A DNA stretch of 64,000 nt from Candidatus Fimimorpha faecalis (lineage in GTDB: Bacteria > Bacillota > Clostridia > Lachnospirales > Lachnospiraceae). Shown here piece by piece: positions 1 through 64,000 of this stretch. The position numbers and the translations under genes were made by a program. Where the stretch lies: the NCBI GenBank assembly GCA_018712075.1, contig DVHN01000001.1, positions 23,653-87,652 of the forward strand, in the 5' to 3' direction. Every line of letters begins with the position of its first letter. Within the stretch, counting starts at the first letter, position 1. The notes under the pieces are model-generated. The model was not told where the DNA came from and did not search any database. It saw only the letters and a list, made by a program, of their open reading frames with translations.

Positions 1-1
1 A

Positions 2-286
2 TTGATTCTTACCTCTAAAAATGATAGAAGTATGCCAATTGATTATGCCTATGTTCATCCAACAGGATTGTATTGTTTTAGTTCGGACTCAAAATTAGAT
101 ATTCCAAAGACCGAACAATATATTCGGACGATGCTGAAAACGAATCATTTAAATACACATGTGAAGCTGTTTAGAGATTTTCGGCAGTTTCAGAGACGAT
201 TAAGAGAATTGGAGCCAGTGGATCGAAATACTTGTGAAGAAAAATTATTAAAAATAGAAGGAGTGCTTCGAGCAATTTCCATATAA
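2..286 (+). CDS. C-terminal part of an uncharacterised protein (truncated by window edge)
   Basis: ORF open from the window start to a stop at 286; no family recognised. Confidence 0.45.
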   Translation: MILTSKNDRSMPIDYAYVHPTGLYCFSSDSKLDIPKTEQYIRTMLKTNHLNTHVKLFRDFRQFQRRLRELEPVDRNTCEEKLLKIEGVLRAISI

Positions 287-336
287 CTTTCTTTTGACGG
301 TATATGCTGCAATCGATTGAGGAGGTATAAAAAATT

Positions 337-1320
337 ATGAAACAAATTTCAGTAAGTAAAAATGAGGCAGGTCAACGTTTAGATAAGCTGCTTGCAAAAT
401 ACTTAAATTTAGCGTCGAAAAACTTCCTTTATAAAATGCTGCGAAAAAAAAATATTACATTAAATGGGAAAAAAGCGAACGGAAATGAGATGCTTGTGCA
501 AGGAGATCAAATAAAAATCTTTTTATCGGATGAAACGTTTGACAAGTTTTCCAATATTCAAGTGCAGGCAGCCGATTCTTCGGATTTGGCAATTATATAT
601 GAAGATTCCGATATTTTAATTCTCAATAAACCAGCAGGGATGCTCTCGCAAAAAGCGAAGCCATCCGATGTCTCGATGGTCGAGAAAATAATTCAGTACA
701 CATTGGAAACAGGAAAACTTTCCAAAGAAGAATTGCGTTCTTTTCAGCCAGCAGTATGCAATCGACTGGATCGAAATACAAGTGGACTTTTAATTGCAGG
801 AACTTCTTTGATTGGACTTCAGACAATGGCAAAGCTTTTGAAAAATCGTACGATGCACAAATACTATTACTGTATTGTAGACGGGGCTTTAAAACAAAGT
901 CAGAGAATCAAAGGATATTTAACAAAAAATACAGTAACCAATCAGGTTACAGTTACAAAAAATCCAATTTCCGAACAGTCGCAATGGATTGAAACGGAGT
1001 ACATACCAATTGCAAACAATGGAAATTGGACGCTGCTGGAAGTATGGCTTGTTACAGGACGGACGCATCAGATTCGTGCTCATTTGGCTTCGATTGGCCA
1101 TCCGATTATTGGAGATGGAAAGTATGGAAATCGAGAAGTAAATCAACTTTGTTTGAAAAAATATGGTTTAAACCATCAATTGCTTCATGCAATCCGTTTG
1201 GAAATGCCCCTAATCGAAGGAGAACTAAGTCAGCTTTCTGAGCAAAGTTTTACAGCGCCATTGCCAAAACTATTTTTGACAATTATAAGAAAAGAAAAGT
1301 TAGAGTGTAGTGAAAAATGA
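337..1320 (+). CDS. RluA-family pseudouridine synthase (RluC/RluD-like)
   Basis: S4-like N-terminus; NRLDRNTSGLLI and GRTHQIRAHLASIGHPIIGDGKYG motifs; RBS gaggagg. Confidence 0.93.
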   Translation: MKQISVSKNEAGQRLDKLLAKYLNLASKNFLYKMLRKKNITLNGKKANGNEMLVQGDQIKIFLSDETFDKFSNIQVQAADSSDLAIIYEDSDILILNKPAGMLSQKAKPSDVSMVEKIIQYTLETGKLSKEELRSFQPAVCNRLDRNTSGLLIAGTSLIGLQTMAKLLKNRTMHKYYYCIVDGALKQSQRIKGYLTKNTVTNQVTVTKNPISEQSQWIETEYIPIANNGNWTLLEVWLVTGRTHQIRAHLASIGHPIIGDGKYGNREVNQLCLKKYGLNHQLLHAIRLEMPLIEGELSQLSEQSFTAPLPKLFLTIIRKEKLECSEK

Positions 1321-1345
1321 GACGAACGATGATAAGGAAGGGATG

Positions 1346-1885
1346 AGAATGCCAACATGGAATTCGAGAGGTCTTAGAGGATCTGTTTTAGAGGAAATGA
1401 TTAATTATACAAATGAACAATATTTGATGAAAAAATTGGCTTTGATTCAGAAAATTCCAACCCCAATTAAACCGATTCAGATTGAAAAAGAAACAAGGCA
1501 TATTACGCTGGCTTATTTTGATCAAAAAAGTACCGTAGATTATATTGGAGCGGTACAGGGAATACCTGTTTGTTTTGATGCAAAGGAGTCGGCAGTTTCA
1601 GCGTTTCCACTTCAAAATATTCATCAACATCAAATTCAATTTATGAAAAACTTTGAACAGCAGGAAGGAATTGCATTTATTATTCTATATTACAGTCATC
1701 TTCATGAAGCGTACTATATTCCTTTTCGTGATATTATTTTTTTCTGGGAGAGAGCTGAAAAAGGTGGAAGAAAGAGCTTTACTTATGAAGAAGTGGATAA
1801 AACATATCGAATTGCAATTGAAGGTGGAATATACATCCGATACTTGGAGACGCTGCAACTGGATTTACTGTCTCGGGAATCCTAA
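1346..1885 (+). CDS. recU: Holliday junction resolvase RecU
   Basis: NSRGLRGSVLEEMINYTNEQY, KSTVDYIGAVQGIPVCFDAKES and GGRKSF motifs typical of RecU. Confidence 0.88.
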   Translation, partial: RMPTWNSRGLRGSVLEEMINYTNEQYLMKKLALIQKIPTPIKPIQIEKETRHITLAYFDQKSTVDYIGAVQGIPVCFDAKESAVSAFPLQNIHQHQIQFMKNFEQQEGIAFIILYYSHLHEAYYIPFRDIIFFWERAEKGGRKSFTYEEVDKTYRIAIEGGIYIRYLETLQLDLLSRES

Positions 1886-1895
1886 AAGATAGGGA

Positions 1896-1924
1896 TTGAC
1901 AAACATATGGTTTTTCGATATAAT
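1896..1924 (+). promoter_or_regulatory. Consensus sigma-A promoter for the his operon
   Basis: TTGACA (1896-1901), 17 bp spacer, TATAAT (1919-1924). Confidence 0.85.
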
Positions 1925-2005
1925 TCACATGTTATTACAGTGTTATAGTATCACACTAACGTGATAAAGTAAAAGCTGGTTGGTACGAAGAAAGGATTCG
2001 ATAGA

Positions 2006-3274
2006 ATGAGTAAGGAATTATTACATACGCCGGATGGGGTTCGAGATATTTATAATTTAGAATGTGCAAAAAAAGATGCTGTAGAAAGGCGAATTTCAGA
2101 GGTGATGAAACGGTATGGATACCGTAATATTCAAACTCCTACGTTTGAATTTTTTGATATCTTTAAAAAAGAACGTGGAAGTGTAATTTCCAAGGAGATG
2201 TTCAAGTTTTTTGATCGGGATGGAGAAACGCTTGTATTGCGTCCAGATATTACCCCTTCAATTGCTCGATCCGCAGCAAAATATTTTATGGATGAAGATA
2301 TGCCGATTCGTCTTTCCTATTGTGGAAATATATTTATTAATAAATCCAGTTATCAAGGACGTTTAAAAGAAAGCACACAGATGGGGGCCGAGTTGATTGG
2401 AGATGTGACGGGGGACGCAGATGCGGAAATGGCGGCGATGTTGATTAGCTGTCTGCTGCAAGCTGGTTTAAATGATTTTCAAGTGGAAATTGGCCATATT
2501 AATTTTTTTAATGGTTTAATGGAAGCAGCCCATTTGGATGAAGACGACAAAGATTATTTGCGTACGTTAATTGAAAATAAAAATTATTTTGGTGTAGAAA
2601 ATTTCATTTCGGAGAAAGAAATGGCAGCCGATCTGAAACATGCCATTTTAGAAATGCCAAAAATGTTTGGAACAATTGAACAAATTCGACAAGCAAAAGC
2701 ACTTGTTCAAAATATTCCAGTTTCTCTTTCTGCAATTGAAGCATTGGAAGAATTATATGACGTATTGAAATTATATGGAGTGGAGAACTATATTACATTT
2801 GATTTAGGTATGCTTGGAAAATTTAAATACTATACAGGAATTATTTTCAAAGCGTATACATATGGAACAGGTGATGCAATTGCAACAGGAGGACGGTATG
2901 ATAAACTTTTAATGCAATTTGGAAAACAAGCAGCGTCGATTGGATTCGGTATTGGACTGGATGCATTAATGATTGCATTGGAGAGACAAAAAATTGAAGT
3001 AGATACGGATATAGTAGGAACAATTTTATTATATGACCGCAGGCAAAAGGCTGCTGCCATTCGTCTTGCTGCACAGTTGCGTTCCAAAGGAACGAATCTT
3101 CAGTTGATGAAAAAGTATTACGAAAAATCAGTAAACGATTATATGGAATATGCAAAGCGCAGTTATATTGGAAAGATTCTCTATATTGATGAAATAGGAG
3201 AACTGGTACAAGTAATTCCAGTCAATGGTGGAGAAGTTCAAACAATAGCATTGGAAGAATTGCTAAAGGCATGA
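2006..3274 (+). CDS. hisZ: ATP phosphoribosyltransferase regulatory subunit HisZ
   Basis: HisRS-like catalytic-fold paralogue ([19 protein letters not shown]) directly upstream of a short-form hisG. Confidence 0.92.
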
Positions 3275-3291
3275 GAAAGGTGGATCATAGA

Positions 3292-3930
3292 ATGAAATAT
3301 ATTACATTTGCACTGGCAAAAGGGCGTTTAGCAATGAATACGCTGGCATTGCTAGAAAAAATTGGAATTACCTGTGAGGAGATGAAAGATAAATCATCTC
3401 GTAAGTTGATATTTGTAAATGAAGAATTGAAATTAAAGTTTTTCTTATCAAAAGCAGCCGACGTTCCTACCTACGTGGAATATGGCGCAGCCGATATTGG
3501 AGTTGTTGGAAAAGATACGATATTGGAAGAGGGCAGAAAACTTTATGAAGTGTTGGATCTGAATATGGGAAAATGCCGTATGTGTGTAGCTGGACCAGCA
3601 TCTGCAAAGGAATTATTACAACATCATGAAATGATTCGTGTTGCATCCAAATATCCTCATATTGCAAAAGATTATTTCTACAATAAAAAGCACCAAACCG
3701 TAGAAATTATTAAGCTTAATGGTTCGGTGGAATTAGCTCCGATTGTAGGTCTGTCTGAGGTAATTGTAGATATTGTGGAGACAGGATCGACATTGAAAGA
3801 AAATGGATTGGAAGTGCTGGAAGAAATCTGCCCATTGTCTGCCAGAGTTGTAGTAAATCAAGTGAGTATGAAGATGGAAAATGAACGAATCAGTAAGATT
3901 ATTAATGAGTTAAAGAAAGTCATTGAATAG
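3292..3930 (+). CDS. hisG: ATP phosphoribosyltransferase, short form
   Basis: [10 protein letters not shown] start, [22 protein letters not shown] motifs. Confidence 0.95.
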
Positions 3931-3942
3931 GAGGAGCAGAAG

Positions 3943-5235
3943 ATGAGAATTGTAAAACTGAACGAAGACGCAAAGAAAAACATTTTAGCGGACTTGTTAA
4001 AGAGAGATCCGAATAATTATGATCAATATGCAGAAAGTGTAAATGCAATTGTGGAGGATGTGAAAAAAAGAAAAGATCAGGCATTATTTGAATATACAAA
4101 GAAGTTTGATAAAGCAGACTTAAATTCAAATAATATTCGTGTTACAGAAGAAGAAATTCAAGAAGCGCTAAACACAATTGATCCAAAGCTTTTGGAAGTA
4201 ATGAAAAAAGCAATGAAAAATATTCGTGCCTATCATGAAAAACAAAAACAGTATAGTTGGTTTGACAGTCAGCCAAACGGAACAATGCTTGGTCAAAAAG
4301 TAACTGCATTGGAAAGTGTCGGCGTTTATGTACCAGGTGGGAAGGCTGCCTATCCATCTTCTGTTCTAATGAATATTATTCCAGCGGAAGTAGCTGGGGT
4401 AGAGCGAATCGTGATGGTAACGCCTCCTGGAAAAGATGGAAAGGTAAATCCAGTTACATTGGCAGCTGCACATATTGCTGGAGCTACAGAAGTATATAAA
4501 GTTGGGGGAGCACAGGCCGTTGCTGCACTTGCGTTTGGGACAGAATCCATTCCAAGAGTAAACAAAATTGTAGGACCTGGTAATATTTATGTGGCACTTG
4601 CGAAGAAGGCAGTTTATGGACATGTAAGTATTGATAGTATTGCAGGACCAAGTGAAATTTTAGTGATTGCAGATGAGACAGCCAATCCTCGTTTTGTAGC
4701 AGCAGATTTACTATCTCAGGCGGAACATGATGAGTTAGCCAGTGCAATCTTAGTTACAACGAGTCAGGAATTAGCCCAAAAGGTTTCAAAAGAGATTGAG
4801 GAATTTTTAAAGACACTTTCCAGAAGAGAAATTTTGGAAAAATCGATCAATAATTATGGATATTTGCTTGTGGTGGATACATTGGAAGATGCTATTGATA
4901 CAGCAAATGAAATTGCTTCTGAACACTTGGAAATTGTAACGAAAAATCCATTTGAAGTTATGACAAAAATTAAAAATGCAGGAGCCATCTTTATTGGAGA
5001 ATACAGTTCTGAGCCATTAGGAGACTATTTTGCAGGACCAAACCATGTACTTCCTACGAATGGAACGGCGAAATTCTTTTCTCCACTTGGAGTGGATGAT
5101 TATATTAAAAAATCTAGCATTATTTATTACTCCAAAGAAGCATTGGAACCAATTCATAAAGATATTATTCAATTTGCAGAATCCGAGCAGCTCACAGCAC
5201 ATGCAAATTCCATTCGTGTAAGATTTGAACAATAA
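3943..5235 (+). CDS. hisD: Histidinol dehydrogenase
   Basis: GVYVPGGKAAYPSSVLM, VGPGNIYVALAKK, GPSEILVIAD, SAGxx-type C-terminal region LGDYFAGPNHVLPT. Confidence 0.97.
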   Translation: MRIVKLNEDAKKNILADLLKRDPNNYDQYAESVNAIVEDVKKRKDQALFEYTKKFDKADLNSNNIRVTEEEIQEALNTIDPKLLEVMKKAMKNIRAYHEKQKQYSWFDSQPNGTMLGQKVTALESVGVYVPGGKAAYPSSVLMNIIPAEVAGVERIVMVTPPGKDGKVNPVTLAAAHIAGATEVYKVGGAQAVAALAFGTESIPRVNKIVGPGNIYVALAKKAVYGHVSIDSIAGPSEILVIADETANPRFVAADLLSQAEHDELASAILVTTSQELAQKVSKEIEEFLKTLSRREILEKSINNYGYLLVVDTLEDAIDTANEIASEHLEIVTKNPFEVMTKIKNAGAIFIGEYSSEPLGDYFAGPNHVLPTNGTAKFFSPLGVDDYIKKSSIIYYSKEALEPIHKDIIQFAESEQLTAHANSIRVRFEQ

Positions 5236-5262
5236 AAGAAATAACGGAGAGGGGAGATTGCG

Positions 5263-5853
5263 ATGGAAGAAAGAGTGGCGACAATTTGCCGTACCACAAA
5301 GGAAACGAAAATTGAATTGACATTAAATCTGGATGGTACGGGAAAAACTCAAATTAATACAGGAATTGGTTTTTTAGACCATATGCTGAATAGTTTTGCA
5401 AGACATGGCTTATTTGATTTAAGCGTAAGCATAGATGGAGATTTGGAAGTAGACTGCCACCATACCATCGAAGATACTGGAATTGTACTTGGACAGGCGA
5501 TTGCAAAAGCAGTTGGAGAAAAAAAATCCATGCAGCGGTATGGTTCCATTATCCTTCCAATGGATGAGACATTAATTCTTTGTGCAATTGATTTGTCTGG
5601 ACGCCCATACCTTGTATTTGATGCTAATTTTACAACCGATCGAGTTGGAAACTATGATACGGAAATGGTAAAGGAGTTTTTCTATGCGGTTTCTTATTCA
5701 AGTGGTATGAATTTACATATTCGCCAGTTAGCAGGAGAAAACAATCACCATATCATTGAGGGAATTTATAAGGCATTTGCAAAAGCATTGGATCAGGCAA
5801 CGAGAATTGACTCCAGAATTGTAGATGTATTAAGCACAAAGGGAAGCCTTTAA
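5263..5853 (+). CDS. hisB: Imidazoleglycerol-phosphate dehydratase
   Basis: GIGFLDHMLNSFARHGLFDL, DCHHTIEDTGIVLGQA, NNHHIIEGIYKAFAKAL. Confidence 0.97.
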   Translation: MEERVATICRTTKETKIELTLNLDGTGKTQINTGIGFLDHMLNSFARHGLFDLSVSIDGDLEVDCHHTIEDTGIVLGQAIAKAVGEKKSMQRYGSIILPMDETLILCAIDLSGRPYLVFDANFTTDRVGNYDTEMVKEFFYAVSYSSGMNLHIRQLAGENNHHIIEGIYKAFAKALDQATRIDSRIVDVLSTKGSL

Positions 5854-5933
5854 TCAATTAAAGATAGAAGAAGTTTAAAGTAATCGTGGAACTAATTTAA
5901 TAAGGAAGCAGTATAGGAGACTGAGTATAAATT

Positions 5934-6458
5934 ATGAAAAAAGCGTTGGTTGTAATTGATATGCAAAATGATTTTATTGATGGTGCATTAGGAACAGGAG
6001 AAGCTCAGGCAATTGTAGGAAATGTGAAGAAAAAAATTGAGCAGGCGTTAAAAGTGGGAGATGATGTGATATTTACGCAAGACACGCATTATGATACTTA
6101 CTTGGAAACGGGAGAAGGAAAAAAACTGCCTGTACCGCATTGTATTTATGGAACAAATGGATGGGAAATTTGTCCAGAACTAAAAGAATATAGTGAAAAT
6201 GCAGAGGTATTTGAAAAACCTACGTTTGGTTCTGTGAAGTTGGCACGTTATCTGGCAGTGAGAGAGTATGAGGCAGTGGAATTTGTAGGGCTTTGTACGG
6301 ATATTTGTGTTATTTCCAATGTATTGTTAGTAAAAGCAGTTATGCCAGAATCAGAACTTTTCGTAGATGCTTCTTGCTGTGCAGGAGTAACACCTAAGAG
6401 CCATAAGAATGCATTGGAAGCAATGAACATGTGTCAGGTTAATATAATCGGCAATTGA
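5934..6458 (+). CDS. Isochorismatase-family cysteine hydrolase (nicotinamidase-like)
   Basis: KALVVIDMQNDFIDGALG; VEFVGLCTDICVISNVLL catalytic Cys motif. Confidence 0.9.
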   Translation: MKKALVVIDMQNDFIDGALGTGEAQAIVGNVKKKIEQALKVGDDVIFTQDTHYDTYLETGEGKKLPVPHCIYGTNGWEICPELKEYSENAEVFEKPTFGSVKLARYLAVREYEAVEFVGLCTDICVISNVLLVKAVMPESELFVDASCCAGVTPKSHKNALEAMNMCQVNIIGN

Positions 6459-6505
6459 TTTTGTAAAATCAAGGATAAATATAGAGAAAAGGAAGAGAAC
6501 GGAAC

Positions 6506-7384
6506 ATGACGAGTCAAGAAAAGAGACATCTTATTTTAAACAATGGAGATAGAATTGGAATTGTTGGATGTTCAAATGGGATTCGTTCAGAAGCTCGATG
6601 GCAATTGGAACAATTGCAGGGTATTCTGATGCAGATGGGTTTAGTTCCTGTATTGAGTCCCTATTTATTTCGAGAAGGATATGAAACAAGTACAGAAAGA
6701 CAGCGGGCAGAGGCACTTATGGATTGCTATCGAGATGAACGTGTAACGGCGATTTTTGACATATCTGGAGGAGACTTGGCAAATGGAGTATTGGACTATT
6801 TAGATTATGAACGAATTCAAAATAATCCCAAACCGATGTTTGGATATAGTGATTTAACGACTGTTCTGAATGCAATTTATCAAAAAACAGGACAAAAAGG
6901 ATATCTTTATCAGCTGAGAAACTTAGTATCTGATAATGGAATCATGCAGCATATGAGGTTTTCCAACTCATTGTTTCAAGGAAAATCAGACTTATATCAG
7001 ATTCATTGGCATTGGATTCAAAATATTTCTATGGAAGGGATTGTTGTTGGAGGAAACCTAAGATGTCTGCTGAAGCTGGCAGGAACTGAGTATTTTCCAA
7101 ATATGAAGGATAAATTACTGTTTTTAGAAAGCCGCAGCGGAAACATTGAATTTATTGCTTCCTGTTTTACACAACTGAAACAAATGGGAGTTTTTAAGCA
7201 AATAAAAGGATTATTGCTAGGTACATTTTCTCAATTGGATGAGCAATGGGGAAGTTTTATGGCGGAAAAAATTGCTCTTCAAGTGTTGAATGACCGCTTG
7301 CTGCCAGTTGCCAGAACGATGGAAGTTGGACATGGAACAGATTCAAAATGTTTAATTATTGGAGAATATTATAAAATTCGTTAA
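6506..7384 (+). CDS. S66 peptidase / LD-carboxypeptidase-like protein
   Basis: DRIGIVGCSNG, AIFDISGGDLANGVLDYLDY, FGYSDLTTVLNA, E...H catalytic region near the C-terminus. Confidence 0.85.
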   Translation: MTSQEKRHLILNNGDRIGIVGCSNGIRSEARWQLEQLQGILMQMGLVPVLSPYLFREGYETSTERQRAEALMDCYRDERVTAIFDISGGDLANGVLDYLDYERIQNNPKPMFGYSDLTTVLNAIYQKTGQKGYLYQLRNLVSDNGIMQHMRFSNSLFQGKSDLYQIHWHWIQNISMEGIVVGGNLRCLLKLAGTEYFPNMKDKLLFLESRSGNIEFIASCFTQLKQMGVFKQIKGLLLGTFSQLDEQWGSFMAEKIALQVLNDRLLPVARTMEVGHGTDSKCLIIGEYYKIR

Positions 7385-7477
7385 GTTTTATAAGAAAGAT
7401 AAATTTTCAGTTGAATATTTTGCTTTTATCTATTACAATGAAGAAAGACGCTAGAACTAAGAAAAAAAGAGGAGGAT

Positions 7478-8377
7478 ATGATTGATATGTATAAGATTTT
7501 AAAAGCTGAGAAATTGGCAGAAAAAATCTATCTTATGGATGTAGAAGCTCCAAGAGTGGCAAGCCATTGCCAGCCTGGACAGTTTATTATTGCAAAGATT
7601 GATGAAGTTGGAGAAAGAATTCCATTGACAATCTGCGATTATAATAGAGAGGCTGGTACAATTACAATTGTATTTCAGATTGTAGGTGCTTCTACAGAAC
7701 GTATGGCGATGTTGCAGACAGGAGATGCATTTATGGACTTTGTAGGTCCTCTTGGCTGTGCATCTGAATTTGTAAAGGAAGATCTCGAAGAGTTAAAAAA
7801 TAAAAAGTTTTTATTTGTAGCTGGAGGTGTAGGCGCAGCTCCTGTTTATCCACAAGTAAAATGGATGCATGAACACGGCATTGCGGTAGATGTTATCGTT
7901 GGTTCTAAGACAAAGGACTTAATTCTGTTAGAAGAAGAAATGAAGGCGGTTGCTGGAAATCTTTATATTACAACCGATGATGGAAGTTATCAGAGAAAAG
8001 GTATGGTAACAGAAGTAATTAAAGATTTGGTTGTAAACGATGGAAAGAACTATGATGTCTGTGTTGCAATCGGACCAATGATTATGATGAAATTCGTCTG
8101 TCTGCTGACAAAAGACTTAGGCATCCCAACAATTGTAAGTATGAATCCAATTATGGTAGATGGTACTGGTATGTGTGGTGCATGTCGTTTGACTGTAGGT
8201 GGAAAAGTAAAATTCGCATGTGTAGATGGACCAGAATTTGATGGACATCTCGTAAACTTTGATGAGGCAATGAAGAGACAGCAGATGTATAAGACAGAAG
8301 AGGGACGTGCGATTCTTAGACTCCATGAGGGAGATACCCATCATGGCGGATGTGGACAATGTGGAGGTGACGAGTAA
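7478..8377 (+). CDS. Ferredoxin-NADP+ reductase-like subunit (sulfide dehydrogenase beta / NfnA-like)
   Basis: FAD/NAD-binding fold; C-terminal 2Fe-2S type cysteines (DGTGMCGACRLTVGGKVKFACVDGPEFDGH); partner of the downstream GltA-like subunit. Confidence 0.9.
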   Translation: MIDMYKILKAEKLAEKIYLMDVEAPRVASHCQPGQFIIAKIDEVGERIPLTICDYNREAGTITIVFQIVGASTERMAMLQTGDAFMDFVGPLGCASEFVKEDLEELKNKKFLFVAGGVGAAPVYPQVKWMHEHGIAVDVIVGSKTKDLILLEEEMKAVAGNLYITTDDGSYQRKGMVTEVIKDLVVNDGKNYDVCVAIGPMIMMKFVCLLTKDLGIPTIVSMNPIMVDGTGMCGACRLTVGGKVKFACVDGPEFDGHLVNFDEAMKRQQMYKTEEGRAILRLHEGDTHHGGCGQCGGDE

Positions 8378-9762
8378 TGGACGTATTAAAAAAAGTACCA
8401 GTTCGGGAGCAAGATCCAAAGGTTCGTGCTGCGAATTTTGACGAAGTTTGTTTAGGATATAATATGGAAGAAGCTCAGCAGGAAGCTAGCCGTTGTATTA
8501 AATGTAAAAATGCAAGATGTATGACTGGTTGTCCAGTTTCGATTAATATACCAGGATTTATTAAAGAAATTCAAGATGGTAATATAGAAGCAGCTGCGAA
8601 TATTATTGCAGAGTCTTCCGCACTTCCAGCGGTATGTGGACGTGTATGTCCGCAGGAATCTCAGTGTGAAGGCGTTTGTATCCGTGGAATCAAAGGAGAA
8701 CCAATTTCCATTGGTAAGTTAGAGCGTTTCGTAGCAGACTGGTCTCGTGAAAATGGATTTGTTCCAAAAAAGGCGGAAAAGATGAATGGCAAGAAAGTAG
8801 CAGTCATCGGTTCTGGTCCAGCAGGGTTAACTTGTGCTGGTGATTTAGCAAAACTTGGTTATGAAGTAACAATCTTTGAAGCATTGCATCAGCCAGGCGG
8901 TGTATTATTGTATGGTATTCCAGAATTCCGTTTGCCAAAAGATACTGTTGTAAAGACAGAAATTGAGAACGTTAAGAAATTAGGCGTAAAAATTGAATGT
9001 AACGTTGTAATCGGAAAATCAGTAACGATTGATCAACTCCTGTCGGAAGAAGGATTTAGCGCAGTATTTATTGGCTCTGGTGCAGGATTACCTAAGTTTA
9101 TGGGAATTCCAGGAGAAAATGCGAATGGTGTATTCTCTGCCAATGAATTCTTAACCCGTAACAATTTAATGAAAGCATTCCGTGACGATCATGATACACC
9201 AATTGCAAGAGGTAAGAAAGTTGCAGTTGTAGGCGGTGGTAATGTAGCAATGGATGCTGCCAGAACGGCACTTCGTTTAGGAGCAGAAACTTATATTGTA
9301 TATCGCCGTAGTGAAGCAGAACTTCCAGCCCGTGTGGAAGAAGTACATCATGCAAAAGAAGAAGGCGTAATCTTTAAACTCTTAACCAATCCAAAAGAAA
9401 TCTTAGTAGATGAGAATGGATGGGTAAAAGGTATGGTTTGTGTAGAAATGGAACTCGGCGAACCAGATGCATCAGGCAGAAGACGTCCAGTAGAAAAAGC
9501 AGGTTCCGAATTTACCATTGATGTAGATACCGTTATTATGTCACTTGGCACCTCACCAAATCCATTGATTTCTTCCACAACGGAGGGACTGGAAGTAAAT
9601 AAATGGAAATGTATCGTAGCAGACGAAACAAATGGAAAGACAACCAAAGAAGGTGTCTATGCTGGCGGCGATGCCGTAACAGGGGCAGCAACTGTAATTC
9701 TGGCAATGGAAGCAGGAAAAGCAGGAGCAAAGGGAATTCACGAATACTTATCTAATAAATAA
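8377..9762 (+). CDS. gltA: NADPH-dependent glutamate synthase small subunit / NfnB-like flavoprotein
   Basis: N-terminal Cys clusters (CIKCKNARCMTGCPV, CGRVCPQESQCEGVC), GSGPAGLTCAGDLA, GGGNVAMDAARTALRLGAE. Confidence 0.92.
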   Translation: MDVLKKVPVREQDPKVRAANFDEVCLGYNMEEAQQEASRCIKCKNARCMTGCPVSINIPGFIKEIQDGNIEAAANIIAESSALPAVCGRVCPQESQCEGVCIRGIKGEPISIGKLERFVADWSRENGFVPKKAEKMNGKKVAVIGSGPAGLTCAGDLAKLGYEVTIFEALHQPGGVLLYGIPEFRLPKDTVVKTEIENVKKLGVKIECNVVIGKSVTIDQLLSEEGFSAVFIGSGAGLPKFMGIPGENANGVFSANEFLTRNNLMKAFRDDHDTPIARGKKVAVVGGGNVAMDAARTALRLGAETYIVYRRSEAELPARVEEVHHAKEEGVIFKLLTNPKEILVDENGWVKGMVCVEMELGEPDASGRRRPVEKAGSEFTIDVDTVIMSLGTSPNPLISSTTEGLEVNKWKCIVADETNGKTTKEGVYAGGDAVTGAATVILAMEAGKAGAKGIHEYLSNK

Positions 9763-9773
9763 AATAGATGATA

Positions 9774-9809
9774 ATAATAGCCACAGGAGCAAATCCCTGT
9801 GGCTATTAT
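9774..9809. terminator. Bidirectional intrinsic terminator hairpin
   Basis: ataatagccacagg - 8 nt loop - cctgtggctattat. Confidence 0.8.
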
Positions 9810-9839
9810 TTGTAATATACAAAATTTTAATGAAGTTTT

Positions 9840-10373
9840 TTATTTTGTTGTACTGCATACGCTGCAAACTGTTGTTTTACCTGCTTCTTTGGCTTCTTGC
9901 TCTGTTCCGCTTATAATTGTTTTGGAACGTTTTAAGTAAGTACAATTTTGATCGGCATGGTAAGATTTTCCATTTGGAGTCCAGAAAAATACAGCAGATT
10001 GCTCGAACGTTTCATCTTCGTTTCTATTCTGTTCCGTGTTAAGATCTTCATCTTCTAAAAATTCATCTTCCGATGCAATTGCCTCTTCTAAAGAAGCTTC
10101 TTTGGCATGAGCAGTTAAATCCGCTTCCTCTACGTCTGCCTCCATCTCTGGTTTTATTATTTCGTTTGCTGATATAGAATCAGATTTTTCATTTGGTATA
10201 TTTTTCGTAAAGTTTTGTTGCTTTGCCGTTGCTGTATGAGTTTCTGGTTTTTTCATAACAGTAGTTGATTGTTTGGCAGTTGGTTTTCTCTTTCTTAATA
10301 ATAAGTAAAGAATGAGAATCAATACAAGTAATAGGACAAAGCAAAGTAAGAACATTTTCTTTTTGTCAAACAT
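9840..10373 (-). CDS. Membrane-anchored acidic protein with C-terminal Cys-rich motif
   Basis: N-terminal TM segment, acidic linker, C-terminal WTPNGKSYHADQNCTYLKRSK...TTVCSVC. Confidence 0.7.
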   Translation of the reverse strand: MFDKKKMFLLCFVLLLVLILILYLLLRKRKPTAKQSTTVMKKPETHTATAKQQNFTKNIPNEKSDSISANEIIKPEMEADVEEADLTAHAKEASLEEAIASEDEFLEDEDLNTEQNRNEDETFEQSAVFFWTPNGKSYHADQNCTYLKRSKTIISGTEQEAKEAGKTTVCSVCSTTK

Positions 10374-10540
10374 AATAACTTCTCCTCTTTTTCTTAACGT
10401 TGGTTTTCAACGTAAATACTTCTATACTCGAATATCATACCATAGAAAAGAAAAGGATACAAGAAAGAATAAATAACAAAAATCAATAGTAAATAGCAAG
10501 AATTTTATCAAAATATAGCAAGAATCGGCAGTTTTTGACT

Positions 10541-11107
10541 TTAATTTAATATTTCTATTCCTTGGCAGATGATTCTTTTTGCCATATGAGCGATTTCTTC
10601 TGGACTTTCTTTGCGATTTCTTTCCAGCCACGCTTGAAATAATCCAATTATACCGTTAATTATGAAGGCATAAAAATATTCATATTGAATTGGATCAGAG
10701 ACAGAATAAGTATGCATCCAATTATTAAGACATTTTTCTTTTACGAATTCTTTCATTTGGTCTATGAATAAAATATCGCCATTGGAACTAAGTAAAACTG
10801 TTACAATCTCTGCATTATGATCTAAAAAGTGAAAAATATCGGTTAAAAATAAAAGGGGTTCAATTTGTTGTTTTTCAAAGTTGTATTTATCAAACACATC
10901 TTTTAATTCTTGCATAAGTTCACTTTCAATTGAGGAAAGTAAATCAAAGATATCTTTGTGATGGAGATAAAATGTTCCACGATTAATATCAACATAATCC
11001 GCCAACTCCTTTACAGTAATCTTGTTTACTGGTTTTTGCTTCATTAAATCTGTTAATCCAGAGCGTAGAAGAGCTTTTGTTTTTCGAATTCTTCGGTCAA
11101 TTGCCAT
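10541..11107 (-). CDS. TetR/AcrR-family regulator
   Basis: IRKTKALLRSGLTDLMKQKPVNKITVKELADYVDINRGTFYLHHKDIFDLL HTH; divergent from the MMPL transporter; ATG at 11107. Confidence 0.88.
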   Translation of the reverse strand: MAIDRRIRKTKALLRSGLTDLMKQKPVNKITVKELADYVDINRGTFYLHHKDIFDLLSSIESELMQELKDVFDKYNFEKQQIEPLLFLTDIFHFLDHNAEIVTVLLSSNGDILFIDQMKEFVKEKCLNNWMHTYSVSDPIQYEYFYAFIINGIIGLFQAWLERNRKESPEEIAHMAKRIICQGIEILN

Positions 11108-11303
11108 AGTAATTCTCCTTCCTTTTATAAAAATTTTATTAATAAAAGACATAAAATATAAAAATGATTAGTAATAGTCTTATTGTTGTAAAATTGAATA
11201 TTGATCTTTTTCTTAAATAGATTATAATCGAAAAAAGTAAATAAATCAACATTAAGTACATTAAAATTTGATCTTAGTGCAAAATTTTTTGAAAGGAGAT
11301 ATT

Positions 11304-13349
11304 ATGAAGAGACTATTTGAACAGATATTAAGGCATAGGAAAACGGTAATCCTATTGTTTGGTCTAGCCTGTATAATCAGTGCTTTTATGAGTACGAAAG
11401 TACAGGTAAATTATAACTTGGTTGATTATTTGCCAGACGATGCAGCTTCGACAAAGGCATTGGATCAAATGGAGGAAGAATATGGAGGAGGCGTTCCGAA
11501 TGCCAGAATGATGGTAGAAGATATTCGTATTCCAGAGGCTATAACATTGAAGCAGGAACTTGAGAATGTAGAGGGAATTACTGAAGTTACCTGGCTGGAT
11601 GACGCAGTGGATGTAACTGTCCCACTAGAAACAATGGATCAGGATATATTAGATGATTATTATAAAGATAATACCGCCCTATTTACATTGACAGTTGATG
11701 ATGAGAAAACGATTGAGGCGTTAAATGGAGCAAGGGAATTGACAGACAAAACGGTTTCTATGACTGGAGCAGCAGTGAATACTGCGGTAGCAATGGAAAG
11801 GACGGATGAAGAAATTCAAAAAATTGTACTATTAATTATTCCTCTTTGTTTTGTGATTTTGGTTTTAACAACGACATCATGGTTTGAGCCTGTTTTGTTT
11901 ATGGTAACAATTGGAGTTGCAATTTTGTTAAATCAAGGAACGAATCTAATATTTGGGGAAATCTCATTTGTTACGAATGCGGCAGGAAGTATTCTCCAAT
12001 TAGCTGTCTCGATGGACTACTCTATTTTCCTATTACATCGATTTGCCGATTATCGGAAAATGGGTAGGAATGTTCAGGATGCAATGATAGAAGCGCTGCA
12101 AAAGGCATTTCAGTCGATTACAGCAAGTGGACTTACAACGGTAATTGGATTTGCAGCATTGATTTTAATGCGGTTTAAAATTGGTCCAGATATGGGATAT
12201 GTTATGGCAAAAGCGATTGTATTTAGCATGTTGAGTGTACTAATTTTTTTACCAGTTGTGGCAATTCTATGCTATAAATTGATTGATCGTACACAACATA
12301 GGCCATTTTATCCTGAATTTAAAGGATTTGCAGCGTTTGTGAGTAAAATTCGAGTGCCTGCTTTTGTTTTATTTTTTGTTCTTGTAATTCCAGCCTTTTT
12401 GGCACAGAATAAAAATTCATTTCTATATGGAACTTCTCAAATTTTTGGGGAAGGAACCGATGCATATCAAGAGACACAGGCAGTAGAAAATAAATTTGGA
12501 AAATCAAATCAATTTGTATTAATGGTTCCAAAAGGAGATTTTGCTACAGAGAAAGAGCTAAGTGATGAGTTACATAATATTCCTCAAGTAACGTCGATTC
12601 TTTCTTATGTCGATAATGCGGGAGCAGAAGTTCCTACCGAATATTTGGATAAAGATACACGTTCTCAGCTGCTAAGTGATCATTATAGTCGAATGGTTTT
12701 AACGGTACAAACCGAATACGAGAGTGAGACAGCATTTCAGGTAGTCGAAAAGATTCGGACAATTGCTGAAACGTACTACCATGATTACTATTTGGCTGGG
12801 GAGAGTGTTAATACATATGATATGAGAGATGTCGTGACAACGGATATGGCAAAAGTAAATGCAATTGCAATTATTGCTGTCTTTCTTGTTATTATGTTTT
12901 CCATGAAATCCATTGTACTTCCTATGATTTTGGTGTTTGTAATTGAAGCATCGGTCTGGATTAACTTATCCATTCCGTATTTCACCGATACATCATTGTT
13001 TTATATTGGTTATTTGATCATTAGTACGGTACAGCTTGGAGCAACGGTGGATTATGCAATTTTATTATCAACTAGATACTTGGAAGAACGAAAAGAGAAA
13101 CCAAAAGCAGAAGCATTGCGTCAAACGATCATGCATACAACACTTTCTATTTTGACATCGGGCTCCATTTTAACATTGGGTGGAGCATTACTGGCGATTG
13201 TATCGACACATGGCGTAATTCGTGAACTTGGAGGATTAGTTGGGAAAGGTGCGGTTTTATCTGTAACGTTAGTTTTGCTTGTTCTTCCAGCGTTTCTCTA
13301 TTATTTTGATACAATTATTCAAAAAACAATGTGGAAAAAGAAGAAATAA
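11304..13349 (+). CDS. MMPL/RND-family transporter
   Basis: Two SSD-like TM repeats (GLTTVIGFAALILMRFKIGPDMG; GATVDYAILLSTRYLEER); RBS gaaaggag before ATG 11304. Confidence 0.9.
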   Translation: MKRLFEQILRHRKTVILLFGLACIISAFMSTKVQVNYNLVDYLPDDAASTKALDQMEEEYGGGVPNARMMVEDIRIPEAITLKQELENVEGITEVTWLDDAVDVTVPLETMDQDILDDYYKDNTALFTLTVDDEKTIEALNGARELTDKTVSMTGAAVNTAVAMERTDEEIQKIVLLIIPLCFVILVLTTTSWFEPVLFMVTIGVAILLNQGTNLIFGEISFVTNAAGSILQLAVSMDYSIFLLHRFADYRKMGRNVQDAMIEALQKAFQSITASGLTTVIGFAALILMRFKIGPDMGYVMAKAIVFSMLSVLIFLPVVAILCYKLIDRTQHRPFYPEFKGFAAFVSKIRVPAFVLFFVLVIPAFLAQNKNSFLYGTSQIFGEGTDAYQETQAVENKFGKSNQFVLMVPKGDFATEKELSDELHNIPQVTSILSYVDNAGAEVPTEYLDKDTRSQLLSDHYSRMVLTVQTEYESETAFQVVEKIRTIAETYYHDYYLAGESVNTYDMRDVVTTDMAKVNAIAIIAVFLVIMFSMKSIVLPMILVFVIEASVWINLSIPYFTDTSLFYIGYLIISTVQLGATVDYAILLSTRYLEERKEKPKAEALRQTIMHTTLSILTSGSILTLGGALLAIVSTHGVIRELGGLVGKGAVLSVTLVLLVLPAFLYYFDTIIQKTMWKKKK

Positions 13350-13374
13350 AGAATGAAGGAAAGGAATTGATTTT

Positions 13375-15315
13375 ATGTATAAGAAGAAATGGAAAAGAAA
13401 TATGGCTGTTTTTATGGCTGGTGTCATGGTGTCATCTCAAATAATGGTACCCGTTTCTGCCAAAGAACCTACAACGTCTCAATCTACGCAAGAAGAAAAA
13501 ACAACGGATCAATCATCAAATGAAAAATCAGATTCTAAGTCGAATCATACAAAGTCAGATTCGGATGAAAAGAAAGAAACGTCTAAAAAGGAAAACACGG
13601 ACAAAGAAGAAGTCGTTTATGCAAACTTAGATGCGGATGGAAAAAAGAAAGGAGTCTATGTTGTTAATATTTTTAATGATGCAGAGGATATTGTAGATTA
13701 TGGAGATTACACGAACATTCGGAATATGAATACAACCGATGAGATTGTAGACAAGGATGGAATAATCACGGCAACAACCGATCAGTCTTCTCTTTATTAT
13801 GAAGGAACCTTAGAAGAATGTGAACTTCCATGGAACATCTCGGTAGAATATCAAGTCGATGGAAAGGACTATTCTGCGCAGGAAATGGCTGGAAAATCGG
13901 GAAAGTTAAATATGAAATTAAAGATTCAGCCAAATGAAAAGGCAAGCGAAGCATTTCGGAAAGGTTATACATTGCAAGTTACGGTTGTAATGGATGGAGA
14001 GCATAGTGAAAATATCGAAGCGGATGGAGCAACCATTGCAAATGTAGGAAAAGATAAACAGCTTACTTATATTATATTTCCAAATGAAACAAAGACATTG
14101 GAAATTCATGCAGATATTACAGATTTTGAAATGCAGGCAATTGCGATCAATGGAGTAAAAATGGAACTTGGCATCGATGTAAATAGTTTGGAAAGTGAGG
14201 AATTAAAAAACAAAGTCAAAGAACTTCAGGATGGAGCGAAAGCGTTGGATGACGGAGCAAAATCTGCCGAGGAAGGAAGTAAAACGCTGCAAAGCGGGGC
14301 AGCAAGTGTTCAGGCGGGTATCAATACAATGCAAACGGGATTAAATCAGCTGAATGCGAATTCTACATCATTAGTCTCTGGTTCTGCGCAAGTAAATCAA
14401 GCATTACAAACGATTCAGGCGTCTTTGGGCGGCTTCAGTACAGGACAGAATCCTCAAGATTTGCTGACCGCTTCAAGTCAAATTCGAGATGGGATTCATA
14501 CGTTGGAAAGCAGCTTGGCCGTGTTAAGTAATTCCGTTAATTATGAGGCGTACAAAGAAGTGTTTCGGCAGCAGGGGATTGATTTAGACTGGCTGACCGC
14601 TCAAAACGCTCAGGCAGGGCAGCAGTTACAGCAGGTCGCAGCATCTCTGTCAGGCGTATTGCCACAAGATCAAGTAACCATGCTTACAAATATCGGGCAG
14701 CTTTTGGCAGCAAGCAATGGAGTGATTTCTGGAACGAAAACTTATCTGGATACTGCATCGCAAAGTATTAACCAAATCTATAGTGGAAGTTCACAGTTAA
14801 AACAATCCTATGAAAATTATTATAACGCAGTATCTGGACTTGTACAGAGTCTTTCTGGTATAATGGGAAATATAACGACTCTGACAAATGCAATTCAAAC
14901 ATTGGCAGCTCAATATGCGACATTGGATGCAGGAATTTCTGACTATACGGGAGCGGTTGCTGCTCTTGTCGCTGGATGTAATGAATTAGCAGGCGGAATG
15001 CAGGAGCTCGTCAGTGGATGTAATACATTGACAGATGGAACGAAGAACTTATCAGATGGAACAGGAGAATTAAAAGATAGGACATCTAATTTGGAACAGG
15101 AATTAAAAGATATGATAGCAAAAGAATTGGATTCCAAAATGGGAAAGGATGTAAAGACCGTCTCCTTTGTATCAGATAAAAATAAAAATGTATCAAATGT
15201 ACAATTTGTAATTCAGACAGAAGCAATCAAACTGCCAGAAAAGGAAATACCAGAAGAGAGAGCAACAGAGAAGTTGAATTTATGGCAAAAATTCTTAAAT
15301 CTGTTTCAAAAATAA
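13375..15315 (+). CDS. Large secreted/anchored coiled-coil protein (YhgE/Pip-like heptad repeats) paired with the MMPL transporter
   Basis: Signal peptide; charged Ser/Thr/Lys linker; repeated L..G......L heptads (ALDDGAKSAEEGSKTLQSGAASVQAG; LAGGMQELVSGCNTLTDGTKNLSDGTGEL). Confidence 0.75.
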   Translation: MYKKKWKRNMAVFMAGVMVSSQIMVPVSAKEPTTSQSTQEEKTTDQSSNEKSDSKSNHTKSDSDEKKETSKKENTDKEEVVYANLDADGKKKGVYVVNIFNDAEDIVDYGDYTNIRNMNTTDEIVDKDGIITATTDQSSLYYEGTLEECELPWNISVEYQVDGKDYSAQEMAGKSGKLNMKLKIQPNEKASEAFRKGYTLQVTVVMDGEHSENIEADGATIANVGKDKQLTYIIFPNETKTLEIHADITDFEMQAIAINGVKMELGIDVNSLESEELKNKVKELQDGAKALDDGAKSAEEGSKTLQSGAASVQAGINTMQTGLNQLNANSTSLVSGSAQVNQALQTIQASLGGFSTGQNPQDLLTASSQIRDGIHTLESSLAVLSNSVNYEAYKEVFRQQGIDLDWLTAQNAQAGQQLQQVAASLSGVLPQDQVTMLTNIGQLLAASNGVISGTKTYLDTASQSINQIYSGSSQLKQSYENYYNAVSGLVQSLSGIMGNITTLTNAIQTLAAQYATLDAGISDYTGAVAALVAGCNELAGGMQELVSGCNTLTDGTKNLSDGTGELKDRTSNLEQELKDMIAKELDSKMGKDVKTVSFVSDKNKNVSNVQFVIQTEAIKLPEKEIPEERATEKLNLWQKFLNLFQK

Positions 15316-15340
15316 AGTTTAGAAAGGTTGGGTGAAGTAT

Positions 15341-15943
15341 ATGGGAAATCACATTATTACGATTGCCAGGGAATTTGGCAGCGGAGGAAGGGAGATTGGA
15401 AAAAAGTTAGCAGCGGAATTAGGCATAGAATGCTATGATAGCCGCCTTATTGAAATGGCAGCAGACTATGGCGAGATTGATCCAGCCATATTGAAACAGG
15501 CAGAAGAGAAGAAAGCGAGCAGTCTACTCTATACTGTCTATCATGAGATGGCAAATGAAAAAACGGGTTATGGGCTTCCTCTCAATGATATGTTATTTAA
15601 TCTTCAGTCAGAAGTTATTCGCCAGCTCGCTGAGAAAGAATCCTGTATTATTATTGGACGCTGTGCTGATTATGTATTATCGGGAAGAAGGCATGTACAT
15701 TCGGTATTTATTTATGCCGACATGGAGATGCGTCAAGACCGAATTATGAAAAAATATGAAGTTTCAAAAAAAGAAGCCACTGCAATGATAAAGAAAAAAG
15801 ATAAGGAACGAAGCAGCTATTACAACTTCTTTACCGACCGTCATTGGGGAAAGAAAGAGAGTTATGATATGACGATTAATAGCAACAGTGTAGGCATAGA
15901 TGGAGCGGTACAGCTGCTAAAAGAATTATTTAAACTTCCGTAG
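15341..15943 (+). CDS. Cytidylate kinase-like family protein
   Basis: ITIAREFGSGGREIGKKLAAELGIECYD P-loop. Confidence 0.87.
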   Translation: MGNHIITIAREFGSGGREIGKKLAAELGIECYDSRLIEMAADYGEIDPAILKQAEEKKASSLLYTVYHEMANEKTGYGLPLNDMLFNLQSEVIRQLAEKESCIIIGRCADYVLSGRRHVHSVFIYADMEMRQDRIMKKYEVSKKEATAMIKKKDKERSSYYNFFTDRHWGKKESYDMTINSNSVGIDGAVQLLKELFKLP

Positions 15944-15951
15944 AATATGAA

Positions 15952-15988
15952 AGGCTCATTAAATGAGAAATCGACATTTAATGAGCCT
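15952..15988. terminator. Intrinsic terminator
   Basis: aggctcattaaatg - 9 nt - catttaatgagcct followed by T-rich sequence. Confidence 0.8.
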
Positions 15989-16106
15989 CTTATATGTTAT
16001 TCATTTATTTGCTTTTGTAATTGTTCTTCTAGTTTTCTTATACGATCCTTTAGATGTTTATCTATGATGTATAGGAGTGGAAGAAGCATCAACAGTAAAG
16101 CAGTTA

Positions 16107-16751
16107 TTAAAGGAGTTTCTCATACTCTAATTGCACAGCATCTGATACATTCATCAAAACATTGATATTCTGTTTTGTTAATTCTACATCAGTTTGAATT
16201 GTTCTTGTATCAGATTCTACAGGAATCATATTATATTCTCCTGCTTTTGATTCTGTTCCACCATCCACATAAACTCGATGACATGCGCCATTTCCAAGAA
16301 ACTGGCTTAATCTCTCTCCATTCTCAGATGAGCCACATTGATATTCTCCAGTATCGGTTAAAAATACATCTAATGTAAATAATATGTTTTGGTTAGATAC
16401 AACTGGAAAATAATAAATATTATTATGATTAAACGTTCCATCTTGCTGCAGCGTATATATTACAAATGGCTCCATGATCTGAATATCATCCAATGAAAAT
16501 TTTGGGGAGGAAACAGATTCTAAATTATGTAAATTATGTGCAATTGTCATTGCCCCTACTTCATTTAAGCAGTTCATTACTTCTTCTGGAGCGGCTGCCT
16601 TTTCGAGTTGTAATTGTGGTGCAGCAACCTGATTTAATTCCTTGCTGGAAGGAGTTTCATTGTCATTTTGGCTATTACTACATGCGCATAAAAATGTAGC
16701 ACAGGATAATAGCAGTATCATAAAAAGAATCATTTTTTTTATCATTTTCAT
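16107..16751 (-). CDS. Uncharacterised lipoprotein
   Basis: Lipobox-like LLLSCATFLCAC at the N-terminus; no family recognised. Confidence 0.65.
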   Translation of the reverse strand: MKMIKKMILFMILLLSCATFLCACSNSQNDNETPSSKELNQVAAPQLQLEKAAAPEEVMNCLNEVGAMTIAHNLHNLESVSSPKFSLDDIQIMEPFVIYTLQQDGTFNHNNIYYFPVVSNQNILFTLDVFLTDTGEYQCGSSENGERLSQFLGNGACHRVYVDGGTESKAGEYNMIPVESDTRTIQTDVELTKQNINVLMNVSDAVQLEYEKLL

Positions 16752-16988
16752 TCCATCAGTCCTCACTTTCAAATTGTTTCCAAAATCATTGTTCTATATG
16801 ATATAATATACTATACAATTAGTGGAACGTCAAGTATATTATGTGTGTTTTTAGAAAAATAAGGTATAAAAGCGTTTGTTTTCTTTTAAATGTTTTTTGT
16901 AAAAGAAGCTTGCATAATAAGAAAAAAATGTTATAATAATTCCGACAGAGAAAACGAAATGAAAACAAGGAATATTGGAGGAATTGTT

Positions 16989-17984
16989 ATGTCAAAGTTA
17001 AAAAAAGGTGCGATCTATGCCCTGTTGTTATGTGGGATATTGACTTTTAGTGGATGCGGTAACACGCAGCAAACGCCAGCAGAGTCAACAACGCCACAGG
17101 CAGTGTCTAGTTCTGCTCCAGAGGAAACGACACCTAGCTCTGCGGCAACGACGGAATCGGAAGCTGTTACAGAGTCAGCTGCGGAATCTACAACAGAACC
17201 AACAACAGAATCAATCGCAGCTCCTGCATCAGAAGCAGCTACTACCACGCAGGCAGTAGATAAATCTTATTTAAGCAATATTCCAGCTCTTTCTAATGAG
17301 AGTGGGGGATGTGGCTTTTCAGCAGCAAATGGAAGAGACAGTAAAAATGTACCAAATGATATGTATTGGTATGTAAAAAAATATGGAAAGTACAATGCAG
17401 ATTTTCTTCAGGATACGAATAAAAATGTGATTTACTTAACGATGGATGAAGGTTACGAAGCGGGATATACTCCAACGATTTTGGATACATTGAAGGAAAA
17501 GAATGTGAAGGCAGTATTTTTTGTAACGAAACAGTTTATTGACAGTGATCCAGAATTAATTCAGCGTATGATTGATGAAGGACATATTATTGGAAACCAT
17601 ACTGTTTCCCATAAGCAAATGCCGACATTAACATTGGATCAGCAAAAAGAGGAAATTCTTACGATTAATAATATGATTAAAGAGCAGTTTGGATATGATG
17701 TAAAGCTATTCCGTTTCCCAGAGGGAGAATTTAGTGAGCAGTCGCTGGCATTGGTAGAGAGCCTTGGTATGAAGAGTGTGTTCTGGAGTTTTTCTCATAA
17801 GGATTTTGATACAAGTGCACAGCCAGATCCAGCAACAAGTCTTCAAAAATGTTTAGATGAAGTACATCCAGGTGCAATTTATTTATTACATGCAGTGTCT
17901 TCTACAAATACGCAGATTTTAGGTGACTTTATTGATGGAGTAAGAGCAAAAGGTTTTGAATTTGGAACTTATCCTGTGCAATAA
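16989..17984 (+). CDS. Polysaccharide deacetylase (PdaA-like, lipoprotein)
   Basis: Lipobox LTFSGCG, S/T/E/A-rich linker, VIYLTMDEGYEAGYTPTILDTLKEKNVKAVFFVT, IGNHTVSHKQMPTL, YLLHAVSS; RBS ggagg before ATG 16989. Confidence 0.87.
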   Translation: MSKLKKGAIYALLLCGILTFSGCGNTQQTPAESTTPQAVSSSAPEETTPSSAATTESEAVTESAAESTTEPTTESIAAPASEAATTTQAVDKSYLSNIPALSNESGGCGFSAANGRDSKNVPNDMYWYVKKYGKYNADFLQDTNKNVIYLTMDEGYEAGYTPTILDTLKEKNVKAVFFVTKQFIDSDPELIQRMIDEGHIIGNHTVSHKQMPTLTLDQQKEEILTINNMIKEQFGYDVKLFRFPEGEFSEQSLALVESLGMKSVFWSFSHKDFDTSAQPDPATSLQKCLDEVHPGAIYLLHAVSSTNTQILGDFIDGVRAKGFEFGTYPVQ

Positions 17985-18033
17985 AGGAAAAGAGTAGAGG
18001 ATAGTACGGAATATAATATAACTAGTTTGTAAG

Positions 18034-18093
18034 ATAGGATAAAGTTTTGTAGGTTAATTGCGATTCATTTCCTTCCTATAAAACTCTATCCTA
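18034..18093 (+). terminator. Intrinsic terminator
   Basis: ataggataaagttttgtagg ... cctataaaactctatcctat followed by ttttc. Confidence 0.75.
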
Positions 18094-18143
18094 TTTTTCT
18101 TGTGTCGGAGTTTTGGTTCGGGTAAAGAAAAGGAGGTTGTGGA

Positions 18144-18554
18144 TTGGATCAAGAAAATCTATTAAAAACAGCGTTGGAGGCAAGAAAGTTTGCCTATGCT
18201 CCATATTCTCATTTTACGGTAGGGGCTGCGTTATTGGCGAAAGATGGAACTATTTATTCTGGATGTAATATTGAGAATGCAGCGTATGGACCGAGTAATT
18301 GTGCAGAGAGAACAGCATTTTTTAAAGCAATTTCAGAAGGAAAGAGAGAGTTTTTGGCCATTGCAATTGTAGGTGGAATGGAAGGAAGTGAAGCGACACA
18401 ATACTGTCCTCCTTGTGGCGTTTGCCGTCAAGTAATGGCAGAATTTTGCAATCCAGAACAGTTTTTAATTATTTTAGGAGCAAAAAATCAAATGTTCAAG
18501 GAATATAAATTGAAAGAATTACTGCCACTGTCTTTTATGCTTGAGAAAAATTAA
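18144..18554 (+). CDS. cdd: Cytidine deaminase
   Basis: YAPYSHFTVGAALLAKDG, GCNIENAAYGPSNCAERTA, CPPCGVCRQVMAEF. Confidence 0.95.
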   Translation: MDQENLLKTALEARKFAYAPYSHFTVGAALLAKDGTIYSGCNIENAAYGPSNCAERTAFFKAISEGKREFLAIAIVGGMEGSEATQYCPPCGVCRQVMAEFCNPEQFLIILGAKNQMFKEYKLKELLPLSFMLEKN

Positions 18555-18598
18555 AAGTTGTTTTAGAACTTAGTGAAAAAATAGATAATTATTGCAAA

Positions 18599-18655
18599 AT
18601 GAAAGTACTTTCATATGGACGGATGAGCAGTGTAAAGAAATGAAAGTACGTGAAT
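18599..18655. promoter_or_regulatory. Paired palindromic operator candidate upstream of rnf
   Basis: Perfect palindrome ATGAAAGTACTTTCAT (18599-18614) and related ATGAAAGTACGTGAAT (18640-18655), 41 bp start to start. Confidence 0.5.
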
Positions 18656-18712
18656 TTATACAATAATAAATCACTAAACGATAAATTTGATGGAAATATT
18701 GCTATAATAATA

Positions 18713-18741
18713 TTGACAAATAAATAAAATCAAGGTAGTAT
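18713..18741 (+). promoter_or_regulatory. rnf operon promoter
   Basis: TTGACA, 17 bp, TAGTAT. Confidence 0.7.
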
Positions 18742-18747
18742 TTATAG

Positions 18748-18882
18748 TAGGGTATTCGATGACACTGCAGTCAGGAGAATACCTTTTCCACGTTACTGTG
18801 GCATCCCATAAGAAAGATCCAGTGGAGATTTCTGGGGAATATCCGAAAAATCGGAAAAATAAAGAAAAGGACCTGGTGTTTT
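18748..18882 (+). ncRNA. Structured 5' leader of the rnf operon (candidate cis-regulatory RNA)
   Basis: GGTATTC/GAATACC stem (18751-18757/18777-18783) plus three further short hairpins between promoter and rnfC. Confidence 0.45.
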
Positions 18883-20208
18883 ATGAAAAAACGAACATTT
18901 AAAGGGGGAGTTCATCCATATGACGGAAAGGAACTGACAAAAAACATTCCAGTAGAAACGGTTGCACCGCATGGAGATATGATCTTCCCATTGTCCCAGC
19001 ATATTGGGGCGCCTGCGAAACCTTTAGTAAAAAAAGGTGACTATGTCAAAATGGGTCAGATAATAGCAGAAGCGGGCGGATTTATTTCAGCGAATGTAGT
19101 TAGTTCTGTTTCAGGAACTGTAAAGGCGATTGAACCAAGATTAGTTCCTTCTGGTGCAATGGTGAATTCTATTATTATCACAAATGATGAATCAGATACC
19201 GCAGTGGATGGATTTGGAAAAGACAGGGACTATACGAAGTTGTCAAAAGAAGAGATCCGCCAGATTATAAAAGATGCTGGTATTGTTGGTTTAGGGGGAG
19301 CTGGATTCCCAACCCATGTGAAATTAACTCCAAAGAATGAAGACCAAATTGATTATGTTATTGTAAACGGAGCAGAATGTGAGCCTTATTTAACATCTGA
19401 CTACCGCATGATGATGGAAGAACCAGAAAAGATTATCGGCGGATTGAAGGTTATTCTTCAATTATTTGATCACGCAAAAGGTATTATTGCGATCGAAGAT
19501 AATAAACCAGAGGCGATTAGCTTAATTGGGGAAATGGTAGAAGATGAAGAGAATATTGAAGTATATCCTCTCAAGACAAAATATCCGCAAGGTGCAGAAC
19601 GTACGTTGATTTATGCAGTCTCTGGAAGAGAGATTAATTCCACGATGCTTCCAGCAGATGCAGGTTGTATTGTAGATAACGTTGATACGGTAATTTCGAT
19701 TTACATGGCAGTTTGCAAATCAACGCCATTGATTCGTCGTATTGTAACTGTAACAGGAGACGCAGTTGTTCAGCCGCATAATTTTAATGCACGAATTGGT
19801 ATGAACTATTTAGATTTATTGGAAGCAGCAGGAGGATTGAAGGAAAATCCAGAAAAGATTATATCAGGAGGCCCTATGATGGGTATGGCATTATCTACGG
19901 TGGATATTCCTGTTATTAAAACTTCTTCCGCACTGCTTTGTATGACGCATGATGAGGCAGCAGAGTTTGAGCCAAGTGCATGTATCCGTTGCGGCAGATG
20001 TGTTTCTGTATGTCCTGGACATATTGTACCACAAAAATTAATGGAGTTTGCAGAGAGACATGACATCGAGGGATTTGAAGCAAACTTTGGTATGGAGTGT
20101 TGTGAATGTGGATGCTGTGCCTATGTATGTCCGGCAAAACGTCCATTGACACAGGCATTTAAACAAGCTAGAAAAGCAGTTATGGAGAAACGCCGTAAAA
20201 AAGCGTAA
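18883..20208 (+). CDS. rnfC: Rnf electron transport complex subunit C
   Basis: GLGGAGFPTHVKL, GAECEPYLTSDYRMM, two 4Fe-4S clusters CIRCGRCVSVCP, CCECGCCAYVCP. Confidence 0.95.
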   Translation: MKKRTFKGGVHPYDGKELTKNIPVETVAPHGDMIFPLSQHIGAPAKPLVKKGDYVKMGQIIAEAGGFISANVVSSVSGTVKAIEPRLVPSGAMVNSIIITNDESDTAVDGFGKDRDYTKLSKEEIRQIIKDAGIVGLGGAGFPTHVKLTPKNEDQIDYVIVNGAECEPYLTSDYRMMMEEPEKIIGGLKVILQLFDHAKGIIAIEDNKPEAISLIGEMVEDEENIEVYPLKTKYPQGAERTLIYAVSGREINSTMLPADAGCIVDNVDTVISIYMAVCKSTPLIRRIVTVTGDAVVQPHNFNARIGMNYLDLLEAAGGLKENPEKIISGGPMMGMALSTVDIPVIKTSSALLCMTHDEAAEFEPSACIRCGRCVSVCPGHIVPQKLMEFAERHDIEGFEANFGMECCECGCCAYVCPAKRPLTQAFKQARKAVMEKRRKKA

Positions 20209-20232
20209 TAAACATAGAAAAGAGGTAACGTT

Positions 20233-22038
20233 GTGAGTGATTTTTTAAATGTATCATCATCACCACATGGCAGAAGCGGAGATACGACAAGTAGTATTAT
20301 GTTTGATGTTGCAATTGCGCTCGTCCCTGCGACTGTTTTTGGTATTTACTGGTTCAAGCTTCCAGCAGTTATTATTACTTTACTTTCTGTTATTACAGCA
20401 ATTCTTACAGAATTTTTATTTGAAAAATTAACGCATCAGAAAGTAACGATTACAGATGGAAGTGCATTAGTAACTGGTTTATTATTAGCATTGAATCTTT
20501 CACCAGAAGTTCCATGGTGGATTCCGATTATTGGTAGTGTTTTTGCAATTTTATTTGTAAAACAATTATTTGGTGGTTTAGGACAAAACTTTATGAATCC
20601 AGCGCTTGCTGCCAGATGTTTTTTATTGATTTCATTTGCTGGAACGATGAGTACGTTTTCTGTAGATGGAGTAACAGGACCAACACCTTTGGCTGAATTG
20701 AAAGCTGGAAATGCAGTAAATGTTGTAGATATGTTTCTTGGTTTTACAGGTGGTACAATTGGAGAAGTATCTACATTGGCCATTTTGATTGGAGCAATTT
20801 ATTTAGTACTTCGTAAAGTAATTACATTATGGATTCCAATCTCTTACATAGGTTCCTTTGCCATCTTCGTATTATTGTTTAGTGGAGAGGGGCTGAATTT
20901 ACCGTTTTTAGCAGCCGAGCTGTGTGGCGGCGGTTTGATGTTAGGTGCATTCTTTATGGCTACCGATTACGTTACAAGTCCAATTACTCGAAACGGTAAG
21001 ATTGTATTTGGTATTTTAATTGGTATTTTGACAGGTGTATTCCGTCTGTTTGGACCATCCGCAGAAGGAGTATCTTATGCAATTATTTTAGGAAATATTA
21101 CAGTACCATTAATTGAACGTGTTACAATGCCAACTGCATTTGGATATGGTAAAAAGAAGGGAATTCCTCAGAAAGAGGAAAAGGGATCCCAAAAGCAGTC
21201 TGGAAAGCAGATTGATGCAGTGAAGTTATTTGTGATTACGTTGCTTGCAGGATTAATTTTAGGCGGTGTATACCAGATAACCAAAACGGTAATTGCAGAA
21301 AATGAATATAAAGCAAAAATAGAAGCTTATCAGCAAGTTTGTCCAGGTGCAGTAGACTTTGTGGAATCAGACGAGTTTACACAGGCAATTCCAACTGCAA
21401 ATGCAGAAGGAATGTTCTCCGATGGAACATTGGGTAATGTAGTTGTAAATGAAGCGCTTGTAGGTGTGGATGCAGCTGGAAATCCAATGGGTTATGTAGT
21501 AAATGCATCGAGCAATGATGGATATGGCGGAGAAATTGCTTTAACGGTTGGATTTAATAGTCAGTTAGCAGTGAATAGTGTTCAGATTATGACAATTAAT
21601 GAAACAGCTGGACTAGGTATGAGAGCACAAGAACCAGAATTTACCGATCAGTTTAAAAATAAAGCAGTAGAACAATTTACTGTAACAAAGACGGGAAGTC
21701 AGAGTGACAGCGAGATTAATGCATTAAGTGGTGCAACGGTTACATCGAATGCCGTTACGAATGCTGTAAATGCGGCAATTAAATTTATTCAAGAGGCACA
21801 AAACATAACCGTTCCATCTGAAAATATAGGTACTACTCCATCGGATCCAGCAACAGGAATTCCAGAATCTTCTGCTCCAGAAATGGGAACCGATCCATCA
21901 ACCCCAGAGATGTCCAATCCAGTAATAGAATCCAATCCTGTGACACCGGCGACGAATCCAGTTGTAGAAACAACGCCAGTATCCTCGGAACCAGCAGCAA
22001 CAACACCAGCAGCAGTTAATGCTGCACCAGTAGAATAA
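20233..22038 (+). CDS. RnfD-RnfG fusion protein
   Basis: N-terminal RnfD membrane domain (FMATDYVTSPITRNGK); C-terminal RnfG FMN-binding domain with SGATVTSNAV flavinylation motif; S/T/P-rich tail; GTG start, one uninterrupted ORF. Confidence 0.85.
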   Translation: MSDFLNVSSSPHGRSGDTTSSIMFDVAIALVPATVFGIYWFKLPAVIITLLSVITAILTEFLFEKLTHQKVTITDGSALVTGLLLALNLSPEVPWWIPIIGSVFAILFVKQLFGGLGQNFMNPALAARCFLLISFAGTMSTFSVDGVTGPTPLAELKAGNAVNVVDMFLGFTGGTIGEVSTLAILIGAIYLVLRKVITLWIPISYIGSFAIFVLLFSGEGLNLPFLAAELCGGGLMLGAFFMATDYVTSPITRNGKIVFGILIGILTGVFRLFGPSAEGVSYAIILGNITVPLIERVTMPTAFGYGKKKGIPQKEEKGSQKQSGKQIDAVKLFVITLLAGLILGGVYQITKTVIAENEYKAKIEAYQQVCPGAVDFVESDEFTQAIPTANAEGMFSDGTLGNVVVNEALVGVDAAGNPMGYVVNASSNDGYGGEIALTVGFNSQLAVNSVQIMTINETAGLGMRAQEPEFTDQFKNKAVEQFTVTKTGSQSDSEINALSGATVTSNAVTNAVNAAIKFIQEAQNITVPSENIGTTPSDPATGIPESSAPEMGTDPSTPEMSNPVIESNPVTPATNPVVETTPVSSEPAATTPAAVNAAPVE

Positions 22039-22050
22039 GGAGGTGGGAAT

Positions 22051-22872
22051 ATGAATAAATATATGGAACGTATTTATAATGGCGTTGCAAAAGAAAATCC
22101 GACATTTGTCTTAATGCTTGGTATGTGTCCCACTCTTGCAGTAACTACATCGGCAATTAACGGCTTAGGTATGGGCGTTTCCACAATGGTCGTATTGATT
22201 TTCTCAAACTTTATTATTTCTCTTTTAAGAAATATTATCCCAGATAAGGTCAGAATCCCAGCATACATTGTTATTGTAGCGTCTCTTGTAACAGTAGTTC
22301 AATTATTAATGCAAGCATATGTTACTACTTTATATGATGCGCTTGGTATTTATATTCCACTTATCGTAGTAAACTGTATTATTTTAGGTCGTGCAGAAGC
22401 ATTTGCATCTAAAAATCCACCAATTCTTTCTGCTTTTGATGGTATTGGTATGGGAATTGGTTTTACAATCGCATTAACTTGTATTGGATTATTCCGTGAG
22501 TTAATTGGAGCAGGAACTGCTTTTAGTGTAACGGTTATGCCAGAGGCTTATGAACCAGTTTCTATTTTTATTTTGGCTCCAGGTGCATTCCTTGTATTAT
22601 CTTTAATTATTGCGTTCTTGAATGCAATGCATATTCATACAGAAGCAAATAAGAAGGTGGAAAAGGGATGCGATGGACATTGTGGATCTTGTTCTGCTGC
22701 CTGTGAAGAAAGAAAAGAAGAACAAAGAAAAGAAGAACAAGAACAATTAGAAGAAATACCAGAAGTAGAACAGAAAAAACCAGAAAAAAAGGCTTCTAAT
22801 AAGACAACTGTAAAATCGACAGGAAGGAAAGTTACTCCTGTTAAGAAGCCAAATAAAAAAGTAGAAGAATAG
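22051..22872 (+). CDS. rnfE: Rnf subunit E, with extra charged C-terminal tail
   Basis: NPTFVLMLGMCPTLAVTTSAINGLGMG, NCIILGRAEAFASKN; about 65 aa Cys- then Lys/Glu-rich extension. Confidence 0.92.
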   Translation: MNKYMERIYNGVAKENPTFVLMLGMCPTLAVTTSAINGLGMGVSTMVVLIFSNFIISLLRNIIPDKVRIPAYIVIVASLVTVVQLLMQAYVTTLYDALGIYIPLIVVNCIILGRAEAFASKNPPILSAFDGIGMGIGFTIALTCIGLFRELIGAGTAFSVTVMPEAYEPVSIFILAPGAFLVLSLIIAFLNAMHIHTEANKKVEKGCDGHCGSCSAACEERKEEQRKEEQEQLEEIPEVEQKKPEKKASNKTTVKSTGRKVTPVKKPNKKVEE

Positions 22873-22882
22873 GGGGATTTCC

Positions 22883-23458
22883 ATGAAAGAATTGATCTTA
22901 GTATTGGTTGGAGCTGCCCTTGTAAATAACGTTGTATTAAGCCAATTTCTTGGTTTATGTCCATTCTTGGGAGTATCCAAGCAAGTAAAAACAGCGGCCA
23001 GTATGGGGCTTGCGGTTATCTTTGTTATCACAATTGCATCTGCCTGTGCCAGTTTGATTTATTCATTTATTCTTATTCCGACAGGGCTGGAATTCTTACA
23101 GACGATTGTATTTATTTTAGTCATTGCAGCATTAGTGCAGTTGGTAGAGATGTTTTTGAAAAAGAATAGTCAAGGTTTATACCAGGCGTTGGGCGTATAT
23201 TTACCATTGATTACAACGAACTGTGCAGTGTTGGGTGTGGCATTAACCAATGTGCAGAAAGAATACGATTTTGTTACGAGTGTTGTAAATGGGTTTGGTA
23301 CGGCTCTTGGTTTTACAATTTCGATTATATTGTTAGCTGGGGTCCGTGAACGAATTGCTCATAATAATATTATAAAACCATTTCAGGGTGCGCCGATTGT
23401 ACTGCTTACAGCAGCATTAATGGCAATTGCATTCTTCGGATTTTCAGGATTAATTTAG
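22883..23458 (+). CDS. rnfA: Rnf subunit A
   Basis: NNVVLSQFLGLCPFLGVSKQVKTAASMG, TTNCAVLGVAL. Confidence 0.95.
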   Translation: MKELILVLVGAALVNNVVLSQFLGLCPFLGVSKQVKTAASMGLAVIFVITIASACASLIYSFILIPTGLEFLQTIVFILVIAALVQLVEMFLKKNSQGLYQALGVYLPLITTNCAVLGVALTNVQKEYDFVTSVVNGFGTALGFTISIILLAGVRERIAHNNIIKPFQGAPIVLLTAALMAIAFFGFSGLI

Positions 23459-23471
23459 GAGGAAGAAAGAT

Positions 23472-24278
23472 ATGGATGTAACAGGTGTTGCAATAGCTGC
23501 CGTCGTGGTCGGTGTTATTGGTCTCATTATCGGACTTCTTCTGGTAATGGCAGCAGAAAAATTTAAAGTAGAAGTAGATGAAAAAGAAATTGCAGTTCGT
23601 GAAGAACTTCCAGGCAACAACTGTGGAGGTTGTGGATATGCTGGTTGTGATGCATTAGCGAAGGCAATTGCAGCAGGAGAAGCTGCTCCAAACGCTTGTC
23701 CCGTTGGTGGAGCACCAGTGGCAGAAAAAATTAGTGCCATTTTGGGAGTGGAGACGACGGAAACAGAAAAAAAGGTTGCATTTGTGAAATGTGCAGGTAC
23801 TTGTGGAGTAGCAAAGGAAAAATGTGTTTATACGGGTATTAAAGATTGCCGTGATGCAGCAGTTGTACCTGGAAAGGGAGCAAAACGCTGTTCTTATGGA
23901 TGTATGGGATTTGGATCTTGTGTTAGTGAATGTCAGTTTGATGCCATTCATATTGTAGATGGAGTTGCAGTTGTAGATCCAGAAAAATGTGTGGCTTGTG
24001 GAAAATGTGTACAAGTTTGTCCAAATCAATTAATTGAGTTAGTTCCATATAAATCGACTTACCATGTAACTTGTAATTCACAAGATAAAGGTAAGATGGT
24101 AAAAGAAAACTGTGATGCAGGTTGCCTTGGATGTACGCTTTGTGTAAAGCAATGTCCAAATGGAGCAATCAGTATGGTTGGAAATGTTGCTAAAATTGAT
24201 TATAGCAAATGTACTGGATGCGGCATTTGTGCAGAAAAATGTCCAGCGAAAATTATTCGTCCGAAAAAGGCAGTATAA
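23472..24278 (+). CDS. rnfB: Rnf subunit B (multi-Fe-S ferredoxin)
   Basis: LPGNNCGGCGYAGCDALAKAI and multiple CxxCxxCxxxCP motifs. Confidence 0.95.
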   Translation: MDVTGVAIAAVVVGVIGLIIGLLLVMAAEKFKVEVDEKEIAVREELPGNNCGGCGYAGCDALAKAIAAGEAAPNACPVGGAPVAEKISAILGVETTETEKKVAFVKCAGTCGVAKEKCVYTGIKDCRDAAVVPGKGAKRCSYGCMGFGSCVSECQFDAIHIVDGVAVVDPEKCVACGKCVQVCPNQLIELVPYKSTYHVTCNSQDKGKMVKENCDAGCLGCTLCVKQCPNGAISMVGNVAKIDYSKCTGCGICAEKCPAKIIRPKKAV

Positions 24279-24294
24279 AAAATAATGATTGAGA

Positions 24295-24360
24295 AAAGAT
24301 TATGAATTGGATGATGAAAAGCTCAGTTTTGATTAGAATCATTCCGAATTCATAATCTTT
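24295..24360 (+). terminator. rnf operon terminator
   Basis: aaagattatgaatt ... aattcataatcttt followed by T-run. Confidence 0.75.
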
Positions 24361-24452
24361 TTTTGTGTTAGGAAAACGGGAAAGAATGGTTGCGTTTTCT
24401 ATTTGCAGTTCATATAATACAGCAGAATGTTTGGATAGGAGGCAATGGGAAG

Positions 24453-25223
24453 ATGAACCATTTTTTAGAATTAAAATCAGTTTCGTATTCTTATCAAACA
24501 ATGGAAGCCGAGACATTGGCGTTAAAAGAAATATCACTTCAAATTGAAGAAGGAGAATTTATTTCAATTGTGGGACCGTCGGGGTGTGGAAAATCGACAT
24601 TATTAAATTTGATATGTGGGTTAATTCAACCAGATGAAGGAGAGATTTTATTAAAAGGGAAGGCAATGGATCAAACAGCAATGAATATCGGGTATATGCT
24701 GCAAAAAGATCATTTATTTGAATGGAGAACTATTTATAGTAACGTTACACTTGGATTAGAACTTCAACATAAATTGGACTCTGATTCAAGGATGCGTGTA
24801 GATAACATGTTAAAAACCTATGGTTTATCAGAATTTGCAGCATCACGTCCTTCTCAACTTTCTGGGGGAATGAGACAAAGAGCGGCTCTAATTCGAACTT
24901 TAGCAATGGAACCAGAATTGCTTTTATTGGATGAACCATTTTCAGCATTAGATTACCAAACGAGATTAGGCGTTTGTGATGATATTTACGATATTTTAAA
25001 AAAAGAAAATAAAACAGCCATTTTAGTCACACATGATTTATCTGAAGCAATTAGTGTGGGAGATCGGGTTGTTATTTTAAGCAGTAGACCTGCCAAAATA
25101 AGGAATATTGTAGCATTGGATTTTGATAAAAATTTAACTCCTCTTCAAAGGAGAAATGCAAAACCATTTGCATCTTATTTTAATACAATATGGAAGGAGC
25201 TGCAAGAAAATGAATGCTCATGA
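24453..25223 (+). CDS. ABC transporter ATP-binding protein (nitrate/sulfonate/taurine type)
   Basis: GPSGCGKSTLLN, LSGGMRQRAALIRTLAMEPELLLLDEPFSALD. Confidence 0.9.
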   Translation: MNHFLELKSVSYSYQTMEAETLALKEISLQIEEGEFISIVGPSGCGKSTLLNLICGLIQPDEGEILLKGKAMDQTAMNIGYMLQKDHLFEWRTIYSNVTLGLELQHKLDSDSRMRVDNMLKTYGLSEFAASRPSQLSGGMRQRAALIRTLAMEPELLLLDEPFSALDYQTRLGVCDDIYDILKKENKTAILVTHDLSEAISVGDRVVILSSRPAKIRNIVALDFDKNLTPLQRRNAKPFASYFNTIWKELQENECS

Positions 25224-25989
25224 GTTATATGTATTAGAAGAAAAAAAGAGGCGATGGCAAATTCATCTTGCTCAGTTTGGTTTATTCATTTTGTTTGTTG
25301 GTGTTTGGGAGGGAGCAGTAAGAGCGGGATGGATCAATGATTTTATTTTTAGCAGTCCCAGTCGAATTGCAGAAACAATATATCAAATGACTTTGGATGG
25401 AAGTTTATTTCTCCATATAAAAATTACTATGATCGAAACATTCGTCAGTTTTGGAATTGTAACGCTGATTGGAATTGCAAGTGCTGTGCTGCTCTGGACA
25501 TGTACATCGGCGGCACAAATATTGGAACCGTATTTAGTTATGTTGAACAGTTTGCCAAAATCGGCATTGGCTCCTGTTTTAATTGTATGGCTTGGCAATG
25601 ACATAAAAACGATTATTGTGGCAGCAGTTTCTGTAGCGGTATTTGGAAGTATTCTTACTCTCTATACGAGTTTTAAAGAGATGGACCCTGATCTTGTAAA
25701 ATTGATTTATATTTTAGGAGGAAATAAATATAGCGTTATGAAATATGTATTACTTCCAGGAAGTGTCCCAATGATTATTAGCAATATGAAAGTAAATATT
25801 GGTCTTTGTTTAGTTGGAGTAATTATTGGGGAGTTTTTGGCAGCAAAAGAGGGACTGGGATATTTGATTATTTATGGAAGTCAAGTATTTCAGCTGGATT
25901 TGGTAATTATGAGTATTCTTATTTTATGCGTAATAGCCATTGGATTGTATCAGATTATTAATCAGATTGAAAAACATTATGGAAGATAA
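25210..25989 (+). CDS. ABC transporter permease (SsuC/TauC-like)
   Basis: Hydrophobic TM protein with LPKSALAPVLIVWLGND (EAA loop-like region); overlaps the upstream ATPase gene. Confidence 0.88.
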   Translation: MNAHELYVLEEKKRRWQIHLAQFGLFILFVGVWEGAVRAGWINDFIFSSPSRIAETIYQMTLDGSLFLHIKITMIETFVSFGIVTLIGIASAVLLWTCTSAAQILEPYLVMLNSLPKSALAPVLIVWLGNDIKTIIVAAVSVAVFGSILTLYTSFKEMDPDLVKLIYILGGNKYSVMKYVLLPGSVPMIISNMKVNIGLCLVGVIIGEFLAAKEGLGYLIIYGSQVFQLDLVIMSILILCVIAIGLYQIINQIEKHYGR

Positions 25990-26078
25990 TAAGAAACAAC
26001 TCTTGTGATTGTAGTTTTTTTTCGCTATAATAGCGATAGGGTTTTACCCATTGGAAAAAAGACATAGGAGGAAGTGTC

Positions 26079-27401
26079 ATGGGACAAAATAAAAAAAGAG
26101 ATCAGTTTCGTACTCAATTTGGATTTATTGTAGCATGTATTGGCTCCGCCGTAGGAATGGGAAACATTTGGATGTTCCCTTACCGTACTGGAAAGTTCGG
26201 CGGAGCTGCATTTTTGATTCCATATTTTATTTTTGTACTATTATTGGGCTTTTCTGGAGTATTAGGAGAAATGTCATTTGGGCGTGCAATGAAAACAGGT
26301 CCAGTTGGAGCATTTGCAAAAGCAGTACAATTGAGAGGAAAAAAGGGCGGAAAATTTGTTGGAATGATTCCCGTTATTAGTTCCTTTGGTATTGCGGTTG
26401 GTTATTCGGTTGTAGTGGGGTGGTTATTTAAGTATCTGGTTGCGTCAATAACGGGAAGTTTATTTCAAACAACCGATGTCGCTGCTTATTTTGGAGAATT
26501 TGCAGTAAACTTTGGCAGTATCGGATGGCATATGTTTGGGCTTCTGATTACGTTTGCAATTATGATCTTTGGTATTGCAAGTGGGATTGAGAAAATGAAT
26601 AAAGTGATGATGCCATTGTTTTTTGTATTTTTCTTAATATTGCTTGTTCGAGTGCTTACATTAGATCGGGCAATAGAAGGATACAAATATCTTTTTATTC
26701 CAAGATGGGAAGAATTGGGAAATATTCAGACATGGATTTATGCATTAGGACAGGCATTCTTTTCACTTTCTCTAGCTGGTTCTGGTACAATTGTATACGG
26801 AAGTTATTTAAAAGAAGATGTGGATGTAGTGAAATCTGCAAGAAATGTAGCTTTTTTTGATACTTGTGCGGCATTGCTTGCGGCGATGGTTGTGATACCA
26901 GCTGTATTTGCATTTGGACTGGATGTCTCGGCTGGACCTCCACTTATGTTTATTACATTGCCAGAAGTATTTCGTCAAATGCCGTTTGGAAGTCTATTTT
27001 CCATCATCTTTTTTATTGCAGTGATTTTTGCAGCAATTACTTCTCTGATGAATTTATTTGAAACTCCAATTGAAGCGCTGCAAGAGCAATTTAAATTATC
27101 AAGAAAAATGGCAGTGCTGATTGTAGCGTTACTTGCAGCATTGATAGGAATTTTTATTGAAAGTGCAGATACAGTAGGAACATGGATGGATATAGTATCC
27201 ATTTATATGATTCCTTTGGGAGCTTTACTGGCAGCAATTATGTTCTTTTGGATTTGCCCAAAGGGATTTGCAAGAAAACAAGTTCAGATTGGTCATCCCA
27301 AACCACTTGGAAAATGGTTTGAGCCAATTACAAAATATGTGTTTGTTGGCATTACATTGATGGTATATATCGCAGGGATTATTCTGGGAGGAATTGGCTA
27401 A
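26079..27401 (+). CDS. Sodium-dependent transporter, NSS/SNF family
   Basis: FIVACIGSAVGMGNIWMFPYRTGKFGGAAFLIPY. Confidence 0.95.
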   Translation: MGQNKKRDQFRTQFGFIVACIGSAVGMGNIWMFPYRTGKFGGAAFLIPYFIFVLLLGFSGVLGEMSFGRAMKTGPVGAFAKAVQLRGKKGGKFVGMIPVISSFGIAVGYSVVVGWLFKYLVASITGSLFQTTDVAAYFGEFAVNFGSIGWHMFGLLITFAIMIFGIASGIEKMNKVMMPLFFVFFLILLVRVLTLDRAIEGYKYLFIPRWEELGNIQTWIYALGQAFFSLSLAGSGTIVYGSYLKEDVDVVKSARNVAFFDTCAALLAAMVVIPAVFAFGLDVSAGPPLMFITLPEVFRQMPFGSLFSIIFFIAVIFAAITSLMNLFETPIEALQEQFKLSRKMAVLIVALLAALIGIFIESADTVGTWMDIVSIYMIPLGALLAAIMFFWICPKGFARKQVQIGHPKPLGKWFEPITKYVFVGITLMVYIAGIILGGIG

Positions 27402-27419
27402 TAAGAAAGGGTGAGGAAA

Positions 27420-27803
27420 ATGGAAGAACAGATGAAAAAACAGTTTCGTATGCTGCAAGTTATGGCAGCTTCCTGCGTTGGAATATTCGTTATTGTGCTT
27501 ATATCGGCCCTTATTCTAGTTCCAAAAGCAGTGAATACGATGGATAGAATAAGTCAGATCCAATTGAATTTAGATCAAGAATCAATGGAAAAATTGACTA
27601 CAGATATTGATGAATTGATCGTTACATTAAATGAAGAAGTACAACAGATGACAGATCAGTTAAGTCAGGTAGATGTGGAAAATTTGAATACAGCGATTAA
27701 AAATTTGTCAGATGCAGTGGAGAAAATGGATATAGAAGAATTAAATCGTGCGATTACAAATTTATCAGATATAATAGAGCCTTTAGCCAGATTGATGAAT
27801 TAA
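27420..27803 (+). CDS. Small single-TM coiled-coil protein
   Basis: N-terminal TM helix followed by amphipathic leucine/isoleucine repeat (VDVENLNTAIKNLSDAVEKMDIEELNRAITNLSDIIEPL). Confidence 0.65.
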   Translation: MEEQMKKQFRMLQVMAASCVGIFVIVLISALILVPKAVNTMDRISQIQLNLDQESMEKLTTDIDELIVTLNEEVQQMTDQLSQVDVENLNTAIKNLSDAVEKMDIEELNRAITNLSDIIEPLARLMN

Positions 27804-27818
27804 TTGCAAAATAGAAAG

Positions 27819-27848
27819 ACGGAGCCGTTTTATAAAAAACAGCTCCGT
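27819..27848 (+). terminator. Intrinsic terminator
   Basis: acggagccgtttt ... aaaacagctccgt followed by TTTT. Confidence 0.75.
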
Positions 27849-27890
27849 TTTGTAAATTTATGTATAAAAGCGATAAATATTCAAGTCTAA

Positions 27891-28238
27891 TTATTCAAGT
27901 GCAGAAGCATCGGCTCCACCAGCTGGAGCAGCAACGTCAGAAACAGCTGGAGTAGCAGCGTCAGAAGCAGCTGGAGTAGCAGCATCGGAAGCAGCTGGAG
28001 TAGCAGCGTCGGAAGCAGCTGGAGTAGTAGCAGCGTCGGAAGCAGCTGGAGTAGTAGCAGCATCGGAAGCAGCTGGAGTAGTAGCGGCATCAGAAGCAGC
28101 TGGAGTAGTAGCGGCATCGGAAGCAGCTGGAGTAGTAGCAGCATCGGAGCCTGTCTGAGCTGGGTTTTGAGTACATCCTGTAAGTGCAAGTAATGAAACA
28201 GTTGCGATCATAGCAACAACTTTAGTTGTTTTTCTCAT
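27891..28238 (-). CDS. Low-complexity lipoprotein with DAATTPAAS tandem repeats
   Basis: Lipobox LLALTGC then 5x DAATTPAAS and 3x DAATPA(A/V)S. Confidence 0.75.
   Translation of the reverse strand: MRKTTKVVAMIATVSLLALTGCTQNPAQTGSDAATTPAASDAATTPAASDAATTPAASDAATTPAASDAATTPAASDAATPAASDAATPAASDAATPAVSDVAAPAGGADASALE
27930..28150. repeat. 27/24-bp coding minisatellite
   Basis: Repeated (gtagtagcagc)atcggaagcagctgga units within the lipoprotein ORF. Confidence 0.9.
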
Positions 28239-28518
28239 TTTGAAAATCCTCCTATAAATAAAATATGATTTGATATTTACTCAGCACTGAATAGCTATTT
28301 AATAAATACTATTATATTTTAACAGAGATGTAAAAAAAATACAATACAAAAAAACAAAAACTAAGAAAAATAATCTTACTATTATTTTAGAGAGTTTGTA
28401 AAATCTGTATATTTGATTCTTGATTCTAATGTTGTTAAAAGGTATAATAAAAATTAATTTAGTAGTTTTCCGATACAGAGGGAAATAAAAGAAGTGAATG
28501 GGAAGGAGAGCGTACATT

Positions 28519-29241
28519 ATGGAATCACAAAAACTGCTTAGTTATACTCGCCAAGCAGTAAAAGATTATCATTTAATTGAACAAAATGACAAAATTATGA
28601 TTGGATTGTCGGGTGGAAAGGATAGTATCGCCCTATTATATGCACTGAGTCATTTACGTAGGTTTTATCCAAATTCATTTTCCATTCATGCAGTGACTGT
28701 GGATATGGGATTTTCTAACTATGATACAACTTCTTTACAAAAACTCTGTGATTTGCTTCAAGTACCATTTACAAAGATATCGACTAAAATCGGAACGATT
28801 ATTTTTGAAGAGAGAAAGGAAAAAAATCCATGTGCACTTTGCGCTAAATTTAGAAGAGGAGCATTATTAAATGCAGCGCAGGAATTGGGATGCAATAAAA
28901 TTGCATATGGACATCATAAAGATGATGTAATTGAAACAATGTTATTGTCTTTGTTTTTTGAAGGGCGTTTTTATTCATTTGGACCATACACATATTTTCC
29001 AGATAGAAATATTGCTGTTATTCGTCCGCTTATTTATGTGTCAGAGAAGGAAGTGATTGGATTTATAAAAAAGCAAAATTTGCTTCCTATAAAAAATCCA
29101 TGTCCCGTAGATCAGCATACCAAAAGAGAGGAGATGAAGAATTTGTTAAAAGAGTTAAATCATCAGTATCCAGGTATTAAAAAAAGGCTTTTTTCGGCAA
29201 TTCAAAATGGGAAAATAGAGGATTGGGATAGAAAAAAATAA
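28519..29241 (+). CDS. TtcA/TilS-type PP-loop ATPase (tRNA 2-thiocytidine synthetase-like)
   Basis: MIGLSGGKDSIALLYAL PP-loop; PCALCAKFRRG Cys motif; GHHKDDVIETMLL. Confidence 0.9.
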   Translation: MESQKLLSYTRQAVKDYHLIEQNDKIMIGLSGGKDSIALLYALSHLRRFYPNSFSIHAVTVDMGFSNYDTTSLQKLCDLLQVPFTKISTKIGTIIFEERKEKNPCALCAKFRRGALLNAAQELGCNKIAYGHHKDDVIETMLLSLFFEGRFYSFGPYTYFPDRNIAVIRPLIYVSEKEVIGFIKKQNLLPIKNPCPVDQHTKREEMKNLLKELNHQYPGIKKRLFSAIQNGKIEDWDRKK

Positions 29242-29258
29242 AATAGGGGGAAATAAGA

Positions 29259-30353
29259 TTGAAAGAACAGAGCTATCAAGAACAAATTGACATAAAAAAT
29301 ACTTATAAACTGAGAGAATTAGTTTCCACGCTCCCGCCATTTGCAAAAAGTTATTTTCGTGGTATTGAGACGAGAACTTCTTCACGAACGAGAATTGCTT
29401 ATGCTTATGATTTGAATATATTTTTCCGCTTCCTTCATAAAATGAATCCAATTTTTCAGAAAATAGAAGTGAAAGAAATTACACTTGCACAGTTGGAACA
29501 ATTGAGTCCTATGGATATAGAAGAATATTTGGACTATGTGAAAGTATATGAAGATGAAGAACAGCAGATTCATACGAATAAAGAGCGTGGGATTATGCGA
29601 AAGCTATCTTCCTTAAAATCCTTTTACAGTTATTTTTATCGAAACGAGTCAATTAAGTATAATCCAGTTGAGTTAGTGCAAACACCTAAATTTCACGAAA
29701 AGGCGATTATTCGTTTGGATTTGGATGAAATGGAAGCGTTATTGGATCAGGTGGATCATGGAAGCAAATTGACGGAAAAACAAAAAGTATTCCATCAGCG
29801 GACACGTATTCGAGATCTTGCAATTATGACATTATTACTGGGGACTGGAATTCGTGTTTCGGAATGCGTGGGACTAAATTTAGAAGATGTAGATTTAAAA
29901 AATGATGGAATTAAAGTTCATAGAAAAGGAGGAAAGGAAGTTATTGTTTATTTTGGCGATGAAGTAGAGCTTGCACTATTAGATTATTTGGAACAGCGAA
30001 ATCAGATTGTTGCACAAGAAGGAGAGGAACATGCACTTTTCTTATCCCTTCAAAGGAGAAGGATTGGAGTCCGGGCGGTAGAAAATCTTGTAAAGAAATA
30101 TTCCCGTGCAGTAACTACGATGAAAAATATTACGCCTCATAAATTGCGGAGTACTTATGGTACAAACTTATATAGAGAAACAGGAGATATTTATCTTGTA
30201 GCAGATGTATTAGGACATGCAGATGTCAATACAACGAAAAAACATTATGCTGCTATTGATGATGATAGAAGAAAACAGGCGAGAAATATTGTCAAACTTA
30301 GAAAAACTTTATCGGATGGAGGAAAGACTCCTGCTTCTACAGGCGGTGAGTAA
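29259..30353 (+). CDS. Tyrosine recombinase (XerC/D-like), TTG start
   Basis: GTGIRVSECVGL, HKLRSTYGT, GHADVNTTKKHYA catalytic boxes (R...HxxR...H...Y). Confidence 0.9.
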   Translation: MKEQSYQEQIDIKNTYKLRELVSTLPPFAKSYFRGIETRTSSRTRIAYAYDLNIFFRFLHKMNPIFQKIEVKEITLAQLEQLSPMDIEEYLDYVKVYEDEEQQIHTNKERGIMRKLSSLKSFYSYFYRNESIKYNPVELVQTPKFHEKAIIRLDLDEMEALLDQVDHGSKLTEKQKVFHQRTRIRDLAIMTLLLGTGIRVSECVGLNLEDVDLKNDGIKVHRKGGKEVIVYFGDEVELALLDYLEQRNQIVAQEGEEHALFLSLQRRRIGVRAVENLVKKYSRAVTTMKNITPHKLRSTYGTNLYRETGDIYLVADVLGHADVNTTKKHYAAIDDDRRKQARNIVKLRKTLSDGGKTPASTGGE

Positions 30354-30408
30354 CAGATTACGGGTATCAATCATAAAAGAAGCTATAAAACAAAATCAAT
30401 ATGGAAAA

Positions 30409-30437
30409 GCACATTTGCTGCCTGGGACACATAGAAT
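30409..30437 (+). promoter_or_regulatory. Candidate sigma-E-type promoter for sigK
   Basis: -10-like CATAGAAT (30430-30437; remembered sigma-E -10 CATACAAT) 14 bp after GCACATT. Confidence 0.4.
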
Positions 30438-30444
30438 ATAATAA

Positions 30445-30750
30445 ATGGCGTTACAGGTGGCTTTTTCATTGAAAACATTTCCAAAACCGTTGAGTGCATC
30501 AGAAGAAAGAGAATGCCTGGAGCGATTCAGGCAAGGAGATCAAAGAGCAAGAGAATTATTAATTGAACGAAATATGCGTCTTGTTGCTCATATTATAAAG
30601 AAGTATAACTTTGCAGAACAAGAAATGGAAGATTTGCTTTCAATAGGAACCATTGGTCTTATCAAAGCAGTAAATACATTTGATGTAGAGAGAGGAAATA
30701 AGTTGTCCAGTTATGCAGCAAAATGTATTGATAATGCTATCCTATCATAA
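30445..30750 (+). CDS. sigK: sigK N-terminal segment (sigma-K exon-like half upstream of the skin element); translation may start at TTG 30469
   Basis: FPKPLSASEERECLERFRQGDQRARELLIERNMRLVAHIIKKY...EDLLSIGTIGLIKAVNTFDVERGNKLSSYAAKCIDN; stops just after the recombination site. Confidence 0.92.
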   Translation: MALQVAFSLKTFPKPLSASEERECLERFRQGDQRARELLIERNMRLVAHIIKKYNFAEQEMEDLLSIGTIGLIKAVNTFDVERGNKLSSYAAKCIDNAILS

Positions 30751-31002
30751 AAAAACAAAGATTGTATTACAAAGATTTTAAAAAGATTTAAAGAAAACGT
30801 AAGAAATTATATATTGACTTTTAAAGGCAGTATGATAATATGGCAGTGATGCAGAAAAAAACAAAAAAGCAATATCAATCCAATTAAAAAATCGTTTATT
30901 TCTTCCATTTTTGCAAACGCATAAAGAAATGGTAATAAAATTACTTTATTTGAATACCATAAATGTGACTAAAATAAAAGAAAAAGATAATGGAGGCATG
31001 GT

Positions 31003-31278
31003 ATGAGCTTAAGCGTAGAAAAGAAAAAGACTACAAGTAGAGAACTCAGAAGAAATTATAAAATTCTTGGAATGGATCCTCAGTTGATTCAGAACGATTT
31101 GGGCTTTACGGAACAAATGTTGCTAGATACATTAAATGTAACATCTTCCACAACTGGAGTAAATATATGGAAGCTTCGTGATTATATGAATGATAAAATC
31201 AAGGAACAGGGGAAAAAACCAGCCCCATATACGATTTTAAAATATAATATTCGTCATCGTTATAAAAAAACATGGTAA
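31003..31278 (+). CDS. DUF2316-like small protein inside the skin element
   Basis: MSLSVEKKKTTSRELRRNYKILGMDPQLIQNDLGFTEQMLLDTLN...WKLRDYMNDKIKEQGKKPAPYTIL resembles DUF2316 from memory; RBS tggagg. Confidence 0.65.
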   Translation: MSLSVEKKKTTSRELRRNYKILGMDPQLIQNDLGFTEQMLLDTLNVTSSTTGVNIWKLRDYMNDKIKEQGKKPAPYTILKYNIRHRYKKTW

Positions 31279-31453
31279 AATAAGAAAGAGATTATTAAGA
31301 AATCAGCAAAGGAAAAATTTCTTTTTTGTATTTCAACCATTGGATTAAGATTTGTTTTGAATGTGGTGTTTCTGCAATATAAAAGATAAATAAATTTTAG
31401 ATAAGGATGTCAGAAATTCTATCATAATATTAGTAAGAAAAAGAGACTAAAAA

Positions 31454-31533
31454 ACTAAAAAAAATGATGTGTGGGACAATGATTTCATCTATTTGTTTTT
31501 GCTTAATCGTTATTCCGTACATCATTTTTTAGT
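31454..31533. terminator. Long imperfect hairpin between the two skin genes
   Basis: actaaaaaaaatgatgtgtgggacaatga ... tcgttattccgtacatcattttttagt. Confidence 0.55.
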
Positions 31534-31683
31534 AAGTAAAATAAGAAATTTTATTTTTTGTAAAGAATTTTCTGTAAGGAAGATTGTCCTTTTTGTAATA
31601 CAGTTAAAAATATTCATAAAGTAGAAGAGAAAGAGAATATGCTATTGGGAAGGAATCCAAAATCGGTATCAGGAGGAGCCATT

Positions 31684-32637
31684 GTGATTGCAATTTATTC
31701 TCGTAAGTCGAAATTTACAGGAAAAGGAGAGAGTATAGAAAATCAAATTGAACTTTGCAAGCAATATATTAAAATGCATTGGAAAGAGGATGTGGAAAAT
31801 CAAATTGCAATTTATGAAGACGAAGGATTTTCAGGAAAAACGTTGGAACGGCCTAAATTTAAAGATATGATGAAGGATGCTAGAAAGGGAAAACTGTCCA
31901 GTATTATTGTATATCGGTTAGATCGAATTAGCAGGAATATTGGGGATTTCGCTCAATTGATTGATCAGTTAAATGATATGAATATTGCATTTGTGTCTAT
32001 TAAAGAGCAATTTGATACATCTTCCCCAATGGGAAGGGCAATGATGTACATTGCGTCTGTATTTTCTCAGTTAGAGAGGGAAACGATTGCAGAACGAATA
32101 CAAGATAATATGAAAGAGCTGGCAAAAACAGGAAGGTGGCTTGGCGGAATTACACCGACAGGTTATCAATCAAAGGAAGTTTCCAGTATTACTGATCAAG
32201 GAAAATTAAAAAAGACCTATCAATTGGAGCAAATTCCAGGGGAAATAACGACAGTAAAAACAATTTATCAAGTTTTTTTGAAAACAACTTCCTTTAAAGA
32301 AACTGAACAGTTTTTGCTTGAACATAGTTACAGGACAAAAAATGGCAAAAACTTTTCCCGATTTACAATTAAAGGAATATTGTCTAATCCAGTTTATTTA
32401 AATGCGGATCAGGATGCATGGAATTATTTTCAAGAAAATGAAGCAATGATATTTGCACAGAAAGAACAGTTTAATGGGAAAAATGGAATTATGGCATACA
32501 ATCGTACATTGCAGAGAGCTGGAAAAACAACCCAAATACGAGATATAAAGGAATGGATTATCGCAATTGGAGCTCATAAAGGAATCATATACGGAAAAGA
32601 CTGGATAAAAGTACAAACAATATTAAAAGAAAATTAA
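31684..32637 (+). CDS. Serine site-specific recombinase, SpoIVCA-like, short (no zinc-ribbon/coiled-coil C-terminus)
   Basis: IAIYSRKSKFTGKGESIENQIELC, IVYRLDRISRNIGDF, SPMGRAMMYIASVFSQLERETIAERI; AGGAGGAG RBS before GTG 31684; stop follows GKDWIKVQTILKEN. Confidence 0.9.
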   Translation: MIAIYSRKSKFTGKGESIENQIELCKQYIKMHWKEDVENQIAIYEDEGFSGKTLERPKFKDMMKDARKGKLSSIIVYRLDRISRNIGDFAQLIDQLNDMNIAFVSIKEQFDTSSPMGRAMMYIASVFSQLERETIAERIQDNMKELAKTGRWLGGITPTGYQSKEVSSITDQGKLKKTYQLEQIPGEITTVKTIYQVFLKTTSFKETEQFLLEHSYRTKNGKNFSRFTIKGILSNPVYLNADQDAWNYFQENEAMIFAQKEQFNGKNGIMAYNRTLQRAGKTTQIRDIKEWIIAIGAHKGIIYGKDWIKVQTILKEN

Positions 32638-32712
32638 TTCTTCCGATCGTGGAAAAAATAGTTTAAAATAAGCGAATAGGAAGCTTTCTTGTAATTCCAT
32701 GTGAGGATAGCT

Positions 32713-33069
32713 AATGAAATCCTAATGATGCTGCGTTCAGAAAAGAAAAGAAGTCGGGAAATTAGTTTATATGAACCAATTGGTACCGATAAAGAGGGCA
32801 ATGAGATTAATTTAATGGATATTGTTGAAATGGATGAAAAAGAAATATCAGAAATGATTGCATATAAAGAGGATGTCAAGCAGCTTTATCAAGCATTAAA
32901 AACTTGCTTAAAGGAGAAAGAGAGAACGGTTTTATGTTTGAGATACGGCCTATTTGGTTCTAAAGAATATACGCAGCGAGAAATCGGGGATCAGCTTGGG
33001 ATTTCTCGCTCTTACGTAAGCCGAATTGAAAAAGGAGCATTAATAAAACTAAAAAATTATTTAAAATAA
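32713..33069 (+). CDS. sigK: sigK C-terminal segment (sigma regions 3-4), expressed after excision
   Basis: NEILMMLRSEKKRSREISLYEPIGTDKEGNEINLMDIVE...REIGDQLGISRSYVSRIEKGAL. Confidence 0.92.
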   Translation, partial: NEILMMLRSEKKRSREISLYEPIGTDKEGNEINLMDIVEMDEKEISEMIAYKEDVKQLYQALKTCLKEKERTVLCLRYGLFGSKEYTQREIGDQLGISRSYVSRIEKGALIKLKNYLK

Positions 33070-33273
33070 TAATATTATTAATGGTAAACTAAGAACTCCT
33101 TCTATTCATTCTTATTAAAAATTTTTTTATTTGACGAATATATGTTCTTGCTTTTTCCCTCATTTTATGGTATTCTTTTAATATTAAAGAAAAATTCAAA
33201 ATGATTTTTTATAATTTAGAAAGTATAGGGTAAAATATAAGAAATAATTCAAAATGAGGAGAAAAGGCAGCCA

Positions 33274-33433
33274 TTTATCTGATGAGGGAAGATTTCTTCT
33301 TCTACAGGCGGTAAGCGACGAATTTGTATGAGTGACGAGGATGAATTCCTCATCGGATAAACGCTCCATAAGGATTTGGAAAATTGTTATGGGCAACTGA
33401 CTCGAATCCTATGCCAAGATTCGCTTGCGAGTC
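33274..33433 (+). ncRNA. Candidate structured RNA/leader upstream of the alpha/beta hydrolase
   Basis: 14-bp stem 33274-33287/33348-33361 (one T.G), hairpin ccataa/ttatgg (33366-33371/33387-33392), hairpin gactcg/cgagtc (33399-33404/33428-33433). Confidence 0.45.
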
Positions 33434-33466
33434 TTAAATTTATTGTATTTAAGGTAGTAGTATATT

Positions 33467-34423
33467 ATGAGCGTAGTAAAAAACATTTCATTACCATCCG
33501 TAATTCGGACAGAACGACTTCATACAGTCATCTGGATTCCTCAAAAGGAAGTAAAAGCAGTGCTGCAAATCGTCCATGGGATGGTAGAGTATATAGAGCG
33601 GTATGAACCATTTGCAGCTTATTTAAATAAGTCGGGTATTGCAGTAATTGGACATGATCAGTTAGGACATGGATATACAGCAAAGGAAGAAAAAGATCTG
33701 GGATTTTTTTGTGAAAAAGATGGAGATCGTGCGGTTATTTTCGATATTCATCAAGTAACAACATATGCAAAAAAACAGTTTCCAAATGTACCATTTTTTC
33801 TAATGGGACATAGCATGGGTTCTTTTTTCGTAAGAAATTATATGATGAAATTTGGAAAAGAATTGGACGGAGTAATTTTAATGGGAACGGGGTATCACTG
33901 TTTGCCAGAAGCACGTTTAGGTGAGTTGTTAGCGAGTGGATTGATTCAATTGTTTGGATCTCGTTATCGAAGTCGGTTTATTGATCAAATCGTACTGGGC
34001 AGTTATAATCGGAAATTCGCTCCAAATCGAACAGAAGCAGATTGGATTTCATCGGATAAAACAACTGTAGATCGTTATTTAGCGGATCGGTTTTGTACAT
34101 TTAAATTTACTGCAGGTGCATATCGAGATTTTTTCCGAGTTTTAGTTCGAGTTGCCTCCCATGAGAATATGGAGCGAATCCCCAAAAATTTACCAATTTA
34201 TCTCATCTCAGGACAGGAGGATCCTGTTGGCAACTTTGGAGTGGGAGTAAAGAAATTATATGATCAATTCAAAAGAGTCGGAATACAAGATATTAATATG
34301 ACACTTTTTCCAGGGGCAAGACATGAAATATTAAATGAAAAGCAGAGAGAAATCATTTTTGCTTATTTAAAAAAATGGTTGAATATCCATACAAAAACTG
34401 AAACAACAAAGGAGGAGTTATGA
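33467..34423 (+). CDS. Alpha/beta hydrolase (S33/monoacylglycerol lipase-like)
   Basis: VHGMVEYIERYEPFAAYLNKSGIAVIGHDQLGHG; FLMGHSMGSFFVRNY nucleophile elbow; GARHEILNE. Confidence 0.9.
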   Translation: MSVVKNISLPSVIRTERLHTVIWIPQKEVKAVLQIVHGMVEYIERYEPFAAYLNKSGIAVIGHDQLGHGYTAKEEKDLGFFCEKDGDRAVIFDIHQVTTYAKKQFPNVPFFLMGHSMGSFFVRNYMMKFGKELDGVILMGTGYHCLPEARLGELLASGLIQLFGSRYRSRFIDQIVLGSYNRKFAPNRTEADWISSDKTTVDRYLADRFCTFKFTAGAYRDFFRVLVRVASHENMERIPKNLPIYLISGQEDPVGNFGVGVKKLYDQFKRVGIQDINMTLFPGARHEILNEKQREIIFAYLKKWLNIHTKTETTKEEL

Positions 34424-35037
34424 TACATACAATTATTTTTGATATCGGAAATGTGCTGGCAAATTATCGTTGGAAGGAATATTTACATGCATTCGGTTTT
34501 TCTCAGGAAGTAGAGAAAGCAGTGGCTGACGCAGTATTTCTGAATCCAATTTGGAAAGAATTTGACCGAGGTGTAATGAAAGAGGAAGCAATTATTATGA
34601 AATGCATTCAGCATCGGCCACAATATGAAAAGGAAATACGAGAAATTTTTCAAGATATGTCAGATTTAGTAGTGGAATATGACTATGCACAAAACTTGGT
34701 AAAATGTTTGAAACAACAGGGATATCAGGTTTATGTTCTTTCCAACTATGGGAAGACATTATTTGAACATGCAAAGAAAACCTTTCAATTTTTAAAGGAA
34801 GTGGATGGGGGAATTATTTCCTACCAAGTTCAAAAAATTAAGCCAGATGCAGCTATTTATGAGGAGCTGCTGAATAAATATAAGATTTGTGCAGAAGATG
34901 CAGTATTTTTGGATGACACAGTGGAAAATTTGGAACAGGCGGCATGTATGGGAATCAAAACGGTACATGTAACCTCTTATGAATCCATTACAGAGGGATT
35001 ACAGGCATATGGTATTACGATAAAAGAAGTAGAGTAG
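34420..35037 (+). CDS. HAD-superfamily hydrolase (subfamily IA)
   Basis: IIFDIGNVLANY, VYVLSNYGK, KPDAAIYEELL, FLDDTVENLEQA. Confidence 0.9.
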   Translation: MIHTIIFDIGNVLANYRWKEYLHAFGFSQEVEKAVADAVFLNPIWKEFDRGVMKEEAIIMKCIQHRPQYEKEIREIFQDMSDLVVEYDYAQNLVKCLKQQGYQVYVLSNYGKTLFEHAKKTFQFLKEVDGGIISYQVQKIKPDAAIYEELLNKYKICAEDAVFLDDTVENLEQAACMGIKTVHVTSYESITEGLQAYGITIKEVE

Positions 35038-35066
35038 TGTTTATAAATACAGATTGGAGGAAGACA

Positions 35067-36341
35067 TTGAAACTTATGATTGCGTCCGATCTACATGGAT
35101 CGGCATATTATTGCAAAAAGATGCTGGACTGTTATGAGAAAGAACGGGCGGACCGATTGATTTTACTAGGAGACCTCCTTTATCATGGCCCTAGAAATGA
35201 TTTGCCTCGTGATTATTGTCCAAAAGAAGTGATTAACCTGTTAAATCAACGAAAAAATCAAATTTTATGTGTGCGAGGGAATTGTGAGGCAGAGGTCGAT
35301 CAGATGGTACTGGAATTTCCCGTCATGGCAGAGTATGCAATTTTCTTTTTGGATTCTCGAATGATTTTTGCGACACATGGTCATGTATTCCATGAACAAA
35401 ATTTGCCGCCGCTTCAGTCAGGAGATATTTTGCTGCATGGTCATACCCATATATGGGCGGCTGAGAAGAGGTCAAATTATATTTATTTAAATCCTGGTTC
35501 CGTTTCGATTCCAAAAAACGGGAATGTGCCAACCTATATGATTTATGAAAATCATTGCTTTATCATTAAAGATTTGCAAGGGACGGAAGTAAAGCGATTG
35601 GATTTGACTGATTCAATATCGTCTCTTAAGTGGGATCAGATTCACAGTACAAATGCTGCTGAGGCATTCGATCAGTTTTGTCAGATTGTGAAACAATTGC
35701 GTGCAGAAAATGGATGTCCATGGGATCGTGCTCAAACGCATGAGTCTTTAAAGGCCTGTATGATTGAAGAGGCTTATGAAGTGGTAGAAGCGATTCATCG
35801 TCTTTCTGAAACAAAGGATGCTGCTAATTTGAAGGAAGAATTGGGAGATGTGTTACTGCAAGTCGTATTGCATAGTCAAATTGCTTCAGAAGAGGGGATT
35901 TTTGAATTAAAAGATGTGATTGATGAAATTAATAAAAAAATGATTCGTCGTCATCCGCATGTGTTTGGAAGTCAGTCCGTTCATTGTTCTGATCAAGTAG
36001 TGGAAAATTGGGAAGAACTCAAACGACAAGAAAAGAAAGAAAAGGGGTTAGAACGAGAAAATGAATTAGAATCCATCCCGAAGGCATTTCCAGCGCTGAT
36101 TCGTGCACAAAAATTATTGAAAAAATCGGGAGTAGATCAAGATAATTCCGTGAAAGATGTCTTAAAAACAATTCAAGAAAATCTAGAAAAATTAGAAAAG
36201 AAAAAGGAAATCAATCGGCAGGCAATGATTGGATCTCTGTTAATGGATGTAGCAAATCTGGCTTCGCATTATCATATTAATGGAGAAGAAGCTCTTGCTA
36301 AAGCAGTAGAAAATCGGATTAGAAATTTTAAAAAGAAATAA
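35067..36341 (+). CDS. YfcE-like metallophosphoesterase fused to MazG nucleotide pyrophosphohydrolase
   Basis: N-terminus MIASDLHGS...LLGDLLYHGPRND...VRGNCEAEVDQ...THGHV...HGHTHI; C-terminus LRAENGCPWDRAQTHESLKACMIEEAYEVVEAI...LKEELGDVLLQVVLHSQIA; RBS ggagg before TTG 35067. Confidence 0.88.
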   Translation: MKLMIASDLHGSAYYCKKMLDCYEKERADRLILLGDLLYHGPRNDLPRDYCPKEVINLLNQRKNQILCVRGNCEAEVDQMVLEFPVMAEYAIFFLDSRMIFATHGHVFHEQNLPPLQSGDILLHGHTHIWAAEKRSNYIYLNPGSVSIPKNGNVPTYMIYENHCFIIKDLQGTEVKRLDLTDSISSLKWDQIHSTNAAEAFDQFCQIVKQLRAENGCPWDRAQTHESLKACMIEEAYEVVEAIHRLSETKDAANLKEELGDVLLQVVLHSQIASEEGIFELKDVIDEINKKMIRRHPHVFGSQSVHCSDQVVENWEELKRQEKKEKGLERENELESIPKAFPALIRAQKLLKKSGVDQDNSVKDVLKTIQENLEKLEKKKEINRQAMIGSLLMDVANLASHYHINGEEALAKAVENRIRNFKKK

Positions 36342-36415
36342 TCGTGTAATTTTTTCAATTTTTGATTAATAGGATTCGTGTATGGTATCAAAGTAAACAT
36401 TAACACTTTGCAATA

Positions 36416-36469
36416 GCTGAATACTGAGTAATTAGGCAGGAAGTTAAAATTAGTTACTCAGTATACAGC
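36416..36469. repeat. Intergenic inverted repeat
   Basis: gctgaatactgagtaa ... ttactcagtatacagc. Confidence 0.6.
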
Positions 36470-36565
36470 CTCTTCATTTTAGCTCTTCTCGTTATTCAAA
36501 ATTGTAAATCAAAGCAAATCATATTTTCCCCAATTCAAAATTAAAACAAAGAAAGGAATGAATCT

Positions 36566-38116
36566 ATGTTTGGTAAAGTAAATTGTATTGCAGCGGCAGG
36601 AATTGATGGTTACGTTGTGGAAGTAGAAGCAGATGTTGCAAATGGACTGCCTAGTTTTGATATGGTAGGATTTCTGGCTTCTGAAGTTAAGGAAGCAAAA
36701 GAAAGAGTTCGGACTGCTTTGCGAAATTCAGGTTATTCGATGCCTCCAAATCGAATTACGGTTAATCTTTCCCCAGCGGATCGAAGAAAACAAGGGAATT
36801 TATTTGATTTACCAATTGCAATTGCAATTCTCGTTGCGGTTGGAATTATTCCACAGGATTATACGGAGTCCACAGTATTTATTGGGGAGTTAGGGCTGAA
36901 TGGACAAATTCGTCCCGTCCATGGGATGCTGTCACTTATTAGTAAAGGGAAAAAAGCTGGGATTAGGCGGTATATTGTTCCAATACAAAATGCAAAAGAA
37001 GCGGCAGTCATACAGGGAGTTGAAATTTATGGATTAAATTCTTTAAAAGAAACGGTTCAATTTTTAGAATTCCCGTCCAAAGAATATCAAGTAAGCGTAA
37101 ATCCAGAAGATTATTTAAAAATACAAGAAGAAGGGGAGGTAGACTTTTCTGAAATTAGTGGTCAGACCATTGTAAAACGTGCAGCAGAAGTGGCTGTAGC
37201 AGGTATGCATAATATGTTAATGATAGGACCGCCTGGTTCTGGAAAATCTATGCTGGCAAAGCGAATTCCAACGATTTTACCTGCACTTACGTTGGAAGAA
37301 AGTATTGAAATTTCAAAAATATATAGTATATGTGGTATGCTTCCAGAAGGAGAGCCGCTAATCAGAAAGCGTCCATTTCGCAGTCCGCATCATACTGCAT
37401 CTCCCAGTTCTTTAATTGGAGGAGGAATTTTTCCAAAACCAGGCGAAATGAGTTTAGCAGATAAAGGAGTCTTGTTTTTGGATGAATTGCCAGAATTTCA
37501 AAGTACGACATTGGAAGTTATGCGTCAGCCGATGGAGGATCGAAAAGTAGTCATTTCACGAGTATATGGAAGTGATACTTATCCAGCGGACTGTCTTTTG
37601 CTGGCAGCAATGAATCCATGCAGTTGTGGTTATTATCCAGACCGTAGTATTTGTCATTGCAGTATGAAACAGATTCGACAGTATCTCGGACGAATTTCTC
37701 AGCCGCTTTTGGATCGAATTGATATTTGTGTAGAATCTCCAAGAGTCCATTATGAAGAACTTCACAGCAAAAAAACAAATGAAACTTCGGCTCAGATTCG
37801 CAGCAGAGTAGAAAAAGCAGTGCAGATGCAGAAACTTCGGTATAAAGAAGAAGCCATTTTATTTAATTCTCAACTTTCTGGAAGGCAGATAGAACAGTAT
37901 TGTGAGCTTGGGGCGGCTGAGAAAGAATTATTACGGCATGTATTTCATCAGATGAGATTAAGTGTTAGGGCATATGACCGAATTTTAAAAGTAGCCAGAA
38001 CAATTGCAGATTTAGCAGAAATGGAAACAATTACAACAGAACATTTAGCAGAAGCAATTACGTATCGGAGTTTAGAACAAAAGTTTTGGGATTACGGAAA
38101 GAAGAGTGAAATATGA
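36566..38116 (+). CDS. YifB/ComM-family Mg-chelatase-like AAA ATPase
   Basis: VEVEADVANGLPSFDMVGF, MIGPPGSGKSMLAKRIPTILP, PFRSPHHTASPSSLIGGG. Confidence 0.94.
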   Translation: MFGKVNCIAAAGIDGYVVEVEADVANGLPSFDMVGFLASEVKEAKERVRTALRNSGYSMPPNRITVNLSPADRRKQGNLFDLPIAIAILVAVGIIPQDYTESTVFIGELGLNGQIRPVHGMLSLISKGKKAGIRRYIVPIQNAKEAAVIQGVEIYGLNSLKETVQFLEFPSKEYQVSVNPEDYLKIQEEGEVDFSEISGQTIVKRAAEVAVAGMHNMLMIGPPGSGKSMLAKRIPTILPALTLEESIEISKIYSICGMLPEGEPLIRKRPFRSPHHTASPSSLIGGGIFPKPGEMSLADKGVLFLDELPEFQSTTLEVMRQPMEDRKVVISRVYGSDTYPADCLLLAAMNPCSCGYYPDRSICHCSMKQIRQYLGRISQPLLDRIDICVESPRVHYEELHSKKTNETSAQIRSRVEKAVQMQKLRYKEEAILFNSQLSGRQIEQYCELGAAEKELLRHVFHQMRLSVRAYDRILKVARTIADLAEMETITTEHLAEAITYRSLEQKFWDYGKKSEI

Positions 38117-39222
38117 CAAATAGAGAGTATTGGTACTGGATTTGTAATATTCCAGGGTTTGGAAATGCGAAAATCAGAATGTTGTTAGAACGTTATCAAA
38201 CACCAGAATTGATCTATCAAATTGGAACGAGAGAATTAGAACAGATACCTTATATACGAAAAAAAGACTACGAAAGCTGGGAATGGGCGAAGAAAAATAG
38301 GAAAAAGATAATAAAACAGTATCATGAATTAGAAGAAAAACACATAAGATTTGTATTATTGGAAGATTCCATCTATCCAAAACGTCTGAAGTCTCTGCCC
38401 GATGCTCCGTTTAGTTTGTATGTAAAAGGGGAATTGCCAAAGGAGGAATTGCCATCGGTTGCGATCGTTGGAGCAAGAGTATGTTCAGAGTATGGCAGAG
38501 AGGCTGCGTTTTATTTTGGAGAGCAATTGGCCAGGGCTCAGGTGCAAATTATTAGTGGAATGGCGGCAGGCATTGATGCATGGGGACAAAAAGGTGCATT
38601 AAAGCAGGGAAAAACGTTTGCAGTACTTGGAAATGGGGTGGATATTTGTTATCCAGCAGAAAATATTTCTTTATATATGCAAATTCCTCAAAGTGGAGGT
38701 TTAATATCCGAATTTCCGATTGGAATGAGAGGACTTCCTTATATGTTTCCAATTCGAAATCGAATTATCAGTGGATTATCTGATTTAATTCTTGTCGTGG
38801 AAGCAAGAAAAAGGAGTGGTTCTCTGATTACTGTGGATCAGGCTTTGGAACAAGGAAGAGAGGTATGTGCGCTTCCAGGCAGAACCATTGATCCGCTCAG
38901 CGAAGGATGTAATGAATTAATTAAAAACGGAGCAATGCTTATAACAAAGCCGGAAGAAATATTGGATTGCCTAAAGTGGAAATCCATTGATAAAAAACGA
39001 GATAGTAAGATAGAGGAAACTTGGGTAAAACTAACTTCACAGGAACAGTATGTATTCCAGTATATCAGCTTTGATTTAATTCATTTCGAACAGTTGCTGG
39101 AAAAAACAAATATGCCAATTGGCTTTTTGATGACATATCTCTTACAATTAGAAATGAAAAACTGTATTGAACAGCCAATTAAAAATTATTATAAGAGAAA
39201 ATGCAATATTAAAATTTTATAA
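38113..39222 (+). CDS. dprA: DNA-processing protein DprA
   Basis: VAIVGARVCSEYGREAA, IISGMAAGIDAWGQKGAL, GGLISEFPIG, PIRNRIISGLSDLILVVEA. Confidence 0.94.
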   Translation: MTNREYWYWICNIPGFGNAKIRMLLERYQTPELIYQIGTRELEQIPYIRKKDYESWEWAKKNRKKIIKQYHELEEKHIRFVLLEDSIYPKRLKSLPDAPFSLYVKGELPKEELPSVAIVGARVCSEYGREAAFYFGEQLARAQVQIISGMAAGIDAWGQKGALKQGKTFAVLGNGVDICYPAENISLYMQIPQSGGLISEFPIGMRGLPYMFPIRNRIISGLSDLILVVEARKRSGSLITVDQALEQGREVCALPGRTIDPLSEGCNELIKNGAMLITKPEEILDCLKWKSIDKKRDSKIEETWVKLTSQEQYVFQYISFDLIHFEQLLEKTNMPIGFLMTYLLQLEMKNCIEQPIKNYYKRKCNIKIL

Positions 39223-39356
39223 AATCTATAAAAAGAGGAAGAAAAAATAAAAAAAACTACTTGCCAAGAAAAAAATTATGTTATATATTGAGTTGAGTTA
39301 TAAGACTAACATAGAATAGTTTAATCTCTGTAGGGGATAGAAATAAAGGAGGAACC

Positions 39357-41441
39357 ATGGCGAAGTATCTTGTGATTGTAGAATCACCAGCAAAGGTAAA
39401 AACCATTAAAAAATTTTTGGGTTCAAACTACGAAGTTTTGGCATCCAATGGACATGTCAGAGATCTTCCGAAAAGTCAGTTAGGTATTGATATTGAGCAT
39501 GGATATGAGCCAAAATATATTACAATCCGAGGAAAAGGTGATGTTCTGGCAAAGTTACGAAAGGAAGTAAAAAAAGCAGACAAAGTTTATTTGGCCACTG
39601 ACCCTGACCGTGAAGGAGAAGCTATTTCTTGGCATTTAGCACAGGCGTTAAAATTGGAAGAAAAAGAAATTCATCGAATTAGTTTCAATGAAATTACAAA
39701 AAATGCGGTAAAAGCATCTCTAAAAGATGCTAGAAAAATTAATCTCAATCTAGTGAATGCACAGCAAACAAGAAGAATCTTAGATCGTATGGTGGGATAT
39801 AAAATCAGTCCTTTACTATGGGCGAAAGTAAAGAGGGGATTGAGTGCTGGAAGGGTGCAATCTGTTGCACTGCGAATTATTTGTGATAGGGAAGAAGAGA
39901 TTAATGCGTTTATTCCACAGGAATATTGGACATTGGAGGTAGAACTCCATGTAGAGGGAGAGAAAAAGCCTCTATATGCAAAATTTAGTGGTGAGGCGGA
40001 TAACAAAATAGAAATTACGACACAGGCTCAAATGGATCAGATTGTGGAAGAATTAAAACAGCTGGAATTTACTGTTCAAGAAATTCGTCGTGGAGAACGC
40101 ACGAAAAAAGTTCCTCTTCCATTTACGACAAGTACATTGCAGCAGGAAGCTGCCAATGTATTAAACTTTTCCACACAAAAAACAATGCGGCTTGCTCAGC
40201 AATTATACGAAGGCGTGGATATTAAAGGAGAAGGTACGATTGGTATTATTACCTATCTAAGAACGGATTCTACAAGAATTTCTGATGAAGCAAATCAGAT
40301 GGCACAGGAATACATTACCTCCGTTTATGGAGAAAACTATGTGGCAAGTCATGTAATAGAAAAAAAGACATCTTCAGGTAATATACAGGATGCACATGAA
40401 GCTATTCGACCTACCAATATTCATTTAACTCCAACAGTAGTGAAAGAATCATTAAGCAGAGATCAGTTTCGGCTTTATCAGTTAATATGGAAGCGATTTA
40501 CTGCCAGCCGTATGGCAAATGCAGTTTATGATACAATTAACATAAAAATTAATGCAGGCAGCTATCGCTTTACCTCTTCTGCATCCAAATTAAAGTTTGA
40601 TGGATTTACTGCCGTATATGGAGAAACAGAGAAAAAAGAAAATAATCCAGCTGTAAAAAATCTTACAAAAGAATCCAAACTGAGTGTAGAAAAATTTAAT
40701 CCAGCCCAGCATTTTACACAACCACCTGCACATTATACCGAAGCATCATTAGTAAGAGAATTGGAAGAACAGGGAATTGGACGACCTTCCACCTATGCAC
40801 CTACGATTACAACAATTTTGGCAAGACGATATATCGTAAAGGAAAATAAAAACCTCTATGTTACAGAACTAGGCGAAGTTGTAAATAATATTATGAAACA
40901 ATCCTTTGCCAGCATTGTGGATGTGACATTTACTGCCAACCTCGAGTCTTTATTGGATATGGTAGCAGAAGGAAGTGTGAATTGGAAAACAGTTGTAAGT
41001 AATTTCTATCCAGATTTGGAGGAGGCAGTTGAGACTGCACAAAAGGAATTAGAGCATGTAACAGTGGAAGACGAAGTTACGGATGAAATCTGTGAATTTT
41101 GCGGAAGAAATATGGTAATTAAATATGGGCCTCACGGTAAGTTTTTGGCCTGTCCTGGATTTCCAGAATGCAGGAATACAAAACCATATTTAGAAAAAAT
41201 TGGTGTTAAATGTCCGCTTTGCGGGAAAGAAGTTGTAATCAAAAAAACAAAAAAGGGCAGAAAGTATTATGGATGTGAAAATAATCCAGAATGTGAATTT
41301 ATGTCATGGGCAAAGCCTTCTGCAAAGAAATGTCCAGTCTGTGGAAGCTATATGGTAGAGAAAGGAAATCGTCTTGTATGTTCGGAACAGACATGTGGAT
41401 ATGTAGAAACAAGGGAAAAACAATTGGAAAAAGTGGATTAG
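39357..41441 (+). CDS. topA: DNA topoisomerase I
   Basis: KYLVIVESPAKVKTIKKFLG, TDPDREGEAISWHLA, TYLRTDSTRIS, C-terminal Cys4 zinc motifs. Confidence 0.97.
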   Translation: MAKYLVIVESPAKVKTIKKFLGSNYEVLASNGHVRDLPKSQLGIDIEHGYEPKYITIRGKGDVLAKLRKEVKKADKVYLATDPDREGEAISWHLAQALKLEEKEIHRISFNEITKNAVKASLKDARKINLNLVNAQQTRRILDRMVGYKISPLLWAKVKRGLSAGRVQSVALRIICDREEEINAFIPQEYWTLEVELHVEGEKKPLYAKFSGEADNKIEITTQAQMDQIVEELKQLEFTVQEIRRGERTKKVPLPFTTSTLQQEAANVLNFSTQKTMRLAQQLYEGVDIKGEGTIGIITYLRTDSTRISDEANQMAQEYITSVYGENYVASHVIEKKTSSGNIQDAHEAIRPTNIHLTPTVVKESLSRDQFRLYQLIWKRFTASRMANAVYDTINIKINAGSYRFTSSASKLKFDGFTAVYGETEKKENNPAVKNLTKESKLSVEKFNPAQHFTQPPAHYTEASLVRELEEQGIGRPSTYAPTITTILARRYIVKENKNLYVTELGEVVNNIMKQSFASIVDVTFTANLESLLDMVAEGSVNWKTVVSNFYPDLEEAVETAQKELEHVTVEDEVTDEICEFCGRNMVIKYGPHGKFLACPGFPECRNTKPYLEKIGVKCPLCGKEVVIKKTKKGRKYYGCENNPECEFMSWAKPSAKKCPVCGSYMVEKGNRLVCSEQTCGYVETREKQLEKVD

Positions 41442-41493
41442 ATACAATATTTTGAAAAATATTGAGTTTTCAGACAAATAACATAAAATACTC

Positions 41494-41522
41494 TTGTTAA
41501 TTTGCAATATTTGTGGTAGAAT
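41494..41522 (+). promoter_or_regulatory. codY promoter
   Basis: TTGTTA, 17 bp, TAGAAT. Confidence 0.55.
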
Positions 41523-41566
41523 AAAAACATATAGATTCTGCACAAAAAAGGCAAAGGAGGAATAGT

Positions 41567-42346
41567 ATGAGCGTACAGCTGTTAGACAAAACGAGAAAAA
41601 TCAACAAACTGCTTCATAATAATAACAAGAGTAAGGTTGTATTTAATGACATTTGTGGAGTATTGAGTGAAATTTTGGAATCCAATATTCTGGTAATTAG
41701 TAAAAAGGGAAAAGTACTTGGGGTAAGTGCATGGGAAGGCGTAGAAGAGATTCATGAGCTGATTCAAGACAAAGTTGGGGGCTTTGTAGATAAGATGTTA
41801 AATGAACGTTTATTAAGCGTCCTTTCTACAAAGGAAAATGTAAATCTGGCAACTTTAGGATTTAATGAAGAAAATGTAATGCGCTACCAAGCAATTATTA
41901 CACCAATTGACATTGCGGGAGAACGCCTTGGCACATTATTCATTTATAAAAATAATAACGGATATACAATTGATGATATTATTTTAAGTGAATATGGAAC
42001 TACTGTTGTAGGTTTGGAAATGATGCGTTCTGTCAATGAAGAGAATGCAGAAGAAACAAGAAAGATTCAGATTGTAAAATCTGCAATTAATACATTAAGT
42101 TTCTCTGAATTAGAGGCGATTACTCATATTTTTGAGGAATTGAATGGAAATGAAGGGATTCTTGTAGCAAGTAAAATTGCTGATCGAGTGGGCATTACCC
42201 GTTCTGTTATTGTAAATGCACTTCGTAAGTTTGAAAGTGCTGGAGTAATTGAATCCCGTTCTTCTGGTATGAAGGGTACTTATATTAAAGTTTTAAATGA
42301 TGTAGTATTTGATGAGCTGAAAAAACTGGAGGAGAAAAAAAATTAA
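41567..42346 (+). CDS. codY: GTP-sensing transcriptional repressor CodY
   Basis: LLDKTRKINKLLHNN...N-terminal GAF-like domain; C-terminal wHTH ASKIADRVGITRSVIVNALRKFESAGVIESRSSGMKGTYIKVLN. Confidence 0.96.
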   Translation: MSVQLLDKTRKINKLLHNNNKSKVVFNDICGVLSEILESNILVISKKGKVLGVSAWEGVEEIHELIQDKVGGFVDKMLNERLLSVLSTKENVNLATLGFNEENVMRYQAIITPIDIAGERLGTLFIYKNNNGYTIDDIILSEYGTTVVGLEMMRSVNEENAEETRKIQIVKSAINTLSFSELEAITHIFEELNGNEGILVASKIADRVGITRSVIVNALRKFESAGVIESRSSGMKGTYIKVLNDVVFDELKKLEEKKN

Positions 42347-42357
42347 CAACAAATATG

Positions 42358-42398
42358 CAGATGCTTTGTTGACGATATATTAAGTAACAAAGCATCTG
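42358..42398 (+). terminator. codY terminator
   Basis: cagatgctttgtt ... aacaaagcatctg followed by tatttttt. Confidence 0.8.
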
Positions 42399-42428
42399 TA
42401 TTTTTTATAATTATTTTTTTATTATTTG

Positions 42429-42457
42429 CTTGCATTCTTTCAATATTTATGATATGC
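42429..42457 (+). promoter_or_regulatory. Promoter of the iron-uptake operon
   Basis: TTGCAT, 17 bp, TATGCT. Confidence 0.5.
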
Positions 42458-42465
42458 TTACTAAA

Positions 42466-42483
42466 GGTTAGATATAACTAACC
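42466..42483. promoter_or_regulatory. Palindromic operator 1 for the iron-uptake operon
   Basis: GGTTAGATATAACTAACC just downstream of the -10. Confidence 0.6.
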
Positions 42484-42574
42484 AAATCTATCCGATTACA
42501 TAAAAGTGTAAAGAATGATAAATGCCATACATACTTCCTTATGTGCTGGATGCATGGCTATTTTTCTGGTAATG

Positions 42575-42592
42575 GGTTAGTTTTAACTAATT
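42575..42592. promoter_or_regulatory. Palindromic operator 2 for the iron-uptake operon
   Basis: GGTTAGTTTTAACTAATT, same architecture as site 1. Confidence 0.5.
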
Positions 42593-42615
42593 AATAGCTT
42601 GAAAGGAGGATTTAT

Positions 42616-43662
42616 ATTATTAAAGACTGGATTTTAACTGTAATATTAGCAGTCAGCCTAGTGTTTTTGTCAGCCGTTTCATTATTTGTTGGAGTCATAG
42701 ATATTCAAGTAACGTCTTTGTTGGCAGGAAATTTAGAACAATGGGAAATTTTTATTATTTCTCGTTTGCCCCGATTATTGGCGATTCTTTGTACTGGTAT
42801 AGGTATGAGTACTGCAGGTTTGATTATGCAGCAACTTTGTATGAACAAATTTGTTTCTCCAACGACTGGTGCAACAATATCTTCAGCACAGTTTGGTATC
42901 TTGTTAGCGTTACTGTTTTGGCCAGGATCTACGTTATGGGGAAGAGCCATTTTTGCATTTACCACTGCGGTTTTAGGAACTTGGATTTTTGTTTGGTTTA
43001 TTCAAAGAATTCAATTTAAGGATGTAGTAATGGTTCCTCTAGTAGGAATTATGTTTGGAAATGTAATAGGAGGTATTACAAATTACTTAGCTTACAAATA
43101 CGAAATGACGCAGGCGTTATCGTCTTGGTTAGTAGGACATTTCTCTTTGGTTCTTAAGGGCAGATATGAAATCGTTTATTTGGTAGTACCACTCGTTATT
43201 TTAGCATTTCTATTTGCAAATCATTTTAATATTGTAGGTATGGGAAAAGAATTTTCCAAAAATTTGGGAATTCATTACAATTTAATATTATTTATGGGAT
43301 TAACGATTGCAGCCATGATTACAGCCTCTGTTGTTGTGGTTGTTGGCTCCATTTCTTATATTGGTTTGATCGTTCCAAATATTATAGCGATGTTTAAAGG
43401 GGATAAAATTCGAGGTACTTTGGTAGATACGGCGCTTTTTGGAGCAATCTTTGTTTTGGTATGCGACATGATTGGCAGAGTTGTAATTATGCCATATGAA
43501 CTGCCAATTGAACTAATTGTAGGTATTGTAGGAAGTGTTCTTTTCATTGCACTATTACTGTATCGTTTAAAAAATGGACGTAAAGTCATACGTTTGAAAG
43601 GGGCAGGAACAACAGGGTGTGGAAGTGTTGCTTCTAGCTTAGACGGAGGTGAAAAGAAATGA
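42616..43662 (+). CDS. FecCD-family iron-siderophore ABC permease (probable ATT start)
   Basis: SRLPRLLAILCTGIGMSTAGLIMQQL, GLIVPNI; reading frame open upstream of GTG 42661 back to AAAGGAGG at 42602-42609. Confidence 0.85.
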   Translation: MIKDWILTVILAVSLVFLSAVSLFVGVIDIQVTSLLAGNLEQWEIFIISRLPRLLAILCTGIGMSTAGLIMQQLCMNKFVSPTTGATISSAQFGILLALLFWPGSTLWGRAIFAFTTAVLGTWIFVWFIQRIQFKDVVMVPLVGIMFGNVIGGITNYLAYKYEMTQALSSWLVGHFSLVLKGRYEIVYLVVPLVILAFLFANHFNIVGMGKEFSKNLGIHYNLILFMGLTIAAMITASVVVVVGSISYIGLIVPNIIAMFKGDKIRGTLVDTALFGAIFVLVCDMIGRVVIMPYELPIELIVGIVGSVLFIALLLYRLKNGRKVIRLKGAGTTGCGSVASSLDGGEKK

Positions 43663-44636
43663 ATACAGCTGCATACCGAAGAAACATACAGAAATTAGTA
43701 GTTATGACAGTACTGGTTCTACTCGCATCGGCTGCTTATATGTTAGTAGATGTAAAATTTGAAAGTGAAAAACTTTTTTGGTATGCTATGAAAATTCGGG
43801 CTCCTAAATTAATGGTTATGTTAATTACAGCTTTTGCGATTGGAGGTGCATCCATTGTATTTCAATCCATTATTAATAATACAATTGTTACGCCATGTCT
43901 TCTTGGCATGAATTCGCTGTATACATTGATTCATACGGGAGTAGTCTTTTTTGTAGGCTCAGGAAGTTTGCTGGCATCAAATCCAAATGCAGCTTTTGCA
44001 GTTGATTTAGTATTAATGGGATTGACTGCTACAATTATTTATAGCTATCTGTTTCAAAAAACAAATCATAATGTATTGTATGTATTATTGATTGGTACTG
44101 TGTTAACGTCATTTTTTTCTAGTATTCAAACGACTTTGACTCGTGTAATGGATCCAAATGAATATGATAATCTGCTTAGTACATTAGTTGCAAGTTTCAG
44201 TAATATTAATTCAGAGATTATTATTTTTTCTGTTATAGTATTGGCAATTGTAATTTTTGCTCTTCGAAAAGAACTGGCATTACTAAATGTAATTACACTT
44301 GGAAAAGAGCAAGCAATTAATTTGGGCGTAGATTATGATTCTTGTATTCGCCGCCTACTATTGGGGGTTACGCTTTGTATTGCAGTAGCAACAGCAATGG
44401 TAGGTCCAATTTCCTTTTTGGGTTTGATTATTGCAAATTTATCACGTCAGTTGTTAAAAACCTATCGTCATAGTCAATTAATTTTGGGATCAGCGCTATT
44501 TGGTATGGTCGTACTTGTTGGAGGACAGCTGATTGTGGAACATATATTTACTTATGCAATTCCAGTTAGTGTATTTATAACGGTGGGAGGAGGTCTTTAT
44601 TTCCTCTATCTCTTATTAACGAATCGGAGGGTTTAA
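43659..44636 (+). CDS. FecCD-family iron-siderophore ABC permease (second)
   Basis: IRAPKLMVMLITAFAIGGASIVFQSIINN, VGPISFLGLIIANLSR. Confidence 0.9.
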   Translation: MNTAAYRRNIQKLVVMTVLVLLASAAYMLVDVKFESEKLFWYAMKIRAPKLMVMLITAFAIGGASIVFQSIINNTIVTPCLLGMNSLYTLIHTGVVFFVGSGSLLASNPNAAFAVDLVLMGLTATIIYSYLFQKTNHNVLYVLLIGTVLTSFFSSIQTTLTRVMDPNEYDNLLSTLVASFSNINSEIIIFSVIVLAIVIFALRKELALLNVITLGKEQAINLGVDYDSCIRRLLLGVTLCIAVATAMVGPISFLGLIIANLSRQLLKTYRHSQLILGSALFGMVVLVGGQLIVEHIFTYAIPVSVFITVGGGLYFLYLLLTNRRV

Positions 44637-44639
44637 CGA

Positions 44640-45392
44640 ATGTTCATAAAAGAACTGACCAAAAAATATGATGGAAAAACAGTAGTGGATGCAGTTAGTT
44701 TTGAAATTCCAAAAGGAAAAGTGATTTCGCTCATTGGTCCAAATGGAGCAGGAAAATCGACAGTTATGGGGATTATTTCTAGATTGATTGTCCGCGATAC
44801 TGGTTTAGTAAACTTTGAAGGCAAGGATGTAGCGAAGTGGAAAAGTAAAGAACTTTCCAAACGTTTAGCAATCTTAACTCAAAGCAACAATATTCAAATG
44901 AAACTTACGGTAAGGGAATTAGTTGGATTTGGAAGGTTTCCTTACTCAGGAGGACGAATCACACAGGAAGACGAAAAAATTATTGATAAGGCAATTGCCT
45001 ATATGGAACTTCAAGAATTTGAAGATCGGTTTATTGATGAGTTATCAGGTGGTCAGCGCCAACGTGCTTATATTGCTATGGTTATTGCGCAAGATACGGA
45101 ATATGTGTTATTGGATGAACCTACAAATAACTTAGATATTTATCATGCGACGAATATGATGAAAATTGTTCGCAGGTTGTGCGATGAATTGGGAAAAACC
45201 GTAGTACTTGTATTACATGAAATTAATTATGCTGCATTTTATTCTGATTATATTTGTGCGTTTGTGGATGGAAAAATTGCGAAATTTGGTACAGTAAAAG
45301 AAGTAATGACAAAAGAAAATTTGTCAGAAATTTATCAGGTTGATTTTGAAATACAGGAAATTGCAGGGAAACCATTGTCTATTTATTATTAA
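44640..45392 (+). CDS. Iron-siderophore ABC transporter ATP-binding protein
   Basis: IGPNGAGKSTVMGIISRL, DELSGGQRQRAYIAMVIAQDTEYVLLDEPTNNLDI. Confidence 0.93.
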   Translation: MFIKELTKKYDGKTVVDAVSFEIPKGKVISLIGPNGAGKSTVMGIISRLIVRDTGLVNFEGKDVAKWKSKELSKRLAILTQSNNIQMKLTVRELVGFGRFPYSGGRITQEDEKIIDKAIAYMELQEFEDRFIDELSGGQRQRAYIAMVIAQDTEYVLLDEPTNNLDIYHATNMMKIVRRLCDELGKTVVLVLHEINYAAFYSDYICAFVDGKIAKFGTVKEVMTKENLSEIYQVDFEIQEIAGKPLSIYY

Positions 45393-45443
45393 ATTTGAAA
45401 AATAAAAATAAAAAATATGGATATAGTAAAAGGAGAACTATTT

Positions 45444-46463
45444 ATGAGAAAAAAAGTTTTTGTGTTTTTATTATCTGCTGTAATGGCATTGTCCTTTTCG
45501 GCGTGTGGCAATAATTCTGACCAGAATACTTCTGTGCCAAGTACATCAAATGAAGTTACATCTTCTTCAGAAGAGAAAGAAAAAACGCCAGAAACCATAA
45601 CAATAAAAAGTCTGAATGCAGAAAAAAATGAAGTTGATCTGGAGGTGCCATATGACCCAGAACGGATTGCCATTTTAGATATGGCATCTTTGGATATCTT
45701 AGATAGTTTAGGACTTGGTGATCGAATTGTTGGGTCAGCAGGAACCTCTTTGGATTATCTTCAAGAATATGTAACAGATGAAAATATAGCAAATTTGGGA
45801 ACAATTAAAGAGGCTGATATGGAAGCCGTTATGGAATGTGAACCAGATGTTATTTTTATTGGTGGACGTTTGTCTGCTTCCTATGATGCATTGAGTGAAA
45901 TTGCACCAGTTGTTTATCTTGCTACAGACACAGAAATCGGAGTAGTGGAAAGTGTAAGAAAAAATGCGACGACGATTGCTTCTATGTTTGGTTTGGAAGA
46001 AGATGTAGAAGAATTAATGGCAGATTTTGATGACCGTATTAAAACTTTATCTGAGTTTGCAGAAGGAAAAACTGCAATTGTTGGATTGTGTACAAGCGGA
46101 AGCTTTAATGTATTAGGAAATGATGGACGCTGCTCAATGATTGGAGTAGAAGTGGGATTTGAAAATGTAGGTGTAGATGCCAATATAGATACTTCTACTC
46201 ATGGAAATGAAGCGTCGTTTGAATTTATTGTAGAAAAAAATCCAGAATATATTTTTGTAATGGATCGTGATGCGGCCATTGGTACAGATGGTGCTCAATT
46301 AGCTCAAGAAATTATGGAAAATGAGTTAGTAAAGGGAACAGATGCATACAAAAATGGAAATATTGTATATTTAGCACATCCAGCAGTATGGTATACAGCA
46401 GAAGGCGGTATTAATGCATTGGATTTAATGCTGCAAGATTTAGAGACGGAATTGATGGAATAA
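45444..46463 (+). CDS. Iron-siderophore substrate-binding lipoprotein
   Basis: Lipobox ALSFSACG; PERIAILDMASLDILDSLGLGDRIVG; RBS aaaggag before ATG 45444. Confidence 0.9.
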   Translation: MRKKVFVFLLSAVMALSFSACGNNSDQNTSVPSTSNEVTSSSEEKEKTPETITIKSLNAEKNEVDLEVPYDPERIAILDMASLDILDSLGLGDRIVGSAGTSLDYLQEYVTDENIANLGTIKEADMEAVMECEPDVIFIGGRLSASYDALSEIAPVVYLATDTEIGVVESVRKNATTIASMFGLEEDVEELMADFDDRIKTLSEFAEGKTAIVGLCTSGSFNVLGNDGRCSMIGVEVGFENVGVDANIDTSTHGNEASFEFIVEKNPEYIFVMDRDAAIGTDGAQLAQEIMENELVKGTDAYKNGNIVYLAHPAVWYTAEGGINALDLMLQDLETELME

Positions 46464-46472
46464 AGCGTTAGA

Positions 46473-46501
46473 TAGGAATGGTATATCGATTACCATTCCT
46501 A
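46473..46501 (+). terminator. Terminator of the iron operon
   Basis: taggaatggta - 7 nt - taccattccta then tttta. Confidence 0.8.
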
Positions 46502-46537
46502 TTTTACAATAGATAAAAGAAAATTGCTTTCTCAATA

Positions 46538-46566
46538 TTGACAGAAAAAAAAAAACATGCTATACT
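46538..46566 (+). promoter_or_regulatory. rpsB-tsf promoter
   Basis: TTGACA, 17 bp, TATACT. Confidence 0.8.
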
Positions 46567-46587
46567 CAAAAAGTTGAAAATAAAACA

Positions 46588-46643
46588 CGTATACTGATGT
46601 TCGAGAAGGTGCCGATCGGTCCCTCGGATAAGAGAGGTATACG
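46588..46643 (+). ncRNA. Candidate ribosomal protein S2 leader (autoregulatory mRNA structure)
   Basis: CGTATAC ... GTATACG closing stem with internal CGAG/CTCG and CCGATCGG directly upstream of rpsB. Confidence 0.6.
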
Positions 46644-46670
46644 GAAGTAAAACCAAAAGGAGATAAGAAA

Positions 46671-47420
46671 ATGAGCGTTATTTCAATGAAACAGTTATTG
46701 GAAGCAGGTGTTCATTTTGGACACCAGACAAGAAGATGGAACCCTAAGATGGCTCCATATATCTACACAGAAAGAAATGGTATTTATATTATCGACTTAC
46801 AGAAGTCTGTTGGAAAAGTTGACGAAGCTTATAAAGCAGTTGCTGATATTGCAGCAGATGGTGGTACAATTCTTTTTGTTGGTACAAAGAAACAAGCACA
46901 GGATGCAGTTGCAACAGAAGCAGAAAGATGCGGTATGTACTATGTAAACCAGAGATGGTTAGGTGGTATGTTAACAAACTTTAAGACAATTCAGAGTAGA
47001 ATTGAACGTTTAAGAGAAATCGAAGCAATGGCAGAAGATGGAACATTTGATGTGCTTCCAAAGAAAGAAGTTATCGCATTAAAGAAAGAATGGGATAAGT
47101 TAGAGAAGAATCTGGGTGGTATTAAGAATATGAAGAGAATCCCAGATGCTATCTTTGTAGTAGATCCTAAGAAGGAAAGAATTTGTGTTCAGGAAGCTCA
47201 TACATTAGGTATTCCATTGATTGGTATTGCAGATACAAACTGTGATCCAGAAGAATTAGATTATGTAATTCCAGGTAATGATGATGCAATCAGAGCCGTT
47301 AAATTAATTGTTTCCAAGATGGCAGATGCTGTAATCGAAGCAAATCAGGGAGATGCAGCAGATGTGGAAGAAGTAGCAGATACAGAGGAAGTTGCAGAGG
47401 AAACAGCAGTAGAAGAATAA
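46671..47420 (+). CDS. rpsB: 30S ribosomal protein S2
   Basis: [26 protein letters not shown]; acidic C-terminal tail. Confidence 0.98.
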
Positions 47421-47445
47421 GAAACAGAAACCGGAGGGAATCACA

Positions 47446-48378
47446 ATGGCTATCACAGCAAAGATGGTAAAAGAATTAAGAGAAATGACAGGAGCTGGCA
47501 TGATGGATTGCAAGAAGGCTCTTGCAGCTACAGATGGCGATATGGATAAGGCAGTTGATTTCTTAAGAGAAAAGGGATTAGCTGGTGCAGCAAAAAAGGC
47601 TGGTCGTATTGCAGCAGAAGGTATTGTAGCAACTTGCTTAGTGAATGATGATAAGAAGGCTGTTGTCGTAGAAGTAAATGCAGAAACAGACTTCGTTGCT
47701 AAGAACGAAAAATTCCAGAACTATGTTGCAGATGTTGCAGCTCAGGCAGTTAAGACTTCCGCAAAGACAATGGAAGAATTCTTAGAAGAAAAATGGGAAA
47801 AAGATCCTACTCTTACTGTAAAAGAAGCTTTATCTTCTCAGATTTCCATTATCGGTGAAAACATGAATATTAGAAGATTTGAACAAATCGAAGAAGAAAA
47901 CGGTTTTGTTGCTTCTTATATCCATGCAGGCGGTAAGATTGGTGTATTAGTAGATGTTGAAACAGATGTTGTAAACGATGCAATCAAAGAAATGGCTAAG
48001 AATGTGGCTATGCAGGCAGCAGCATTAAAGCCACTGTACACAAGCAGAGATGAAGTAGATGCTGATTACATCGAAAGAGAAAAAGAAATCTTAACAGCAG
48101 CAGCTAAGAATGAAAAGCCAGACGCAAACGACAAGATCATCAATGGTATGGTTATGGGTCGTATTAATAAAGAATTAAAAGAAATCTGCTTATTAGATCA
48201 AGTATATGTAAAAGCAGAAGACGGCAAGCAGGCAGTTGCTAAGTATGTACAAGAAGTTGCTAAGGCAAACAATGCAAACGTAAAAATCAAGAAATTCGTT
48301 CGTTTCGAAACTGGAGAAGGATTAGAAAAGAAAGAAGAAGATTTTGCAGCTGAAGTGGCTAAGCAGATGGGAATGTAA
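47446..48378 (+). CDS. tsf: Elongation factor Ts
   Basis: VKELREMTGAGMMDCKKALAATDGDMDKAVDFLREKG. Confidence 0.98.
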   Translation: MAITAKMVKELREMTGAGMMDCKKALAATDGDMDKAVDFLREKGLAGAAKKAGRIAAEGIVATCLVNDDKKAVVVEVNAETDFVAKNEKFQNYVADVAAQAVKTSAKTMEEFLEEKWEKDPTLTVKEALSSQISIIGENMNIRRFEQIEEENGFVASYIHAGGKIGVLVDVETDVVNDAIKEMAKNVAMQAAALKPLYTSRDEVDADYIEREKEILTAAAKNEKPDANDKIINGMVMGRINKELKEICLLDQVYVKAEDGKQAVAKYVQEVAKANNANVKIKKFVRFETGEGLEKKEEDFAAEVAKQMGM

Positions 48379-48443
48379 ACACTTTGCTAAAGATCAGAAT
48401 CGGATTGGTTTTGTAGTAATCAAAAAAGTTTTATTCCTTATAG

Positions 48444-48479
48444 ATAGGAGCAGTCAGTTTTTATATTGATTGCTCCTAT
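48444..48479 (+). terminator. tsf terminator
   Basis: ataggagcagtca ... tgattgctcctat then tttta. Confidence 0.75.
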
Positions 48480-48498
48480 TTTTATTATCGTGATATGC

Positions 48499-48527
48499 AA
48501 AAGGAACCTCCAGTGGAGGTTCCTTTT
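48499..48527. terminator. Second strong hairpin downstream of tsf
   Basis: aaaaggaacctcca g tggaggttcctttt. Confidence 0.75.
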
Positions 48528-48710
48528 GTTAGAAGTATCAAAAAAATTTATATTAATAGAAAGGAGATTCTAATTTGGAAGAGCTTGTTTAAGTTTGCAT
48601 ATGCTTTAAATGGTCCTTTCTTATTTTTTAATAATAATTCGAGATAAAGTGGAAATATTGATAATAAGTAAGTACTTTTGGAGAAAAAATCTCCAAAAAT
48701 AGTATTATAA

Positions 48711-48739
48711 TTGACTTTCTTATAGAAGGGATATATAAT
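48711..48739 (+). promoter_or_regulatory. Strong promoter of the AAA-RloB pair
   Basis: TTGACT, 17 bp, TATAAT; preceded by hairpin TTTTGGAG-AAAAAAT-CTCCAAAA (48676-48698). Confidence 0.75.
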
Positions 48740-48759
48740 GAAAAAGGAGGTATATAAAA

Positions 48760-50115
48760 ATGTTGGTAAAAGTTAGTATAGAAAATTTCAAGTCTTTTGA
48801 TAACATAACTGAATTGACAATGATTTCTTCCAATAAGATACGAGTAAATGCAAACCATAGGATAAAAATAGAAAATACACAGCTATTAAAATATGGGGTG
48901 ATTTATGGTGCAAATGCAGCAGGAAAAACAAATTTAATAGAGTTCTTTCACTTTTTTAAAAAATGTATAAGAAAAGGAATTCCTATAGAAGGGATTGGAA
49001 TGTTTTGTAAAAATCGGGAAGAAAATAAAGAAAGAGAAAGTAGTTTTGAAGTTCAGATTACGATTGGAAATAAATTTTATGCATATGGCTTTTCAGCAAT
49101 TTTAAGTAAAAGAAAAATTACAGCAGAATGGTTATATCAGCTTTATAAAAATGGATCAGCACGTTGTCTCTTTGAAAGAGATGGAAATAAACGGCCTGTA
49201 TTGGATCCAGAAATTGCACTGACGAAGGAAGAAAAAAATAGATTTGAGATTTATGCTGATGATTTTGAGGGAAATGAAACTTCACTGTTTTTGACTGAAA
49301 TGAATCGAGGAAAGAAATATACGGTACATTCTAAATTATTGTTTTTCAGAGATGTATATGACTGGATACAGAATCATATTATAGTGATTACACCAAATAC
49401 ACCATTGATTGATTTAGAGTACTATTACGATATGGATTCCTTAAAGTCAATCAATAAGTTGATAGAAACATTTGATACAGGAATCAGTAAAGTAAAGATT
49501 GAAGAAATTTCTTTAGATGAATTATCAAATGCAATGCCAAAAGTAATATTTGACAGAGTAATGCATCATGTGAAAAGTCGAATGGAAGAACAGGAAAATT
49601 CCTCATTTAGAATGACTATGAGATCAAATGAGAATTTCTTTAATATTGAGGTCAAAGGAGATTTGGAACCAAAAGTTACTACAATTCGTTTAAATCATAT
49701 TAGATCATTTTATGACTTTGGTTTTGAAGAAGAATCAGATGGTACAAGACGGTTATTTGATTTAATGGATATGTTGCTTAATAAACGAGAAGATGTATTG
49801 TACGTTGTGGACGAATTGGAAAGAAGTCTGCACCCTAAGCTGACAAAACACTTTTTGCAGATGTTTATGGAGCTACATAAGGAGAAACGTATGCAATTAC
49901 TTTTCACGACACATGAATCATCGATTATGGATCAGAGTATTTTCCGGAGAGATGAGATATGGTTTATTGAACGTAATGCAGAAAATGTCAGTGTTATTTA
50001 TTCATTAGATCGTTTCAAAGAGCGATATGATAAGGTGCTGAGTAAGGCATATTTGGAAGGAAGATATGGTGCTATTCCTGTGTTCCGTACGTTTGAGTTT
50101 AGAGAGGAGGAATAG
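48760..50115 (+). CDS. AAA family ATPase (RloA/AbiLi/AAA_15-like)
   Basis: VSIENFKSFDNITELTM N-terminus, GVIYGANAAGKTNLIEF Walker A, VLYVVDELERSLHPKLTKHFLQMF Walker B, TTHESSIMD. Confidence 0.9.
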   Translation: MLVKVSIENFKSFDNITELTMISSNKIRVNANHRIKIENTQLLKYGVIYGANAAGKTNLIEFFHFFKKCIRKGIPIEGIGMFCKNREENKERESSFEVQITIGNKFYAYGFSAILSKRKITAEWLYQLYKNGSARCLFERDGNKRPVLDPEIALTKEEKNRFEIYADDFEGNETSLFLTEMNRGKKYTVHSKLLFFRDVYDWIQNHIIVITPNTPLIDLEYYYDMDSLKSINKLIETFDTGISKVKIEEISLDELSNAMPKVIFDRVMHHVKSRMEEQENSSFRMTMRSNENFFNIEVKGDLEPKVTTIRLNHIRSFYDFGFEEESDGTRRLFDLMDMLLNKREDVLYVVDELERSLHPKLTKHFLQMFMELHKEKRMQLLFTTHESSIMDQSIFRRDEIWFIERNAENVSVIYSLDRFKERYDKVLSKAYLEGRYGAIPVFRTFEFREEE

Positions 50116-50117
50116 AT

Positions 50118-50819
50118 ATGCCTCCTGTTAGAAGTTATACAAATTGGAATAGTAGAAAGACGGACAGTGAAGAACAAATTGAGCCATATCGTAAATATTT
50201 TTTTATTTGTGAAGGAGCAAATACAGAAACATGGTATTTCCGTAAATTGATTGATATTCGCAGATCCCTGAATATTCATCCGTTGATTGATATTAGATTG
50301 CTTGAGAAGACAGAGGAAGATAAAGATATTAGTTTTCCAAGAAAATTGATAGACTTTGCAGAAAGTCAGAAAGAAAATTCAGAAATTATGTTTGATAAAG
50401 AACGGGATAAGATGATTATTGTGTTTGATGCAGACATTTTTGAAGAAAAAGTGCTGGATTATGACGAAGTTATAGCATTAGGAGAAAGAGATAATATTCT
50501 TGCTGTAAGTAATCCAGCGTTTGAGTTGTTTTTACTTCTTCATTTTGAAGATGCATATACCAAAGATATTAAACCAAATATGGAGCAGATCATTAAAAAT
50601 AAAAAAGATGGTAATCAAACGTTTATTTACAAACTTTTGTTGGCAAGAACAGGTATTAATTCAAAGAGGAATTCTGCGATAGGTGAATTGGCAAAAAATG
50701 TTGATGTAGCAATTGTTCAGGAGAAAAAAATTAATGAGGATATTCACAACTGCAAAGGTAAAATAACCTGTAATATCGGAAAAATTATTGAGAGTATACG
50801 GAATGATGCTGGAAAGTAG
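50118..50819 (+). CDS. RloB-family protein (Toprim-like; AbiLii-like)
   Basis: FICEGANTETWYFRKLI and IIVFDADIFE (E...DxD Toprim-like); NPAFELFLLLHFED; directly downstream of the AAA ATPase gene. Confidence 0.85.
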   Translation: MPPVRSYTNWNSRKTDSEEQIEPYRKYFFICEGANTETWYFRKLIDIRRSLNIHPLIDIRLLEKTEEDKDISFPRKLIDFAESQKENSEIMFDKERDKMIIVFDADIFEEKVLDYDEVIALGERDNILAVSNPAFELFLLLHFEDAYTKDIKPNMEQIIKNKKDGNQTFIYKLLLARTGINSKRNSAIGELAKNVDVAIVQEKKINEDIHNCKGKITCNIGKIIESIRNDAGK

Positions 50820-50945
50820 AGAATAAAAAGTTAGAATTGTTATTCTTTTTCATTTATGAAAAGTTTTATCTGAAATACTTGACGGGAAACTTAGTTTGGA
50901 CATAAAATCTAATTAATAGAGATTGAAGAAATAGGAGGAGCAAAG

Positions 50946-52076
50946 ATGAGCCTGGAATTAGAAAAAATGCCGAAGTTAGGTTTTGGTTTAATGCGTTTGC
51001 CTGAGAAGGATGGAGAAATTGATGTTCAACAGGTATGCAATATGGTTGATACATATATGGAAAAAGGTTTTAATTATTTTGATACCGCTTATATGTACTG
51101 TAATGGAAAATCGGAATGTGTCGTGAAAGAGGCATTGGTGCAGCGATATCCAAGAGAGTCGTTTTATTTGACAAATAAACTCCCGCAGTGGATGATGAAT
51201 GGGATTGAAGATCGAGATAAGATATTTAGCGATCAGTTGAAAAAAACAGGAGTGGATTATTTCGACCTTTATCTCCTTCATAGTGTGGAAGATGGAGCAA
51301 ATTATGAGGGTTATATTAAATATGATTGCTTCAACTGGGCAATGAAAAAGAAGGAAGAAGGAAAGATAAAGCATTTTGGTTTTTCTTATCACGGAACACC
51401 AGAATTATTGGATCAGATTTTAGCAGAACATCCAGAAGTAGAAATTGTGCAGATTCAGCTGAACTATGCTGATTGGGAAAATCCGCTTGTACAATCGGGA
51501 AAGTTGTATGAAGTTTTAAGAAAGTACAAGAAACCGATTTTAGTTATGGAACCAGTGAAGGGTGGATCATTGGCGGAATTAACTCCAACAATTGAGCAAA
51601 AAATGAAAGTGGAAAGACCAAATAGTTCGATTGCATCTTGGGCATTGCGGTTTGCGGCGTCCTTACCAGGCGTGGTTACTGTTCTGAGCGGTATGTCTAC
51701 CGAAGGTCAGATGCAGGATAATTTGAATACTTTCTTGAATTTTGAGCCAATGACGGATAGCGAATATAAAATTTTAAGTTCGGTTGTAAAAGAGATGGAA
51801 AAAATGCCAAGAATTGCCTGTACTTCCTGTCGTTATTGTTGTGATGGATGTCCAAGTAATATTGCAATTCCAGATGTAATAAAAGCTTTGAATGCGCTGC
51901 GTATTTATGGAGAACATACAAGACCCCATTCCTTTTATGAGAAACTAATTCAAAGCAGTGGAAGAGCAAGAGATTGTATTGAATGTAAACAATGTGAAAA
52001 TGTCTGTCCACAGCATCTGCCAATTACAGAATATTTAAAAGAAGCGGCCGAAAAACTGGATATTGAAGAAGGTTAA
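50946..52076 (+). CDS. Aldo/keto reductase with C-terminal 4Fe-4S domain
   Basis: LGFGLMRLP, NYFDTAYMYCNGKSE, CxxCxYCCDGCP and CIECKQCENVCPQHLPI. Confidence 0.92.
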   Translation: MSLELEKMPKLGFGLMRLPEKDGEIDVQQVCNMVDTYMEKGFNYFDTAYMYCNGKSECVVKEALVQRYPRESFYLTNKLPQWMMNGIEDRDKIFSDQLKKTGVDYFDLYLLHSVEDGANYEGYIKYDCFNWAMKKKEEGKIKHFGFSYHGTPELLDQILAEHPEVEIVQIQLNYADWENPLVQSGKLYEVLRKYKKPILVMEPVKGGSLAELTPTIEQKMKVERPNSSIASWALRFAASLPGVVTVLSGMSTEGQMQDNLNTFLNFEPMTDSEYKILSSVVKEMEKMPRIACTSCRYCCDGCPSNIAIPDVIKALNALRIYGEHTRPHSFYEKLIQSSGRARDCIECKQCENVCPQHLPITEYLKEAAEKLDIEEG

Positions 52077-52088
52077 AATTTATATCAG

Positions 52089-52126
52089 TCCCTCTGCTTT
52101 TTGCTTGTAAAAGCAAAACAGAGGGA
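52089..52126. terminator. Intrinsic terminator
   Basis: tccctctg...ttttgctt-gtaa-aagcaaaa...cagaggga. Confidence 0.75.
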
Positions 52127-52177
52127 TTTTTCAATATATGGAGATTTTATTTGGCAATATAAGTAGAAAGTCTGTAT

Positions 52178-53056
52178 TTATAAAAATTCTTCGTAAGCAA
52201 TCTCTAAAAATTTTTCTGCTGCTTTTGAAAACACTTGATATTTTTTCCATACAAGATCTAATTTTGCTTCAAATTTAGGAAAAAGTGGTTTAAAACAGAG
52301 GTTGCAATCTCCAGTTGTATTAATTAATTTATCCAGACATAACGCATAACCAAACCCTTCATCTACCATAAGAGAAGCATTGTATACAAGATTATAAGTA
52401 GTAACAATGTTTAATTTTTCAAAATCTGCTCCGAGCCATCCAGAAAATTCATTATTTACTAATGTCTGTGCGGATGTAATGATTGGAATATTCCATAGAT
52501 CATTTGGAGTGATAAAGTCTTTTTTGGATAGAGGACTGTCTTTTCTCATAAGCAATCCCCAAGTGTCTGTAACAGGGAGACGAATATAATTATATTTCGT
52601 TATATCAGCAGGTTCAATTAGTACACCAAAATCCAGCAGTCCTTTATCGAGACGTTCGGTTACATCATCCCCATTTCCGCTGTATAAGTGATAGCGAATG
52701 TCTGGATAATTTTTTTGTAGTTTTGCTGCAACTCGTGCTGTTAGACGCATGGCATCGGTTTCTCCTCCTCCAATATAGACATCTCCAGTAATCGTATCTT
52801 CAGGAGTGCTAATTTCCGCAGTTGTTTTTTCTACCAGATCCATAATTTCATTCGCCCTTTTACGGAAAAGAATTCCATCTTCGGTTAAAGTAATCTTTCG
52901 GTTGCCTCGAATAAATAATTTTTTTCCAAGTTCTTGTTCCAACTCCATTAATTGTCTGGAAAGCGTTGGTTGTGTTAAATGTAACGATTCCGCAGCATTG
53001 GAAATATTTTGTTCTCTGGCAACGGCAAGAAAATAGCGCAAAACACGTAATTCCAT
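52178..53056 (-). CDS. LysR-family transcriptional regulator
   Basis: MELRVLRYFLAVAREQNISNAAESLHLTQPTLSRQLMELEQELGKKLF. Confidence 0.93.
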   Translation of the reverse strand: MELRVLRYFLAVAREQNISNAAESLHLTQPTLSRQLMELEQELGKKLFIRGNRKITLTEDGILFRKRANEIMDLVEKTTAEISTPEDTITGDVYIGGGETDAMRLTARVAAKLQKNYPDIRYHLYSGNGDDVTERLDKGLLDFGVLIEPADITKYNYIRLPVTDTWGLLMRKDSPLSKKDFITPNDLWNIPIITSAQTLVNNEFSGWLGADFEKLNIVTTYNLVYNASLMVDEGFGYALCLDKLINTTGDCNLCFKPLFPKFEAKLDLVWKKYQVFSKAAEKFLEIAYEEFL

Positions 53057-53250
53057 AACAAACACCTCCTTTAATCCTACACTTAGTATTATATAAAGTT
53101 GTAATATGCTTGTCAAGCATATTAAAATATAGATAAAAGTATTTACTATACTAAATAGTAATTTATTTATAGAAAATGATTTTTTAATCATTTTATGTTA
53201 TAATAGCAATTGAAAAAAATTAAGTGATTATGGAGGAGGAAACGATTAAG

Positions 53251-54045
53251 ATGAAAAATATTTATATTTGTTTTCCAGGGGGAAAGCATAAAGTATTAAC
53301 AATGAGTTATGATGACGGAAAAATTGACGATTATCGCCTTGTATCAATTTTTAATGAAAATGGAATAAAAGGAACGTTTCATTTAAATTCACAGCTTCCT
53401 ATGAAAGAACGAATACCAGTATCGGAATATAAAAAATTATATGCAGGACATGAAGTCTCCTGTCATACATGTACTCATCCAACAATTGCACGCTGTCCAA
53501 TGGAACAGGTTGTCGGTCAAATTTTGGAAGATAGAAAAGCATTAGAAAAGGCAGTTGGGTATCCCGTGAGAGGATTATCGTATCCAAATGGTTCTTTTTC
53601 TAAGGAAATTGTAGATGCATTGCCTGCACTTGGAATTCGTTATGCAAGAGTAGTAGGCAATACAGATAGTTTTGCTATGCCAGACAATTTTTTAACATGG
53701 ATGGCAACTTGTCATCATAATCATAATCTTTTGGAATTAGGAAAAGAATTTATAAATTTACATAAAACGCAGTATCTTTATATGATGTATGTATGGGGGC
53801 ATAGTTATGAATTTACTCGTGACAATAACTGGGGATTAATCGAAGAATTTTGCAGTATGGTTGGAGGGAAAGAAGATATTTGGTATGCAACGAATATTGA
53901 GATCGTAGATTATATGGATGCTGCAAAGCGGTTGTATTATACCGCCGATGGAGATAAAGTATATAACCCATCTGCTCAATCAGTATGGTTGGAAGTAGAG
54001 AAAGAAAAAATAGAAATTCCAGGTGGACAGATGCGTGAAATTTAA
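53251..54045 (+). CDS. Polysaccharide deacetylase-family protein
   Basis: LTMSYDDGKIDDYRLVSIFNENGIKGTFHLN, HEVSCHTCTHP, LSYPNGSFSKE. Confidence 0.85.
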   Translation: MKNIYICFPGGKHKVLTMSYDDGKIDDYRLVSIFNENGIKGTFHLNSQLPMKERIPVSEYKKLYAGHEVSCHTCTHPTIARCPMEQVVGQILEDRKALEKAVGYPVRGLSYPNGSFSKEIVDALPALGIRYARVVGNTDSFAMPDNFLTWMATCHHNHNLLELGKEFINLHKTQYLYMMYVWGHSYEFTRDNNWGLIEEFCSMVGGKEDIWYATNIEIVDYMDAAKRLYYTADGDKVYNPSAQSVWLEVEKEKIEIPGGQMREI

Positions 54046-54065
54046 TAAAAAATGAGGAAAAAATT

Positions 54066-54785
54066 ATGAAAACGGTAAAGAGAAAATGGGGTTGGAAGAT
54101 ACGATTATCTGTTCAAAACCAAATGTCAGAATCATTCTGCAATAGTGCAGTTTTGGCTCTGTCTGGAGGATTTCAAGATGCATATACATATAATACAAGA
54201 AATGAAGTGTTTTCCAATGCTCAGACAGGAAATGTAGTTTTAATGAGTCAGAATTTTATGATTGGAGAATGGATGAATGCACTCAAGTATTTATTTCCAA
54301 TTTTAGCATTTGCAGTTGGTGTTTTTATCGCAGAAAGAATTCAGAATCGGTATCGCTATGCGAAACGTTTACATTGGAGACAGGGCATATTATTGGCAGA
54401 AATTGGAATTTTATTTTTGGTTGGTTTTCTTCCCATTGAACTTAATACGATTGCAACGATTTTAGTTTCCTTTACTTGTGCAATGCAAGTACAGACATTC
54501 CGAAAGGTAAATGGTTATTCCTATGCCAGTACAATGTGCATTGGAAATCTAAGAAGTGGAACAGCTACGTTATCCTTGTATTTGAGAGAGAAAAAACCAG
54601 AGCAGTTGAGACAGGCAATGTATTATTTTGGTATTATTTTCTTTTTTGCAGTCGGTGCTGGAATTGGAGGGAATTTATCGGCTCGATTTGGAATTCGTAT
54701 GATATGGTTTTCTTGTTTACTTTTATTAATCAGCTTCTTTTTTATGTCATTAGAAAAATTGGGTGTTAAGGCAGAGGAAAAATAA
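54066..54785 (+). CDS. YoaK/DUF1275-family membrane protein
   Basis: LALSGGFQDAYTYNTRNEVFSNAQTGNVVLMSQNF. Confidence 0.88.
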   Translation: MKTVKRKWGWKIRLSVQNQMSESFCNSAVLALSGGFQDAYTYNTRNEVFSNAQTGNVVLMSQNFMIGEWMNALKYLFPILAFAVGVFIAERIQNRYRYAKRLHWRQGILLAEIGILFLVGFLPIELNTIATILVSFTCAMQVQTFRKVNGYSYASTMCIGNLRSGTATLSLYLREKKPEQLRQAMYYFGIIFFFAVGAGIGGNLSARFGIRMIWFSCLLLLISFFFMSLEKLGVKAEEK

Positions 54786-54820
54786 CGGTATAGAAAAAGT
54801 TTAGAAGGTTGGAGGAAATT

Positions 54821-55207
54821 ATGGTAAAGAAAAATCCATTGTATAAGAGTTTTGGATATGCATTTACAGGAATTTTTGCATGTATAAAAAAAGAACGAAA
54901 TATGAAAATTCATTGCAGTGCAGTAATTCTTGTAACAATTGCGGGAATAGTATTTAAATTGACCGTTATGGAATGGTGCATTTGTTTGGTTCTATTTGGA
55001 ATGATTTTGGCATTAGAATTAGTAAATACCGCATTGGAGGCAGTTGTAGATCTAGTTACACAAGAAAAAAAGCCGTTGGCAAAATTAGCAAAAGATACGG
55101 CAGCGGGTGCAGTTCTAATTGCGGCAATTATGGCAGCAGTAATTGGAGGAATTATTTTTCTGCCAAAGATATTTACCTATTTACGAATAATTTTAGCTGG
55201 TGTATAA
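54821..55207 (+). CDS. Diacylglycerol/undecaprenol kinase family protein
   Basis: SFGYAFTGIFACIKKERNMKIHCSAV; LALELVNTALEAVVDLV. Confidence 0.93.
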   Translation: MVKKNPLYKSFGYAFTGIFACIKKERNMKIHCSAVILVTIAGIVFKLTVMEWCICLVLFGMILALELVNTALEAVVDLVTQEKKPLAKLAKDTAAGAVLIAAIMAAVIGGIIFLPKIFTYLRIILAGV

Positions 55208-55248
55208 TGATAATCAGATAATAAATGGAAAGAAAGGAATGTGTGAGA

Positions 55249-55635
55249 ATGGATAAATTTGGAGATAATATGAAAAAACTTTTATTAGCTGGAATCGGAA
55301 CAGTGGCAGTGACCGCAGAAAAATCCAAGGAAATATTGGATGAGATGGTGAAAAAAGGAGAATTAACGGTAGAACAGGGAAAGGTGTTGAATCAGGAATT
55401 AAAACACAATATTAAGAAGACAGTCAAGGAAAAGGTTAATGTTTCTGTAAAGCCTTCTTCTCCAGAAGAATTAAGAGAACTTTTGGATCAAATGACTCCA
55501 GAGCAGCTTGCACAACTAAAAGAACAGATTCAGAAGATGGAGACAAAGCAAACAGCCAAGACAAAGCAAGAAACTTCGGATTCAGAAACAAAAGAAGAGA
55601 GCGAATCGCAAGAGAAAAACGATCAGGATGAATAA
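55249..55635 (+). CDS. Small phasin-like protein preceding the UbiB gene
   Basis: Helical N-terminus VTAEKSKEILDEMVKKGELTVEQGKVLNQEL; acidic/basic tail; overlaps the next gene. Confidence 0.65.
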   Translation: MDKFGDNMKKLLLAGIGTVAVTAEKSKEILDEMVKKGELTVEQGKVLNQELKHNIKKTVKEKVNVSVKPSSPEELRELLDQMTPEQLAQLKEQIQKMETKQTAKTKQETSDSETKEESESQEKNDQDE

Positions 55636-57232
55636 AGAAGAATCAATAAAAACAGAATCGAAAAAGAATCATTCAAGACTAAAAGAAATCACGGCAGTAC
55701 TGCGTAAATATGCAATTACAAGGGGAGTCACGCCAGAAAAGCTGCGGATGATTTTGGAAGATTTGGGTCCGACTTATATTAAATTAGGACAGATTATGTC
55801 CATGCATTCGGATATTCTTCCAGAACGGTATTGTGAGGAGCTAATGCGGCTGCGTTCGGAAGTACCGCCGATGCCATTTGAACAAGTGGAAGAAGTGATT
55901 CAAGATTCTTTTGGATGTCCCTGGAAGGAAATTTTTCTAGAAATTGAGAAAAACCCACTTGGTTCTGCTTCGATTGCACAAGTTCATAAGGCGGTACTAA
56001 AATCTGGGGAAGAAGTCGTGATTAAAGTTCAGAGAAAAGGAATCTACGAAGTGATGTTACAGGACATTCGGCTGATGCGTAGAGCAGTAAAACTGCTTCC
56101 ACCAGTCAGTATCAAAGGTTTAGTAGATTTGGATTTAGTTTTAGATGAACTTTGGAGAGTAACACAAGAAGAGATGAATTTTCTAACTGAGGCTTCTAAT
56201 ATGGAAGAATTCTCTGAAAAAAATCAAGATGTTGTATTTGTACGGACTCCTATTTTATATCGAGAGTATACGACACTCCATGTTTTAGTTATGGAGTACA
56301 TAGATGGATTTGCAATTGACGAAAAGGAAAATCTTCTGGCAAATGGATATGATTTGAGAGAGATCGGCAGCAAGCTAGTGGATAATTATATGAAACAAGT
56401 AATGGAAGATGGTTTTTTTCATGCAGATCCTCATCCTGGCAATGTCAAAGTTCAAGAGGGAAAAATTATATGGATGGATATGGGCATGATGGGAAGACTT
56501 TCCGATCGAGATAAAGAATTAGTTGGGAGAGCGGTCGAGGGAGTTGCGCTTAACGATATTGGGATGATTCAAGATGCAGTACTGGCGCTTGGGAAGTTCC
56601 GTGGAAAGCCAGATCAAAGCCAGCTCTATGAAGATATCCGAAGCCTAATGTCACAGTATGGAACGGTAGATATGGGAACGATTGATGTAGCTAAGCTGAT
56701 GCAAGATTTAATGGAAGTAATGAAAGAGAACAAAATCATTATGCCGCATGGCCTGACAATGCTTGCAAGAGGACTTACCCATATGGAGGGAGTATTAGCC
56801 GATATTAGTCCAGAAATTAATATGGTGGAAATTGCAGCAGCTCGTATTAAGCAAATGTTTTTTCAGGAGAAGAGCTGGAAAAAAGAAGTAAAGTCCACGG
56901 AAAGAAGTTTCTACCGCTCTTTGCGTAAGTCCATTGACATTCCTTCTCTTATCGTGGATATTTTACAGGGTTATCTAAAGGGACAGACACGAGTGAATTT
57001 AGATTTACATGTATCCAAAGATTTAGCTTGGCTTTTACGGCGTTTAATACGAAATATTGTAATGGGACTTTGGGTCGTAGCTCTTTTGATTAGTTCCAGT
57101 ATTATTTGTACTACGGATATGACTCCTAAAATCTGTGGAATTCCAGCACTTGGTGCATTTGGATACTTAATTGCATTTGTTATTGTTATGTATGTGTTTA
57201 TCAAGCATGTATTTTCTGAAAGAAAACGTTAA
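55628..57232 (+). CDS. ABC1/AarF/UbiB-family atypical kinase
   Basis: LGPTYIKLGQIMSMHSDILPERYCEEL, GSASIAQVHKAVLKSGEEVVIKVQRKGI, DGFFHADPHPGNV, 2 C-terminal TM helices. Confidence 0.93.
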   Translation: MNKEESIKTESKKNHSRLKEITAVLRKYAITRGVTPEKLRMILEDLGPTYIKLGQIMSMHSDILPERYCEELMRLRSEVPPMPFEQVEEVIQDSFGCPWKEIFLEIEKNPLGSASIAQVHKAVLKSGEEVVIKVQRKGIYEVMLQDIRLMRRAVKLLPPVSIKGLVDLDLVLDELWRVTQEEMNFLTEASNMEEFSEKNQDVVFVRTPILYREYTTLHVLVMEYIDGFAIDEKENLLANGYDLREIGSKLVDNYMKQVMEDGFFHADPHPGNVKVQEGKIIWMDMGMMGRLSDRDKELVGRAVEGVALNDIGMIQDAVLALGKFRGKPDQSQLYEDIRSLMSQYGTVDMGTIDVAKLMQDLMEVMKENKIIMPHGLTMLARGLTHMEGVLADISPEINMVEIAAARIKQMFFQEKSWKKEVKSTERSFYRSLRKSIDIPSLIVDILQGYLKGQTRVNLDLHVSKDLAWLLRRLIRNIVMGLWVVALLISSSIICTTDMTPKICGIPALGAFGYLIAFVIVMYVFIKHVFSERKR

Positions 57233-57260
57233 ATATACGATATAATCTTATTGCTGAAAG

Positions 57261-57316
57261 AATACTTCCAGCAACTGCAGTATGCTTTATAGCATTCTGT
57301 AGCTGTTGGAAGTATT
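57261..57316. terminator. Strong bidirectional terminator between convergent genes
   Basis: aatacttccagcaactgcagtatgc ... gcattctgtagctgttggaagtatt. Confidence 0.85.
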
Positions 57317-57361
57317 TTTGTTTTAGGACGTAAGGTTTCTTGTGTTGGCTCCTTTGGGGAT

Positions 57362-58501
57362 TTAAGAAACAGGAGGATCTTTTTGAATATCAATAATAAC
57401 ATATTCGGAATGGTATCCTGTTCGGATTGGATATCCCCATCCGCCAAGTCCGCATGAAACAATTACTTGAAAATTATCTATTTTTCGATACCCATAGTTC
57501 ATTTCTCCAAATCCAAGTAAGTCAGTAATAAGACCTACAGGCCAGATTTGACCTCCATGAGTATGACCAGATAGTTGTAAATCGTATCCCGCTGCTGCAT
57601 TTTCGCTTAAATTACGAGGCTGATGATCGAGTAAAAGAAGAAAATTCGTTGTATCTACGTTGGTCAATAGTTGTTTAGCGGTTATCGTAGAATCTCTTGT
57701 ATACCAATCCTCTCTTCCTATAATTGTAAAATCTTCTGTGATCGAATAATTTTCTTCTTGTAATATGTGAATTCCATTCTGTTCTAATATCTGTGTTAGC
57801 TGTTCTGGTGTAAAATCTGCTTTAGGATTATAAGAAGCACGATCGTGGTTTCCGTATACGAAAAATACTCCATAATCGGATTGAATTGTGCTAAGTGTTT
57901 GAAATACTTTTTGTAAGTCCAATAAATTGGTTTGCTCATCTACAATATCTCCACATAGTACAACGAAATCTGGATGTTCCATTTCAATTTCTCTACAATA
58001 TTGTTCTAATGTAGTTTCATTCATAGTAGTACGAAAATGAAGATCTGAAATAAAGGCAATCCGATATCCTTCTTCTCGAATGTTTTTCTGTGTATTAATC
58101 GTATAAGTAGTTTTTACTACATCATGCATACAATAATAACCATAACCTAATACAAGGATAGTAAGGAAAATTGGAACAAGCCCTGAACGATAAACTCGTT
58201 TCCAGAGCCCTTGCCTTTTTCTTAGTTTGCATATCACAAAATTAACGAATTCCATACTTAGGGCAAAAATAAACCAGTGAGCCAAGATCATTGCCCAGAT
58301 TCCCCATATATTTAAGGCTAATATTACAGCAACTAGACTGCATAATGCCAGGATAAGATGGATTATTTTGCTATGTATACGAATTTTAAAAAATATAGAC
58401 ATTCTTTTTAGGTAGATGTATAAATAAATGCCGATAGGAGTCATGCACAGTATAGGAATGATAAAATAAAGAAATCTCATTGTTTGTACCAACCTTTCCA
58501 A
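57362..58501 (-). CDS. Metallophosphoesterase (YkuE/YaeI-like, membrane-anchored)
   Basis: N-terminal TM helices; IAFISDLHFR, VVLCGDIVDE, FVYGNHDRASYN, LSGHTHGGQIWP. Confidence 0.9.
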   Translation of the reverse strand: MERLVQTMRFLYFIIPILCMTPIGIYLYIYLKRMSIFFKIRIHSKIIHLILALCSLVAVILALNIWGIWAMILAHWFIFALSMEFVNFVICKLRKRQGLWKRVYRSGLVPIFLTILVLGYGYYCMHDVVKTTYTINTQKNIREEGYRIAFISDLHFRTTMNETTLEQYCREIEMEHPDFVVLCGDIVDEQTNLLDLQKVFQTLSTIQSDYGVFFVYGNHDRASYNPKADFTPEQLTQILEQNGIHILQEENYSITEDFTIIGREDWYTRDSTITAKQLLTNVDTTNFLLLLDHQPRNLSENAAAGYDLQLSGHTHGGQIWPVGLITDLLGFGEMNYGYRKIDNFQVIVSCGLGGWGYPIRTGYHSEYVIIDIQKDPPVS

Positions 58502-58588
58502 TATTTGTTCCGTGTTCTGTTTTTATCATATTAGTTAAAGTATACATTATGTCAATAAAAAATTAATTTTTTTAGATTCTCGTTCGAG

Positions 58589-59458
58589 TTAAAAAGGATT
58601 GGTTTGTTTTAGCAATTGCCAAAATTGTTTTAATAGAGACGTATAATTTGTATCTTGATAATAAATTCCAAAAGAGATGGTGGGGTAATCAACAATTGGA
58701 ATATAACATAATTCTGGGTCATGAAGAGAGGGAAGTTTAGGAAGCAGTGTATATCCAAAATCAGATTTGATAAAAGTGATTACTGTTTCATATTCTTCTC
58801 CCAAATATCGGTCTGATATAGGGGATCGAGAGGCAATATGACTCTGAATTTGGAATATGCTATCGGATATTTTATTAGGACTGCATAGAATAAATTTCCC
58901 TTGAAGCATATGTTTCGTTAGAGAAGTATAGTTTGCAAATGGATGATTTTTACTGCAACTACAGCAAATAGGACATTGATAGAGTTCCCGATAGGAAAGG
59001 GAAGCGTTGGAGTAATCTCCTTTGAAACCGAACATAACATGGATTTGTCCAGTTTTTAATAGATTGGATAAAGATTCAAAAGGAACAAGGTGGATCAGTG
59101 GACGGAAAAGCGGATATTCTCGTTTTAATTCTTTTATGATAGGAGGAAGAAGATCGAGTTCTGCCTGATTATGACAGCCAATTTCCAATATCATTGGGCG
59201 TTCTGGATTATAAAGACGTTCTTTTGCAGTTAATGCAATTTTCAATATTTTTTCTGCATCTGGCAGAAAAAGGATTCCCTCGGGAGTGAGGGAAACGGTT
59301 TTACTTGTACGTTGAAATAGTTTTACTTCTAATTCTTCCTCTAAAGATTGAATTTGATGGCTGACGGCAGGTTGACTAATATTAAGTTCTCCAGATGCTT
59401 TGGAGAAATTTAAATGTTTTGCTACATGTAGGAAACATTCAAGTTGTGTTGTATTCAT
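58589..59458 (-). CDS. LysR-family transcriptional regulator
   Basis: MNTTQLECFLHVAKHLNFSKASGELNISQPAVSHQIQSLEEELEVKLF. Confidence 0.93.
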   Translation of the reverse strand: MNTTQLECFLHVAKHLNFSKASGELNISQPAVSHQIQSLEEELEVKLFQRTSKTVSLTPEGILFLPDAEKILKIALTAKERLYNPERPMILEIGCHNQAELDLLPPIIKELKREYPLFRPLIHLVPFESLSNLLKTGQIHVMFGFKGDYSNASLSYRELYQCPICCSCSKNHPFANYTSLTKHMLQGKFILCSPNKISDSIFQIQSHIASRSPISDRYLGEEYETVITFIKSDFGYTLLPKLPSLHDPELCYIPIVDYPTISFGIYYQDTNYTSLLKQFWQLLKQTNPF

Positions 59459-59597
59459 GAACAGAACTCCTTAAAAATAAAAATTATTAATATCTATAAA
59501 AGTTTTTTATAGATTATAACATATTTGAATTTCACAAACAAGGGAAAATAGAGTTAGAATATAACTGTGACTCCAATCTATCAAGAATAGTCATACT

Positions 59598-61367
59598 ATG
59601 AAGAATGAAAATAAAAAGCAAAAACTGAAAGGCTGGATGCAAAATATGAGAACAATTTTAAATCAGATAAGGCAGTACAAAAAGGCAACCATTTTGACTC
59701 CTATTTTTACTGCATTGGAAGTAATTATGGAAGTGCTGCTTCCATTTATTACAGCTATGATTATTGATAAGGGATTGCAGCAAGAAAATATGAAGGTAGT
59801 TTATCAATATGGAGCAATTATGCTGCTTATGGCAGTGTGCAGTTTATTTTTTGGCGCAATGGCAGGAAAATATGCGGCAAGTGCTTCTTCAGGTTTGGCT
59901 TGTAATTTAAGAGAGAGTATGTATGAGCGAATACAGACCTTTTCTTTTGCCAATATTGATCGGTTTAGTACAGCTGGATTGGTAACTCGAATGACGACAG
60001 ATGTTACAAATGTACAGAATGCATTTCAAATGATTATTCGTATTGCAGTCAGAGCTCCACTGATGATGGTAACGAGTATGATGATGAGTTTTTTGATTAA
60101 TGCACAGTTGAGTTTTATGTTTCTGGCAGGAATGGTGTTTTTAGCCATTATTTTAGCTATTTTATTGAAGCAAGCTTCTCGTGTATTTAATTTAGTATTT
60201 CAAAAATATGATGATTTAAATGCAAGTATTCAGGAAAATGTTTCAGCGATTCGAGTAGTAAAGGCATACGTGAGAGAAGATTATGAAAATAGCAAGTTTA
60301 CAAAAGCAGCGGATCAATTATATCAATTATTTGTAAAGGCAGAAAGTTTGGTAGCAATTAACAACCCTGCAATGATGTTAGTAGTATATGCTTGCATTAC
60401 AGCAGTTTCCTGGTTTGGAACTAAGTTTATTGTAATAGGGGAGATGACAACAGGAGAGATTACTTCATTATTTAGTTACATTATGTCTGTAATGATGTCG
60501 TTAATGATGCTTTCTATGATTTTTGTTATGATTACAATGAGCTCTGCAAGTGTTCGTAGAATCTCAGAAGTATTAAAAGAAATTTCAAGCTTACATAATT
60601 CAGAATCCCCAGTTAAGGAATTGAAAGATGGAAGTATTGATTTTAAACATGTAAATTTCTCTTATAAGAAGGGAATGGGAAAAGAATCATTGAAAGACAT
60701 TAATCTTCATATTGAATCAGGTGAAACAGTTGGAGTCATTGGAGGAACTGGATGCGGAAAAACAACAATTACGAACTTGATCAATCGCTTTTATGATATT
60801 CAAGATGGAAAAATTCGTTATGATGGAATTAATATCACAAAAATTAAGAAACCAGCTCTTCGAAAATCACTAGGAATGGTATTGCAAGATACGCATCTTT
60901 TTACTGGAACAGTTATGGAAAATATTCGCTATGGGAAATTAGACGCTTCAGATGAAGAGTGTATCTCAGCAGCGAAATTGGCAAATGCAGATAGTTTTAT
61001 TCGAAGACTTCCAGATGGGTATCAAACAGTACTGACAGGAGATGGAAATAACTTAAGGCAAGGGCAGAGACAGCTTTTGGCAATTGCCAGAGCAGCCGTA
61101 GCTGACCCACCTGTTTTGATTTTAGATGAAGCAACTTCTTCCATAGATACCCGTACAGAATCTTTGGTACAGGATGGAATGGATGCATTAATGAATGGAA
61201 GGACGACTTTTGTAATTGCACATCGCCTTTCAACAGTAAAAAATTCGGATTGTATTATGGTTATGGAGCAAGGTAAAATTATAGAACGAGGAACACATGA
61301 AGAATTAATTGCAGCGAAGGGAAAATATTATCAGCTTTATACAGGAAATTTTGTGGATCAAAAATAG
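59598..61367 (+). CDS. ABC exporter (fused TMD-NBD half-transporter)
   Basis: GVIGGTGCGKTTITNLINRFYD, LRQGQRQLLAIARAAVADPPVLILDEATSSID. Confidence 0.93.
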   Translation: MKNENKKQKLKGWMQNMRTILNQIRQYKKATILTPIFTALEVIMEVLLPFITAMIIDKGLQQENMKVVYQYGAIMLLMAVCSLFFGAMAGKYAASASSGLACNLRESMYERIQTFSFANIDRFSTAGLVTRMTTDVTNVQNAFQMIIRIAVRAPLMMVTSMMMSFLINAQLSFMFLAGMVFLAIILAILLKQASRVFNLVFQKYDDLNASIQENVSAIRVVKAYVREDYENSKFTKAADQLYQLFVKAESLVAINNPAMMLVVYACITAVSWFGTKFIVIGEMTTGEITSLFSYIMSVMMSLMMLSMIFVMITMSSASVRRISEVLKEISSLHNSESPVKELKDGSIDFKHVNFSYKKGMGKESLKDINLHIESGETVGVIGGTGCGKTTITNLINRFYDIQDGKIRYDGINITKIKKPALRKSLGMVLQDTHLFTGTVMENIRYGKLDASDEECISAAKLANADSFIRRLPDGYQTVLTGDGNNLRQGQRQLLAIARAAVADPPVLILDEATSSIDTRTESLVQDGMDALMNGRTTFVIAHRLSTVKNSDCIMVMEQGKIIERGTHEELIAAKGKYYQLYTGNFVDQK

Positions 61368-61496
61368 AAAAAAAGGAAACGATAAATATGAGCCAGATGG
61401 TTCTGAAATTACCTTGCAGTTGACAAACAAAGATGGCAAGAGTATAGTATAGAAGTATAATTCCTACAGGAATACTATGAATTGGAGGAGACAATT

Positions 61497-62432
61497 ATGG
61501 CGAATATTTATATGGGAACGTTAGAATTAATTGGAAACACACCACTTGTAGAAGTCACCAATATTGAGAAAAATTTAAAGTTGGAAGCGACACTGCTTGT
61601 TAAGTTGGAGTATTTTAATCCAGCTGGAAGCGTAAAGGATCGAATTGCAAAGGCAATGATTGAGGATGCAGAAGAAAAAGGGATATTAAAGCCAGATTCC
61701 GTAATTATTGAACCAACCTCAGGAAATACAGGGATTGGATTGGCTGCAATTGCAGCAGCAAAAGGATACCGAATGATCCTTACTATGCCAGAAACGATGA
61801 GTGTGGAACGCCGAAATATTTTAAAAGCTTATGGGGCAGAGATTGTATTGACAGAGGGATCAAAGGGAATGAAGGGAGCAATTGAAAAAGCGAATGAATT
61901 AGCAGCAGAAATTGAGAATAGTTACATTCCAGGTCAATTTGAAAATCCAGTTAACCCAGCGATCCATAGAAAGACAACTGGTCCAGAAATTTGGAGAGAT
62001 ACCGATGGAAACGTAGATATCTTTGTAGCAGGAGTAGGAACAGGAGGAACGATTACAGGAACGGGCGAATTTTTGAAAGAACAAAATCCAAATATAAGAA
62101 TTGTCGCAGTAGAACCAGCGGATTCCCCTGTACTTTCAGAAGGAAAGAGTGGAGCCCATAAGATTCAGGGAATTGGAGCAGGTTTTGTACCAGAAACATT
62201 GAATACAGAGATTTATGATGAAATTATAAAAGTAAAAAATGAAGATGCATTTGCTTGTGGAAAGCTTATGGCAAAACAAGAAGGGGTATTAGTTGGAATT
62301 TCTTCTGGAGCGGCACTTTATGCAGCAATTGAATTGGCAAAAAAAGCAGAAAATAAAGGAAAAAAGATTGTTGTACTGCTTCCAGATAATGGAGATCGTT
62401 ACTATTCTACACCGTTGTTTATGGACAAGTAA
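61497..62432 (+). CDS. cysK: Cysteine synthase A
   Basis: [55 protein letters not shown] ggagg before ATG 61497. Confidence 0.95.
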
Positions 62433-62563
62433 TGGGAGTGTTTCATTTATAATGTTTGTAAACAAAGGGAGGAAAGCAGAAAAATACTGTGACAGTGAAA
62501 AATGAGAAATGGGGGATAAAAGAATCCGTTTTTATGCCAGTATGATTCTGTTAAAATAAGAAA

Positions 62564-63919
62564 ATGAAAAAAAGTTTGGATTTAATCAATGGAGCACCTG
62601 GAAGATCGTTACTTCGTTTTGCTCTGCCTATGATTATTGGAAACATGTTCCAGCAATTTTACAATATGGCAGACTCCATCATTGTAGGAAATTTTGTTGG
62701 AGAAGATGCTTTGGCAGCAGTAGGGGCATCGTATTCCTTTACAACTGTATTTATTATGATTGCAATTGGAGGTGGAATTGGAGCATCTGTTTTAACGAGC
62801 CAATATTTAGGGGCGAGACAGTATGAAAAAATGAAAACTTCCGTTCATACGTTCTTATGTACTTTTTTGGCTGTGAGTATTGTACTTGCAGTACTTGGAT
62901 TAATTTTTAATCCAACCATTTTAAAACTGTTGAAAACTCCAGAAAATATTTTTGATGATGCCGTTTTGTATCTGCAAATTTACTTTATTGGACTTCCATT
63001 TACGTTTATGTATAATATTTTATCGGCAGATTTTAATGCATTAGGAAAATCACAAATTCCGCTTATCTTATTAATTTTTTCTTCTGTTTTGAATGTTGTA
63101 CTGGATTTAATTATGGTTCAAGTGTTCCATGCAGGCGTAGCAGGTGTGGCAATTGCAACAGTAATTGCACAGGGAATTTCTTGTGTGCTTTCCTTTTTCA
63201 TTTTAATGAATGTTTTAAAACGGTATACATTAAAAAGCAAGGCTAGAATGTTTGATACTACTATGTTTGTAACAGGAACTAAAATGGCAATTCCATCCAT
63301 TATTCAACAGTCCATTGTAAGCATTGGTATGCTGCTGACACAATCCGCAGTTAATGTATTTGGTTCCTCTGCGCTGGCAGGATATTCTGCTGGAACACGT
63401 TTGGAATCGCTTTGCATTGTGCCGATGATTGCTACGGGAAATGCAGTTTCTACGTTTACGGCACAAAACTTGGGAGCTGGAAAAGAAGAACGTGTGAGAA
63501 AAGGATATCGAGCTGCCTATGTGATTGTAATCGGATTTGGACTTGGACTTATTTTGATTTCTCAGTTGTTTCATGATCCGATTGTATCAATCTTTGTAAG
63601 TCAAGAAGAATCTCCTGTTGCATTTGCCACGGGAAATGCTTATTTCCAATTTTGTGGATGGTTCTTTTTCATTTTAGGATTTAAGGCGATTACGGATGGA
63701 ATTTTAAGAGGAGCTGGAGATACGACGGTTTATATGATTGCTAATTTAATTAATCTTACGATTCGTGTTTCGGTAGCGAAATTGGCATCTCCAATCTTTG
63801 GAATTCAAGTCATTTGGTATGCAGTACCAATGGGGTGGCTAGTAAATTATTTGATTTCATTTGTTTGGTATCGAACGGGAAATTGGAAACGAAGAAAGGT
63901 TGTTATGGATATTGATTGA
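62564..63919 (+). CDS. MATE-family efflux transporter
   Basis: FALPMIIGNMFQQFYNMADSIIVGNFVGEDALAAVGAS. Confidence 0.95.
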   Translation: MKKSLDLINGAPGRSLLRFALPMIIGNMFQQFYNMADSIIVGNFVGEDALAAVGASYSFTTVFIMIAIGGGIGASVLTSQYLGARQYEKMKTSVHTFLCTFLAVSIVLAVLGLIFNPTILKLLKTPENIFDDAVLYLQIYFIGLPFTFMYNILSADFNALGKSQIPLILLIFSSVLNVVLDLIMVQVFHAGVAGVAIATVIAQGISCVLSFFILMNVLKRYTLKSKARMFDTTMFVTGTKMAIPSIIQQSIVSIGMLLTQSAVNVFGSSALAGYSAGTRLESLCIVPMIATGNAVSTFTAQNLGAGKEERVRKGYRAAYVIVIGFGLGLILISQLFHDPIVSIFVSQEESPVAFATGNAYFQFCGWFFFILGFKAITDGILRGAGDTTVYMIANLINLTIRVSVAKLASPIFGIQVIWYAVPMGWLVNYLISFVWYRTGNWKRRKVVMDID

Positions 63920-63924
63920 TATAC

Positions 63925-63953
63925 AAAAAGAATCTCCACTGGAGATTCTTTTT
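63925..63953 (+). terminator. Terminator of the MATE gene
   Basis: aaaaagaatctcca c tggagattcttttt. Confidence 0.8.
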
Positions 63954-63961
63954 GTTGTTGT

Positions 63962-64000
63962 GTGCCCGGCGGGCACACGTTCTAAAGGGTGAAAGTCCCT
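63962..64000 (+). mobile_element. Probable 5' end of a group II intron, cut by the window edge
   Basis: GTGCCCGGCGGGCACACGTTCTAAAGGGTGAAAGTCCCT: GUG-type 5' end and GGGTGAAAGTCCC element resembling group II intron domain I. Confidence 0.55.

Follow-up and report, generated by a model that had tools for sequence, protein, structure and literature searches.

In Bacillus subtilis, sigK is interrupted at a short shared repeat by the skin element, a 48-kb defective prophage with its own serine recombinase, and excision of this element restores sigK in the mother cell. The recombinase, SpoIVCA, works with a recombination directionality factor (RDF), the 64-aa protein Skr encoded next to it, and the unit attL-skr-spoIVCA-attR still works when moved to another prophage (PMC6957869). 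The SigK of this organism has a pro-sequence. In Clostridioides difficile, skinCd interrupts a sigK without pro-sequence; its serine recombinase CD1231 needs the RDF CD1234 for excision, and excision is a main control (PMC5025042). It is integrated in a different region of sigK from the B. subtilis element (PMC6957869) and in the opposite orientation (PMC5025042), and in 2016 skin was described as something that 'remains an exception in clostridia' (PMC5025042). The gin element of Bacillus cereus ATCC10987, finally, is a non-phage element in another sporulation gene (gerE, 28.6 kb), excised by serine recombinase with three recombinases and a need for GirX, thus showing that phage-derived genes are not required (PMC5595907).

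The locus described here, part of a 64-kb stretch of DNA (the window) from the Lachnospiraceae genome G000, clearly resembles these systems (G-numbers denote compared genomes, L-numbers compared loci). As in B. subtilis, sigK is interrupted at a short shared repeat by an element with its own serine recombinase, and as in C. difficile, SigK probably has no pro-sequence. The element, however, measures only 2 kb, as opposed to the much larger skin and gin elements. It carries no phage-derived genes but only a gene for a DUF2316 protein and the recombinase, which lacks its C-terminal region. There is also no RDF-like gene of the kind known in B. subtilis and C. difficile, although the definition of a skin does not strictly require one. 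The skin class itself is known; the novelty lies in the anatomy of the element, namely a trimmed recombinase together with a missing RDF-like gene. We lean toward the view that the insert is a vestigial skin element working as one-way, self-splicing DNA, which the 317-aa recombinase would excise without an RDF. The features of the locus, in window coordinates, are as follows.

30409 to 30437, plus strand: SigE-type promoter before sigK by consensus match only (GCACATT, 14 nt, CATAGAAT)
30445 onward, plus strand: sigK 5' open frame as listed, from ATG
30455 to 30460, plus strand: probable sigK ribosome-binding site, AGGTGG
30469 to 30735, plus strand: 5' half of sigK with start TTG (Pfam Sigma70_r2, NCBIfam SigK)
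30732 to 30736: left TAATG copy, crossover expected at the central AA (30733-30734), TAAA variant in G004
30736 to 32715: skin element, 1,980 bp (30735-32714 in the frame of the earlier note), exact base ambiguous within TAATG
30736 to 30748: left inner att arm, GCTATCCTATCAT, conserved in the att sites of the whole skin group
31003 to 31278, plus strand: DUF2316 protein, 91 aa, conserved cargo (PF10078, E=2.5e-21)
31389 to 31567: site of the deleted candidate RDF gene (BLASTN collinearity, G000 654-832 versus G004 666-1171)
31684 to 32637, plus strand: 317-aa serine recombinase reduced to its catalytic and recombinase domains
32637 to 32698, plus strand: decayed recombinase C-terminal tail remnant, 62 bp, preceding the right att arm
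32699 to 32711: right inner att arm, ATGTGAGGATAGC, conserved in the att sites of the whole skin group
32712 to 32716: right TAATG copy
32716 to 33069, plus strand: 3' half of sigK (Sigma70_r4, SigK models)

An earlier note on this DNA had read the locus as a minimal skin element with its own recombinase, and direct reading bears out its geometry to the base: the two sigK halves lie on the same strand (5' half ending in ...TGT ATT GAT AAT, 3' half starting with GAA ATC CTA ATG), and the TAATG copies at 30732-30736 and 32712-32716 are spaced by exactly 1,980 bp. The halves join in frame. The joined protein (214 aa from ATG 30445) scores 297.8 bits against NCBIfam SigK NF004471 (cut-off 252), well above the SigE models (223.5) and slightly under the stricter TIGR02846 cut-off (292.2 versus 298.65), a shortfall that probably stems from the short N-terminus. 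The single frame drawn by the note from 30445 is thus SigK according to the models, but its start is probably TTG 30469, which gives 206 aa without pro-sequence. Homology to the N-terminus in congeners begins at about LKTFPKP, and the ribosome-binding site read upstream is conserved in G004 and G002. The split sigK is the sole sigK in G000 (3.21 Mb, 99.95% complete), where a second intact copy, whose presence would speak against a skin, was sought and none was found. The next-best match, at 43% identity, is a SigE-like full-length gene, and the joined sigK is absent from the assembly, as expected for vegetative DNA. The genome also carries the sporulation gene spoIVA and is therefore a plausible spore former.

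Congeners add two kinds of evidence. Related genomes were searched for an intact sigK, as the note had suggested, and in five of the eight genomes of the genus, each a different species, the gene is uninterrupted at exactly this point, reading ...ga[tc]aat|ga[ag]at... in agreement with the predicted joined gene. In the sister genomes G004 and G002, inserts of 2,666 and 1,962 bp sit at the same sigK base as in G000 (the 3' half of sigK is 98% identical in G004 and 89% in G002). The G000 assembly is a 200-contig draft, which might raise the suspicion of an assembly artefact or a chance pair of sigma-factor fragments; yet the halves join into one SigK, and three species share the split base and collinear elements, leaving this explanation hardly credible. 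Skin membership, as the note proposed, is in sum the best reading and is backed by the site, the restored frame and the empty sites in congeners, and likewise by spoIVA, purifying selection and the single recombinase discussed below.

The att sites point to the position of the crossover. The note had predicted the circle junction AGGATAGC-TAAT-GCTATCCT, which we recover as claimed, and had placed the crossover at its asymmetric central AA. This placement gains support from G004, whose left site reads TAAA and whose right site reads TAAT. The TAAA makes the dyad a perfect 9+9 around AA. With a crossover past the AA it would amount to a missense change; AAT (Asn) is restored only by one at or before the AA. 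In most relatives the att design is (AGCCG)TTAGGTGAGGATAGC-AAAT-GCTATCCTATCACAA(CGGCT). A profile result suggesting that the outer arm AGCCG...CGGCT was lost in elements with cut-back recombinases was set aside, because a full-length group with CGCAT...ATGCG also scores low; nor does the self-symmetry of the outer arm cleanly separate full-length from cut-back groups, and its loss in the latter is at most hinted at. The predicted attP core (AGGATAGCNAATGMTATCCT) had no match in IMG/VR. Among phage integrases, that of Terrisporobacter phage TPELB_ph1 (PP197244.1) came closest (40% over 96%), and the phage is a candidate for a sigK-integrating relative. At attR, 19 of the 29 sigK elements checked (L026, L066, L139, L148, L149, L150 and others) have a recombinase stop TGA that straddles the crossover, the core supplying T as its final base and the sigK 3' half opening with GA. 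Circularization would turn this stop into TGC, and in elements with both ends known the frame then usually stays open for another 20-67 codons; excision would thus change the C-terminus of the recombinase itself.

The recombinase is where the element departs most from its relatives. Encoded near one end of the element, it probably starts at GTG 31684, with AGGAGG at 31671-31676. The protein has a catalytic Resolvase domain (PF00239, E=5.4e-37), with invariant active-site residues, and a complete Recombinase domain (PF07508, E=3e-16, profile 3-102 of 102), and the integrases of phiC31 and Bxb1 are among its best fold matches. A large serine recombinase would further have a zinc ribbon with an inserted coiled coil, but no PF13408 is present in the 317-aa protein and the chain ends at the recombinase domain. 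Its closest relatives mostly measure 525-661 aa. The one among them that was scanned with Pfam, from L066, carries Zn_ribbon_recom (PF13408), and in the other relatives compared the zinc-ribbon and coiled-coil region is visible by alignment. Lacrimispora-like elements such as L066 (2,654 bp) and L088 (2,673 bp) make this difference particularly clear: they are nearly as small, occupy the same insertion point and encode a related recombinase, but theirs is full-length with a zinc ribbon (by Pfam for L066) and they have kept the candidate RDF introduced below.

The sister elements show how this state was reached. The recombinase of G002 is also cut back, its C-terminal region being absent. That of G004 is an intermediate state of C-terminal loss: at about 450 aa it has no PF13408 match, the zinc cysteines are gone and the coiled-coil region is shortened, while the C-terminal tail is kept. 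A fossil of that same tail is found in G000 in the 75 bp 3' of the recombinase, the place of the C-terminal domain remnant in the sister. Here a frame ..IVEKIV*.. faces IVEKVVWDG.. in G004, with 38 of 62 bases identical in register, a score reached by none of 2,000 dinucleotide shuffles and none of 1,729 window segments. With the tail remnant still in place before attR, the deletion of the C-terminal region must have been internal. Relative to G004, the G000 element shows two deletions of ~330 bp, one covering the C-terminal domain and the other the relic of the candidate RDF gene described below. The note described the insert as carrying only a small ORF and a serine recombinase, but neither the stretch between these two genes nor the one after the recombinase is random filler. 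It overlooked that the enzyme had shed its zinc ribbon and coiled coil, that the usual RDF-like gene was missing and that sister elements preserve the intermediate state.

Clustering of the small ORFs of complete elements yielded a conserved family of 56-88 aa, whose gene stands either next to attL, in minus orientation, or near the recombinase. Position, size and conservation make it a candidate RDF, since both its size and its place fit an RDF such as Skr (64 aa, adjoining its recombinase; PMC6957869). It hit no Pfam family above cut-off, and comparison with solved structures, the SPbeta RDF fused in 9dxd among them, gave no match. The candidate occurs in all 16 elements that encode a recombinase with a long C-terminal region and in none of the five whose recombinase is cut back to two domains (G000, G002, G212, G258 and G697), a count that excludes many elements with a complete C-terminus lying on fragments without a left end. 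The exact probability of this split is 1/20,349 (4.9e-5) if elements are independent, and it overstates the evidence as they are phylogenetically non-independent. Three of the 16 (G031, G194 and G189) were left out when the profile was built, and the others score 22-107 bits in leave-one-out. No match to the profile was found in the window element or in the G000 genome. In G004, on the other hand, the profile recovers a relic of 240 bp (80 codons, minus strand) without the usual start codon, and its place corresponds to the ~0.4 kb between the two genes of G000. The candidate RDF gene thus disappears in step with the C-terminal region.

The DUF2316 protein could be thought to have taken over, making this an ordinary small skin in which it replaced the usual RDF and still controls excision. 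It is the only other gene of the element, small and rich in Lys/Arg, each of the three elements found in the genus has it, strong selection acts on it (dN/dS about 0.06; 98% identical in G004, 90% in G002), and RDFs share no common sequence (PMC5025042). Its distribution fits such a role poorly: it occurs in 3 of 200 genomes of the family, G212, which was sampled among those of similar completeness, not being one of them, and it did not turn up among the ORFs of two other cut-back elements (G212 and G258). In G004, moreover, it stands next to the RDF relic, and the coiled coil on which RDFs are thought to act (PMC3783163) is absent. A fold predicted from two sequences (pLDDT 65) gave no structural match. 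The DUF2316 protein is thus probably not the RDF, and we hold this account to be unlikely, though it is the strongest competitor to RDF-free excision by the trimmed recombinase.

Serine integrases work one way through their coiled coil, and reversal takes place only with an RDF. In the Listeria phage LI integrase, recombination of attP with attB depends on the coiled coil, which also blocks attL x attR. Deleting it abolishes integration, but the shortened enzyme recombines attL and attR sites carried by a single molecule with no RDF, as the wild type cannot (PMC3783163). The same kind of domain loss is seen here, except that those coiled-coil and zinc-ribbon deletions are laboratory constructs whereas the present deletion is natural and reaches the whole zinc-ribbon region. 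When the whole zinc-ribbon domain of the Listeria enzyme was deleted, att binding became ~25-fold weaker, and the section consulted reports no recombination by that deletion (PMC3783163).

In the evolutionary course that we propose, the recombinase would have deleted its zinc-ribbon and coiled-coil region, freeing attL x attR from autoinhibition, after which the RDF gene would have decayed. Loss of the coiled coil would cost little, because a skin never needs integration and has both its sites on a single molecule, 2 kb from each other; it would also make an RDF useless, which matches the joint loss of both. In the mother cell, the 317-aa recombinase would bind the inner arms TGAGGATAGC and GCTATCCT, pair attL with the attR of that chromosome and cut at the central AA, releasing a 1,980-bp circle and restoring sigK in frame. 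With the coiled coil lost, no directionality factor would be needed for this step. Besides the RDF-like gene, which is gone, the element would probably have given up the capacity to integrate again.

Since the lost domain matters for DNA binding in relatives, one could also imagine a dying skin, whose recombinase no longer excises in a lineage that has lost SigK activity or sporulation. The recombinase domain indeed evolved faster on the G000 branch, with 21 nonsynonymous to 14 synonymous changes. The catalytic domain, on the contrary, shows 4 to 18 on that same branch, the recombinase as a whole has a dN/dS of 0.12-0.18, and both sigK halves are under strong selection (0.02-0.07). Taken together with that of the DUF2316 gene, this pattern argues that the parts are not dead. 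Moreover, neither the att arms nor the frame are damaged, the genome has spoIVA, and other genera show this cut-back form too, again with unbroken frames. A dying element is thus improbable, clearly more so than a takeover by the DUF2316 protein. A third possibility, excision in trans by another recombinase of the genome with the resident one as a relic, could draw on the fact that serine recombinases are common in such genomes. In G000, however, only the resident recombinase matches the skin type at E <= 1e-22, and the purifying selection on its catalytic domain also speaks against a relic; we give this possibility very little weight. An active resident enzyme excising its own element would remain our preferred reading.

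As SigK is made without pro-sequence, excision and SigE-driven transcription are proposed as the main switches of its activity, and both are likely to act as such. The SigE-type promoter before sigK is conserved at the corresponding position of both G004 and G002 (CATAGAAT/CATATAAT) and is equalled by a fraction of 0.017-0.030 of dinucleotide shuffles. Candidates before the DUF2316 gene do not outperform shuffles, and sigma-70 sites in this region are as numerous as in shuffled sequence. We infer that transcription of the recombinase limits excision to the mother cell, a restriction that the promoter search does not support, as no convincing SigE promoter precedes that gene (0.41 of shuffles equal the best candidate). 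The gene immediately upstream of sigK, at 29259-30353, encodes a tyrosine recombinase (Phage_integrase, SAM-like domain) that is probably a host XerC/D-like enzyme and unrelated.

Relatives of the recombinase are found just upstream of the 3' half of sigK in many Clostridia and Negativicutes, including Oscillibacter, Flavonifractor, Faecalibacterium, Lacrimispora and Sporomusa, across Lachnospiraceae, Oscillospiraceae and Sporomusaceae. Among 200 sampled genomes of the family, 132 have SigK/SigE-type matches, about 11 of these with the split-sigK pattern. Contrary to the 'exception' view of the skinCd authors in 2016, skin elements are therefore not rare in Clostridia. Complete elements measured from 1.96 to 25.4 kb, those of G000 and G002 being the smallest found here. 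The open-access literature yielded no description of skins this small or with such a recombinase. A survey of Bacillus reportedly carried out by Abe et al. (2013) is cited in PMC5595907.

In a tree of the catalytic and recombinase domains, with G004 and G750 among the cut-back rows, the cut-back recombinases come from four genera on separate branches. Bootstrap trees with one origin amount to 0%, and the cut-back form needs four changes, at least two of which are forced by well-supported branches (G212 and G258 sit on long branches and their positions are unsure). At the threshold applied, a scan covering 393 genomes of the class turned up no further recombinase this short. Whether skins repeatedly evolve into excision-only 'DNA introns', with the three species of the genus as successive stages, is to us an evenly balanced question. 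Coiled coil and RDF would seem to have been lost jointly on several occasions, from an element left with no task other than its own exit. If true, these elements would supply compact excision enzymes of natural origin that need no RDF, with which the basis of directionality could be tested, and a two-gene system that is small enough for complete reconstruction, and they would show a prophage-like element turning into a developmental switch.

A few further observations concern other members of the group. In another family of the class, L167, L175, L178 and L181 (G511, G356, G327 and G442) have shorter recombinases with frames of 453-455 aa, possibly another stage of C-terminal reduction. At L207 and L208, from two species of genus g494, the cut-back recombinases have extra insertions inside their domains and the inner att arms are altered. 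The cargo of other skins (L139, L140, L153 and L082), judged by eye, consists of metabolic and transport genes rather than phage genes, such as a MATE-type transporter with an ABC ATPase (G212), a PurH-like protein (G258) and an alpha-galactosidase-like protein (G275, L082). Such cargo would be dropped from the genome of the mother cell.
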